A DNA stretch of 40,007 nt from the NCBI GenBank assembly GCA_022564295.1, contig JADFLR010000038.1:1-40007 (forward strand), written 5' to 3'. The position numbers were made by a program, and so were the translations under genes. Under the pieces are notes generated by a model that made no database searches, was not told the DNA's origin, and saw nothing but the letters and a program-made list of their open reading frames with translations. This stretch comes from Bacteroidota bacterium (GTDB lineage: Bacteria > Bacteroidota > Ignavibacteria > Ignavibacteriales > Ignavibacteriaceae). Position 1 is the stretch's first letter; the number at the start of each line of letters is the position of its first letter. Positions 1-40,007 of this stretch are shown one piece after another.

Positions 1-2090
1 AAGTATCATTTATCCGTGGTTTTTCTCTCCTTTTAATAATCCTCCCAATAAATGCACAAGAGGGTTGGTTTTGGCAAAATCCATATCCAATGAATGCAGC
101 CTATTATGGTATTTCTTTTACAGATACAAATATTGGAACAGCTGTTGGCTCTAATGGAGCAATAATCAGAACAACCGATGGAGGTGAGAATTGGATCATT
201 CAATCGAGTGGAACAACGAGTGCATTATTGGATGTTTGTATTGTTAATGCATTTTATGGCATAGCAGTTGGATTAAATGGCACCGTAATTAGAACTACAA
301 ACAGCGGAACGACTTGGGTTTCTAAATCAAGCGGAATAACAAACGCTTTATTCAGTGTCTCTTTTATAAATAAAAATATAGGGACAGCTGTTGGTTCTAA
401 TGGAGCAATAATTGGAACAACAGACGGAGGAGAGAATTGGATTAGTCAGTACAGTGGAACAATAAAAAAACTTTATGGAGTTTCCTTTACTGATTCGGAT
501 AACGGTACAATTGTAGGTGAAAATGGAACTATCTTGAGAACAACAAACGGTGGGGAAACTTGGAATTTTCAGTCCAGCGGAACCAATAGTTTACTTCGTG
601 ATGTTTGCTTTTCAAATATTTACAATGGAACAGTCGTTGGTCATGATGGAACAATCCTGCAAACTACTGATAGAGGAGAATCTTGGATACGGCAGTCAAT
701 TGGAGTATTAATTCGATTAAGTGCTGTTTCATTTGCTGATACATATTATGGAACAGTTGTTGGTTCTGATGGAACAATAATAAGAACAAGCGATGGAGGT
801 CAGAATTGGATAAATCAATCTAGTGGAACATCATCTAATTTAACAGCCGTTTGTTTTACTGATATGAATAACGGAAGCACTGTTAGCATCGATGGAACAA
901 TTTTAAGAACAACTGATGGTGGTCAAAATTGGATAACTCAGTCAAGTGAAGTTACTAATGCAAAACTTTATGGAGTATCATTTACGAACATAAATATCGG
1001 AACCGTCGTGGGCAGAAGTGGAACCATTATAAGGACCACAGATGGAGGAAATAGTTGGATCAACCAACAGAGTGGAATAATTACAAGCATATTTGGGGTA
1101 TCATTTACTGATTCACAAAACGGCACCGTTGTTGGTAATATGGGAATGATACTCCGAACGACAAATGGTGGGCAAAACTGGATTCCTCAAACCAGCACTT
1201 GGTGGGATTCTTTATACGGTGTTTCATTTATAGATTTATATAATGGAATTGCTGTAGGAACTTATGGAACAATTTTACGAACAACGAATGGAGGGCAAAC
1301 TTGGAACAATCAATCAAGTGGAATTACAAATAATCTGCATGGAGTATCTTTTATCGATGAAAATAACGCTACAGTAGTTGGTAAAGAAGGCATAATATTA
1401 AGAACAATAAATGGGGGTAATAGTTGGAGTGCTCAGTCATTTGGATTAGACCTTTTTGCTGTTTCCTTTACTGATGTGAATAATGGAACAATTGTAGGCT
1501 CTGGAGGAACAATATTAAGATCAACAGACGGAGGAGAAAATTGGACAATTCAACAACGCCTAACTTATTCAGTCCTGTATAGTGTTTGTTTTACTGATGA
1601 ATATAACGGTACAGTTGTTGGGGGTGGTGGTACAATCATAAGAACAACAGATGGAGGCGCAAACTGGACTATTCAGGTAAGTGGAACATATCACTGGCTA
1701 TATGGTGTTTCATTTAATGATGAAAATAATGGAACAGTTGTAGGTTCCTATGGAACAATTTTAAGAACAACAAATGGTGGAGTTACTTTTGTTGAGGATG
1801 ATAATACCATTCCATCTCAACCAACTGACTTTCTCTTATCTCAAAACTACCCAAACCCTTTTAACCCAACTACTAAAATCCAGTATGCAGTAAGCAGCAG
1901 GCAATTTGTTAGCTTGAAGGTTTATGATTTACTCGGAAGGGAAGTTGCAACTCTTGTAAACGAAGAAAAACCAACAGGAAATTATGCGGTTGAGTTTAAT
2001 AGTACAGGTTTGCCAAGCGGGGTTTATCTTTACCGACTTTCTGTCGATAATAATTATAGCGAAACAAGAAAAATGGTACTTTTAAAATAA
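1..2090 (+). CDS. Secreted Asp-box/Ycf48-like repeat protein with T9SS sorting domain (5' end outside window)
   Basis: The reading frame is open from base 3 and encodes a hydrophobic signal-peptide core ending in INAQ just before the first in-window ATG at 90, so the true start lies upstream of the window and that ATG is internal. The body is about 14 tandem repeats of roughly 42 residues, each with an Asp-box-like turn such as TTDGGENW and a GTVVG strand, as in Ycf48/BNR-type beta-propellers. The last 80 or so residues are a type A T9SS C-terminal sorting domain with LSQNYPNPFNPTTKIQY, a GREVATL segment and the terminal KMVLLK. Inferred: exported by Sec, passed across the outer membrane by T9SS and held at the surface or released. 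The ligand is unknown. Confidence 0.9.
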   Translation, partial: VSFIRGFSLLLIILPINAQEGWFWQNPYPMNAAYYGISFTDTNIGTAVGSNGAIIRTTDGGENWIIQSSGTTSALLDVCIVNAFYGIAVGLNGTVIRTTNSGTTWVSKSSGITNALFSVSFINKNIGTAVGSNGAIIGTTDGGENWISQYSGTIKKLYGVSFTDSDNGTIVGENGTILRTTNGGETWNFQSSGTNSLLRDVCFSNIYNGTVVGHDGTILQTTDRGESWIRQSIGVLIRLSAVSFADTYYGTVVGSDGTIIRTSDGGQNWINQSSGTSSNLTAVCFTDMNNGSTVSIDGTILRTTDGGQNWITQSSEVTNAKLYGVSFTNINIGTVVGRSGTIIRTTDGGNSWINQQSGIITSIFGVSFTDSQNGTVVGNMGMILRTTNGGQNWIPQTSTWWDSLYGVSFIDLYNGIAVGTYGTILRTTNGGQTWNNQSSGITNNLHGVSFIDENNATVVGKEGIILRTINGGNSWSAQSFGLDLFAVSFTDVNNGTIVGSGGTILRSTDGGENWTIQQRLTYSVLYSVCFTDEYNGTVVGGGGTIIRTTDGGANWTIQVSGTYHWLYGVSFNDENNGTVVGSYGTILRTTNGGVTFVEDDNTIPSQPTDFLLSQNYPNPFNPTTKIQYAVSSRQFVSLKVYDLLGREVATLVNEEKPTGNYAVEFNSTGLPSGVYLYRLSVDNNYSETRKMVLLK

Positions 2091-2102
2091 TTATTGATTT
2101 AA

Positions 2103-2738
2103 ATGAAATTACTCTTCACAATATTCTTTTTCATATCAGTGTTTGCGCTTAACATCTTTCCCCAAAGTTATGAATGGAAAGATGAACATTCTTTAAGTTC
2201 GGATCCAATTTATTTTGTGAATGATTCTCTTGGATATAAACCCGGTAGTACTGGTACGATAAATAAAACTACAGACGGAGGGGGTAATTGGGTGCAGTAT
2301 GATACAGGATATGACCTGGATATTAATGCGATCTTTTTTATAGGCGCACATAACGGATGGGCAGTCGGTACTGCCGGAATAATTTTATCAACTAACGATG
2401 GCGGGCAAAGCTGGAATCGGCAGGGCAATGAGTACGATGCAAATTTTAATTCTGTTTACTTCGTTAATGAAAAAACGGGATGGGCTGTTGGAGATAAAGG
2501 AGCAATGTACAGAACGGAAGACGGGGGGACACATTGGCAATCTGTAAATTCCGGAGTGGATAATAATTTATTTAAAGTTTTTTTTATAGATGAATATGAA
2601 GGTTTTGCTTTGGGGGTAGGTATTACCTTAAGAACAACTGATAGCGGAGATAATTGGGGAATAACTTACAGCCGTTCGGTATTCTCACCTAATACAATTT
2701 ACTTTGATGAAGAAAAGGGCTGGCAGAAAGTTAAATGA
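2103..2738 (+). CDS. Short secreted Ycf48-like repeat protein, apparently 3'-truncated
   Basis: A 211-residue protein starting 12 bases after the preceding gene with a clear signal peptide (hydrophobic core to about residue 20, then FPQS). It carries four Asp-box repeats (TTDGGGNW, TNDGGQSW, TEDGGTHW, TTDSGDNW) alternating with GWAVG strands. It stops in the middle of what should be a fifth repeat (EEKGWQKVK) and has no sorting domain, unlike its neighbour. The next gene converges 16 bases later, so the 3' part was probably lost. It could still be a functional periplasmic protein; a truncated paralogue of the upstream gene is the simpler reading. Confidence 0.75.
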   Translation: MKLLFTIFFFISVFALNIFPQSYEWKDEHSLSSDPIYFVNDSLGYKPGSTGTINKTTDGGGNWVQYDTGYDLDINAIFFIGAHNGWAVGTAGIILSTNDGGQSWNRQGNEYDANFNSVYFVNEKTGWAVGDKGAMYRTEDGGTHWQSVNSGVDNNLFKVFFIDEYEGFALGVGITLRTTDSGDNWGITYSRSVFSPNTIYFDEEKGWQKVK

Positions 2739-2754
2739 CAACATACATAAAAAT

Positions 2755-3300
2755 CTAAGGCAGTAATATAGCAACTGCTATTACCGTTGTCCACAAACCG
2801 TTTTTATTACCTTTTGCAGATTGTGTTATATTAAATGATCTAACAATTTTACCGGACATTTTATAAACATCTTCTCTTTCGATCCAATCTTTATCGGGGT
2901 CGAACTCAACACCTAAAGTTGTAGCAAGCATCGTGGCTGCGAGGTCTTCAGCATATTCGCCTGAAACCAATGCTGTCTGTCCGTATGGATGATGCTCTGA
3001 TAAATATCCATAAGCATTTTTATCCGTAGGAAGTGCAACACCAATAGAAGCTGCTATCATTCTGTTTGGTTCACAAGTAGAGTTGCGAGCCATAACAGCA
3101 TGTATAATCTGCCCGGGTTGTATTTCTTTCAATCCTTCTTTTACCGGAACACGTTTGCAGTTAACCGGGTAAATGCTGCTTACTGTAACAAGGTTACACA
3201 TTTCAATGTGAGCACTGCGTAATGCTAATTCGAAGGATGTTAAATACTCTTTACTTTTACCAACACCTTTTGTGAAAAATATTTTTTTAGGTAAGTACAA
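2755..3300 (-). CDS. pdaD: Pyruvoyl-dependent arginine decarboxylase
   Basis: A 181-residue member of the PvlArgDC family, which converts arginine to agmatine, the first step of one polyamine route. Self-cleavage of the proenzyme makes the pyruvoyl cofactor from a serine; the expected site is the Ser41-Ser42 pair in [10 protein letters not shown]. The conserved [10 protein letters not shown] and SEHHPYGQT segments are present and the length is normal for the family. The start is a TTG at 3300 preceded at normal spacing by AAGG (minus strand, 3310-3313); no ATG fits. It is convergent with the truncated repeat protein and separated from tyrS by a palindromic repeat. Cytoplasmic. Confidence 0.9.
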
Positions 3301-3330
3301 TTTTTGTGTCCTTCTATAAAATGAAACAGC

Positions 3331-3380
3331 GTCACCCTGAACTTGTTTCAGGGTCTAGATTCCGATCACGATAAGTCGGG
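3331..3380. repeat. REP-like intergenic palindrome
   Basis: ACCCTGAA (3334-3341) and TTCAGGGT (3347-3354) form a perfect 8-bp stem with a 5-base loop. A weaker CCGA/TCGG pair follows at 3362-3379. There is no U-run on either side, so it does not look like an intrinsic terminator. Similar CCTGAA...TTCAGG palindromes are known as dispersed repeats in several bacterial groups; copy number here cannot be judged from one window. Confidence 0.6.
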
Positions 3381-3394
3381 CCAGAATGAAGATA

Positions 3395-4615
3395 CTATAA
3401 TTTAAACTTTATAAATTTTCTCTTCCCCACTTTTAAAATCATTCCGTTTTCAACTTTTATCTTCGTACCAACATCAGCTACTTTTTTGCCATTAATTGAA
3501 ACACCGCCTTGAGTAACCAATCTTTTTGCTTCTCCTTTTGATGGAGCAAAATTGGCTTTTAAGATTAAATCTAAAATTCCAATTTCTTCTTCGCTAGTAC
3601 GTAATTCAGGTATATCATCCGGAACTTCTTTCTTGATAAAAACTTTATCAAATTCTTCTTCAGCTTTAATTGCTTCATCTTCATTATGATACATTTCAAT
3701 AAAAGTTCTTGCTAATCTTCTTTTTATATCTCTTGGATTTACATTCGTATCATCAAGCTGCTGTTTAATTTCTACAAGCTCTTCTTCGGGAGTATCCGTT
3801 GCTAATTCATAATAAAGATAGATAATGTCATCAGGAATCGAAAGTGTTCTGCCATACATTTCTTTTGGAGAATCAGAAATACCGATATAGTTATCATAAG
3901 ATTTGCTCATCTTTTCAACACCATCTGTTCCAACAATCAGCGGCATTGTTAAAATACACTGCGGTTCAACTCCATATTCACGCTGAATATCGCGTCCCAC
4001 CAACAAATTAAACTTCTGATCAGTCCCGCCAAGTTCCACATCGCTTTTAATTGCAACCGAATCCATCGCCTGTGCCAGCGGATAAAGAAACTCATGAATA
4101 CTTATAGGTTTGCTTGCTTTAAATCTTTTCTCAAAATCATCTCTTTCAATCATACGTGCCACTGTATATTTTGATGAAAGATTTATTACATCCCCAAAGC
4201 TCATTTTACTCAACCACTCTGAGTTATAAACCATTCTGGTTTTTGCTCTGTCAAGAATTTTTGTTGCTTGATTAAAATAACTTTCACCGTTTGCCCTGGT
4301 TTCTTCAATTGTAAGTGCTGGTCGTGTTGCATTTCTACCCGAAGGATCTCCTATCATTCCTGTAAAATCGCCAACAATTAATATTGCCTTATGACCAAGC
4401 GTTTGAAACTGTGCAAGTTTTCTTAACACAACTGAATGTCCGATATGAAGATCAGGTCTGCTGGGATCGCAGCCAAGTTTAATATTTAAAGGTTTTCCTT
4501 CTTCTAATGATCTTTCTAACTTCTTAACAAGTTCATCTTCCGGAATGATCTCAACCGCACCTCTTTTTATGAGATCCATTTGTTCATTTAATGTGGGAAA
4601 TTTAATTTTACTCAT
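3395..4615 (-). CDS. tyrS: Tyrosyl-tRNA synthetase
   Basis: A 406-residue class I aminoacyl-tRNA synthetase that charges tRNA-Tyr in the cytoplasm. The HIGH signature is at residues 57-60 (PDLHIGHS) and KMSKS at 235-239. The tyrosine-binding stretch ELGGTDQKFN is present, and a C-terminal S4-type RNA-binding domain covers about residues 340-400. The true KMSKS and the overall length fit the TyrZ-like branch. The ATG start leaves 50 bases to the upstream smpB on the same strand, so the two may be co-transcribed. Confidence 0.97.
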   Translation of the reverse strand: MSKIKFPTLNEQMDLIKRGAVEIIPEDELVKKLERSLEEGKPLNIKLGCDPSRPDLHIGHSVVLRKLAQFQTLGHKAILIVGDFTGMIGDPSGRNATRPALTIEETRANGESYFNQATKILDRAKTRMVYNSEWLSKMSFGDVINLSSKYTVARMIERDDFEKRFKASKPISIHEFLYPLAQAMDSVAIKSDVELGGTDQKFNLLVGRDIQREYGVEPQCILTMPLIVGTDGVEKMSKSYDNYIGISDSPKEMYGRTLSIPDDIIYLYYELATDTPEEELVEIKQQLDDTNVNPRDIKRRLARTFIEMYHNEDEAIKAEEEFDKVFIKKEVPDDIPELRTSEEEIGILDLILKANFAPSKGEAKRLVTQGGVSINGKKVADVGTKIKVENGMILKVGKRKFIKFKL

Positions 4616-4665
4616 AACTTTTATATTCAGTTTAACAATTCAACAATTTAGCAATTCAGCAATTA

Positions 4666-5124
4666 TTAATACTTTATTTTTCTCTCCTGATCCCGCTGAA
4701 AATCTCTCTTTGCAATATCTTTTCGTTTGTCATAAACCTTCTTACCCTTGGCAAGGGCTATCTCAACTTTTACTTTTCCCTTCTTAAAATATAACCTTAA
4801 TGGAACAAGAGTTAATCCTTTTTCTTTTGTATTACCAATCAGCTTTCTAATTTCACTTTTGTTTAAAAGTAATTTTCTTTCTCTCTTCGGATCGTGATTA
4901 TTAATATTACCCTGTGTGTATTCACTTATGTGTAAATTTACCAACCACACTTCTCCGTCTAATACTTTCGCATAACTATCAACCAGATTTGCTTTCCCTT
5001 GCCTAAGTGCCTTTACCTCCGTTCCAACGAGAACAATTCCAGCTTCCCAGGTTCGCATAATACTATACTCGTACCTTGCTTTTCGGTTAACAGTAATATT
5101 TTTTTCCGGTGCATTCTCTTTCAT
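4666..5124 (-). CDS. smpB: SsrA-binding protein SmpB
   Basis: A 152-residue, strongly basic protein of normal family length. It binds the tRNA-like domain of tmRNA and brings it to stalled ribosomes for trans-translation. Visible family features are the N-terminal NRKARYEY, the [14 protein letters not shown] loop, the EYTQGN motif with the basic [10 protein letters not shown] that follows, and the lysine-rich tail ending in [14 protein letters not shown]. The tmRNA gene itself is not in this window. It lies upstream of tyrS on the same strand. Confidence 0.97.
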
Positions 5125-5253
5125 AATTCAAAAAAATCAAAAAACAAAATTGTTTTAATTAAGTTAAAATGCAAGATTCTGATTTTCGGATAGAGGTATT
5201 ATTTTCAGTTTATACTTGTCAGTAGTAATTAAAATAGATAACAAAATTATTAA

Positions 5254-6762
5254 TCATTTTAATTCGGCTGGTCTCTTAACGGAATCAATTTCATTCCCAA
5301 TTCTTATAACGATTTCCGGTAGTGCTTCAATATCGTTAATTGTAGTGCGGAAATTTACGACACATGCTCTTAGCAGGAATGTATCGTTTATAATTGCATT
5401 GGAAAGATAAACTTCGCCGCTGTTTTGTAATCTATCCAGTAACTCCTGGTTTAGTACGTTTAGATAGTCTTCAACATTTTTATTTCCTAACTGAAGACCG
5501 GAGGGAATATAACGAAAGGTTGTTACACTTAAATTATTAGTGAATGCCTGCAATTCCACTTCTGAATCTGCTAAATTATAAATATGCTTTGCAAGTTTAA
5601 TATCATCGCTTATCATTCTAACATATCCATCTTTTCCTGCCTGCTTTAATCCCAACCATACTTTCAATGCTCTGAATCCTCTCGAGTTTTGGAAACCATA
5701 TTCATAATAATTAATTGCATCTTTATCATCCTCTTCAAAACGATAATACGGAGGAATGTAACTAAAAGTATCGATTAAATTTTCCGGGTTTTTAATAATT
5801 GTGCATCCCGCTTCAAGTGGCGAGTATAACCATTTATGAGGGTCGAGAGCAATGGAATCTGCGTGACGAAGTGATTTAAGGTCGTCAGGCGGATCAGGAA
5901 GAGCAGCAGCAAAAGCCCCGTAAGCTCCGTCGACATGAAACCAAAGATCAAATTCTTTACATATTTTATAAATACCCTGCAGCGGATCCACAACACCCAA
6001 TGCGACTGAACCTGCAGTTCCTACTACCATAAATGGAGAATAACAATTCTCTATGTCTTCTTTAATTCGTTTTTCAAGTTCGGTAATATTCATTTTTTTA
6101 TCATCATCAATAGAAATCCAATGTATAGCATCTGTTCCTAATCCAAATAAGTCCGCTGCTTTCTGAATCCATGTATGTGTTTCAGTTGAAGCATAAACAA
6201 TTAATTTTTTGTAATCATTACCTTGTATTCCTTCTTTTCTAATATCCCAATTTACTTTTGCTCTGTGGGCTGCAAGAAAACCAACAAAATTTGCTATGTT
6301 CCCACCGCTAACCATTAAACCGCCGCAATCCTGCGGATAGCCGATCATCTCTGCAATCCAGCGAATTGTTTGTGCTTCTATCTCGGTTGCGATTGGCGAA
6401 ATTCCCCAGGCACCCACATTCGGATTTGCCGCCGCCGCTATCATGTCTGCAATAGAGCCTATCGGTGCTGCACCTGCGGTAATATAACCCCAAAATTTGG
6501 GATGACCATTAAATGTTGTATAATTAAACAACAATTCTGCTGCCTCTTCAAGAATTTTTTCCGTGCTGGTGCCTGTTTCAGGTAATTTTTGATTACCTAA
6601 TATTTTACGGATCTCAGCTGGGGATTTTCCCGGAGATACAGGTTTGCCAGATAAAGATTCAAGGAAGCCGGCAATGTTATCTACTGCTTTATATCCGGCT
6701 TTTCGGAATTCATCTGGACTCATCTCAACGGGCGAAAATCTTTCGTTTAAATTTTCAGGCAT
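5254..6762 (-). CDS. Group II PLP-dependent amino acid decarboxylase (aromatic-L-amino-acid decarboxylase-like)
   Basis: A 502-residue fold-type I PLP enzyme of the aromatic amino acid/histidine/glutamate decarboxylase group. The PLP lysine is K310 in ALDPHKWLY. H196 (STETHTW) should stack on the cofactor ring and D278 (FHVDGAYG) should pair with the pyridine nitrogen. The N-terminal GHPKFWGY segment and full length argue for an active enzyme. Substrate cannot be assigned from the sequence; tyrosine, tryptophan, phenylalanine or DOPA are typical for the family. It is flanked by smpB and a DinB-like gene with more than 100 bases on each side, so it probably has its own promoter. Confidence 0.9.
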   Translation of the reverse strand: MPENLNERFSPVEMSPDEFRKAGYKAVDNIAGFLESLSGKPVSPGKSPAEIRKILGNQKLPETGTSTEKILEEAAELLFNYTTFNGHPKFWGYITAGAAPIGSIADMIAAAANPNVGAWGISPIATEIEAQTIRWIAEMIGYPQDCGGLMVSGGNIANFVGFLAAHRAKVNWDIRKEGIQGNDYKKLIVYASTETHTWIQKAADLFGLGTDAIHWISIDDDKKMNITELEKRIKEDIENCYSPFMVVGTAGSVALGVVDPLQGIYKICKEFDLWFHVDGAYGAFAAALPDPPDDLKSLRHADSIALDPHKWLYSPLEAGCTIIKNPENLIDTFSYIPPYYRFEEDDKDAINYYEYGFQNSRGFRALKVWLGLKQAGKDGYVRMISDDIKLAKHIYNLADSEVELQAFTNNLSVTTFRYIPSGLQLGNKNVEDYLNVLNQELLDRLQNSGEVYLSNAIINDTFLLRACVVNFRTTINDIEALPEIVIRIGNEIDSVKRPAELK

Positions 6763-6878
6763 AAAACGATCTCCATATTATTTCGGGATTAATAAAAGTA
6801 TGATACTTTTTAAGGATTAGTTTACAAGAAAAGATAATAGATTACAATTAGTATTTAAAGTAAAGATGTAGAAGTAAA

Positions 6879-7343
6879 TCAATTCATTTTGGAAAGTTTA
6901 AAGATGGTGTAAATATGATATGCTTCGTGAAGTAGAAAAAATTCTATCCATTCTACTACATTCATTACTCCAAACTTTTGATGTGTACCGGGTTTTTGTA
7001 ATTCATTTTTATTTAATTTGAAGATTAAATCTGTAACTTTATTTCTTTCTTCTTCAAGATGAATGAGTAATTCTTCAGAAGCTAGCTTCTGCAAATTATT
7101 AAAATTTACATCATCTTCAGATCTATACCTTTCGAAGTAAGGATTATCACTTTTGATGATCTTATCCATTCGCTTTAAAAATACTTGATGATAACAAACG
7201 ATGTGAGCCAGGTTTTCTCGAATAGACCATTTCCCCGTTTCAGGTCTTTTGTTAGTGAACTCTCCATCAAGGTTCTTGATTAATTCTTTTATTGCAAGAT
7301 GCTGACTATTTAATCGATCTTTAATTGAAGGATATATTTCCAT
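6879..7343 (-). CDS. DinB-like metal-binding protein
   Basis: A 154-residue four-helix-bundle protein of the DinB superfamily. The expected metal-binding histidines are visible: H47 in ENLAHIV and the pair H139/H143 in LLHEAYHIY near the C-terminus. The GKWSIRENLAHI segment is typical of the DinB_2 branch, some members of which are thiol S-transferases of unknown cellular role. The stop of the upstream patatin-like gene is 8 bases away on the same strand, so the two are likely one transcript. Specific substrate unknown. Confidence 0.85.
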   Translation of the reverse strand: MEIYPSIKDRLNSQHLAIKELIKNLDGEFTNKRPETGKWSIRENLAHIVCYHQVFLKRMDKIIKSDNPYFERYRSEDDVNFNNLQKLASEELLIHLEEERNKVTDLIFKLNKNELQKPGTHQKFGVMNVVEWIEFFLLHEAYHIYTIFKLSKMN

Positions 7344-7351
7344 AATATTGA

Positions 7352-8212
7352 TCAGAAATTATTATTTATAAATTCTTCTCCTTTTTCAATCCCATATTCA
7401 CAAACTTTTTCAACTCCTTCTTTCGATGCTTTTGTAAAATCCACACCAAGTTCCTTTAAGTTAATTTCTGGTTTAATCCAGTATATGTTGCTGTTGTTCC
7501 ACTTGCTGCCTATTGGTACACCGGAGAAGAAATCTTTTGTTACTTCATCCGGCTCCGTTGCTATTGCAATAATGTTCTGATATCCTCTATCAGCGAGAGG
7601 TTCTATGGGAATTAAACAAGTATAACTTCCATCAATATATGGTTTATAATTTATTGTAGCGGGAATGTGCCAAGTATGAAGCATTCTTGTTGTGGCGTAT
7701 GCAACTTCTCTGTAATTATCAGCGGTAAGTATTAGTTCCTTGTTATTTGATTTAGTATCGAAAACATGAAGTTCAAGGTTTTGATCTTTCCACTCGCTAA
7801 TATTTTTCACACCTTGCACTATCAATTTTCTTCCGAGTGTAACAGCCGAACTGCTTTGCGTTTCATTAGCTGCAGCATCATTGTTAACATAACTGCAAAC
7901 TATCATCAGGCGCGATATATCTCCGCTTCTTATTCTATCTATAACTTTACCGGAGAACATTTCTAAACCATCTAAGATTACATTGCTCATACTTTTACCC
8001 GGTTGCCTAAGTATATCATCACTATCAGCCCAACTGCTTTTGTTCTGATTTCTTATTTCACCAAAAGCTGCATAAGATGTAGGAACAGTTGAGGAGGAAG
8101 AACTTGCGTAAGCATCTGCTTTAATAGCTGCTTCTTCAAAAGCAGTTAATACTCCCTGACAAAAAATTCCTTTTAGGCTGCCTGACATACAAGCGATTGC
8201 AAAGTTATTCAT
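7352..8212 (-). CDS. Patatin-like protein with a degenerate nucleophile motif
   Basis: A 286-residue cytoplasmic protein with the frame of a patatin-like lipid acyl hydrolase. The glycine-rich oxyanion-hole segment is at residues 10-21 (SGSLKGIFCQGV), and the catalytic-aspartate motif is at D194-G195 in YIDGSY. The nucleophile elbow, normally GxSxG, is replaced near residues 35-42 by a serine run (AYASSSSSTV), so the usual glycines are missing. Either one of the serines still serves as nucleophile or the protein is no longer a hydrolase. It is the first gene of a likely two-gene unit with the DinB-like gene. Confidence 0.75.
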   Translation of the reverse strand: MNNFAIACMSGSLKGIFCQGVLTAFEEAAIKADAYASSSSSTVPTSYAAFGEIRNQNKSSWADSDDILRQPGKSMSNVILDGLEMFSGKVIDRIRSGDISRLMIVCSYVNNDAAANETQSSSAVTLGRKLIVQGVKNISEWKDQNLELHVFDTKSNNKELILTADNYREVAYATTRMLHTWHIPATINYKPYIDGSYTCLIPIEPLADRGYQNIIAIATEPDEVTKDFFSGVPIGSKWNNSNIYWIKPEINLKELGVDFTKASKEGVEKVCEYGIEKGEEFINNNF

Positions 8213-8283
8213 ATATCCATCATTGCAAATTATTAAAATTACAATATCTTAAATATATGTAACAATTGATTATAGATTATATC

Positions 8284-8592
8284 TCACCTCAACAAAACCA
8301 ATTGTTTGGTGAGAATATTGGAACCTGCTATCAATTGGTAAAAATAATTTCCGCTTGTGAGACCGGAAGCATCAAATGTAACTTCGTATTCACCTTCCGG
8401 TAAATCATCGCTTATGTGTGTTGTTATTTGCATCCCTAATATATCGTACACAATTAATGTTGTTTTCAAACTGTAGGTTGAGACTATATAAGGGATTATA
8501 AATTTTATAATTGTGGATGGATTAAATGGATTCGGATAATTCTGGTTAAGAGTAAAATTCTGAACTATAAATTTATCTTTATTTGGAATATC
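8284..8592 (-). pseudogene. Orphan T9SS C-terminal sorting domain (gene remnant)
   Basis: After a stop codon (8593-8595, minus strand) the frame stays open for about 100 codons and encodes a nearly complete sorting domain: FTLNQNYPNPFNPST, then an IVYDILGMQI segment, SGLTSGNYFYQL and a terminal KQLVLLR. There is no signal peptide, no passenger domain and no credible start apart from an internal ATG at 8469. This is what remains when the 5' part of a secreted-protein gene is deleted or destroyed. The nearby plus-strand 5' remnant is in the opposite orientation. Confidence 0.8.
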
Positions 8593-8708
8593 TTATCAGA
8601 AAGTCGTTTCTTATTTTTAAAGAAGCAGTTCTTCATAGTAAAAAGCGATTCACTCTTTAATAATTAGCATTGTTTATTTATGTTTATCTCAATTTTTATG
8701 ACAGTTAT

Positions 8709-9006
8709 GTGAAAAGATTTTCAATATTAACTACCTCTAATTTTTCTGTTCGTTTTATTCGGAATCATAAATGTTAATACGCAAAGTTTTTCAATAAACA
8801 ATTTAGAACCGCTAAACTTGTGGAGCAGGATGAAAAGGAACCCTGTTGGTTTGATGATATACAATGAAAGTTTAAATGATGTTATTGTGTCAATTTCACA
8901 TCCTGTAATAAAAGTAATTAATATCTATTCGGTGAATGTTCCAAGTTATCTTTTCATTGATATAGAAATCCCAAATGAACTGCTGTTAGATAAAAAGAAT
9001 AATTAA
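8709..9006 (+). pseudogene. Frameshifted 5' fragment of a secreted-protein gene
   Basis: A GTG at 8709 starts a basic N-terminus (VKRFSIL). After one extra A at 8730 the frame shifts, and the following frame continues as LPLIFLFVLFGIINVNTQS, a good signal-peptide core with a cleavage-like site. The open frame then runs to 9006 with about 70 more codons that match no family I recognise. Removing one base would join the two parts, so this is probably a recently broken secreted-protein gene, or a base-call error in an intact small gene. Confidence 0.5.
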
Positions 9007-9039
9007 GTTCTAAATTTTATTGTTGTTCAAGGAAATGTA

Positions 9040-9477
9040 ATGAATGATAAACAATCGGATTTTTATCAGAAAATAAGAAAAGATGTTAAACGCTGGGTGA
9101 ATGATAATCTCGATGTAGAGAATAAATGGGTGGATTACATTCTAGCAGCTCCCGATCTTTTTCATCTGCTTTGCAAACTTACTGCTGATAGCGACATTCC
9201 ATCAAATAAAAAATTAAAACTCCTTGCAGGAATAGCATACTTCATCTCTCCCATTGATTTATTACCGGAAGCATTTTTGGGTCCGATTGGTTATCTTGAT
9301 GATATTGCAGTTGCTGCTTTCATCTTGAATGATTTAATAAATGAAGTCGATCCGCAGATTGTAAGAAAACACTGGGCAGGGAACCAGGATGTGCTTGACC
9401 TGATAAAAACAATTCTTGTAAATGCGGATGAAATGATAGGCAGCAAGATATGGCAGAGAATAAAAAAGAGGTTTTAA
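9040..9477 (+). CDS. YkvA family (DUF1232) protein
   Basis: A 145-residue protein with the DUF1232/YkvA core in the middle: LAGIAYFISPIDLLPEAFLG followed by GYLDDIAVAAFIL, including the conserved SPIDLLPE and DD residues. The family is small and membrane-associated, with no established function. A purine-rich AAGGAAA lies 6-12 bases before the ATG. It stands alone on the plus strand between the secreted-gene remnants and the convergent DoxX/rhodanese pair. Confidence 0.85.
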   Translation: MNDKQSDFYQKIRKDVKRWVNDNLDVENKWVDYILAAPDLFHLLCKLTADSDIPSNKKLKLLAGIAYFISPIDLLPEAFLGPIGYLDDIAVAAFILNDLINEVDPQIVRKHWAGNQDVLDLIKTILVNADEMIGSKIWQRIKKRF

Positions 9478-9536
9478 TCTGTTTTTTATCTTTGATGGAG
9501 GGATTTAGTATAAAATTATTTTATTTTAACGCAGAT

Positions 9537-9992
9537 TTATCTGCTATTCTTATGAGATGTAATACTTAAAAAAACAGAATTGAACTTAGTTAACAATAGT
9601 GCAAGGCTAAGCAGTATAATATTCTCCACTAGTTTGATAATACCCACTTTTGTTCCGGAGCTTGTACCGAAACAACCACATTCAATATTTAAACCTCTGC
9701 TGAGACTTATTACGATTGCTAAAATGAAAACAGCAAGCATTAATGAAATAATGAAAGAATTTTCTTTCACGGATATTCCGAATATTAAAAACAAACCGGC
9801 AACTACTTCAATCCACGGTAATATAATTGCAAAAAAGTTAACAAATGAAAGAGGAAGTAACTCATAATTATTTATTGCATCAGAAAATCCTGCAGAATCT
9901 GAAATTTTTAAAATGCCAGCATAAATAAAAACAAATCCCACGATAATTCTAAATAAAAACAGAAGATATTTATTACTCAAAACATTAATCAT
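9537..9992 (-). CDS. DoxX/MauE-like four-helix membrane protein
   Basis: About 151 residues with four hydrophobic segments, as in the DoxX/MauE family of inner-membrane proteins. The motif ECGCFG, common in MauE-like members linked to thiol redox chemistry, lies between the third and fourth segments. The frame is open further upstream, but the ATG at 9992 is the best start: it gives MINVLSNKYLLFLFRIIVGF and overlaps the stop of the rhodanese gene by 8 bases, which suggests translational coupling. A joint role with the rhodanese in sulfur or thiol-redox metabolism is an inference. Confidence 0.8.
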   Translation of the reverse strand: MINVLSNKYLLFLFRIIVGFVFIYAGILKISDSAGFSDAINNYELLPLSFVNFFAIILPWIEVVAGLFLIFGISVKENSFIISLMLAVFILAIVISLSRGLNIECGCFGTSSGTKVGIIKLVENIILLSLALLLTKFNSVFLSITSHKNSR

Positions 9993-10521
9993 CAATATCC
10001 TCAACAGGATAATTTGCCATCTGCCAATCAATCCATCCACCGAAGAAAATATATACTTCTTTGAAACCTGATTCAAAAAGCTTATCACCTAATAATATGC
10101 TTAAATCACAATCTTTACCGTCGCAGTATGCTACAATGGGTATGGTCTTCGGGATTGTATCAAGAATATTTTTGTATTCATCAAAATCAAGATAAGGAAG
10201 AGAAACAGCATTTTTAATATGACCAATCTCGTACTCAACATAATCCCGCGCATCTATAAACAAAACATTCTGGCTGTATAATGAATATGCCTGCTTTAAT
10301 GTAATGGCTTTTGCTTCATCAAAAACTTCACCGGAATTTTGATCGTTATCTTCTTCTATAATCTTATTTGTAATGTAAGATGTTGTTGAGTCTTCAGCCC
10401 AGTTAAGCTGCCTTTCTTCTTTTATAAACGGTATGCCTTTCGGATTAATATAGTTGATTAATAATCCTAAAAGACTACTTATAATTATTATAGATAGGAA
10501 TGATGTAAAATTGATTTTCAA
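9985..10521 (-). CDS. Membrane-anchored rhodanese-like protein
   Basis: A 178-residue protein with an N-terminal hydrophobic anchor (about residues 7-25) and a single rhodanese domain from about residue 70 to the end. The family landmarks FIDARDYVEYEIGHIKNAVS and the loop YCDGKDCDLS, whose first cysteine is the expected persulfide carrier, are present. The domain probably faces the periplasm. Its stop overlaps the start of the DoxX/MauE gene. Such pairs move or sense sulfane sulfur, but the substrate here is unknown. Confidence 0.85.
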   Translation of the reverse strand: MKINFTSFLSIIIISSLLGLLINYINPKGIPFIKEERQLNWAEDSTTSYITNKIIEEDNDQNSGEVFDEAKAITLKQAYSLYSQNVLFIDARDYVEYEIGHIKNAVSLPYLDFDEYKNILDTIPKTIPIVAYCDGKDCDLSILLGDKLFESGFKEVYIFFGGWIDWQMANYPVEDIDD

Positions 10522-10578
10522 TTAAGATGATATATTGTTTGAAAAAATTATAAGAAATAATATGTTAATAAATATAAT

Positions 10579-10602
10579 AAAAAGCTCTCATTGCTGAGAG
10601 CT
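10579..10602 (-). terminator. Rho-independent terminator after tRNA-Leu
   Basis: AGCTCTCA (10583-10590) and TGAGAGCT (10595-10602) form a perfect 8-bp stem with a 4-base loop. On the minus strand it is followed by five T, then an AT-rich run. It sits directly after the tRNA 3' end. Confidence 0.85.
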
Positions 10603-10607
10603 AAAAG

Positions 10608-10692
10608 TACCGAAGGCCGGACTCGAACCGGCACCTGGAGTAAACCAGACCAGATTTTGAGTCTGGCGCGTCTACCAATTTCGCCACTTCGG
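10608..10692 (-). tRNA. tRNA-Leu (anticodon CAA)
   Basis: An 85-base class II tRNA. The acceptor arms are GCCGAAG and CTTCGGT with discriminator A, the first pair being a G-U wobble. The anticodon stem CCAGA/TCTGG encloses loop CTCAAAA, giving anticodon CAA (reads UUG). It has a long variable arm and a T-arm GCCGG/CCGGC around TTCGAGT. CCA is not encoded. A terminator follows, and a 13-base copy of its 5' end lies 50 bases upstream. Confidence 0.97.
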
Positions 10693-10744
10693 CAAGCAGG
10701 TCTGACAATGGAGTTTATCCCGCCAAGACGGGGCCACTTCGGCA
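10682..10744 (-). repeat. Direct repeat of the tRNA-Leu 5' end around a small hairpin
   Basis: The 13-mer TTGCCGAAGTGGC occurs twice on the minus strand: at 10694-10682, where it forms the tRNA start, and at 10744-10732. The 37 bases between them hold a CCCG/CGGG hairpin (10718-10731). The outer copy continues into unrelated sequence, so it is a fragment and not a second tRNA. Confidence 0.75.
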
Positions 10745-11090
10745 ATACTATTTTTTTAATTAACTGTATGACTTCATTACATCTGCAAACCCTTCTACGA
10801 AATGCAGGTTTTTCAACTTAGGAGATGTAAAAAAAACTTCTTTTTCTGAAATTATTTCTATTTGAAGTTAAATTAAAAAGAAGTATGCCAAACATAAAAA
10901 ACTTATCATAACCAATCAATAACACAGTCGTTAACTCATTAAAAATTAGGCATTTAGAGTAATTGATTTCTTAAGAATGTGTGTCATATCAATTCATTTT
11001 ACTACAACAAACCATTAAACTGGTAGTAAGTTTCAATCAATTTCATTTAAAAAATGTAATAAATAAGTTATTTGAGAAAAATTTTCGCTG
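10745..11090. other. Intergenic region with an inverted repeat, no gene seen
   Basis: About 350 AT-rich bases without a credible coding frame. ACTTCTTTTT (10836-10845) and AAAAAGAAGT (10875-10884) form a perfect 10-bp inverted repeat with a 29-base loop. CTGCA/TGCAG flanks 10783-10807 and is followed by a T-run. I recognise no RNA family or riboswitch here. Confidence 0.4.
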
Positions 11091-11108
11091 TTGGCACAGA
11101 TTTTGGGA
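11091..11108 (+). promoter_or_regulatory. Sigma-54-like -24/-12 promoter
   Basis: TTGGCAC at 11091 followed by TTGG at 11103-11106 matches the sigma-54 consensus TTGGCAC-N5-TTGC closely, with the -24 GG and correct spacing. The -12 GC is GG instead. It lies about 40 bases before the ATG of the first small gene, a suitable leader length. No sigma-54 gene or enhancer-binding protein is in the window. Confidence 0.45.
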
Positions 11109-11145
11109 CTTTACCCCTTATTAACCAAAGCCATTAGGAGGCACT

Positions 11146-11349
11146 ATGAAAAAAAAGAATTACAAAATATCATTGAGAGAATCATTTTATGATGATACTT
11201 TCTCCTACTTCAATCTTGAATCGTCTGACAGCGAAGCACTTTATGAAGGGGAAATTGAAATGGAACATCTTTTAGAAGATTATCACATAGAAGACTTCGA
11301 CATATCAGAGTTGAGTGATAATATTGATGATGAAATTTCGTTAATATAA
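11146..11349 (+). CDS. Small acidic protein of unknown function
   Basis: A 67-residue protein with a strong ribosome binding site AGGAGG (11136-11141) ending 4 bases before the ATG. The N-terminus is basic (MKKKNYKISLRES) and the rest very acidic, with repeated E/D clusters (EGEIEMEHLLEDYHIEDFDI). There is no signal peptide or membrane segment. The second small gene starts 30 bases after its stop. I recognise no family. Such a charge pattern suits a small interaction partner or inhibitor, but that is speculation. Confidence 0.65.
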   Translation: MKKKNYKISLRESFYDDTFSYFNLESSDSEALYEGEIEMEHLLEDYHIEDFDISELSDNIDDEISLI

Positions 11350-11379
11350 TTTCTGATTTTATTTAGGAGAAAAAATTTT

Positions 11380-11586
11380 ATGAGAACTTTCCTTGGTTAT
11401 GAGGGACAATATGATATATATGACAGCGGTAGAATTATACTCAGAATTGCCGATGAGGTAGGAAAATTCAATGGTAATACTAAAAAAATTACAAACGCAA
11501 AAAACATTAGCAACGATGCTGATAGAAATGGTGTTCTTCACCTCCTTCAGGTAATGCGGCTTTACAAAACAATACTGCAAAGATAA
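11380..11586 (+). CDS. Small protein of unknown function
   Basis: A 68-residue protein with a good ribosome binding site AGGAGA (11365-11370), 9 bases before the ATG, probably in one transcript with the acidic gene before it. The N-terminus GYEGQYDIYDSGRI faintly resembles the NUMOD4 DNA-binding motif found with HNH endonucleases, but no nuclease domain follows, and this likeness may be chance. It ends 13 bases before the convergent glnS. An anti-Shine-Dalgarno-like CACCTCCTT lies inside it at 11539-11547. Confidence 0.6.
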   Translation: MRTFLGYEGQYDIYDSGRIILRIADEVGKFNGNTKKITNAKNISNDADRNGVLHLLQVMRLYKTILQR

Positions 11587-11599
11587 CACTCGAATATTA

Positions 11600-13303
11600 T
11601 TATTTTTGTCCTTGCTGTTCTTTTTCAATTTTAGACCAAGAATCGCGCAGGCGAACGATCCTGTTGAATACTAATCGATCCCTCGAAGCATCAACACTGT
11701 CCAGACAAAAGTATCCTAACCTTTCAAACTGAAATCTTTCACCTTTTTCAGCATTACTAAGTGAAGGTTCTAATTTACTGTGTTTTATAATCTCAAGTGA
11801 ATCAGGATTAATAAAATCTTTGAAGTCTTTATCTTTCTCACCTAAGGGATCTTCAACTGTAAAAAGTCTATCATATAATCTAACCTCTGCATCAATAGCA
11901 TGTTCAGCAGAAACCCAGTGTATAGTTCCTTTTACTTTTTTATTGCTTGATCCTGTTCCGCTTTTTGTTTCAGGATCATAAGAACAGCGAAGTTCAATTA
12001 CTTCTCCGGTTTTTGGATCTTTAATAACCTCTTCGCATTTTATTATGTATGCATATCTTAAACGAACCTCTTTTCCTGGTGCAAGCCGGAAGAATTTTTT
12101 TGGCGGATCTTCCCTGAAGTCATCCTTCTCAATATAAATAGTTTTTGCAAAAGGAAGCTTTCTCGTTCCCTTTGATGAGTCTTCCGGATTATTAATTGCT
12201 TCAAGTTCTTCAACTTTTTCGTCGGGATAATTTTCAATTACAACTTTAAGTGGATTAAGTACACTCAAAACTCTTTTTGCTTTTTTGTTTAAGTCTTCCC
12301 TAATGCTATGTTCAAGTAATGCAAGATCAACAACAGAATTCCTTTTAACGATGCCACTTTTTTCAGAAAAATTTCTGATAGATTCAGGTGTATATCCTCT
12401 TCGTCTTAATCCGGAAATTGTGGGCATCCTGGGATCATCCCAACTATTTACATAACCTTCTTCTACAAGTTCTAAAAGCTTTCGCTTACTCATAACAGTA
12501 TAGCTTACATTTAACCTGGCAAACTCAATTTGCTGCGGATGATAAATATCAAGCGCTTCAATAAACCAATCGTATAATGGGCGATGATTTTCAAACTCAA
12601 GTGTACACAGCGAATGCGTAATTCCTTCAATCGAATCCGATTGTCCGTGTGCCCAATCATACATAGGATAGATGCACCATTTGTCACCTGTGCGATGATG
12701 TGATTCGTGTCTTATGCGGTAAATAATCGGGTCCCGCATATTCATGTTTGGAGAAGTCATATCAATCTTAGCTCTCAAAACATATTCACCATCTTTAAAC
12801 TCACCAGCTTTCATTCTTTCAAAAAGATCCAGGTTCTCCTCAATTAGACGATTTCTGTAAGAACTTTCTTTGCCGGCTTCTGTTGGTGCGCCGCGGTATT
12901 CCTTTATTTCCTCACCGCTTAGAGAATCAACATAAGCCTTACCTTTTTTTATAAGCTTTATCGCGTATTCATATAATTGATCGAAGTAATCTGAAGCATA
13001 ATATTCACGATCACCCCAATCAAATCCCAGCCATTTAATATCTTCTTTTATTGACTCAACATATTCTATTTCTTCCTTTGTAGGATTTGTATCATCGAAC
13101 CTTAAATTGCACAACCCATTATAATCTTCAGCTAAGCCAAAATTTAAACAGATAGATTTTGTATGACCGATATGTAAATAACCGTTCGGTTCGGGAGGAA
13201 ACCTTGTATGAATTTTTGTGTGCTTACCGGTACGCAAATCTTCTTCAATAATTTCGCGAATAAAATTTGTTGGTTTTGTTGATCCTGTATTTTTATTTTC
13301 CAT
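11600..13303 (-). CDS. glnS: Glutaminyl-tRNA synthetase
   Basis: A 567-residue class Ic synthetase that attaches glutamine to tRNA-Gln directly. The GlnRS form of the HIGH signature is at residues 37-47 ([11 protein letters not shown]) and the MSKRK loop at 271-275. The GlnRS marker [15 protein letters not shown] follows, as does the two-part beta-barrel anticodon-binding domain from about residue 340. Bacterial GlnRS is thought to derive from eukaryotes by transfer. Its start is 6 bases after the gltX stop, so the two are one operon and GluRS need not misacylate tRNA-Gln here. Confidence 0.97.
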
Positions 13304-13309
13304 TCTTAA

Positions 13310-14788
13310 TTATTCGCTTACGTTTGTTTTTGGTATTGTAATTATTTTTAATGCGCGATCAATTCGCCCAATCGATTTATCTTTTCCGATTATAAATAAA
13401 AGATCATAAACACCGGGACCGGTACCTATTCCCGAGAGCGCTAATCTTACAGGATGTATTAATTTACCTTTGCCGATCTCAAGCTCTTCTGCTGTTTTTG
13501 TTAAGGCATTTTCAAAATCTTCTTTTACCGGATTATCAAGCTGTGCAATATTATCTCTTAGTTTTGTTAACTGTTCCGGAGTATCTTCTTTCCATCTCTT
13601 CTTAATAACGTGTTCATCATATTCTGTTGGTTCTGTGTAAAAGTAAGTGCATTTGGTTATGAACTCATTTACAAATGAAACTCTTGGTTTCATAGCTTCA
13701 ATTATTAATAGAAGATAATCATCAGCCAAAACTTTATCTTTATAATAAGATTTAGATAATTCATCTTTTAACATCAAAAGAAGTTCATCGTTCGGTTTGC
13801 TCCTAAGATGTTCTGCATTCAGCCAATTAAGTTTTTCGATATTAAAAACAGCGCCTGCCTTATGAACTCTTTCCAAACTAAATTTATTAGCTAATTCTCC
13901 CATCGTGAAAAATTCCTGCTCATCACCAGGATTCCAACCAAGAAGTGCAACAAAATTTATTAACGCTTCCTTTAAGTATCCTTTCTTCATGTAATCTTCA
14001 ACTGCAACATCACCCTGCCTTTTACTTAGTTTAGATTTGTCAGGATTTAATAGAAGCGGAAGATGTGCAAAAACTGGTTTTTCCCAACCAAGATATTCAT
14101 ACAATAAAACATGCTTTGGTGTTGATGATAACCATTCTTCTCCCCGAATAACATGAGTTATTCCCATCAGATGATCATCAACAACATTAGCAAGATGGTA
14201 AGTGGGGAAGCCGTCACTTTTTATTAAAACCTGGTCATCAACAATATTGGTATCGAACTCTACTTTACCCCTGATCAGGTCATCTACAACTATTGTTTCG
14301 TTTGGCTGCACGTTTAAACGCACTACATAAGTTTCGCCATTTTCCATTTTTCTTTCGACTTCATCTTCCGAAAGAGTGAGAGCAAATTTATCGTACATAG
14401 TTTGCTGATTTAGTTTTTGCTGCTGCTCTCTTAACTGCTGCAGTCTTTCGGGAGTATCGAACGCATAATACGCTTTCCCTTTATTGATTAGTTCATCAGC
14501 GTACATTTTATATATTTCGAGTCGCTGCGATTGAAAATACGGTTCGCTTTCACCACCAATTTCCGGTCCTTCATCGAAATAAATGCCTGCCCATTCAAGG
14601 GTTTTCAAAAGGTTTGCAACTGCATCTTCAATAAATCTTTTCCTATCAGTGTCTTCAATTCGTAATATGATTTTACCGTTTTGATTTTTTGCGAACAAAT
14701 AATTGAATAAAGCTGTTCTTAATCCGCCGATGTGCAAATAACCGGTTGGGCTGGGAGCGAATCTAACTCTTGGTGATATTATGCTCAT
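13310..14788 (-). CDS. gltX: Glutamyl-tRNA synthetase
   Basis: A 492-residue discriminating-type class I synthetase for tRNA-Glu. The signature PSPTGYLHIGG is at residues 12-22, RIEDTDRKR at 43-51 and KLSKR at 253-257, with an all-helical anticodon-binding domain in the C-terminal third. The length is normal. It is the upstream gene of a tight pair with glnS and is followed, on its promoter side, by about 115 bases before the histidine kinase gene ends. Confidence 0.97.
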   Translation of the reverse strand: MSIISPRVRFAPSPTGYLHIGGLRTALFNYLFAKNQNGKIILRIEDTDRKRFIEDAVANLLKTLEWAGIYFDEGPEIGGESEPYFQSQRLEIYKMYADELINKGKAYYAFDTPERLQQLREQQQKLNQQTMYDKFALTLSEDEVERKMENGETYVVRLNVQPNETIVVDDLIRGKVEFDTNIVDDQVLIKSDGFPTYHLANVVDDHLMGITHVIRGEEWLSSTPKHVLLYEYLGWEKPVFAHLPLLLNPDKSKLSKRQGDVAVEDYMKKGYLKEALINFVALLGWNPGDEQEFFTMGELANKFSLERVHKAGAVFNIEKLNWLNAEHLRSKPNDELLLMLKDELSKSYYKDKVLADDYLLLIIEAMKPRVSFVNEFITKCTYFYTEPTEYDEHVIKKRWKEDTPEQLTKLRDNIAQLDNPVKEDFENALTKTAEELEIGKGKLIHPVRLALSGIGTGPGVYDLLFIIGKDKSIGRIDRALKIITIPKTNVSE

Positions 14789-14904
14789 AATTTGGATTTA
14801 ATTGATTTTCAGTAAATGCTAAAAATTTGAACAGGAAAATTAACAAAATGAAAATTAACATAGGCGGGTTCATATCATACCGGAAAAATTATTGATAAAG
14901 TAAT

Positions 14905-17271
14905 TTATCCTTTTTCTTGAACTGCTTCTTTCTTCTCGGTATAATATTTTACTTTCTGAATAAATTCCTGACTGTCTATCGGTTTGGGGATATAATCGGT
15001 TGCTCCCGCTTCGAGGCATTTTTCTTTGTCGCCTTTCATTGCAAAAGCTGTAAGCGCAATAATAGGTGTATTTTTATATTCATCAAGTTGACGTATTTTC
15101 TGTGTAGCTTCGAAGCCATTCATAACGGGCATTTGCATATCCATCAGAATCAAATCGTACTTTTGCTCTTTTACCTGATCAAGTGCTTCCTGTCCATTCT
15201 CTACAACAACGATCGATTCAAATTTATTTTTCTTCAGCAACCGCGTAACTATTATTTGAGAATGTTTGTAATCTTCAACGAGTAAAATTTTAATAGTATC
15301 TTTTTTCTCTTTAATTTCTTCGGGTGTTGATGGTTCTTCATACTTGTCTATCATCGCACTTACAATATTTTGAAGGTCTTCAATATTTGTGCTGCTCTTT
15401 AATAAAAGGTCTTCAAACAAACCATCAATTTTTTGCAGATCATCAGCATAATTTTCTTTTCCTGTGTAGATAATTATCGGGAGTGTAACAAAGTTTGGTT
15501 TTGATTTTATAAGTTTGATCAAATCAAATCCATCAATCTCAGGCATATCTAAATCAATAATTGCAAGATCCAAATCAATGTTTTCTATCATACCCATAAC
15601 TTTTGATGAATGAGATTCTGCAATAGCATTTAACCCTGCTTGCTGTACGGCTTCTTTAAGTAAATTTAAAGTAGGCACGTCATCATCCACAATAAGAATA
15701 TTTGAATCTTTACGAAGTTTGTAGTGTGTCAAAACTTCGACAAGGTATTTATAATTTATCGGCTTAACAAAATATTCAACTGCACCCATCAAAAAAGCTT
15801 TTTGCTGTTCCGCTTCAACCGAACAAATTATAACCGGTGTTTTTTTTGTTTGTGGAATTTCTCTTAATTTTTGAAGAAGTTCCAAACCGTTTGAATCCGG
15901 AAGATTGATATCCATCAAGATTGCAAGAAAAGTGTCCTTCTGTACAATTTGCAATGTTTGTTCGGCAGAGTTAACTATTGTTGGCTCATAACCCCACTTC
16001 TGCAAATAATTACTTAACAATTTTGATGTTGCATAATCATCCTCAATAACAAGCACCTTATTGGTTTTTGATGATTTAGGCAATCCGCTTATCTGAGTTT
16101 CAACTTCGGATAATTTTTCAACCGGGATTGAAACATAATACGACGTCCCTTTTCCCATAGTGCTTGTAATATCAATCTCACCATTTAAATAATCAATGTA
16201 CCTTTTTACTAAGGTTAAACTTAAACCGGTCGTATTTCCAATTTTATGTACGATATAGTCATTCAATGCAAAAGGAGCAAAAACATTTTCTAATTTGTCA
16301 GTTGGTATTCCTGAGCTTGTATCTGTTATTCGGAAGTTAAGACGATTATTTTCCGTAGAGAAAGCAGAAACTGTTACTTTACCTTGCTCTGTAAATCGTA
16401 CTGCATTATTAATTACATTTAATAAAATGTATCTTAACTTTTGTGCATCAAGGCTTAAAGACTCAGGCAGACCATCATCTATATTAACTATAAATTCAAC
16501 CCTACTTTTATCAACTTTTTCTTCAATCAATCTTAAAATTTCTTTAATGAACTGAGAAACATTTATTACAGTAAGGGTAGCTTTACTTTCTCCAATATCC
16601 AACTTTGCAATTTCAATCAGGTCGTTTAAAATTGAAAGGAGATCGTATGCACTTTCTTTTAATGTATCAACATATTCACCCTGGGAAGGAGATAAATTTT
16701 CTTCATTTAAAAGTGAAGCAAAACCCAAAATACTGTTAGTGGGAGTACGCAGTTCATGGCCAATTGATGCTACAATATTTCCTAATGTGCTGCTCAGTCC
16801 ACCTTTTTTACTCATCCATAATTTTAAAAGATTTCTGAGTGAATTTCCAACTACTATTATGTTATCAACTTCATTTTGGGTAAACTCGCTTTTTTTTGCA
16901 ATCTTAAGTAATACTCTTTCGCTGTTGGAAATACTTATATGAAGACACCCTTCATTCATCATTACATCTGAAGCCGTAAATTCGCAATCAGTATTAAATT
17001 CAAACCGGGTTTCGGTTGAATCATTAATTGTCTGACTGCAAACATTACATTTAAGGAATGAATCAGAAGTATAAGATTTTCTTGCGTGGCTTGATTTTCC
17101 TAATATCTCAAATTTATAATCATTTACTTTAACAGTTAAAACAACTGCTTCAAATTCGTATTCGTTAACCAAAAAATCACATAGATTATCGGGAAATTCC
17201 TTTGCGGATGTTAATGCAGAATTTACCAGGTCATTATATTTTGAAAGAAAATCTATTTTAGCACTTTGCAT
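14905..17271 (-). CDS. Soluble hybrid sensor histidine kinase with three receiver domains
   Basis: About 788 residues without membrane segments. Order: an N-terminal GAF-like sensor (residues 1-150) with cysteines at about 75, 78 (CNVC), 96 and 109; HisKA with the phospho-histidine at about 172 (GHELRTP); HATPase (NAVRFTEQG, DTSSGIP, TTGLSLTL); then three receivers with acceptor aspartates near 454 (LMDINLP), 573 (IIDLDMP) and 711 (LMDMQMPVMNG). The frame is open to a TTG at 17307, but the ATG at 17271 has AGGA upstream and is preferred. There is no output domain, so signals must leave through a receiver, a phosphotransfer protein or contacts. The four cysteines could bind metal or sense redox state (inference). 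Confidence 0.9.
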   Translation of the reverse strand: MQSAKIDFLSKYNDLVNSALTSAKEFPDNLCDFLVNEYEFEAVVLTVKVNDYKFEILGKSSHARKSYTSDSFLKCNVCSQTINDSTETRFEFNTDCEFTASDVMMNEGCLHISISNSERVLLKIAKKSEFTQNEVDNIIVVGNSLRNLLKLWMSKKGGLSSTLGNIVASIGHELRTPTNSILGFASLLNEENLSPSQGEYVDTLKESAYDLLSILNDLIEIAKLDIGESKATLTVINVSQFIKEILRLIEEKVDKSRVEFIVNIDDGLPESLSLDAQKLRYILLNVINNAVRFTEQGKVTVSAFSTENNRLNFRITDTSSGIPTDKLENVFAPFALNDYIVHKIGNTTGLSLTLVKRYIDYLNGEIDITSTMGKGTSYYVSIPVEKLSEVETQISGLPKSSKTNKVLVIEDDYATSKLLSNYLQKWGYEPTIVNSAEQTLQIVQKDTFLAILMDINLPDSNGLELLQKLREIPQTKKTPVIICSVEAEQQKAFLMGAVEYFVKPINYKYLVEVLTHYKLRKDSNILIVDDDVPTLNLLKEAVQQAGLNAIAESHSSKVMGMIENIDLDLAIIDLDMPEIDGFDLIKLIKSKPNFVTLPIIIYTGKENYADDLQKIDGLFEDLLLKSSTNIEDLQNIVSAMIDKYEEPSTPEEIKEKKDTIKILLVEDYKHSQIIVTRLLKKNKFESIVVVENGQEALDQVKEQKYDLILMDMQMPVMNGFEATQKIRQLDEYKNTPIIALTAFAMKGDKEKCLEAGATDYIPKPIDSQEFIQKVKYYTEKKEAVQEKG

Positions 17272-17434
17272 AATTATGTGTTGTCCAGGTATTAATTCAT
17301 TAGGCAAAAAATTAAATCACGCGTAAATATAAATAAAGCAGAGAGAAATGAAAAATCACTCTAAATTATTTAATTACAATAAAATACCACCATTTGTTTT
17401 AATAATTTTTTTGAAAAAGATAGTCCTGCGGTTT

Positions 17435-19447
17435 TTAATATCTAAAATCGATTTGCAAAGCGATCCTGTTATCAACATTGCCTGCAATTTCATTAAAGCC
17501 TGAACTGATAGTTTCTTCCTTCGGTTTATATGTTTCTGAATATTTTAAGGATAGAGTAAACAGACGCATAGGTTTGTATCTTAAAATTAAATACCATCTT
17601 ATTCCTTCTCCAAATAAAGCACGGTTTGTAAGTACACCGGTAAGGTCGTTTTCATATTCATAAATCGCTGAGTTAAATGAATCTGTTCTAAAGAAAATTA
17701 TTCTTGTATAAAAATTAAAATCGTTGGAAGGGCTAAACCGTACATCCTGGTAAAATAAATAACCGTCTTCCACTGCATTTATTTGAGCAACTCTGTAATT
17801 GTTATATTCAAACCTCCCTCTTAACCGTAATTTTTTTGTTGGATTGTATATCAATTCAAACCTTATAAGCTGGCGTAATCTTTTAACTAATTGTTTTGTG
17901 TTATCAATTACGGCGTTCATATCTTTGTTCTCATATTTATAACGGATTCTTGTCTCAAGCCGATGTAGTGGTTTGCTGATTATGTCTGCTAAAAACTCAT
18001 CACCGTTGCTCGGAAGCGGATTAGAAAATGTGGCAAACGGAAATTTAAATTGATCATAGTAAAAATTAATTAATCCAATCGGAGTTCGCCATTTAATACC
18101 TGTATAAATTCCAAATTCGTTTGTTGTTGCGCCGGATCTTTCACCAAAAGCGTAACCATGAAGACTAATATAATTTCTCGGATAGCTTCTAATAGAAGTA
18201 ACAAAAGAAAAATCCCTCCCGATAAAAAACTGAAATGAATTTATTGATGCAACCGAAGTACCGTTGTAAGCAAACTCACCGAACACATTTATGTTGTTAT
18301 AAAAGAAATCGTAAAAGAAGGAAGTGTAATTAAATTCCCTTCCCGTTAAATCGAACACACTTGAAGGCAAAAAATTATTTGAAAATTCCGATTGATAAAA
18401 GAGAACACCCGTACGGAGAAGACCTTTATGTTCGTAATCAATTCTTGCACCAAACAGTTTTTCTTCAGCAGCATTCTTTTTTCTTATTTCATTCTGTGTC
18501 CTGTGAAATCCATCAATTGGCGTAGAAATTATAGCTCCTGTTACTGAATCTACATTCGCATCCAATTTATTTTTAGAATAAAAAGCTGAAAAAATAAACT
18601 CATCAATTTTAATTGAAGCAGCTACACCGCGTAAAAAATTTGTTTCCGTTGCACTCGTGTATGGTTTAATGAGATGATCCCTTCTTTTAACTGGATAGAT
18701 TGCATCGGCTCCTTTTGAAAAGCCATACGGACTCCACATTGCCAATCCCTGTCCAAATTCAACAAGGTAATCACTTAATACAAATCTGTGAAGAATACCA
18801 AGATCGCGAACAGCAAAATGGAAAGATGTAAATTCGTTAAATGATAATTCTCCGGGATCTTTTTCTGCAAGAACACCGAACTGGAAATTAGCATCGTATC
18901 TAATAATTAACCGATTGTAAATCCGTGGTTTTGTTCCTTCAAATCTGTTTTCAATAAATCCTCTTCTTGTTTGTAAATCGTTCGAAACACGGCTGCGAAT
19001 AAGAATTTTCATTTTTGAAAAGACAATGTCGATTGTCCCTACATCTTTTCTATTTGTTTCTATCACCTCTTTAGTTCTTGAAGAGATTAAATATGGTTTT
19101 ATCTTATTAACGAATTCATTACTCAAACCACGCACCGCATTTAATTCATCAACCGAGAAATAATTTCCATACTTCTTCCTATGATTAACAATTAATTTTG
19201 CTGTCTCAAGATCAATGGCAGGAATTTGCTGTAATTCGGAAACTTCGGCTGTATTAATATCTATCGGGTTTAAAAGAAGTTGTTCAATTAACTCGTAAAG
19301 ATTTGAATCATCCTCTTCATTTGTTGGTTCTTGTAATAGATCTTCAAGCACTTCTTCAGCATTTAAATATGTTGAATCGGTTTGAGCAGAAGAATTATAG
19401 AACGGGGATAAAAAGCAAAGAAAGACAATATATTTGAATATTCTCAC
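17435..19447 (-). CDS. Helix-hairpin-helix protein with an outer-membrane beta-barrel
   Basis: A 670-residue protein with an N-terminal signal peptide (cleavage near SSAQ), an acidic linker, then a ComEA-like double helix-hairpin-helix at about residues 62-120 (INTAEVSELQQIPAID, VDELNAVRGL). The remaining 500 or so residues are alternating aromatic/polar strands ending in IALQIDFRY, typical of an outer-membrane barrel. HhH domains usually bind DNA, so a barrel-anchored periplasmic DNA-binding module is suggested. This architecture is known in Bacteroidota but its function is not established. The start is GTG at 19447, 21 bases after the PorV/PorQ-like gene, likely the same transcript. Confidence 0.8.
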   Translation of the reverse strand: MRIFKYIVFLCFLSPFYNSSAQTDSTYLNAEEVLEDLLQEPTNEEDDSNLYELIEQLLLNPIDINTAEVSELQQIPAIDLETAKLIVNHRKKYGNYFSVDELNAVRGLSNEFVNKIKPYLISSRTKEVIETNRKDVGTIDIVFSKMKILIRSRVSNDLQTRRGFIENRFEGTKPRIYNRLIIRYDANFQFGVLAEKDPGELSFNEFTSFHFAVRDLGILHRFVLSDYLVEFGQGLAMWSPYGFSKGADAIYPVKRRDHLIKPYTSATETNFLRGVAASIKIDEFIFSAFYSKNKLDANVDSVTGAIISTPIDGFHRTQNEIRKKNAAEEKLFGARIDYEHKGLLRTGVLFYQSEFSNNFLPSSVFDLTGREFNYTSFFYDFFYNNINVFGEFAYNGTSVASINSFQFFIGRDFSFVTSIRSYPRNYISLHGYAFGERSGATTNEFGIYTGIKWRTPIGLINFYYDQFKFPFATFSNPLPSNGDEFLADIISKPLHRLETRIRYKYENKDMNAVIDNTKQLVKRLRQLIRFELIYNPTKKLRLRGRFEYNNYRVAQINAVEDGYLFYQDVRFSPSNDFNFYTRIIFFRTDSFNSAIYEYENDLTGVLTNRALFGEGIRWYLILRYKPMRLFTLSLKYSETYKPKEETISSGFNEIAGNVDNRIALQIDFRY

Positions 19448-19468
19448 TTGATTTAATCTCTTAATAAA

Positions 19469-20326
19469 TTATTCCATTCCAAGATATTTTCTTATTGCAT
19501 CTTGACGGTAACCATTTTTGCCGAAACTAATTATCAATCCTGCCTGATGTGTCAATCCGAGGTCTTGATGAGTGAACACAGCATAATCCAAACTGATAAT
19601 TGAATAGTTGATTCCTATTCCTGCAGCATAACGTGCCGGCTCATTTTGGAATCCGAATCTTAGAGAAAGATACTCAATTATATTATATTCTAACCCAAAC
19701 TGAAATGACGGTTTGTAACGAATGTCTTTTTCGACTGCTAAGTTTATGATTAATGTTTTAATTAAATCATAACTGAATCCTGTTGAAAAAATTATTGGTA
19801 TCTGATCATCATCATTACCAATGCTTGCTCTGTTTATGTTAGAGATTGCGAAGCCCCAACGTAATTGATGAGTGATATAAGCAAGCCCTCCAAGGTTTAA
19901 ATAAAATGCACTCGTGTTACCGTAATTTTGAATTGAAAAGGTATGAAAATTAACCGTGATACCTGCGAAGAAATTATTTTCGTAATTATATGAATAACCG
20001 AGTGAAATTTTTGATTCCCTGTAGAGTTCAAACCCGTAAGTCATTCCGCCTAAAGCAACTGTTCCAAATGTGAAAGGTTCTGCATAAGCCACATACCCGT
20101 TAGATAGCTCGGATAAACCAAAAGGAGCAGGGGAGTAGTATATTCCTATTTCTCGCCAATTAAATTGTGATAATCCTGCCGGATTGTTAAACACAGAAAA
20201 AACATCATTACTTAATGCCACATCAGAATTGGATAATGATATTTGTTTTGCACCGGGATTAAATTGTGCATAAGAATTTGCAATAAGAAAAATTGGAACG
20301 AAAAAAAGAATGTAACGTTTGATCAT
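19469..20326 (-). CDS. PorV/PorQ-like outer-membrane protein
   Basis: A 285-residue protein with a signal peptide (cleavage after NSYA), then the FadL-like opening of the PorV/PorQ family: ALSNDVFSVFNNPAGLSQ. Amphipathic beta strands follow to the end. PorV and PorQ work in T9SS, as a carrier-type barrel and a gliding/secretion accessory respectively, but family membership alone does not prove that role. It is the first gene of a pair with the HhH-barrel gene and is divergent from the DUF4835 gene across 77 bases. Confidence 0.75.
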   Translation of the reverse strand: MIKRYILFFVPIFLIANSYAQFNPGAKQISLSNSDVALSNDVFSVFNNPAGLSQFNWREIGIYYSPAPFGLSELSNGYVAYAEPFTFGTVALGGMTYGFELYRESKISLGYSYNYENNFFAGITVNFHTFSIQNYGNTSAFYLNLGGLAYITHQLRWGFAISNINRASIGNDDDQIPIIFSTGFSYDLIKTLIINLAVEKDIRYKPSFQFGLEYNIIEYLSLRFGFQNEPARYAAGIGINYSIISLDYAVFTHQDLGLTHQAGLIISFGKNGYRQDAIRKYLGME

Positions 20327-20403
20327 AGTCTAATAATAATATTGAGACAGTATATCTATTTTTATATATTAAATCAATAAAAATTTAAAATAAAGAGCAA
20401 ACG

Positions 20404-21282
20404 ATGAAAAATATATTTTTAATGCTACTGTTTATTTCCTCGTACAATTATTCTCAGGAATTAAATTGTAATGTTATTGTAAATTATCAAAACGTTCCTG
20501 TAAAAAACAGGGATCTGCTGGTTGATTTTAAAAATGTTGTAGAAAATTATATGAATACAACCCGTTTTACAAATGTAAACTGGGATGGTGATAAAATTGA
20601 TTGTAGTTTGAATATCTTTTTTACTTCAGCTGGAAGTGATGTTGATTACGGTGCGCAGATTGTTGTTGTGAGTCAACGACCTGTTTATCAATCGACAAGA
20701 AATTCAGCATTACTCACTATTAATGATGGCGCGTGGTCATTCAAGTATGAAGTAGGACAATCCATGTATGCAAATTTAGATGCCTTCGACCCGTTAACAA
20801 GTATTTTAGATTTTTATGCTCTTATAATAATTGGGTTCGATATGGATACATGGGAAGAGTTTGGAGGCACTCCATATTTTAACAAAGCTTTTGATATTGT
20901 AAACCTGGCTTCTCCAACGAACTATAAAAACGGATGGCTGCCAAGCAATAAAATATACAGCCGTTGGGGATTGGTATCAGATGCACTGAATGAAAAATAT
21001 GCTGCATTCCGTTCTGCTATTTTTGATTATCATTACGGCATAGATATTTTTGCTCAAAATAAAGAAGTAGGACAGGCAAAGATTGTTGAATTGATTGATG
21101 TTCTCTACGATTTATATGAGCGCACAGGATTAGTAAAAAGTGTTTTTATTCAAACATTTTTTAACGCTAAATATGGTGAGATTACGGATCATCTTAAAGG
21201 TTATTCTGATCGAACAATATTCACAAAATTAAAAAATATTGATCCATCGCACGCAGGCAGGTATGACCTGTCAACTCCTTAA
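20404..21282 (+). CDS. DUF4835 family secreted protein (PorD-type)
   Basis: A 292-residue protein with a short signal peptide (cleavage near NYSQ) and family landmarks: QELNCNVIVNYQ, the SQRPVYQSTRN segment, and DFYALIIIGFDMDTWEEFGG. DUF4835 proteins are near-universal in T9SS-bearing Bacteroidota and are sometimes named PorD; their precise task is not settled. Its place opposite a PorV/PorQ-like gene and the T9SS sorting domains elsewhere in the window support an envelope or secretion role. Confidence 0.85.
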   Translation: MKNIFLMLLFISSYNYSQELNCNVIVNYQNVPVKNRDLLVDFKNVVENYMNTTRFTNVNWDGDKIDCSLNIFFTSAGSDVDYGAQIVVVSQRPVYQSTRNSALLTINDGAWSFKYEVGQSMYANLDAFDPLTSILDFYALIIIGFDMDTWEEFGGTPYFNKAFDIVNLASPTNYKNGWLPSNKIYSRWGLVSDALNEKYAAFRSAIFDYHYGIDIFAQNKEVGQAKIVELIDVLYDLYERTGLVKSVFIQTFFNAKYGEITDHLKGYSDRTIFTKLKNIDPSHAGRYDLSTP

Positions 21283-21431
21283 AGAAAAAGTTAAACATTT
21301 AATATTTTATCATTCTGATCCATTTTGTAAACTACAGTCATTTCATAATCACTCTTGATGTATTGAGTAAAAAATTGTGATGTGAACAGAAGAAATAAAA
21401 CAGTTACTTCCATTGTAGAATAGAACCGTTG

Positions 21432-22553
21432 TTAAACATTAATTTCCCAAATTCTGTATGTCTTATATTTATCGGCATTCATTAATTCTAAGCCACGGTT
21501 CATCATATCATTATCTTCCAATACCCAGCTTGCTTCACCTCTGTCAATTCCTAATTTATGTGATCTTTCAAGTATTTCCCAATATAAAACGGCATCAAGT
21601 CCTTTTTTCTGATATTTGGGAATAATGCCAAGCGTTAAAATTCTTCCCCAGGTAATTTTCTTTTTTTGAGTAAATAGTTTTATAAAATTGAAAGGGAAAA
21701 GACGACCATTCATGTTTTTGAATATCTGGTTATAATCTAACATTACCAATGCTGCGCCGACTAATTCGTCCCCAATCGTTCCGAATAATACTAAAGATGG
21801 TTCGGCTAATGGTTTGAGGTCTTTAGCCATAGCATCAATTTCTTCTTCAGTCATCGGAACAAAACCCCAGTTTGGTGCCCACGCTTTGTTATACACATAT
21901 TTAAACTTTTCGATATCCCTATCAAAATTTTTCATATCGAGTTGGGTAACTTTTATATTATATCTTTTCCTTACTATTTCCTGTCCTCTATTTAGTTTAT
22001 CGGATGTTGCAACTTTGGAATGCTCGAGTTTCCATGCGTACATATCTTTAGCTTTTTTCATGCCGTAATTTTCACAAAGGACGTTATAATATTTTGGGTT
22101 GTACGTCATAAGAATTCGGGGTGAATCATCATATCCTTCCAGCAGCATGCCCCATTCATCATTACTTGATGGATTTGCAGGACCCATCATCCTTTTTAAT
22201 CCTTTTTGGTTCAGCCAGCTTTTTGCTGTATCAAATAATGCGTTAGCAATTTCCTGATCATTAATGCACTCAAAAAATCCAAAGAAACCAGTATCGTCAT
22301 TATGATATTTTAAATGCCTATCATTTTTTATCGCCGCAATTCTTCCAACTAAATTACCATCTTTCTCTGCAATAAAGTATTCAGCTTCAGCGTGCTTGAA
22401 GAATGGGTTCTTTTCCTTATCGAGTAATTTTTTCCTTTCCATTATAAGTGGCGGAACCCAGTACTTATCATCTTTATAAATTTCCCATTGGAATTTTATA
22501 AACTTCATCAAATCTTTTTTATTTTGAACTGTTCTAATTTTAATTGAAGCCAT
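21432..22553 (-). CDS. GNAT-like acyltransferase, candidate bacterial ceramide synthase
   Basis: A 373-residue protein with GNAT-type features: AEYFIAEKDGNLVGRIAAIKN near residue 60 and a second half with VGAALVMLDYN and LTLGIIPKYQKKGLDAVLYW, which resembles the acyl-CoA-binding loop. It has the MMGPANPSSNDEWG segment of the long, two-domain bacterial subgroup. In the bacterial ceramide pathway the N-acylation enzyme is a GNAT-type protein, and the position directly after a serine palmitoyltransferase gene supports that job here; a general acyltransferase remains possible. An AAGAGGA ribosome binding site lies 7 bases before the ATG, after the terminator hairpin. Confidence 0.7.
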   Translation of the reverse strand: MASIKIRTVQNKKDLMKFIKFQWEIYKDDKYWVPPLIMERKKLLDKEKNPFFKHAEAEYFIAEKDGNLVGRIAAIKNDRHLKYHNDDTGFFGFFECINDQEIANALFDTAKSWLNQKGLKRMMGPANPSSNDEWGMLLEGYDDSPRILMTYNPKYYNVLCENYGMKKAKDMYAWKLEHSKVATSDKLNRGQEIVRKRYNIKVTQLDMKNFDRDIEKFKYVYNKAWAPNWGFVPMTEEEIDAMAKDLKPLAEPSLVLFGTIGDELVGAALVMLDYNQIFKNMNGRLFPFNFIKLFTQKKKITWGRILTLGIIPKYQKKGLDAVLYWEILERSHKLGIDRGEASWVLEDNDMMNRGLELMNADKYKTYRIWEINV

Positions 22554-22568
22554 AATAAATCCTCTTAA

Positions 22569-22606
22569 ATAAAAAAAGCATACCCATTAATTATATGAGT
22601 ATGCTT
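22569..22606 (-). terminator. Rho-independent terminator between spt and the GNAT gene
   Basis: On the minus strand AAGCATAC (22606-22599) pairs perfectly with GTATGCTT (22583-22576), with further CAT/ATG pairing towards the loop, followed by a T-run. It lies 24 bases after the spt stop and 16 bases before the GNAT ATG. It should end or attenuate spt transcription, so the two genes may be expressed at different levels. Confidence 0.85.
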
Positions 22607-22629
22607 CTAAATAAATAAAAAATGAACAA

Positions 22630-23820
22630 TTAAATTAATCCTAATTGTTTTCCAGCTTTTTCAAAGGTGTCGATGATCTCATCCAGATGTTCTTTTTTGT
22701 GTGTTGCCATGTAACTTGTACGCATCATCTGTCTTCCCTCCGGAACACCGGGAGGTACAAACACATTAACGAATACACCTCCGTCATAAAGCATTTTCCA
22801 CATCTGCAAAGCAATTTCGTCGTTACCGATAATAACAGGAACGATAGCTGTTCTGCCGTCAATAACATTAAATCCTTTTTTCTTTAAACCTTCTCTCATA
22901 TAATTAGCATTGCTAATTAGCTTCTCAACTCTTTCAGGTTCTTCTTCCAAAATATCCAATGCTGTAAGAGCTGCTGCAACAGAGGCAGGCGTTGGTGAAG
23001 CACTAAATATTAATGCAGGTGAGAAATGTTTAATAAAATTAATTACTCTTTCGGGTCCTGCAACAAAACCACCTAGTGAAGCGAAAGTTTTACTAAAGGT
23101 ACCCATTGTCAGATCGATATCCTTCTCAAGCCCGAATTCACTTGCAGTACCTCTTCCGCCTTTTCCAATTACACCAACAGAATGTGCATCATCTATCATT
23201 ATCTTTGCATTATTCTCTTTTGCAATTTTTACCAAGGTTGGTAGATCCACAATTTCACCGCCGGTACTGAACACTCCATCGCTAACTAAAAGTTTGGGAG
23301 TCTCCTTGGGAATTTTGGATAAAACCTTTTGCAGGTCTTCCATATCTTTATGTTTATAACGTGCAAGACTTCCCATAGCACCTTTAGCCATTAAAGTTCC
23401 GGCAACAATGCAAGCGTGGTTATCTTTGTCAGAAATAACGTATTCGTTTCTTCCTACCAAAGTAGGTATTACACCTTGAGCAGTTTGATAACCTGTACTA
23501 AATAACAAAACGGATTCTGTTCCGAAAAATTTTGTAAGTCGTTCTTCCAATTCTATATGCAAATCGAGTGTCCCGGTAAGATATCTTGATCCGGAACAGC
23601 CTGTGCCATATTTTTCTATAGCTTTAATAGCAGCTTCAATTACGCGTGGATGCCCTGTAAGCCCTAAATAATTATTAGAACCAGCCATAATTTTTTTCTT
23701 TCCCTCAATTTGCACAACAGGTCCTTCGTTGGCTTCTATTGCACGAAAATAAGGATAAACACCCGAGGCTTTAACTTCATCAGCACGTGTGAAATCATGG
23801 CACTTTTTAAATAAGTTCAA
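22630..23820 (-). CDS. spt: Serine palmitoyltransferase-type alpha-oxoamine synthase
   Basis: A 396-residue PLP enzyme that condenses an acyl-CoA or acyl-ACP with an amino acid. PLP lysine K244 is in [14 protein letters not shown]135 (DKDNHAC) should stack on the ring and H213 (DDAHSVG) should contact PLP. Other marks are [25 protein letters not shown] and a C-terminal [12 protein letters not shown]. From memory the motif spacing, including the position of the lysine, fits bacterial serine palmitoyltransferases such as that of Sphingobacterium better than BioF or 2-amino-3-ketobutyrate ligase (Kbl). The neighbours support sphingolipid synthesis. BioF-like activity is the main alternative. Confidence 0.85.
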
Positions 23821-23920
23821 CTATTCCTCCAAAGAATATAATAGATTAGTAGTAAAAATAAAGAAAAAGATTGAAAACGAAATAAAAATGAAATCGTAAT
23901 TAATCTTGATGAAAATTGTT

Positions 23921-23928
23921 TAATTTTG
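23921..23928 (+). promoter_or_regulatory. Bacteroidota-type -7 promoter element (TAATTTTG)
   Basis: The 149-base divergent region between spt and the reductase gene should hold promoters for both. TAATTTTG fits the TAnnTTTG -7 consensus of Bacteroidota primary sigma, about 40 bases before the ATG at 23970. A clear -33 TTG at the right distance was not found. Confidence 0.3.
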
Positions 23929-23969
23929 CAGCAAATCTATTACTAATTAGTCTGAAAATCAAATATACT

Positions 23970-24962
23970 ATGGAATCAAAACAAATTGCAGCAGTCACGG
24001 GTTCAAATGGATTCGTTGGAAGTCATCTTGTAGATCTTTTATTGGAAAAGAATTTTTTCGTTCGTTGTGTTGTTAGAGAATCAAGTAATCTTAAATGGCT
24101 GGAAGGAAAAGATATAGAAATCATTAAATGCGGATTATTTGATAAAGCCGGTTTAGCAACAGCATTAAAAGATGCAGATTATATTTATCACGTAGCTGGT
24201 GTGGTAAAATCTAAAACCAAAGAGGGTTACTATACGGGAAATGTTGAGACAACTCGCAACCTGCTTGATGTTGCTCTCGAACAAAATAAAAATTTAAAAA
24301 GATTTGTTGTTCTCAGCAGTCAAACTGTAACTGGTCCATCGCTGAATAGTAAACCTATAAATGAAGAAACTGAATGTGCACCTTTAACAACTTACGGTAA
24401 GAGTAAGTATGAAGAAGAAAAACTTGCACTTGGTTATAAAGATAAATTACCAATAACGATATGCAGAGCACCTGCAGTTTACGGCGAGAGAGATACGGAG
24501 ATTTTTATTTATTTCCAGAATTTTGCGAAAGGTATAACAACAAAAATTGGTCTTGATAATAAGATACTCAGTTTAATTCATGTTGCCGACCTTGTTGAAG
24601 GATTATACATGGCAGCAATGTCAGAAAAAGCAATTGGTGAAATTTATTTTATTAGCTCTGAAAAGTTTTATTTGTGGGATGAAATAAATTCCATAACTTC
24701 AAAGGTATTAAATAAGAAAGCAATTAAAATATTAGTGCCGCATTTTCTTGTTTATACACTTGCTGCAATTGCTCAATTCTTTTCATTATTCTCTTCAAAA
24801 GCTGCAACGCTAAATCTGGAAAAAGCAAAAGACCTTGTTCAGCATGCCTGGATATGTGATACATCAAAAGCAATGAGAGACTTTGGGTATAGGCAAAATG
24901 TTTCAATGGAAGAGGGAATAAAAAGAACTTGCGATTGGTATAAAGAAATGAAGTGGATATAA
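23970..24962 (+). CDS. NAD-dependent epimerase/dehydratase-family reductase, candidate ceramide reductase (CerR-like)
   Basis: A 330-residue extended SDR protein. The Rossmann motif is TGSNGFVGSHL at residues 10-20 and the catalytic pair Y142/K146 is in TYGKSKYEEEK, with S117 (VLSSQT) before it. The frame is open to 23916, but the ATG at 23970 is preferred: it puts the Rossmann fold at the usual place, and a TAATTTTG promoter-like site lies within the upstream extension. In the bacterial ceramide pathway an SDR of this kind reduces the 3-keto group after N-acylation. The divergent arrangement with spt supports that; sugar-nucleotide or sterol epimerases are alternatives. Confidence 0.75.
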   Translation: MESKQIAAVTGSNGFVGSHLVDLLLEKNFFVRCVVRESSNLKWLEGKDIEIIKCGLFDKAGLATALKDADYIYHVAGVVKSKTKEGYYTGNVETTRNLLDVALEQNKNLKRFVVLSSQTVTGPSLNSKPINEETECAPLTTYGKSKYEEEKLALGYKDKLPITICRAPAVYGERDTEIFIYFQNFAKGITTKIGLDNKILSLIHVADLVEGLYMAAMSEKAIGEIYFISSEKFYLWDEINSITSKVLNKKAIKILVPHFLVYTLAAIAQFFSLFSSKAATLNLEKAKDLVQHAWICDTSKAMRDFGYRQNVSMEEGIKRTCDWYKEMKWI

Positions 24963-24976
24963 TTTTATTGGTAGTA

Positions 24977-25027
24977 AGAACTAAGTAGTATGTTGTTAGT
25001 AGTATGTTGTTAGTAGTATGTAGTTCT
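24977..25027. repeat. Three 14-bp tandem repeats inside an inverted repeat
   Basis: AGTAGTATGTTGTT occurs at 24984-24997, 24998-25011 and, with one change, 25012-25025. The array is enclosed by AGAACTA (24977-24983) and TAGTTCT (25021-25027), so the transcript can fold into a hairpin. It lies between two convergent genes. Confidence 0.7.
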
Positions 25028-25073
25028 AAATTATTATTAATCTAACTTTATCTTACGTTTCACATTTGATATT

Positions 25074-25472
25074 TTAATTATTCTTTGCTCCCTCATCAAT
25101 CCAGGTTTTAACGCCTTGTATTTGCTTCGACGTTAAAGGAAGAAAAGGTGAATCTCTTGGTGGCATTATTGGGAATCCCGATCGCTGTTCAATTGTCCAC
25201 ACGAGTGGGCTGGTATCCGCTTCTCCTGGTATAACTATTCTCGGATCAACAACCCCTGCCCATGTTGTTAGGTCAACTCCACCATCTAATCCTCCGTTAC
25301 CGTGGCACGATACACATTTCAATTCAAATATTTGTGAAATGTCTTTAGAAAAGCTAACATTTGAATCTGGTATTTCGCGGTTATCTACATCCTGAACAGT
25401 TATTGTATCATCACAGCCAGAGTAAATAATTGCTGAAGATACTAATACTATAAAATAAAGTACTTTTTTCAT
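25074..25472 (-). CDS. Lipoprotein c-type cytochrome
   Basis: A 132-residue protein with a lipobox (IYSGC, lipidated C20). It has one haem c site CVSCH at residues 53-57 and a likely distal ligand M103 in FPIMPPRDSP. The layout, with GGLDGGVDLTTW after the haem site and LTSKQIQGVKTWIDEGA at the end, is that of planctomycete-type/PSCyt cytochrome domains. It is anchored in the periplasm, presumably as an electron carrier; no partner oxidase or reductase is nearby. It converges on the reductase gene. Confidence 0.85.
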   Translation of the reverse strand: MKKVLYFIVLVSSAIIYSGCDDTITVQDVDNREIPDSNVSFSKDISQIFELKCVSCHGNGGLDGGVDLTTWAGVVDPRIVIPGEADTSPLVWTIEQRSGFPIMPPRDSPFLPLTSKQIQGVKTWIDEGAKNN

Positions 25473-25651
25473 TAATAAATAATAATTTTAATGCAAATTA
25501 TATTTTGGTATTAAGTAAATCAATGCCTTTAGATGCATCTAATATTTATATGTTCCACAGAAGTAGAATATCTAATAAATTGATAATACATAGCATTGTA
25601 AACGGAAAAAAATATCAGGGAAATTATTAAATTGGAGGAATTTAAGACTGT

Positions 25652-25734
25652 GGGACTTTGAGACTCACAAATATTTTGTATTCTTTGGCTAACAACATTG
25701 AGTGGTTTTCTTAGTCCCAAAGTCTCAAATTCCC
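25652..25734. repeat. Imperfect inverted repeat upstream of the tRNA-Ala remnant
   Basis: GGGACTTTGAGACT (25652-25665) and AGTCTCAAATTCCC (25721-25734) are reverse complements with one mismatch; a further partial unit AGTCCCAAAGTC lies between them. The stretch 25473-25844 (about 370 bases) has no credible gene. A TTGCAA/GATAAT pair with 19-base spacing (25777-25807) could be the promoter of the tRNA remnant. Confidence 0.5.
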
Positions 25735-25844
25735 AAAGTCATTATCAAAACCATCTTATATGATGTAAATATATCTTTGCAAAAAAAATAAAGAATTAGG
25801 TGATAATACTACAAAAAGCTGACTGCTTTCGGGATTCAATTTAA

Positions 25845-25882
25845 GGGCTATAGCTCAGTTGGGAGAGCGTCTGACTCGCAGT
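25845..25882 (+). pseudogene. Broken tRNA-Ala: 5' half only (anticodon CGC)
   Basis: These 38 bases equal positions 2-39 of the intact tRNA-Ala at 27264 except for one base, C instead of G at 25877, which is anticodon position 34 (CGC instead of GGC). After the anticodon loop the sequence becomes unrelated: no 3' anticodon strand, T-arm or acceptor strand. Position 1 is A where the intact gene has G. It cannot make a tRNA. Confidence 0.85.
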
Positions 25883-25980
25883 GATTAGTTATTCTATTAT
25901 AGAGCAAATACGCACATCTTTTATCACTTTTAAAAGTAAATCCCTTTTTTTATATATTTACATAAACAGCAGAAAAAATT

Positions 25981-26466
25981 ATGAAGACTTTTTATTCTTT
26001 TCTTTTTTTAGTGATATTCTTTATTGGTTGTTCGTCAGACAGATATGAAACAAGCGATTTACATATTATTAAAAATTATAAGACTTTATCAGAGAGTGTA
26101 GTAGCAGGTGATGGTTCATTATTAATTATGAGCTACGTTGCTCGGTACGATAAACAGACTGATAGCTTTTTTATTGAGGTAAGAAGTATAGATTATATAG
26201 AAAAATTGGTAATAGAAAATCCAGTATATTATAATGGAAGTGAAAACATTAATTTAAAAGCATCTGTACCTGAAGCGGATGATTTTAATGACCAGGTTTT
26301 TAATATCTTTATAGACCATGATGTATTTAAATCTATAGTTGAAAATGGATATTATATATCTTTCAGAGTATTAACACCAGAGATTGGTAAGAATATTTAT
26401 TACCTAAATAATACTGTAAAAGAAAAAGAAGATTTATTAGAACTCTATAATAGCATTAAATTTTAA
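25981..26466 (+). CDS. Lipoprotein of unknown function
   Basis: A 161-residue protein with a lipoprotein signal (IFFIGC, lipidated C17), so an envelope protein. The mature part is acidic and rich in Ile/Tyr with no motif I recognise. It starts 98 bases after the tRNA-Ala half, inside the segment bracketed by the two tRNA-Ala copies. No strong ribosome binding site precedes the ATG. A transferred or lineage-specific gene is likely. Confidence 0.65.
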   Translation: MKTFYSFLFLVIFFIGCSSDRYETSDLHIIKNYKTLSESVVAGDGSLLIMSYVARYDKQTDSFFIEVRSIDYIEKLVIENPVYYNGSENINLKASVPEADDFNDQVFNIFIDHDVFKSIVENGYYISFRVLTPEIGKNIYYLNNTVKEKEDLLELYNSIKF

Positions 26467-26734
26467 GTCAGTTTTGAACTTGCAATTTTTATAGATACAA
26501 AGACAGCCCACCAAACATTTAAAATAATTTCTATTAAACGGTTGCCAATGGTAACAACCCACCATCTCATCCCGAAGATTATTCTTAGTGTGTAGTTATT
26601 GCTATTTAACTTACCAATCTGAAGATAGGGTTCATTTAATATCACATTGCGATATTATATTGAAATTGATATTTTTGAATTAGCTAAAAAATTTAAATCA
26701 CGACTATTTAGAAAATTAGTAAAACAATGAAATA

Positions 26735-27208
26735 ATGCATACATATGAAAAAAATACTAATTGGAAAGACAAAGAAATATATAATGTTGCGAGTAGGATT
26801 AGCGAGGTATGCCATCATAACAGTTTACCTGTTATAGATATAGAAACAGTAATAACTATTGCAGAACTTTTATCAGAGTATGCAGATTTTAAAACACATG
26901 AAGATTTAAAAAACACACTGATAATTACAGTTAAAGAATTACAAGGTATTCTAGATAAATTAAATAGCTATGAAATATATCATACATATAAATCAGATGA
27001 TTATTGGAAAGGTGCAGAACTGCGTGGTGCTGCCCGTATGATTGGTGAGGTAGTAAATAATGACCGTTTACAGGGTAAGGATAAAAAAACGTTACTTACC
27101 ATTGCAGAACTTTTAACAGGGTATTATGAATTTAAAACACATGAAGATTTGAAAAAACAACTAGTAATAACAGTTAAGGATTTTCAAGTAATTATTAATA
27201 ATTTGTAA
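26735..27208 (+). CDS. Cytoplasmic protein of two 67-residue repeats, unknown function
   Basis: A 157-residue protein built from an internal duplication: residues 10-76 and 91-157 align without gaps at an offset of 81. Shared points are the initial W, A..I.EV, TIAELL, FKTHEDLK, ITVK and a final L. Each unit looks helical. There is no signal peptide or membrane segment. Similarity is also visible at the DNA level around FKTHEDLK, so the duplication is not ancient. It lies just before the intact tRNA-Ala in the bracketed segment. I recognise no family. Confidence 0.65.
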   Translation: MHTYEKNTNWKDKEIYNVASRISEVCHHNSLPVIDIETVITIAELLSEYADFKTHEDLKNTLIITVKELQGILDKLNSYEIYHTYKSDDYWKGAELRGAARMIGEVVNNDRLQGKDKKTLLTIAELLTGYYEFKTHEDLKKQLVITVKDFQVIINNL

Positions 27209-27263
27209 TTCTTTCTGAAATACTCATTGTTAATACTAATACTAAATAGTTCGTTTTTGATAC

Positions 27264-27336
27264 GGGGCTATAGCTCAGTTGGGAGAGCGTCTGACTGGCA
27301 GTCAGAAGGTCGGCGGTTCGAGCCCGCCTAGCTCCA
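27264..27336 (+). tRNA. tRNA-Ala (anticodon GGC)
   Basis: A 73-base tRNA. The acceptor arms GGGGCTA/TAGCTCC include the G3-U70 pair that identifies alanine tRNAs. The D-arm is GCTC/GAGC, the anticodon stem TCTGA/TCAGA encloses loop CTGGCAG (anticodon GGC), and the T-arm is GGCGG/CCGCC around TTCGAGC. CCA is not encoded. A terminator follows. Confidence 0.97.
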
Positions 27337-27345
27337 CTTTATTTT

Positions 27346-27380
27346 GGCGTTGAAGAAATTATCAACGCCTTTTGTTTGTT
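27346..27380 (+). terminator. Rho-independent terminator after tRNA-Ala
   Basis: GGCGTTGA (27346-27353) and TCAACGCC (27362-27369) form a perfect 8-bp stem with an 8-base loop, followed by TTTTGTTTGTT. Confidence 0.9.
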
Positions 27381-27479
27381 ATATTTATTTATTCCTTACT
27401 AGTTTAGTGTTCAGTAATAGATTATAATCATTTCAAATTATAATGACGCCTTGGATATCAGTTCCAAAATATTTTTCAA

Positions 27480-28841
27480 ATGAATTTATTACCTAATAAA
27501 AATTATTATAAGAAAATACTAAAAGTAGCTTTGCCTGCAATTGCCGGGTTATCATCACAAATGGTTGTTTCGTTAGTTGATACAGCTATGGTCGGACGAT
27601 TGGATGAAGCTACTTACGCTCTCGCAGCGATGGGAATTGGTGTTCTTGCAACATGGGCTCTTATCAGTTTCTTTTCAAGTCTTGCAACTGGCATTCATGT
27701 TATTGTTTCAAGGAAATTTGGGCGGGCAGATTACATAGGTTGTGGAATAACATTGAACAACTCGTTACTCATCGCTTTGGTAATCGGGATAATTGTTGCC
27801 GCTGTAGGTGTTTTCTTTGCAAATCCAATTGCACATCTTTTTGCTTCCGACCCGATCGTTGGAGATTATGCGAGTGATTATATCTTTTATAGATTTCTTG
27901 GCATTCCTTTTTTCCTCATTTCCGTTTCTTATCGTGGTTTTTTCTTTGGTATTAATAAAACTAAAATATTTATGTTTTCAGGTGTAATAACAAATCTGTT
28001 AAACATTATTTTTAATTACATACTTATTTATGGAGAATTTGGTTTTCCGAGAATGGGTTTAGCCGGTGCGGGATTAGGTTCAACTTTTGCCACTGTCTTC
28101 GATCCGATGTTCTACCTTTTTATAATTCTTCTCTCATCTTACAGAAAAAGATATCAGAACTTCAAAAATTTAAAAATTGATAAAAATATTATTTCAGCAA
28201 TATTTAAAATATCGCTTCCTGTTTCTTTTCAAAACGTATTTATATTAATTGGCTTTTTAAGTTTTATTGCTATAATCGGGTTGATTGGAACGGTTGAACA
28301 AGCAGCTACACAAGCAATCATCTCCACACTTTTTATTTCATTTCTTCCTTGCTTTGGTTTTGGTATTGCCGTGCAAACCTTAGTGGGCAATAATTTAGGT
28401 GCCGGCAAGTACAACTTAGCCAAAATATATGGATTTGAAACTGCAAAAGTTACGACAATTTATACAGTAATACTTGGTATAATATTTATGTTAATTCCAC
28501 AATATGTTTTGTTGATTGTTACAAACAATCAATCGATTATTGAAATGGCAAAACCTGCATTAAGAGTTGCGGGATTCGCCCAATTATTTTATGGGGTTGG
28601 TGTAGTTTTAGCAAACGGATTGCAAGCAGCCGGTAGAACAATGTACGTTATGAAATCGGAGGTAATTGCTAATTTGTTGATATTTGTACCGCTGTCTTAT
28701 TTCCTGGGAGTTTATCTTGGTTTGGGGTTTACCTGGGCGTGGGTTGCACTTCCTGTTTATTTAATATCTTACTCAACTATGATGTATATTAAGTTCAATT
28801 CAGGAAATTGGTTTTCAAAAACACCTATTGAAAAACAATAA
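27480..28841 (+). CDS. MATE family multidrug efflux transporter
   Basis: A 453-residue inner-membrane protein with about twelve hydrophobic segments in two homologous halves. Family landmarks are the first-helix LPAIAGLSSQMVVSLVDTAMV, GRLDEATYALAAMGIG, and in the second half FGFGIAVQTLVGNNLGAGK. MATE proteins export cationic drugs or metabolites in exchange for Na+ or H+; the substrate cannot be told. It stands after the tRNA-Ala terminator and so has its own promoter. Confidence 0.95.
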   Translation: MNLLPNKNYYKKILKVALPAIAGLSSQMVVSLVDTAMVGRLDEATYALAAMGIGVLATWALISFFSSLATGIHVIVSRKFGRADYIGCGITLNNSLLIALVIGIIVAAVGVFFANPIAHLFASDPIVGDYASDYIFYRFLGIPFFLISVSYRGFFFGINKTKIFMFSGVITNLLNIIFNYILIYGEFGFPRMGLAGAGLGSTFATVFDPMFYLFIILLSSYRKRYQNFKNLKIDKNIISAIFKISLPVSFQNVFILIGFLSFIAIIGLIGTVEQAATQAIISTLFISFLPCFGFGIAVQTLVGNNLGAGKYNLAKIYGFETAKVTTIYTVILGIIFMLIPQYVLLIVTNNQSIIEMAKPALRVAGFAQLFYGVGVVLANGLQAAGRTMYVMKSEVIANLLIFVPLSYFLGVYLGLGFTWAWVALPVYLISYSTMMYIKFNSGNWFSKTPIEKQ

Positions 28842-28953
28842 CATTCTATTTTCTAGCGGATATATTAAAATTACTTAGCCACTGATAATAGCTCTTCCAT
28901 CGAAATCAATCAAAAAATGAATAAAAGTTAATTTTTAAGGGTGGTTAAAAGTC

Positions 28954-28982
28954 TTGACAAAGTTGTAACAAAGGAATATATT
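28954..28982 (+). promoter_or_regulatory. Strong sigma-70-type promoter overlapping the next start
   Basis: TTGACA (28954-28959), a 17-base spacer and TATATT (28977-28982) match the -35/-10 consensus almost perfectly. Transcription should start near 28989, which is the A of the following ATG, so the mRNA would be leaderless or nearly so. Confidence 0.55.
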
Positions 28983-28988
28983 TTGGGT

Positions 28989-29387
28989 ATGAAAAAAGGA
29001 ATACTTTATCTTTTTTGGATATTGTTTTTAGCAGTTACAGTTTATGCTGGTGCTTTCCTTGATTATTTTCAAGGGCACAGCGAGGGCGAGAATGTGCGAC
29101 TCGAATGGAAAACATCAGAAGAAGTAAATCTGCAGAATTTCATTATCGAAAGAAAAACGCCTCAAAATCCGTACATTGAGATTGCAACCATTAAACCCCA
29201 GGGTAACAATTCCTTTTATTCCTATCTTGATGAATCTGCTTACAAATCTGAAGACCTCGTGTTTATTTATCGTTTGAAAATTTTGGATAACGATGGGACT
29301 GTATCATATTCTTCCGAAGTAACTGTTTCACACAATGTATCGGGTGTAAAACGTACTTGGGGTAGTATTAAAGCAATGTTCAGATAA
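28989..29387 (+). CDS. Secreted fibronectin type III-like protein
   Basis: About 132 residues with a signal peptide (core LYLFWILFLAVTVYAGA). One FnIII-like beta-sandwich of the type found in Bacteroidota surface proteins follows: LEWKTSEEVNLQNFIIERK, then YRLKILDNDGTVSYSSEV. It ends in a basic tail, KRTWGSIKAMFR. The frame is open to a GTG at 28941, but the ATG at 28989 starts the signal peptide cleanly and the upstream part overlaps the promoter. First gene of a tight plus-strand run. No sorting domain, so it may stay in the periplasm. Confidence 0.8.
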   Translation: MKKGILYLFWILFLAVTVYAGAFLDYFQGHSEGENVRLEWKTSEEVNLQNFIIERKTPQNPYIEIATIKPQGNNSFYSYLDESAYKSEDLVFIYRLKILDNDGTVSYSSEVTVSHNVSGVKRTWGSIKAMFR

Positions 29388-29396
29388 AGTATATCG

Positions 29397-30719
29397 TTGC
29401 GCACTACCTTTTCACCCTATCTTAAAGCATTTCTAAAATCAATACAACCAATTTTTAGTGTCACATATTCGAGCATTTTAAAAGCTCGTATTTTGTTCTA
29501 TTTACTTTTTAGTGCTTCCATTCTATTAATTAATTGTGCAGGTTCTAAAAGATTTACTTCAGACGAAAAAGATTATGAAGAAGAATATAAATCTGAATTT
29601 AATTCAGTAAGAGTTTTGTTAGATGAAAAACCAAACACATTAAATATTTCCTTATCGAATAAAATTTATCTATTAAATGAAGAAAATAAAATTGCGGAGA
29701 TCAATAAGGGAAACAATATTCAGTTCTACGCAAATTCTCATACGTTAATTGCGAAAGTTGGAAGAAAAAATTTCACGGGAAAATATTTTCAACTTGTTCC
29801 TGCTGATGGTGAACTTATAAAATTAGACGGTAAAACATATAAGGGAATTTTAAGAATAGCTGCGTTTGGTAACTTTGTGGATATTGTTAATTTCATAAAT
29901 CTTGAGGATTACGTTAAAGGAGTTATTGCTAAGGAATTGCCTTTAGGCAATGGGAATGAAAATTATGAAGCATTAAAAGCTTTTACAATTTGTGTACGAA
30001 CTTACGCATTAAAAAAAATGAACGAAGGCAATGGACTGTTTGATATATTTACCGACACAAGGGATCAGGTTTATGGCGGACAATCTGCTGAAGAATTAAT
30101 TTCTAATAAAGCTGTTGATGCAACGGAAGGAATTATATTGGTTTACAATGGAAAACCGGCAACCATTTATTATCATTCCACTTGCGGCGGTTTTAGTGAA
30201 AATGTTGAAAATGTTTTCCCTCAATCTCATCTACCGTATTTATCCTCGGTTGAAGACGGGGGAGAACCTTACTGTAATATATCCCCTCGTTTTGAATGGA
30301 AAGAAGTTTATACAGAGCTGCAGTTCATAAAACAGCTTTATAATGCAAAACTAATTAATAATAAAAATTATAACATTGATGATATCAGGATTGAAAGTAG
30401 ATTTGAATCGGGAAGAGTTAACGATCTTAAAATTATTTTAGACGGCAGAAGCGGTAGAAAAGAAATTCATCTTTATGGAAATGAAATTCGTTCGAAAATA
30501 AGAACGCCCAAAAGAAATCTTTCACTATGGAGTACAATGTTTAATGTTAAAGTAATTGGGAACGGAAATATTATTTTTAATGGAAATGGGTTTGGACATG
30601 GTGTAGGGTTATGTCAGTGGGGAGCAATTGGGCAGTCGAGACGGGGAATTGATTATAAAAATATTCTTGAGCATTATTATCCGGGAACAGTTTTAGGAAG
30701 AATTGATGATAAAAGTTAA
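29397..30719 (+). CDS. SpoIID/LytB domain lipoprotein
   Basis: About 440 residues. A hydrophobic segment ending in LLINC (C47) looks like a lipoprotein signal. The SpoIID/LytB domain fills the C-terminal two thirds: NLEDYVKGVIAKELP, then YYHSTCGGFSENVENVF, and GFGHGVGLCQWGA near the end. In Bacillus SpoIID cuts glycan strands of peptidoglycan stripped of stem peptides; LytB-type proteins modify amidase activity. A cell-wall role is likely. The start is uncertain: TTG 29397 has no ribosome binding site, TTG 29493 is an alternative, and no ATG fits. It overlaps maf by 14 bases. Confidence 0.85.
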   Translation: MRTTFSPYLKAFLKSIQPIFSVTYSSILKARILFYLLFSASILLINCAGSKRFTSDEKDYEEEYKSEFNSVRVLLDEKPNTLNISLSNKIYLLNEENKIAEINKGNNIQFYANSHTLIAKVGRKNFTGKYFQLVPADGELIKLDGKTYKGILRIAAFGNFVDIVNFINLEDYVKGVIAKELPLGNGNENYEALKAFTICVRTYALKKMNEGNGLFDIFTDTRDQVYGGQSAEELISNKAVDATEGIILVYNGKPATIYYHSTCGGFSENVENVFPQSHLPYLSSVEDGGEPYCNISPRFEWKEVYTELQFIKQLYNAKLINNKNYNIDDIRIESRFESGRVNDLKIILDGRSGRKEIHLYGNEIRSKIRTPKRNLSLWSTMFNVKVIGNGNIIFNGNGFGHGVGLCQWGAIGQSRRGIDYKNILEHYYPGTVLGRIDDKS

Positions 30720-31284
30720 CCTTCCGATCTATCTCGCGTCCAAATCTCCGAGAAGAAGAAAACTATTGAAACAAATTAATCTTAATTTTAAATCATTTAC
30801 AGTTGATATGGAAGAAAAGATAAAACGGGGTGAAAAACCTTCAGTTAGCGTCAAAAGACTTTCAAAAGAGAAATTGGAAATTGCCAGGCATAAAGTAAAA
30901 CATGGTATTATAATAACAGCCGATACAATTGTTGTATTGAACAGAAAAGTAATAGGGAAACCAAAAGATAAAAAAGAAGCTAGAAGATTCTTAAAAAAAC
31001 TAAGCGGAAAAGTTCACACAGTTTATACGGGTTTTTCAATTTATAATTCAGAAAATAAAATGTTATTAACCGATTATGAAAAAACTTTTGTCGAATTCAG
31101 AGAGCTGACTGCAAAAGAAATTGATGATTATATTAAATCGGGAAACCCAATGGATAAAGCAGGCGCGTATGGTATTCAGGATGATTTTGGTGCTGTATTT
31201 ATTAATAAAATTAATGGCTGTTATTACAATGTGGTTGGTTTACCATTAACCAAAGTTTATCAAACTTTAATGAAAATAATATAG
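30706..31284 (+). CDS. maf: Maf family nucleotide pyrophosphatase
   Basis: A 192-residue cytoplasmic protein of the Maf/YhdE family, which hydrolyses non-canonical or canonical nucleoside triphosphates (dTTP/UTP-type members are common) and is linked to cell-division arrest. Landmarks are the N-terminal LASKSPRRRKLL, the catalytic region ADTIVVLNRKVIGKPKDKKEA, and GNPMDKAGAYGIQD. The ATG at 30706 overlaps the end of the SpoIID gene, so translation is probably coupled; the TTG just before it is less likely. Confidence 0.93.
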   Translation: MIKVNLPIYLASKSPRRRKLLKQINLNFKSFTVDMEEKIKRGEKPSVSVKRLSKEKLEIARHKVKHGIIITADTIVVLNRKVIGKPKDKKEARRFLKKLSGKVHTVYTGFSIYNSENKMLLTDYEKTFVEFRELTAKEIDDYIKSGNPMDKAGAYGIQDDFGAVFINKINGCYYNVVGLPLTKVYQTLMKII

Positions 31285-31285
31285 A

Positions 31286-32248
31286 TTGTTCAGTAAGTTA
31301 AAAAAGAAGATTCTTCTCTCCTTAATAATTGCTGCGATAGTTTATTTAACATTTACTATTTATGCGGATTATCAAAAAGTTATTTCTGCCTTTGGGGAAT
31401 TTAACTGGATGCTTCTACCGATACTGTTGTTTTTATCTTTACTAAATTATTTTACAAGATTTTTTAAATGGGATTATTACTTATCTGTAATTAATGTAAA
31501 GATTAAAAAATTAGATTCGCTTTCAATATTTATGTCCGGCTTAATAATGAGCATTACTCCGGGAAAGATTGGCGAGTTGTTAAAATCATATCTTGTTAAA
31601 GAAGTTACAAACGATCCAATAAGCAAAACCGCACCTGTAATATTTGCGGAACGGATAACAGACTTTTTATCGTTATTACTTATAGCAATAATTGGTGCAT
31701 ATACTTTCGATTACGGACTTAAACTGGCATTAGGTATAACTGCATTTTTCATCATTTTGATTTATATAATAAGTAATAAAAAAATATCTCTTTCAATTCT
31801 TAATTATTTAGAGCGGTTTTCATTTATAACAAAATACCTTACAAACATTCATCATGCTTATGAAAGTTCATATCAATTGCTTCGCCCTTTACCACTGCTT
31901 ACGATGACAATAGTTAGTCTTATTGCCTGGTTATTTGAATGTTTGGGATATCATCTAATTCTATTAAATTTCGATATCAACTTTGGATTTTTGTGGGCGT
32001 CGTTCAGTTATGCGTTTGCCACAATAATTGGTGCGTTATCAATGCTGCCCGGAGGTCTTGGTGTTACGGAAGGTTCACTCACCTATCTATTAGTAAAAAA
32101 GGGAGTAGCCAACAATATAGCTGTTACAACTACGTTTATTGTTAGAGTTGTTACACTTTGGTTTGCAGTGCTTGTGGGTATTATAAGCGTTTCGTTTTAT
32201 CAAAAAAGGTTTGGTAAAATTACTATAGATACAGTTAATAATTTGTAA
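31286..32248 (+). CDS. LPG synthase TM/flippase-like integral membrane protein
   Basis: A 320-residue protein with about eight hydrophobic segments, of the YbhN/UPF0104 (lysylphosphatidylglycerol synthase membrane domain) family. Marks are SGLIMSITPGKIGELLKSYLV, the aspartate/glutamate-poor middle, and ALSMLPGGLGVTEGSLTYL near the end. The cytoplasmic synthase half of MprF is absent, so it may flip or handle a lipid; substrate unknown. The start is a TTG one base after the maf stop, consistent with coupling. Confidence 0.85.
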   Translation: MFSKLKKKILLSLIIAAIVYLTFTIYADYQKVISAFGEFNWMLLPILLFLSLLNYFTRFFKWDYYLSVINVKIKKLDSLSIFMSGLIMSITPGKIGELLKSYLVKEVTNDPISKTAPVIFAERITDFLSLLLIAIIGAYTFDYGLKLALGITAFFIILIYIISNKKISLSILNYLERFSFITKYLTNIHHAYESSYQLLRPLPLLTMTIVSLIAWLFECLGYHLILLNFDINFGFLWASFSYAFATIIGALSMLPGGLGVTEGSLTYLLVKKGVANNIAVTTTFIVRVVTLWFAVLVGIISVSFYQKRFGKITIDTVNNL

Positions 32249-32264
32249 TTAAGGAGAAAAAAGA

Positions 32265-33515
32265 ATGGGTAAATTCAAGAATATTAAAGTTCCGAAAAAT
32301 GGTGAAAAGATTACAGTACAAAACGATAAATTAGTTGTACCGGATAATCCGATAATCGCTTTCATCGAAGGAGACGGAATAGGACCTGATATTTGGAGAG
32401 CATCTAAAAATGTTTTTGATGCAGCAGTTAAAAAAGTATATAACGGGAAAAAGAAAATTGCATGGATGGAAATATTTGCAGGTGATAAAGCAGTAAAAAA
32501 ATATGGCAAAAACAAATGGCTTCCTGCTGAAACAGTGGATGCAATAAGAGAATATGTTATTGCAATAAAAGGTCCTCTTACCACTCCAATTGGTGGTGGA
32601 ATAAGAAGTCTAAATGTTTCGCTCCGTCAGCAACTTGATCTTTTTGCTTGTGTTAGACCTATAAAATATTACACCGGCACTCCATCTCCTATGAAAAGAC
32701 CCCAACTTCTGGATATAGTTTTGTTCCGTGAAAATACTGAAGATGTTTATTCCGGTATTGAGTTTAAATCGGGCACAAAGGATTGTGACAGCATAATTAA
32801 ATATATCAATACAAAATTTAATAAGAATATCAGACCGAAATCGGGTGTTGGAATTAAACCTATCAGTGAATTCGGTTCTGCACGACTTGTTAGAAAAGCA
32901 ATTGAATTTGCAATTGAAGACGGTAGAAAGAGTGTAACTCTTGTTCATAAAGGAAACATTATGAAATTTACTGAAGGTTCCTTTAAAGACTGGGGATATA
33001 AAGTTGCTAAAAAAGAGTTTAAAAATATTATTATAACCGAAGATGAACTCTGGGATAAATATAATGGGAAACTTCCGGAGGGAAAAATTCTCCTTAAAGA
33101 TAGAATTGCCGATAGTATTTTCCAGCAATTACTTCTCAGACCTGATGAGTATGATGTTCTTGCCACAACAAATCTCAACGGAGATTATTTATCGGATGCT
33201 GCTGCCGCACAGGTTGGCGGATTAGGAATTGCTCCCGGCGGTAATATCAGTTACTTCACTGCATTGTTTGAAGCAACTCATGGTACTGCTCCTAAATACG
33301 CTGGAATGGATAAAGTAAATCCTGGCTCCGTTATCCTATCAGGTGTGATGATGTTTAGATATATTGGATGGAATAAAGTTGCTAAGCTTATTGAAAACGG
33401 ATTGAAAAAAGTAATTCGTTCGAAAGTAGTAACGTACGATTTTGCCAGACAAATGAAAGGCGCAAAGAAAGTTAAGACTTCTGAATTTGCTGCCGAAATA
33501 ATTAAAAATATGTAA
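32265..33515 (+). CDS. icd: NADP-dependent isocitrate dehydrogenase
   Basis: A 416-residue enzyme that decarboxylates isocitrate to 2-oxoglutarate in the TCA cycle. Close to the E. coli type: the phospho/substrate loop [34 protein letters not shown], and metal-binding aspartates near the C-terminal third. NADP choice is shown by [17 protein letters not shown] (the K-Y pair) and TYDFARQM (Y and R). An AAGGAG ribosome binding site precedes the ATG. It is the last gene of the run starting at 28989; the gap to the next gene is 170 bases. Confidence 0.96.
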
Positions 33516-33583
33516 ATGTAACTAAATTCAACGGTGATTAGTTATTAAATATTTTTATTTTTTGTTTGGTTCTGATATTTGCG

Positions 33584-33637
33584 ATAGGGCTGAAATAGTT
33601 ACGTATAAGCGTTTTTCTTGATTATCTAAAGCCCTAT
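33584..33637. repeat. Inverted repeat downstream of icd
   Basis: ATAGGGCT (33584-33591) and AGCCCTAT (33630-33637) are a perfect 8-bp inverted repeat with a 38-base loop that contains a T-run. It may be the operator/leader region of the following ytxH-like gene or part of an icd terminator; neither is clear. Confidence 0.35.
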
Positions 33638-33686
33638 TAGTATATTTTATGCCCTTAAATTTTTGAATTAAAAGGAGTTTCAAAAA

Positions 33687-34103
33687 ATGGCACAGGAAAA
33701 TCATTTGGGTAAAGGCGTTCTAATAGGATTTATAACAGGCGGTGCACTTGGTGCTGCATTAGCTTTATTATACGCACCTAAAACTGGTAAAGAACTTCGA
33801 GCAGAAATCAGAACTAAATCGGATGAATTCCAGGACGATGCCGAAAAATATATTGCCGAAGCAAAAGATAAAGCGATAGATCTTATAAATGAAGGCAAGA
33901 AGAAATCAGAGAAGTTAATTAGAGATGCAAAAGTCAAATCCGATGAACTTATCAAAGATGCTGAGAAAGTTTTGGAAGAGGCAAGATCGAAAACTAATAT
34001 ACTTGTAAAAACAGGTAAAGAGAAAATTGATCAAAAAACAAGTCAGGTAAAAACTGCTATTAAAGCAGGTGTTGATGCTTATAAAGAAACAAAGAATAAT
34101 TAA
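33687..34103 (+). CDS. YtxH-domain protein
   Basis: A 138-residue protein with one N-terminal hydrophobic segment, glycine/alanine-rich, ending in ALLYAPKTGKELR, the defining motif of YtxH proteins. A long, highly charged coiled coil of imperfect KxxSxELIxDAxK repeats follows. YtxH proteins are small envelope- or stress-associated proteins in many bacteria, role unclear. A good AAAAGGAG ribosome binding site precedes the ATG. It is followed after 2 bases by a DUF948-like gene, a common pairing. Confidence 0.88.
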   Translation: MAQENHLGKGVLIGFITGGALGAALALLYAPKTGKELRAEIRTKSDEFQDDAEKYIAEAKDKAIDLINEGKKKSEKLIRDAKVKSDELIKDAEKVLEEARSKTNILVKTGKEKIDQKTSQVKTAIKAGVDAYKETKNN

Positions 34104-34105
34104 AA

Positions 34106-34498
34106 TTGGTTTTGATTGATATCCTTCTTTTAGTTTTGATAATTGCGGCTACTGCACTGTGCATTGTTTTAATCTATTATATTTGGAAAATTTCAAATGC
34201 GGTTAATGCAATGCAGGTGGATATAAACGAGCTTTCCAAAACTTTACAACCTCTCTTAAAATCTACAACTGAACTCTCAAATAATCTTAAAGAAATTACC
34301 GAAAATGCAAGAGCACATGTGGATATTTCTAAAAATGTTGTACTAAGCATTAAAGATAGAGTTGATACAATTCTTCAATTTGAAGAGAAAGTTAGAAGAG
34401 GTATTGAAGGTCCTGTGATGTCATTCATAAAAGAAATTACAGCATTAAATAATGGTTTGAATACTTTTTTAAGTTATTTCAGAAAGAAAGATAGTTAA
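34106..34498 (+). CDS. DUF948-like single-span membrane protein
   Basis: A 130-residue protein with one N-terminal membrane segment (about residues 5-25) and a coiled coil with the repeated LKSTTELSNNLKEITENA pattern seen in DUF948 and related small proteins. It starts with TTG 2 bases after the YtxH gene stop (a second TTG at 34112 is possible), without its own ribosome binding site, so it is translationally coupled. Function unknown; probably acts with the YtxH protein at the inner membrane. Confidence 0.7.
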   Translation: MVLIDILLLVLIIAATALCIVLIYYIWKISNAVNAMQVDINELSKTLQPLLKSTTELSNNLKEITENARAHVDISKNVVLSIKDRVDTILQFEEKVRRGIEGPVMSFIKEITALNNGLNTFLSYFRKKDS

Positions 34499-34538
34499 GT
34501 TAATATTTACTCACCTATAGTTTTGTAGGAGGAATCCC

Positions 34539-36632
34539 TTGAAAGAATATGAAACTGAAGCGATTCACAATATTGCATTTGTTGGACATGGAGGCAGCGG
34601 AAAAACAACACTGTCGGAAATTATATTATATACAGCAGGCGAATCTACACGAATCGGAAAAATTGAAGAAGGAAATACCATTTCCGATTACACCCCGAAT
34701 GAAATTGAAAAACAAATTTCTATCACAACAGGAATTATGCATCTTGAATGGAACAATAGCAAGATAAACATTTTAGATACTCCTGGTTATTCCGATTTTA
34801 CAGGCGAAGTTAGAAGTGCATTAAAGGTTTGTGAAACTGCTGTTATATTAATTAAATCTGCCGAAGGTGTTGAAGTAGGGACTGAAACTTCAGCAGATAT
34901 TATTAAACATAGCAATCTGCCCAAAAGTGTAATTATAAATAAAGTAGATAACGAACATTCTACATTCGGTGAAACATTAGCGCAAGCTAAAGATAGAATT
35001 TCTTCGGATGTAACAGTAATAACGTTTCCTGTTTCCGAAGGTATAAACTTTGACACTGTAATTGATGTGGTTAAAATGAAAGCATATACTTATGGAGAAG
35101 CGGGCAGTAAAAAAGTTACGGAAGCTGATGTACCGGATGATCTGAAAGAAAAAGCTGATAACTATAGAACCGAATTAATTGAAAAGATTGCAGAAACTTC
35201 AGAAGAACTAATGAATAAGTATTTTGAAGAAGGAACTTTATCTGAAGATGATCTTATGAAAGGATTAAAAGATGCAATAAAATCAGATTCATTAGTTCCT
35301 GTATTTGCTTTGTCTGCTGTTAAAGGTGTTGGTATAAATAATTTTCTAGATTTTGCATCTCAATATTTTCCTTCTCCTGCCGATACCGAAGGTGCAGGCG
35401 CAACTCTGGCAGGTAAAGGTGAAAAGGTTCTTGTAAAAGCTGATAAAAATGGTGAGCCGGTTATTTTTATCTTTAAAATTATTTCGGAGCAGCACGTTGG
35501 CGAACTTTCACTTTTCAAAGTATATTCGGGCACAGTTAGTGCAGGATTGGATCTGTTGAATGAAAATAACAATAAAACTGAAAGACTTAACCAGCTTTCT
35601 ATACTTAACGGTCATCATCGAAAAGAAGTTACTAAAGTTATAGCCGGCGATATTGCCTCTGTTGTTAAGCTGAAAGACACACATGCAAACAATACACTTA
35701 CGTCCAAGAATTATTTGGTAATAATAGATCCGATAGAAATTCCAGAACCGGTAATCAGGGGGGCTATCATTCCTAAAGCAAAAGGAGACGAAGATAAAAT
35801 TGCATCAGGTTTGCATACATTGCACGAAGAAGATCCGTCATTCAATGTAAAATACGATCCTGAAATATCTCAAACCATCATTTTCGGGCAAGGTGAATTG
35901 CAATTAGCTCTTGCTGTTAAAAGATTAAAAGAACGTTACGGTGTGGAAGTTGATCTTGTTGAACCGAGAATACCCTTCCGTGAAGCGATTAAAGGAAGTG
36001 TAAACGATGTTGAATATAAACATAAGAAACAATCAGGTGGTAGAGGACAATATGGGCATGTTCATTTTAAAATGGAACCATTGCAGAGGGGAGCTGGTTT
36101 TGAATTCGTAAATTCAATTGTTGGAGGTGCAGTACCAGGTAGGTTCATCCCGGCTGTTGAAAAAGGCATACAGGATATTATGGGAAAAGGTGTTATTGCA
36201 GGCAACAAGGTAGTTGATGTTAAAGTTACACTTTTCGATGGTACTTTCCACAATGTCGATTCAGATGAGATGTCATTTAAATTAGCTGCATCTCAGTGTT
36301 TTAAAAAAGGATTTCTTGAAGCTAAACCATGTTTGCTTGAACCAATATATGAAATTGAGATAAAAGTACCCGAAGATTATATGGGTGATGTTATGGGTGA
36401 TATTTCTAGTAAAAGAGGTAAAATTCAAGGGATGGATTCTGACGGACATTTCCAGATAATAAAAGCTCTTGTTCCATTAGCTGAATTATATAAATACTCA
36501 TCACATTTGCGAAGCATAACTCAAGGCAGAGGAGTGCATCATCGTATATTCCATCATTACGAAGAAGTTCCTAAAGAAGTTGAACAGAAAATAATAGGTG
36601 AGTATAATAAATCAAGAGAAGAAGGAAACTAA
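34539..36632 (+). CDS. Elongation factor G-like GTPase (EF-G paralogue)
   Basis: A 697-residue protein with the five-domain EF-G layout. GTPase motifs: G1 GHGGSGKT (16-23), G3 DTPGYSDF (from 80), G4 NKVD (134-137). Canonical EF-G has AHIDAGKT in G1 and DTPGH in G3; here the catalytic-histidine position is Tyr84, as in the EF-G-like/EF-G2 branch. Domain IV is complete (PFREAIKG to GRGVHHRIFHHYEE). It is thus probably an auxiliary factor and not the main translocase. The start is a TTG with a near-ideal AGGAGG (34527-34532) 6 bases upstream. Confidence 0.88.
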   Translation: MKEYETEAIHNIAFVGHGGSGKTTLSEIILYTAGESTRIGKIEEGNTISDYTPNEIEKQISITTGIMHLEWNNSKINILDTPGYSDFTGEVRSALKVCETAVILIKSAEGVEVGTETSADIIKHSNLPKSVIINKVDNEHSTFGETLAQAKDRISSDVTVITFPVSEGINFDTVIDVVKMKAYTYGEAGSKKVTEADVPDDLKEKADNYRTELIEKIAETSEELMNKYFEEGTLSEDDLMKGLKDAIKSDSLVPVFALSAVKGVGINNFLDFASQYFPSPADTEGAGATLAGKGEKVLVKADKNGEPVIFIFKIISEQHVGELSLFKVYSGTVSAGLDLLNENNNKTERLNQLSILNGHHRKEVTKVIAGDIASVVKLKDTHANNTLTSKNYLVIIDPIEIPEPVIRGAIIPKAKGDEDKIASGLHTLHEEDPSFNVKYDPEISQTIIFGQGELQLALAVKRLKERYGVEVDLVEPRIPFREAIKGSVNDVEYKHKKQSGGRGQYGHVHFKMEPLQRGAGFEFVNSIVGGAVPGRFIPAVEKGIQDIMGKGVIAGNKVVDVKVTLFDGTFHNVDSDEMSFKLAASQCFKKGFLEAKPCLLEPIYEIEIKVPEDYMGDVMGDISSKRGKIQGMDSDGHFQIIKALVPLAELYKYSSHLRSITQGRGVHHRIFHHYEEVPKEVEQKIIGEYNKSREEGN

Positions 36633-36645
36633 TCTTATAAACTTT

Positions 36646-36690
36646 ACCGGAGAAAGTTCAAACGGATTTGATTCGGTTTTTTATTTTTAA
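36646..36690 (+). terminator. Possible terminator after the EF-G-like gene
   Basis: ACCGGA (36646-36651) can pair with TTCGGT (36672-36677) with one G-U wobble, followed by a T-rich run to 36690. The loop is long and the stem short. It ends just before the HIT gene start. Confidence 0.3.
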
Positions 36691-36692
36691 TT

Positions 36693-37193
36693 ATGGAAAA
36701 ACTTTGGTCGCCCTGGCGTTCTAAATATATTGAATCATTAGGTGAAAAAGAGGATGGTGATAATTGCATTTTTTGTGAAGCAGCAAAAAATGATGTTAAT
36801 GATCCGGAAAATCTTTTGGTTCATAAAGGCGAGTTAACGTTTTCGCTTCTGAATCTTTATCCTTATAACAATGGTCATCTTATGATAATTCCGTTCAGAC
36901 ATATTGGTGATTTGGATGGTCTTTCCGAACAAGAGGGTTCTGAAATTTTTAAAGAGTTACAACTTGCTCGTCGCACTTTAATAGATATCTCTCATCCGCA
37001 GGGCTTCAATATTGGGGCAAATCTTGGAAGAGTAAGCGGAGCGGGAATTGATGAGCACATTCATTTCCATATTGTTCCGAGATGGAGCGGCGACACTAAC
37101 TTTATGCCGGTATTGGGAGAAGTTAAAGTCATATCTCAGGAATTAAAAGAAACCAAATTAAAACTTCTTAATGCATATAAAAGGTTAAAGTAA
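36693..37193 (+). CDS. HIT family hydrolase/Ap4A phosphorylase-like protein
   Basis: A 166-residue histidine-triad protein. The triad is EHIHFHIVPRW with H122, H124 (nucleophile) and H126. The N-terminal MEKLWSPWRSKYI and the CIFC cysteine pair (25, 28) mark the bacterial diadenosine tetraphosphate phosphorylase-like branch. It acts on dinucleoside polyphosphates or AMP conjugates in the cytoplasm. No strong ribosome binding site precedes the ATG. The 244 bases after it hold nothing I recognise. Confidence 0.93.
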   Translation: MEKLWSPWRSKYIESLGEKEDGDNCIFCEAAKNDVNDPENLLVHKGELTFSLLNLYPYNNGHLMIIPFRHIGDLDGLSEQEGSEIFKELQLARRTLIDISHPQGFNIGANLGRVSGAGIDEHIHFHIVPRWSGDTNFMPVLGEVKVISQELKETKLKLLNAYKRLK

Positions 37194-37515
37194 ATTATAA
37201 ATTAAGAATTCTGAAAAATTCATTCATTACTGTATTGCTGAACTTACTCACTTAACATTCGGCAGACAGATTTAAAATGACAGCTTCCTCATTTTGTTTT
37301 TTATTGGATGACTGAATATATTATTTGCACAAAACTTTAAGTTCATATTATCTTTATAATTACACTAAAATGATGAATTAAAATGATTATTTATTAATCA
37401 AGAATAAATTTTAATATGTACCGAATAATAATTTGAATTGAAATTTCATATCCATTGGAATCTTTGTGCGTTTATATTAATTTTGCTCTATACTATTTAT
37501 ATTTATAAATACTTA

Positions 37516-38796
37516 ATGAACAAAAATAAAAACCTGGCAAAATTCTTCAGATATTTCTATCCGGGCGTTACCCTTATACTTTTATTTATTCTTTTAAAAG
37601 GATTATCAGGATCCAATCCTGAGAAGATTGATAACCTGCAGCAGATTAAGCAACCAAAAAAAAATGTTTTTGGATTTATCGACGATTCCCTAAATCATTA
37701 TTCCGGAATTGTAAGTAAGAATGAAACATTGTCGGATATTTTATATCTGTACCATCTTGAAAATACCGACGTTTCAGAAATTTCAAAGATTTCAAAAAAT
37801 ATATTTGATGTAAGAAGAATGCGAGCCGGTAAAAAATATCATCTCTACACTAATGATGATACCGGTAATACAATTAAATACTTTGTTTATGAAAAAGATC
37901 CTGTAAATTTTATTACTTACAATTTTTGCGATTCAATTGAAATCTTTGCAGGCATAAAAGAAATAACAATAGTAAAAAAAACTAAATCTGCAGTAATTAA
38001 AAGCTCATTGTATAATGCACTAATAGAAAATAACGCAAGTATCGAATTAGCAATACAACTATCAAAAATATTCGCCTGGCAAATTGATTTTTACCATTTA
38101 CAAAAAGGAGATAATTTTAAAGTAATTTATGAAGAAGAATATGTAGATAGCCAGATGGTTGGAATAGGAAAAATTTTAGGAGCATATTTCTATAATTACA
38201 AAAAGGAATATTATGCAATTCCCTTTGTTCAGGATAGTGTATTTCAATACTTTGATGAAAATGGAAACAGCCTTCGAAAAGAATTTTTAAAAACACCTAT
38301 AGAATTTGTCAGAATTTCCTCAAGATACAGCAAAAGAAGATTTCATCCGGTTTTAAAAAGATACCGCCCCCACACCGGTGTGGATTATGCAGCACCAACC
38401 GGAACACCAATTAGAACTGTGGGTGATGGCAAAATTATAACAGCCTCATATTCCAGGGGTAATGGTAATTACGTAAAGATAAGACATAACTCAGTCTACA
38501 CAACAATGTATTTGCATATGTCCAGATTCGGTAAAGGAATTAAAAAAGGTTCCATTGTAAAACAAGGAGATGTAATAGGATATGTAGGAAGTACCGGATT
38601 AGCAACCGGTTCGCATCTTCACTTCAATTTTTATATTAATGGAGCAACAGTAAATCCATTAAAAGTTGAAATACCGCCATCCCACCCGGTAAAGAAAGAG
38701 TTGAGAAAACTTTATGAAAATAAGAAAAAACTGGTATTGGATGAATTGAAAAAAATCAAGCTGCCATCCGATTCAAATACAGAACCGCCGGTGTAA
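37516..38796 (+). CDS. M23 family metallopeptidase, membrane-anchored
   Basis: About 426 residues: an N-terminal membrane anchor (FYPGVTLILLFILL), an OapA/LysM-like domain (NETLSDILYLYHLENTDV), a linker and a C-terminal M23 (LytM-type) peptidase domain. Zinc and catalytic residues are complete: H286 and D290 (PHTGVDYA), H334 (YLHM) and H367/H369 (GSHLHF). It cuts peptide cross-links in peptidoglycan in the periplasm. The frame is open upstream to a TTG at 37438, which would add another hydrophobic stretch; neither start has a clear ribosome binding site, and ATG 37516 gives the more usual N-terminus. Confidence 0.9.
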   Translation: MNKNKNLAKFFRYFYPGVTLILLFILLKGLSGSNPEKIDNLQQIKQPKKNVFGFIDDSLNHYSGIVSKNETLSDILYLYHLENTDVSEISKISKNIFDVRRMRAGKKYHLYTNDDTGNTIKYFVYEKDPVNFITYNFCDSIEIFAGIKEITIVKKTKSAVIKSSLYNALIENNASIELAIQLSKIFAWQIDFYHLQKGDNFKVIYEEEYVDSQMVGIGKILGAYFYNYKKEYYAIPFVQDSVFQYFDENGNSLRKEFLKTPIEFVRISSRYSKRRFHPVLKRYRPHTGVDYAAPTGTPIRTVGDGKIITASYSRGNGNYVKIRHNSVYTTMYLHMSRFGKGIKKGSIVKQGDVIGYVGSTGLATGSHLHFNFYINGATVNPLKVEIPPSHPVKKELRKLYENKKKLVLDELKKIKLPSDSNTEPPV

Positions 38797-38892
38797 TTAT
38801 ACTCATTATTATCTATCCTGGGGAGGAATCAATTATCTCTTTACTTCAGGAAATATGAAAATTGAATTTTGATTAATCTTGTATTCCTGAAT

Positions 38893-39036
38893 TCATTTTA
38901 TAATCTTCTTTTTACATTTCTTTTCATATTCCGAAATGATTTCGTTAGGACAGCTATAAGATGCAAGATTAAAATATTTTAATTGACTTTCGGTGTGTAG
39001 ATTAACTTTTATATATTTGTCAGCTAAAAATTTCAA
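38893..39036 (-). CDS. Possible small ORF, 47 residues
   Basis: In the 269-base gap before lepB the minus strand has an open frame from TTG 39036 to TGA at 38893. It encodes a protein-like sequence with two cysteines and a lysine-rich end (SEYEKKCKKKIIK). There is no convincing ribosome binding site. It may be a small gene, the remnant of a longer one, or chance. Confidence 0.2.
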   Translation of the reverse strand: MKFLADKYIKVNLHTESQLKYFNLASYSCPNEIISEYEKKCKKKIIK

Positions 39037-39065
39037 ATAAGATAAACTATCCCGACTGAATTCCT

Positions 39066-40007
39066 ATGGAAAGTAAATTGTCATTAAAAGAAAAGATTAA
39101 AAACATATTTACAAAAAAGAAAGAACGAAAAAAACCAGAGACACTTAAAGAAAAAATCGCTGAGTTTTTCAAGCAGTTATTTTTTGCTGCTATTGCAGCA
39201 TTTTTTATTATAACATTTATAATTCAAAATACACGCATTCCAACAGGTTCAATGGAAGATACGATACTCGTTGGAGATTTTGTTCTTGTAAATAAATTCA
39301 TCTACGGTTCGTCATCCCCAAAATATATTCCTTTCACTGAAATAGAGATCCCCTTTTTCCGGCTTCCGGCATTTAAAGATCCCAAGGCAACTGATATTGT
39401 TGTTTTTGAATATCCGGGCGATAGAGATCAATTGCGGGCTGATGAATTAGGTATAAATTATGTTAAAAGATGCATTGGTACACCGGGAGACACTTTAGAA
39501 ATTAAAGATAAAGTTGTTTTTATTAACGGTAAAGAATTTTGGAGACCACCGCATATAAAATATAATAATGTGGGAGTGAGAACTCATTATAATTCCAGAC
39601 CGGTTGGTTATGGAGATCCGAATATTTTTCCAATGGGAATAAATTGGAACCAGAATAATTACGGTCCGCTTGTTATTCCCAGGGAGGGTTATACCATTCC
39701 GCTCAATAAATTTAATATTGAACAATGGCGTACAACAATTGATCGTGAATATGGAAAACGAGTAGTAAATATTAAGGATGATGCAGTAACAATAAATAAT
39801 ATACCTGTTTCATCTTATACTTTTAAAAAAGATTATTACTTTATGATGGGTGATAGCAGAGATAATAGTATGGACAGCAGGTTCTGGGGATTAGTAGCAA
39901 GAGATATGGTGGTTGGACAAGCATTTATAATATTATTATCATGGGATAGAAATATTCCTTTCACGCAATTCTTTAAACTTCTTGGTTCCATTCGTTTGGA
40001 TAGAGTA
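39066..40007 (+). CDS. lepB: Signal peptidase I (3' end outside window)
   Basis: The frame is open from ATG 39066 through the last base (314 codons) with no stop, so the gene continues past the window. One N-terminal membrane segment (about residues 37-53), then the S26 peptidase domain. The catalytic serine is S62 in PTGSMEDTI and the lysine K134 in YVKRCIG, followed late by GDSRDNSMDSRFWG. It removes signal peptides from Sec-exported proteins, such as the secreted proteins in this window. The basic N-terminus (KKKERKKPE) faces the cytoplasm. Confidence 0.93.
   Translation, partial: MESKLSLKEKIKNIFTKKKERKKPETLKEKIAEFFKQLFFAAIAAFFIITFIIQNTRIPTGSMEDTILVGDFVLVNKFIYGSSSPKYIPFTEIEIPFFRLPAFKDPKATDIVVFEYPGDRDQLRADELGINYVKRCIGTPGDTLEIKDKVVFINGKEFWRPPHIKYNNVGVRTHYNSRPVGYGDPNIFPMGINWNQNNYGPLVIPREGYTIPLNKFNIEQWRTTIDREYGKRVVNIKDDAVTINNIPVSSYTFKKDYYFMMGDSRDNSMDSRFWGLVARDMVVGQAFIILLSWDRNIPFTQFFKLLGSIRLDRV

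Follow-up and report, generated by a model that had tools for sequence, protein, structure and literature searches.

A three-gene locus in an Ignavibacteriales genome that very probably encodes ceramide-type lipid synthesis

In a genome of the Ignavibacteriales, a trio of genes at positions 21432-24962 of the window (the whole stretch of 40,007 nucleotides that was analyzed) encodes an Spt-like synthase, a bCerS-like tandem GNAT and a CerR-like extended SDR. Judged from its sequence, the trio very probably builds ceramide-type membrane lipids in a poorly studied bacterial group, and we are confident, short of certainty, that the locus makes a ceramide (or 1-deoxyceramide) backbone. This reading rests on gene identity and family placement, trees and reciprocal search, the GNAT fold, the gene neighborhood, class-wide co-occurrence and gene fusion, which together support a preliminary description in which the organism was suggested to make ceramides. 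bCerS and CerR were reportedly both defined in one earlier paper. The Spt-type synthase, the GNAT-like gene adjoining it and the divergent extended SDR of the preliminary description are all found as open reading frames, and a hairpin lies between the first two:

21432..22553, minus strand: GNAT-like N-acyltransferase, bCerS-like, YghO / CC_1154 family (ORF of 373 aa; fold, trees, genome profile search)
22574..22608, minus strand: terminator-like hairpin, then a T-rich stretch, between the synthase stop and the GNAT start
22630..23820, minus strand: Spt-like alpha-oxoamine synthase (ORF of 396 aa; PDB search, Spt clade, catalytic residues)
23916..24962, plus strand: CerR-like extended SDR reductase, divergent from the synthase (ORF, Pfam, tree, genome profile search)

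What the enzymes do, which amino acid and acyl donor they use and in which order they act is inferred as follows. The PLP synthase would form a 3-keto long-chain base from a fatty acyl thioester and an amino acid, probably serine (or alanine). A second acyl chain would be placed on the amine by the tandem GNAT, and the SDR would reduce the ketone, with N-acylation before reduction as the preferred order.

First, we focus on the synthase, for which K244, H135 and H213 had been taken as signs of an Spt. These residues are present and, together with D210, match identical residues in Spt, BioF and Kbl references in the alignment; hence they mark the superfamily and not Spt as such. In the tree, the synthase falls into a 37-row Spt clade (support 100/99) that holds neither BioF nor Kbl and has as its references the Sphingobacterium (3a2b), Bacteroides, Parabacteroides, Sphingomonas and E. 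coli synthases, so that it groups with Spt and not with the outgroups, as the preliminary description had supposed. For the E. coli BL21 Spt, co-expression with its AcpR and AasR gave 3-oxo-sphinganine (excerpts of PMC9386255). Within the Spt tree, the 14-row clade of the window synthase (100/100) stands apart and is made up of Ignavibacteriota, Saprospiraceae and MAGs titled Bacteroidetes. Synthases of relatives at two other loci (L145, L147) lie outside the Spt clade, and a further pair (L148) falls with Kbl.

The best PDB match of the synthase is the Sphingobacterium Spt (403 bits), and identity to the B. finegoldii synthase is 44%. All three NCBIfam Spt models score it under their cut-offs (NF047600, the best match, 490.6 against 640; NF047599, 361 against 500; NF047603, 312.8 against 670), whereas each of the reference synthases from Bacteroides, E. 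coli and Sphingomonas exceeds at least one. The three class members scanned, namely the window synthase and two fused ones, are all under these equivalog cut-offs, suggesting a branch without a curated name there. Such scores, together with generic Pfam matches (Aminotran_1_2, 182.5 bits, for the synthase) and a PDB entry of BioF/Kbl type that scores 283 bits, about level with the Sphingomonas Spt at 281 bits, would suit a synthase of Kbl or BioF type whose neighboring GNAT and SDR have nothing to do with it, and thus no sphingolipid at all. This reading is scarcely tenable: it is contradicted by the tree and by a separate tdh-kbl pair, since the one other such synthase of the genome adjoins Tdh and is thus the Kbl. 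Moreover, where the window synthase, like Spt, carries Ala, Kbl has Asn and BioF has Thr, and the Spt-GNAT fusion and class-wide co-occurrence described below also argue against it.

Another question is whether the locus might instead make a sulfonolipid (capnine) from cysteate. SulA is an Spt-like synthase in an analogous pathway, and Ala (Spt) versus Lys (SulA) near the PLP phosphate is given as a distinguishing criterion (excerpts of PMC9304779). The window synthase carries Ala (A274) at the position of SulA Lys281 (PLP Lys + 30), and SulA and a cysteate acyltransferase score 194 and 222 bits as against 403 for Spt; the references in the synthase tree were Spt, BioF and Kbl. A274 and the search scores thus make a SulA-type synthase very improbable. 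Use of another amino acid than serine by the same enzymes, alanine or glycine (giving 1-deoxyceramides) or another, is less far-fetched but still unlikely. 1-Deoxyceramides have been tied to the Spt/bCerS/CerR pathway and Spt has been suggested to take other amino acids (excerpts of PMC11334938), and the scores under the equivalog cut-offs would fit such a shift. On the other hand, the window synthase and the Sphingobacterium Spt are identical at 11 of 11 sites compared, and nothing found favors alanine. The 11 sites do not settle the substrate of the synthase.

The GNAT is a predicted tandem N-acyltransferase of the YghO / CC_1154 family. Its Pfam call is weak (Acetyltransf_1, 31.8 bits against a cut-off of 20.7, but with no single stretch passing), and a structure prediction was therefore run. 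The AlphaFold model (mean pLDDT 93.8) has a tandem GNAT fold; in Foldseek, it best matches a glucosamine N-acetyltransferase and tandem GNATs of the PDB. Identity to E. coli YghO is 33% over 373 columns (full length), and no other protein of its genome scores as high against a model of YghO from E. coli and the Sphingomonas GNAT (270 bits; next 87.5). That next match, the second GNAT of the genome, sits on a very long branch and is probably not a bCerS. YghO is assigned to the family of CC_1154, with yghO listed beside CC_1154 in a figure legend, and this family is named as ceramide N-acyltransferase (PMC9386255, in the parts consulted); the link to CC_1154 runs via yghO in that source, the sequences compared here being E. 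coli YghO and the Sphingomonas GNAT. In the GNAT tree, the window protein groups with YghO, the Sphingomonas homolog and other spt-linked GNATs (48 rows, SH-aLRT 84). Placement in a ceramide clade, a check proposed in the preliminary description, gives a mixed picture: the group also includes GNATs without Spt nearby, and in a second tree, with long branches here, the YghO and Sphingomonas references lie closer to unlinked GNATs. Among 80 named GNAT loci, 30 have no Spt within 6 kb, some of them contig ends and several with full flanks.

The SDR more likely starts at ATG 23970 than at 23916. It is an epimerase-family, spt-linked protein (Pfam Epimerase, 110 bits), groups firmly with other spt-linked SDRs in the tree (100/99), and, of all proteins in its genome, best matches a model built from spt-linked SDRs of E. 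coli and Sphingomonas (116.8 bits; 59.3 for the runner-up). Its identity to the Sphingomonas protein is 26%. A deeper placement with the proteobacterial CerR, toward which the branches of the tree lack resolution, is favored by this reciprocal search.

Conservation across relatives, a check proposed in the preliminary description, is extensive. The synthase directly adjoins the GNAT in 30 of 30 loci (the window's own and those of the 29 best relatives), and in 37 of 41 genomes (the window's and those of 40 relatives) a single contig carries the trio within about 4 kb; the arrangement is therefore not due to chance. All three genes are present in 138 of the 149 genomes of the class and all are absent in two; the trio is thus nearly universal in the class Ignavibacteria genomes examined. 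The ceramide potential of Ignavibacteria is already in print, where genetic potential is stated and the lipid evidence is correlative; the present data extend a near-universal ceramide-type gene set to the whole class. In Aureispira, Rubrobacter and Streptomyces plasmid records, too, the three genes are direct neighbors.

Despite this adjacency, co-transcription of synthase and GNAT is not certain because of the terminator-like hairpin between them. In a strict scan, such elements occur in 16 of the 30 synthase-GNAT gaps (window and 29 relatives), with 0.13 expected from mononucleotide shuffles. The AGCATAC hairpin is not a genome-wide repeat, as the genome has two copies of it.

In two families of relatives, Spt and GNAT form a single ORF (17 of 17 candidate genomes checked); the 10 linkers measured span 20-39 aa. 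This natural form is evidence that the GNAT acts with Spt. Two GNAT matches each are present in 15 of these 17 genomes, and the ceramide GNAT there could be either. Long open frames in four further genomes (G163, G249, G269, G287) proved to be separate ORFs. Among the papers listed for a fused or bifunctional enzyme, no title or displayed abstract deals with an Spt-GNAT fusion, and the consulted parts of PMC11334938 say of some Spt matches that they lay within longer proteins and nothing further.

N-acylation ahead of reduction would agree with the fusion, but unfused loci of the class give a less uniform picture: of 10 that were read, five have the GNAT near Spt and six the SDR, and some unfused families have the SDR and not the GNAT near Spt (L168, L173, L174). 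The latter would fit a eukaryote-like order in which the free 3-keto base is first reduced by the SDR and afterwards acylated by the GNAT. This order was proposed for Caulobacter by one group (excerpts of PMC11324152 and PMC9386255), and Bacteroides BT_0972 is reported to have 3-KDS reductase activity (excerpts of PMC11087976). We regard the SDR-first order as rather doubtful here: the natural fusion pairs Spt with the GNAT and not with the SDR, and a Caulobacter cerR deletion accumulates oxidized ceramide, with CerR periplasmic there (PMC11087976, in part). Tentatively, and with less than even odds, one bifunctional Spt-bCerS in the two families might carry out the first two steps, passing the 3-keto base directly to N-acylation before reduction; the separate genes of the window would then be the unfused form, with expression of the parts set by the terminator-like hairpin. 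If so, the disputed step order in bacterial ceramide synthesis would be settled for the Ignavibacteria lineage with the bifunctional enzyme. The natural fusion is in any case a ready reagent for the question of acylate-first versus reduce-first in bacteria.

The preliminary description noted no dedicated acyl carrier protein, nor its synthase, in the window. An AasR-type acyl-ACP synthetase, as in the rhodobacterial five-gene ceramide set, was not found in the whole genome (weak partial matches only, best 46 bits); for the carrier protein, no specialized gene lies beside the trio. The AcpR/AasR pair is described for Rhodobacteria, with distant homologs in some delta-proteobacteria (excerpts of PMC9386255). 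Since AasR was not found, the acyl donor would probably be a housekeeping acyl-ACP or acyl-CoA.

The locus differs from that of Caulobacter crescentus (spt CC_1162, cerR CC_1164, cerS CC_1154, acpR CC_1163, aasR CC_1165) in these two components, in an Spt of another subgroup and in its gene order SDR <- -> Spt - GNAT, while the three enzyme types (Spt, GNAT-type N-acyltransferase, extended SDR) are the same, as likened via the E. coli and Sphingomonas homologs. Bacteroidota Spt (Sphingobacterium 3a2b, Bacteroides; NF047600) provides the best PDB and NCBIfam match of the window synthase, which nonetheless stays under the NF047600 cut-off in its own clade; unlike the window, the Bacteroides and Parabacteroides records read have no GNAT gene annotated beside the synthase. 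The E. coli yghO locus (strain PN43) encodes Spt, ACP, SDR, fatty acyl-AMP ligase and YghO and thus unites homologs of all three window proteins, but with a dedicated ACP and acyl-AMP ligase. An identical arrangement (SDR <- -> Spt -> GNAT) is found on plasmid pAUEa of Aureispira anguillae, a member of another class (Saprospiria), where the genes are annotated as general enzyme types or hypothetical and the products share 62% (Spt), 45% (GNAT) and 44% (SDR) identity with those of the window.

The genome carrying the window (4.07 Mb, given as 100% complete) places its candidate ceramide genes on a contig of 40,007 bases that the window covers entirely. The nearest named loci lie in MAGs of Ignavibacterium and Melioribacter and in MAGs titled Bacteroidetes bacterium, which places the host in the Ignavibacteriales. 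The features concerned are:

19469-21282: PorV/PorQ-family gene and T9SS porD, adjoining the trio
within 21432-24962, minus strand: GNAT-like protein, 373 aa (ORF)
22574-22608, minus strand: terminator-like hairpin between spt and gnat, 14 pairs, T-rich tail (hairpin scan)
within 21432-24962, minus strand: PLP synthase, 396 aa (ORF)
within 21432-24962, plus strand, likely start ATG 23970: extended SDR, divergent from the synthase (ORF)
25074-25472, minus strand: Pfam PSCyt1 match, a small gene of cytochrome-c-like type running convergently with the SDR

The PorV/PorQ-family gene and porD occupy the corresponding position at many of the loci from relatives. The PSCyt1 gene, which has a 41% homologue at the matching place in an unfused locus of the same class (L176, genome G086), might be relevant to the electron supply of a periplasmic CerR.

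First, we focus on the synthase, which the preliminary description took to be of the serine palmitoyltransferase (Spt) type. This assignment holds in a maximum-likelihood tree of 48 rows with BioF and Kbl included, where the protein falls in a 37-row clade with five Spt references and apart from BioF and Kbl (bootstrap 100, SH-aLRT 99); one reference is a solved Spt (3a2b) and the rest are assigned by family, NCBIfam scores or, for E. coli, a studied BL21 homologue. Its narrower clade (14 rows, 100/100) comprises Ignavibacteriota, Saprospiraceae and MAGs labelled Bacteroidetes. Against the PDB, the synthase scores highest with the Sphingobacterium Spt (403 bits), followed by a BioF/Kbl-type enzyme (283), Sphingomonas Spt (281), Kbl (up to 250), cysteate acyltransferase (222), SulA (194) and BioF (about 180). 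The Bacteroidota Spt model of NCBIfam ranks first at 490.6 bits and its cut-off of 640 is missed, hence the protein lies outside any named equivalog; the Bacteroides, E. coli and Sphingomonas reference synthases each exceed at least one NCBIfam Spt cut-off. Residues H135, H213 and K244 are present as described, together with D210, but are conserved in all synthases compared, Spt or other. Position 274 is Ala in the alignment, as in Spt, with Asn in Kbl and Thr in BioF; SulA is reported to have Lys at the matching position (PMC9304779, in excerpt). The only other such synthase of the genome adjoins Tdh and is thus assigned as Kbl. Further alpha-oxoamine synthases outside the Spt clade (L145 in G004, L147 in G038; 435-441 aa) each have three ORFs, similar in size, in front of them. 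In a conjugative plasmid of Bacteroides, an Spt-like gene has a TetR regulator as its neighbour (L123).

By sequence, the GNAT has no significant relative among solved structures (best E 0.049). Its AlphaFold model (mean pLDDT 93.8) best matches glucosamine N-acetyltransferase and tandem GNATs in Foldseek (E 8e-14, TM 0.61). A model built on E. coli YghO and its Sphingomonas homologue ranks the window GNAT first in its genome (270 bits; runner-up 87.5), and identity to YghO is 33%. On the proposed placement in the ceramide group the trees differ: in one quick tree a 48-row group (SH-aLRT 84) holds the window GNAT, both references and GNATs with and without spt linkage; in a second quick tree the long-branched references join unlinked GNATs of the class (95), not the window GNAT. 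A second YghO-like type from Bacteroides finegoldii and relatives of the window genome (L040, L150, L151) forms its own branch outside the 48-row group. The genome's own distant second GNAT (L149, G000:C37:13000-27000, another contig) lies in a same-strand gene run that, judged by eye, seems lipid-related. In the parts of PMC9386255 consulted, yghO is listed alongside the Caulobacter ceramide N-acyltransferase CC_1154 (Fig. 9 legend), and E. coli Spt with its own AcpR and AasR yields 3-oxo-sphinganine.

In a search with a model built on the spt-linked SDRs of E. coli and Sphingomonas, the SDR likewise ranks first in its genome (116.8 bits; next 59.3); it shares 26% identity with the Sphingomonas sequence. 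Its tree places it in a 10-row clade (100/99) whose other members are spt-linked SDRs from related bacteria, but the branching below that clade lacks resolution. CerR is the best reading of this putative reductase, short of proof.

The trio recurs in related genomes, the check proposed in the preliminary description: all three genes lie together on one contig in 37 of 41 genomes (own and 40 relatives). In G007 each is on a different contig; G001 lacks the GNAT and keeps a fragment of the synthase and an SDR match interrupted by a stop; close matches are absent from G005 and G010. Among the 37, frames are broken in G006 (GNAT) and G008 (synthase), and in G015 the contig ends within the locus, leaving a GNAT fragment. 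Within 6 kb of the 80 named GNAT loci kept from the GNAT scan, an Spt-like gene occurs in 50, an SDR in 44 and both in 41; contig ends account for some of the 30 without Spt. Records of plasmids from Aureispira, Rubrobacter and Streptomyces contain the same trio. Across 149 evenly drawn genomes of the class (E up to 1e-130 for the synthase, 1e-70 for GNAT, 1e-40 for SDR), each gene is found in 143 and all three in 138; nine lack one or two, and G088 and G144, both given as 100% complete, lack the trio wholly at these cut-offs. Near Spt at ten unfused loci (L168-L177), GNAT occurs in five, SDR in six and neither in two.

This kind of locus is already known, the ceramide potential of the group being in print: excerpts of PMC10667739 list Ignavibacter among genera with such genetic potential, citing two earlier papers, and correlate monoglycosyl ceramides with Ignavibacteriales in fluids. 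In a single water column, Spt-like proteins were reported from 38 phyla (PMC11334938, in excerpt). Class-wide conservation and an Spt-GNAT fusion were not met in a literature search of limited depth, in the portions of papers it returned.

The fusion was found in 17 of the 143 class genomes that have the synthase, where the open frame containing the synthase reaches 799-947 codons and in every case encodes Spt followed by GNAT (L158-L167, L204-L210). All belong to two families (5/5 of one, 12/13 of the other), and a phylum-wide sample of 158 genomes contains at least one fused gene among the matches listed (G043, itself among the 17). Four more long frames resolved into separate genes. Linkers measure 20-39 residues in the first ten fused genes. 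For the ten fused genes put in trees, each half forms a single clade (SH-aLRT 99, quick trees), so that one fusion event is likely. Two GNAT matches occur in 15 of the 17 genomes.

In the proposed pathway, Spt would form a 3-keto long-chain base, the GNAT would acylate its amine and the SDR would reduce the ketone. An acyl-ACP synthetase had been noted as missing from the window; the genome as a whole also yielded no AasR-type synthetase (best match partial, 46 bits), which makes housekeeping ACP or CoA the probable acyl donor. In Caulobacter, Spt and bCerS are cytoplasmic and CerR periplasmic, and oxidised ceramide builds up without cerR (PMC11087976, in excerpt). That Spt is joined to an acyltransferase favours acylation first. 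Fused Spt-bCerS might be bifunctional, with N-acylation preceding reduction and the separate genes of the window representing an unfused form whose expression is set by the hairpin, a reading somewhat less likely than not. The eukaryotic order, reduction followed by GNAT acylation, was proposed for Caulobacter by another group (PMC11324152, in excerpt) and agrees with SDR, not GNAT, adjoining Spt at unfused loci L168, L173 and L174, but the fusion partner of Spt is the acyltransferase; we consider this order rather unlikely. No SDR occurs in the stretches read around fused genes: it lies on another contig in 15 of the 17 genomes (some contigs are short, so linkage is possible in places); in one genome it is some 0.2 Mb distant, and one genome gave no SDR match. 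This is weak evidence, because SDR and Spt are unlinked in unfused families too (G047, G057, G084).

In the window, synthase and GNAT are unfused. The single hairpin call between them is weak, since the region holds two such sites against 2.1 expected by shuffling. By a strict scan, 16 of 30 spt-gnat gaps (the window's and those of 29 relatives) contain a terminator-like element, where mononucleotide shuffles predict 0.13; stems vary between some genomes. Expression levels of the two genes may therefore differ.
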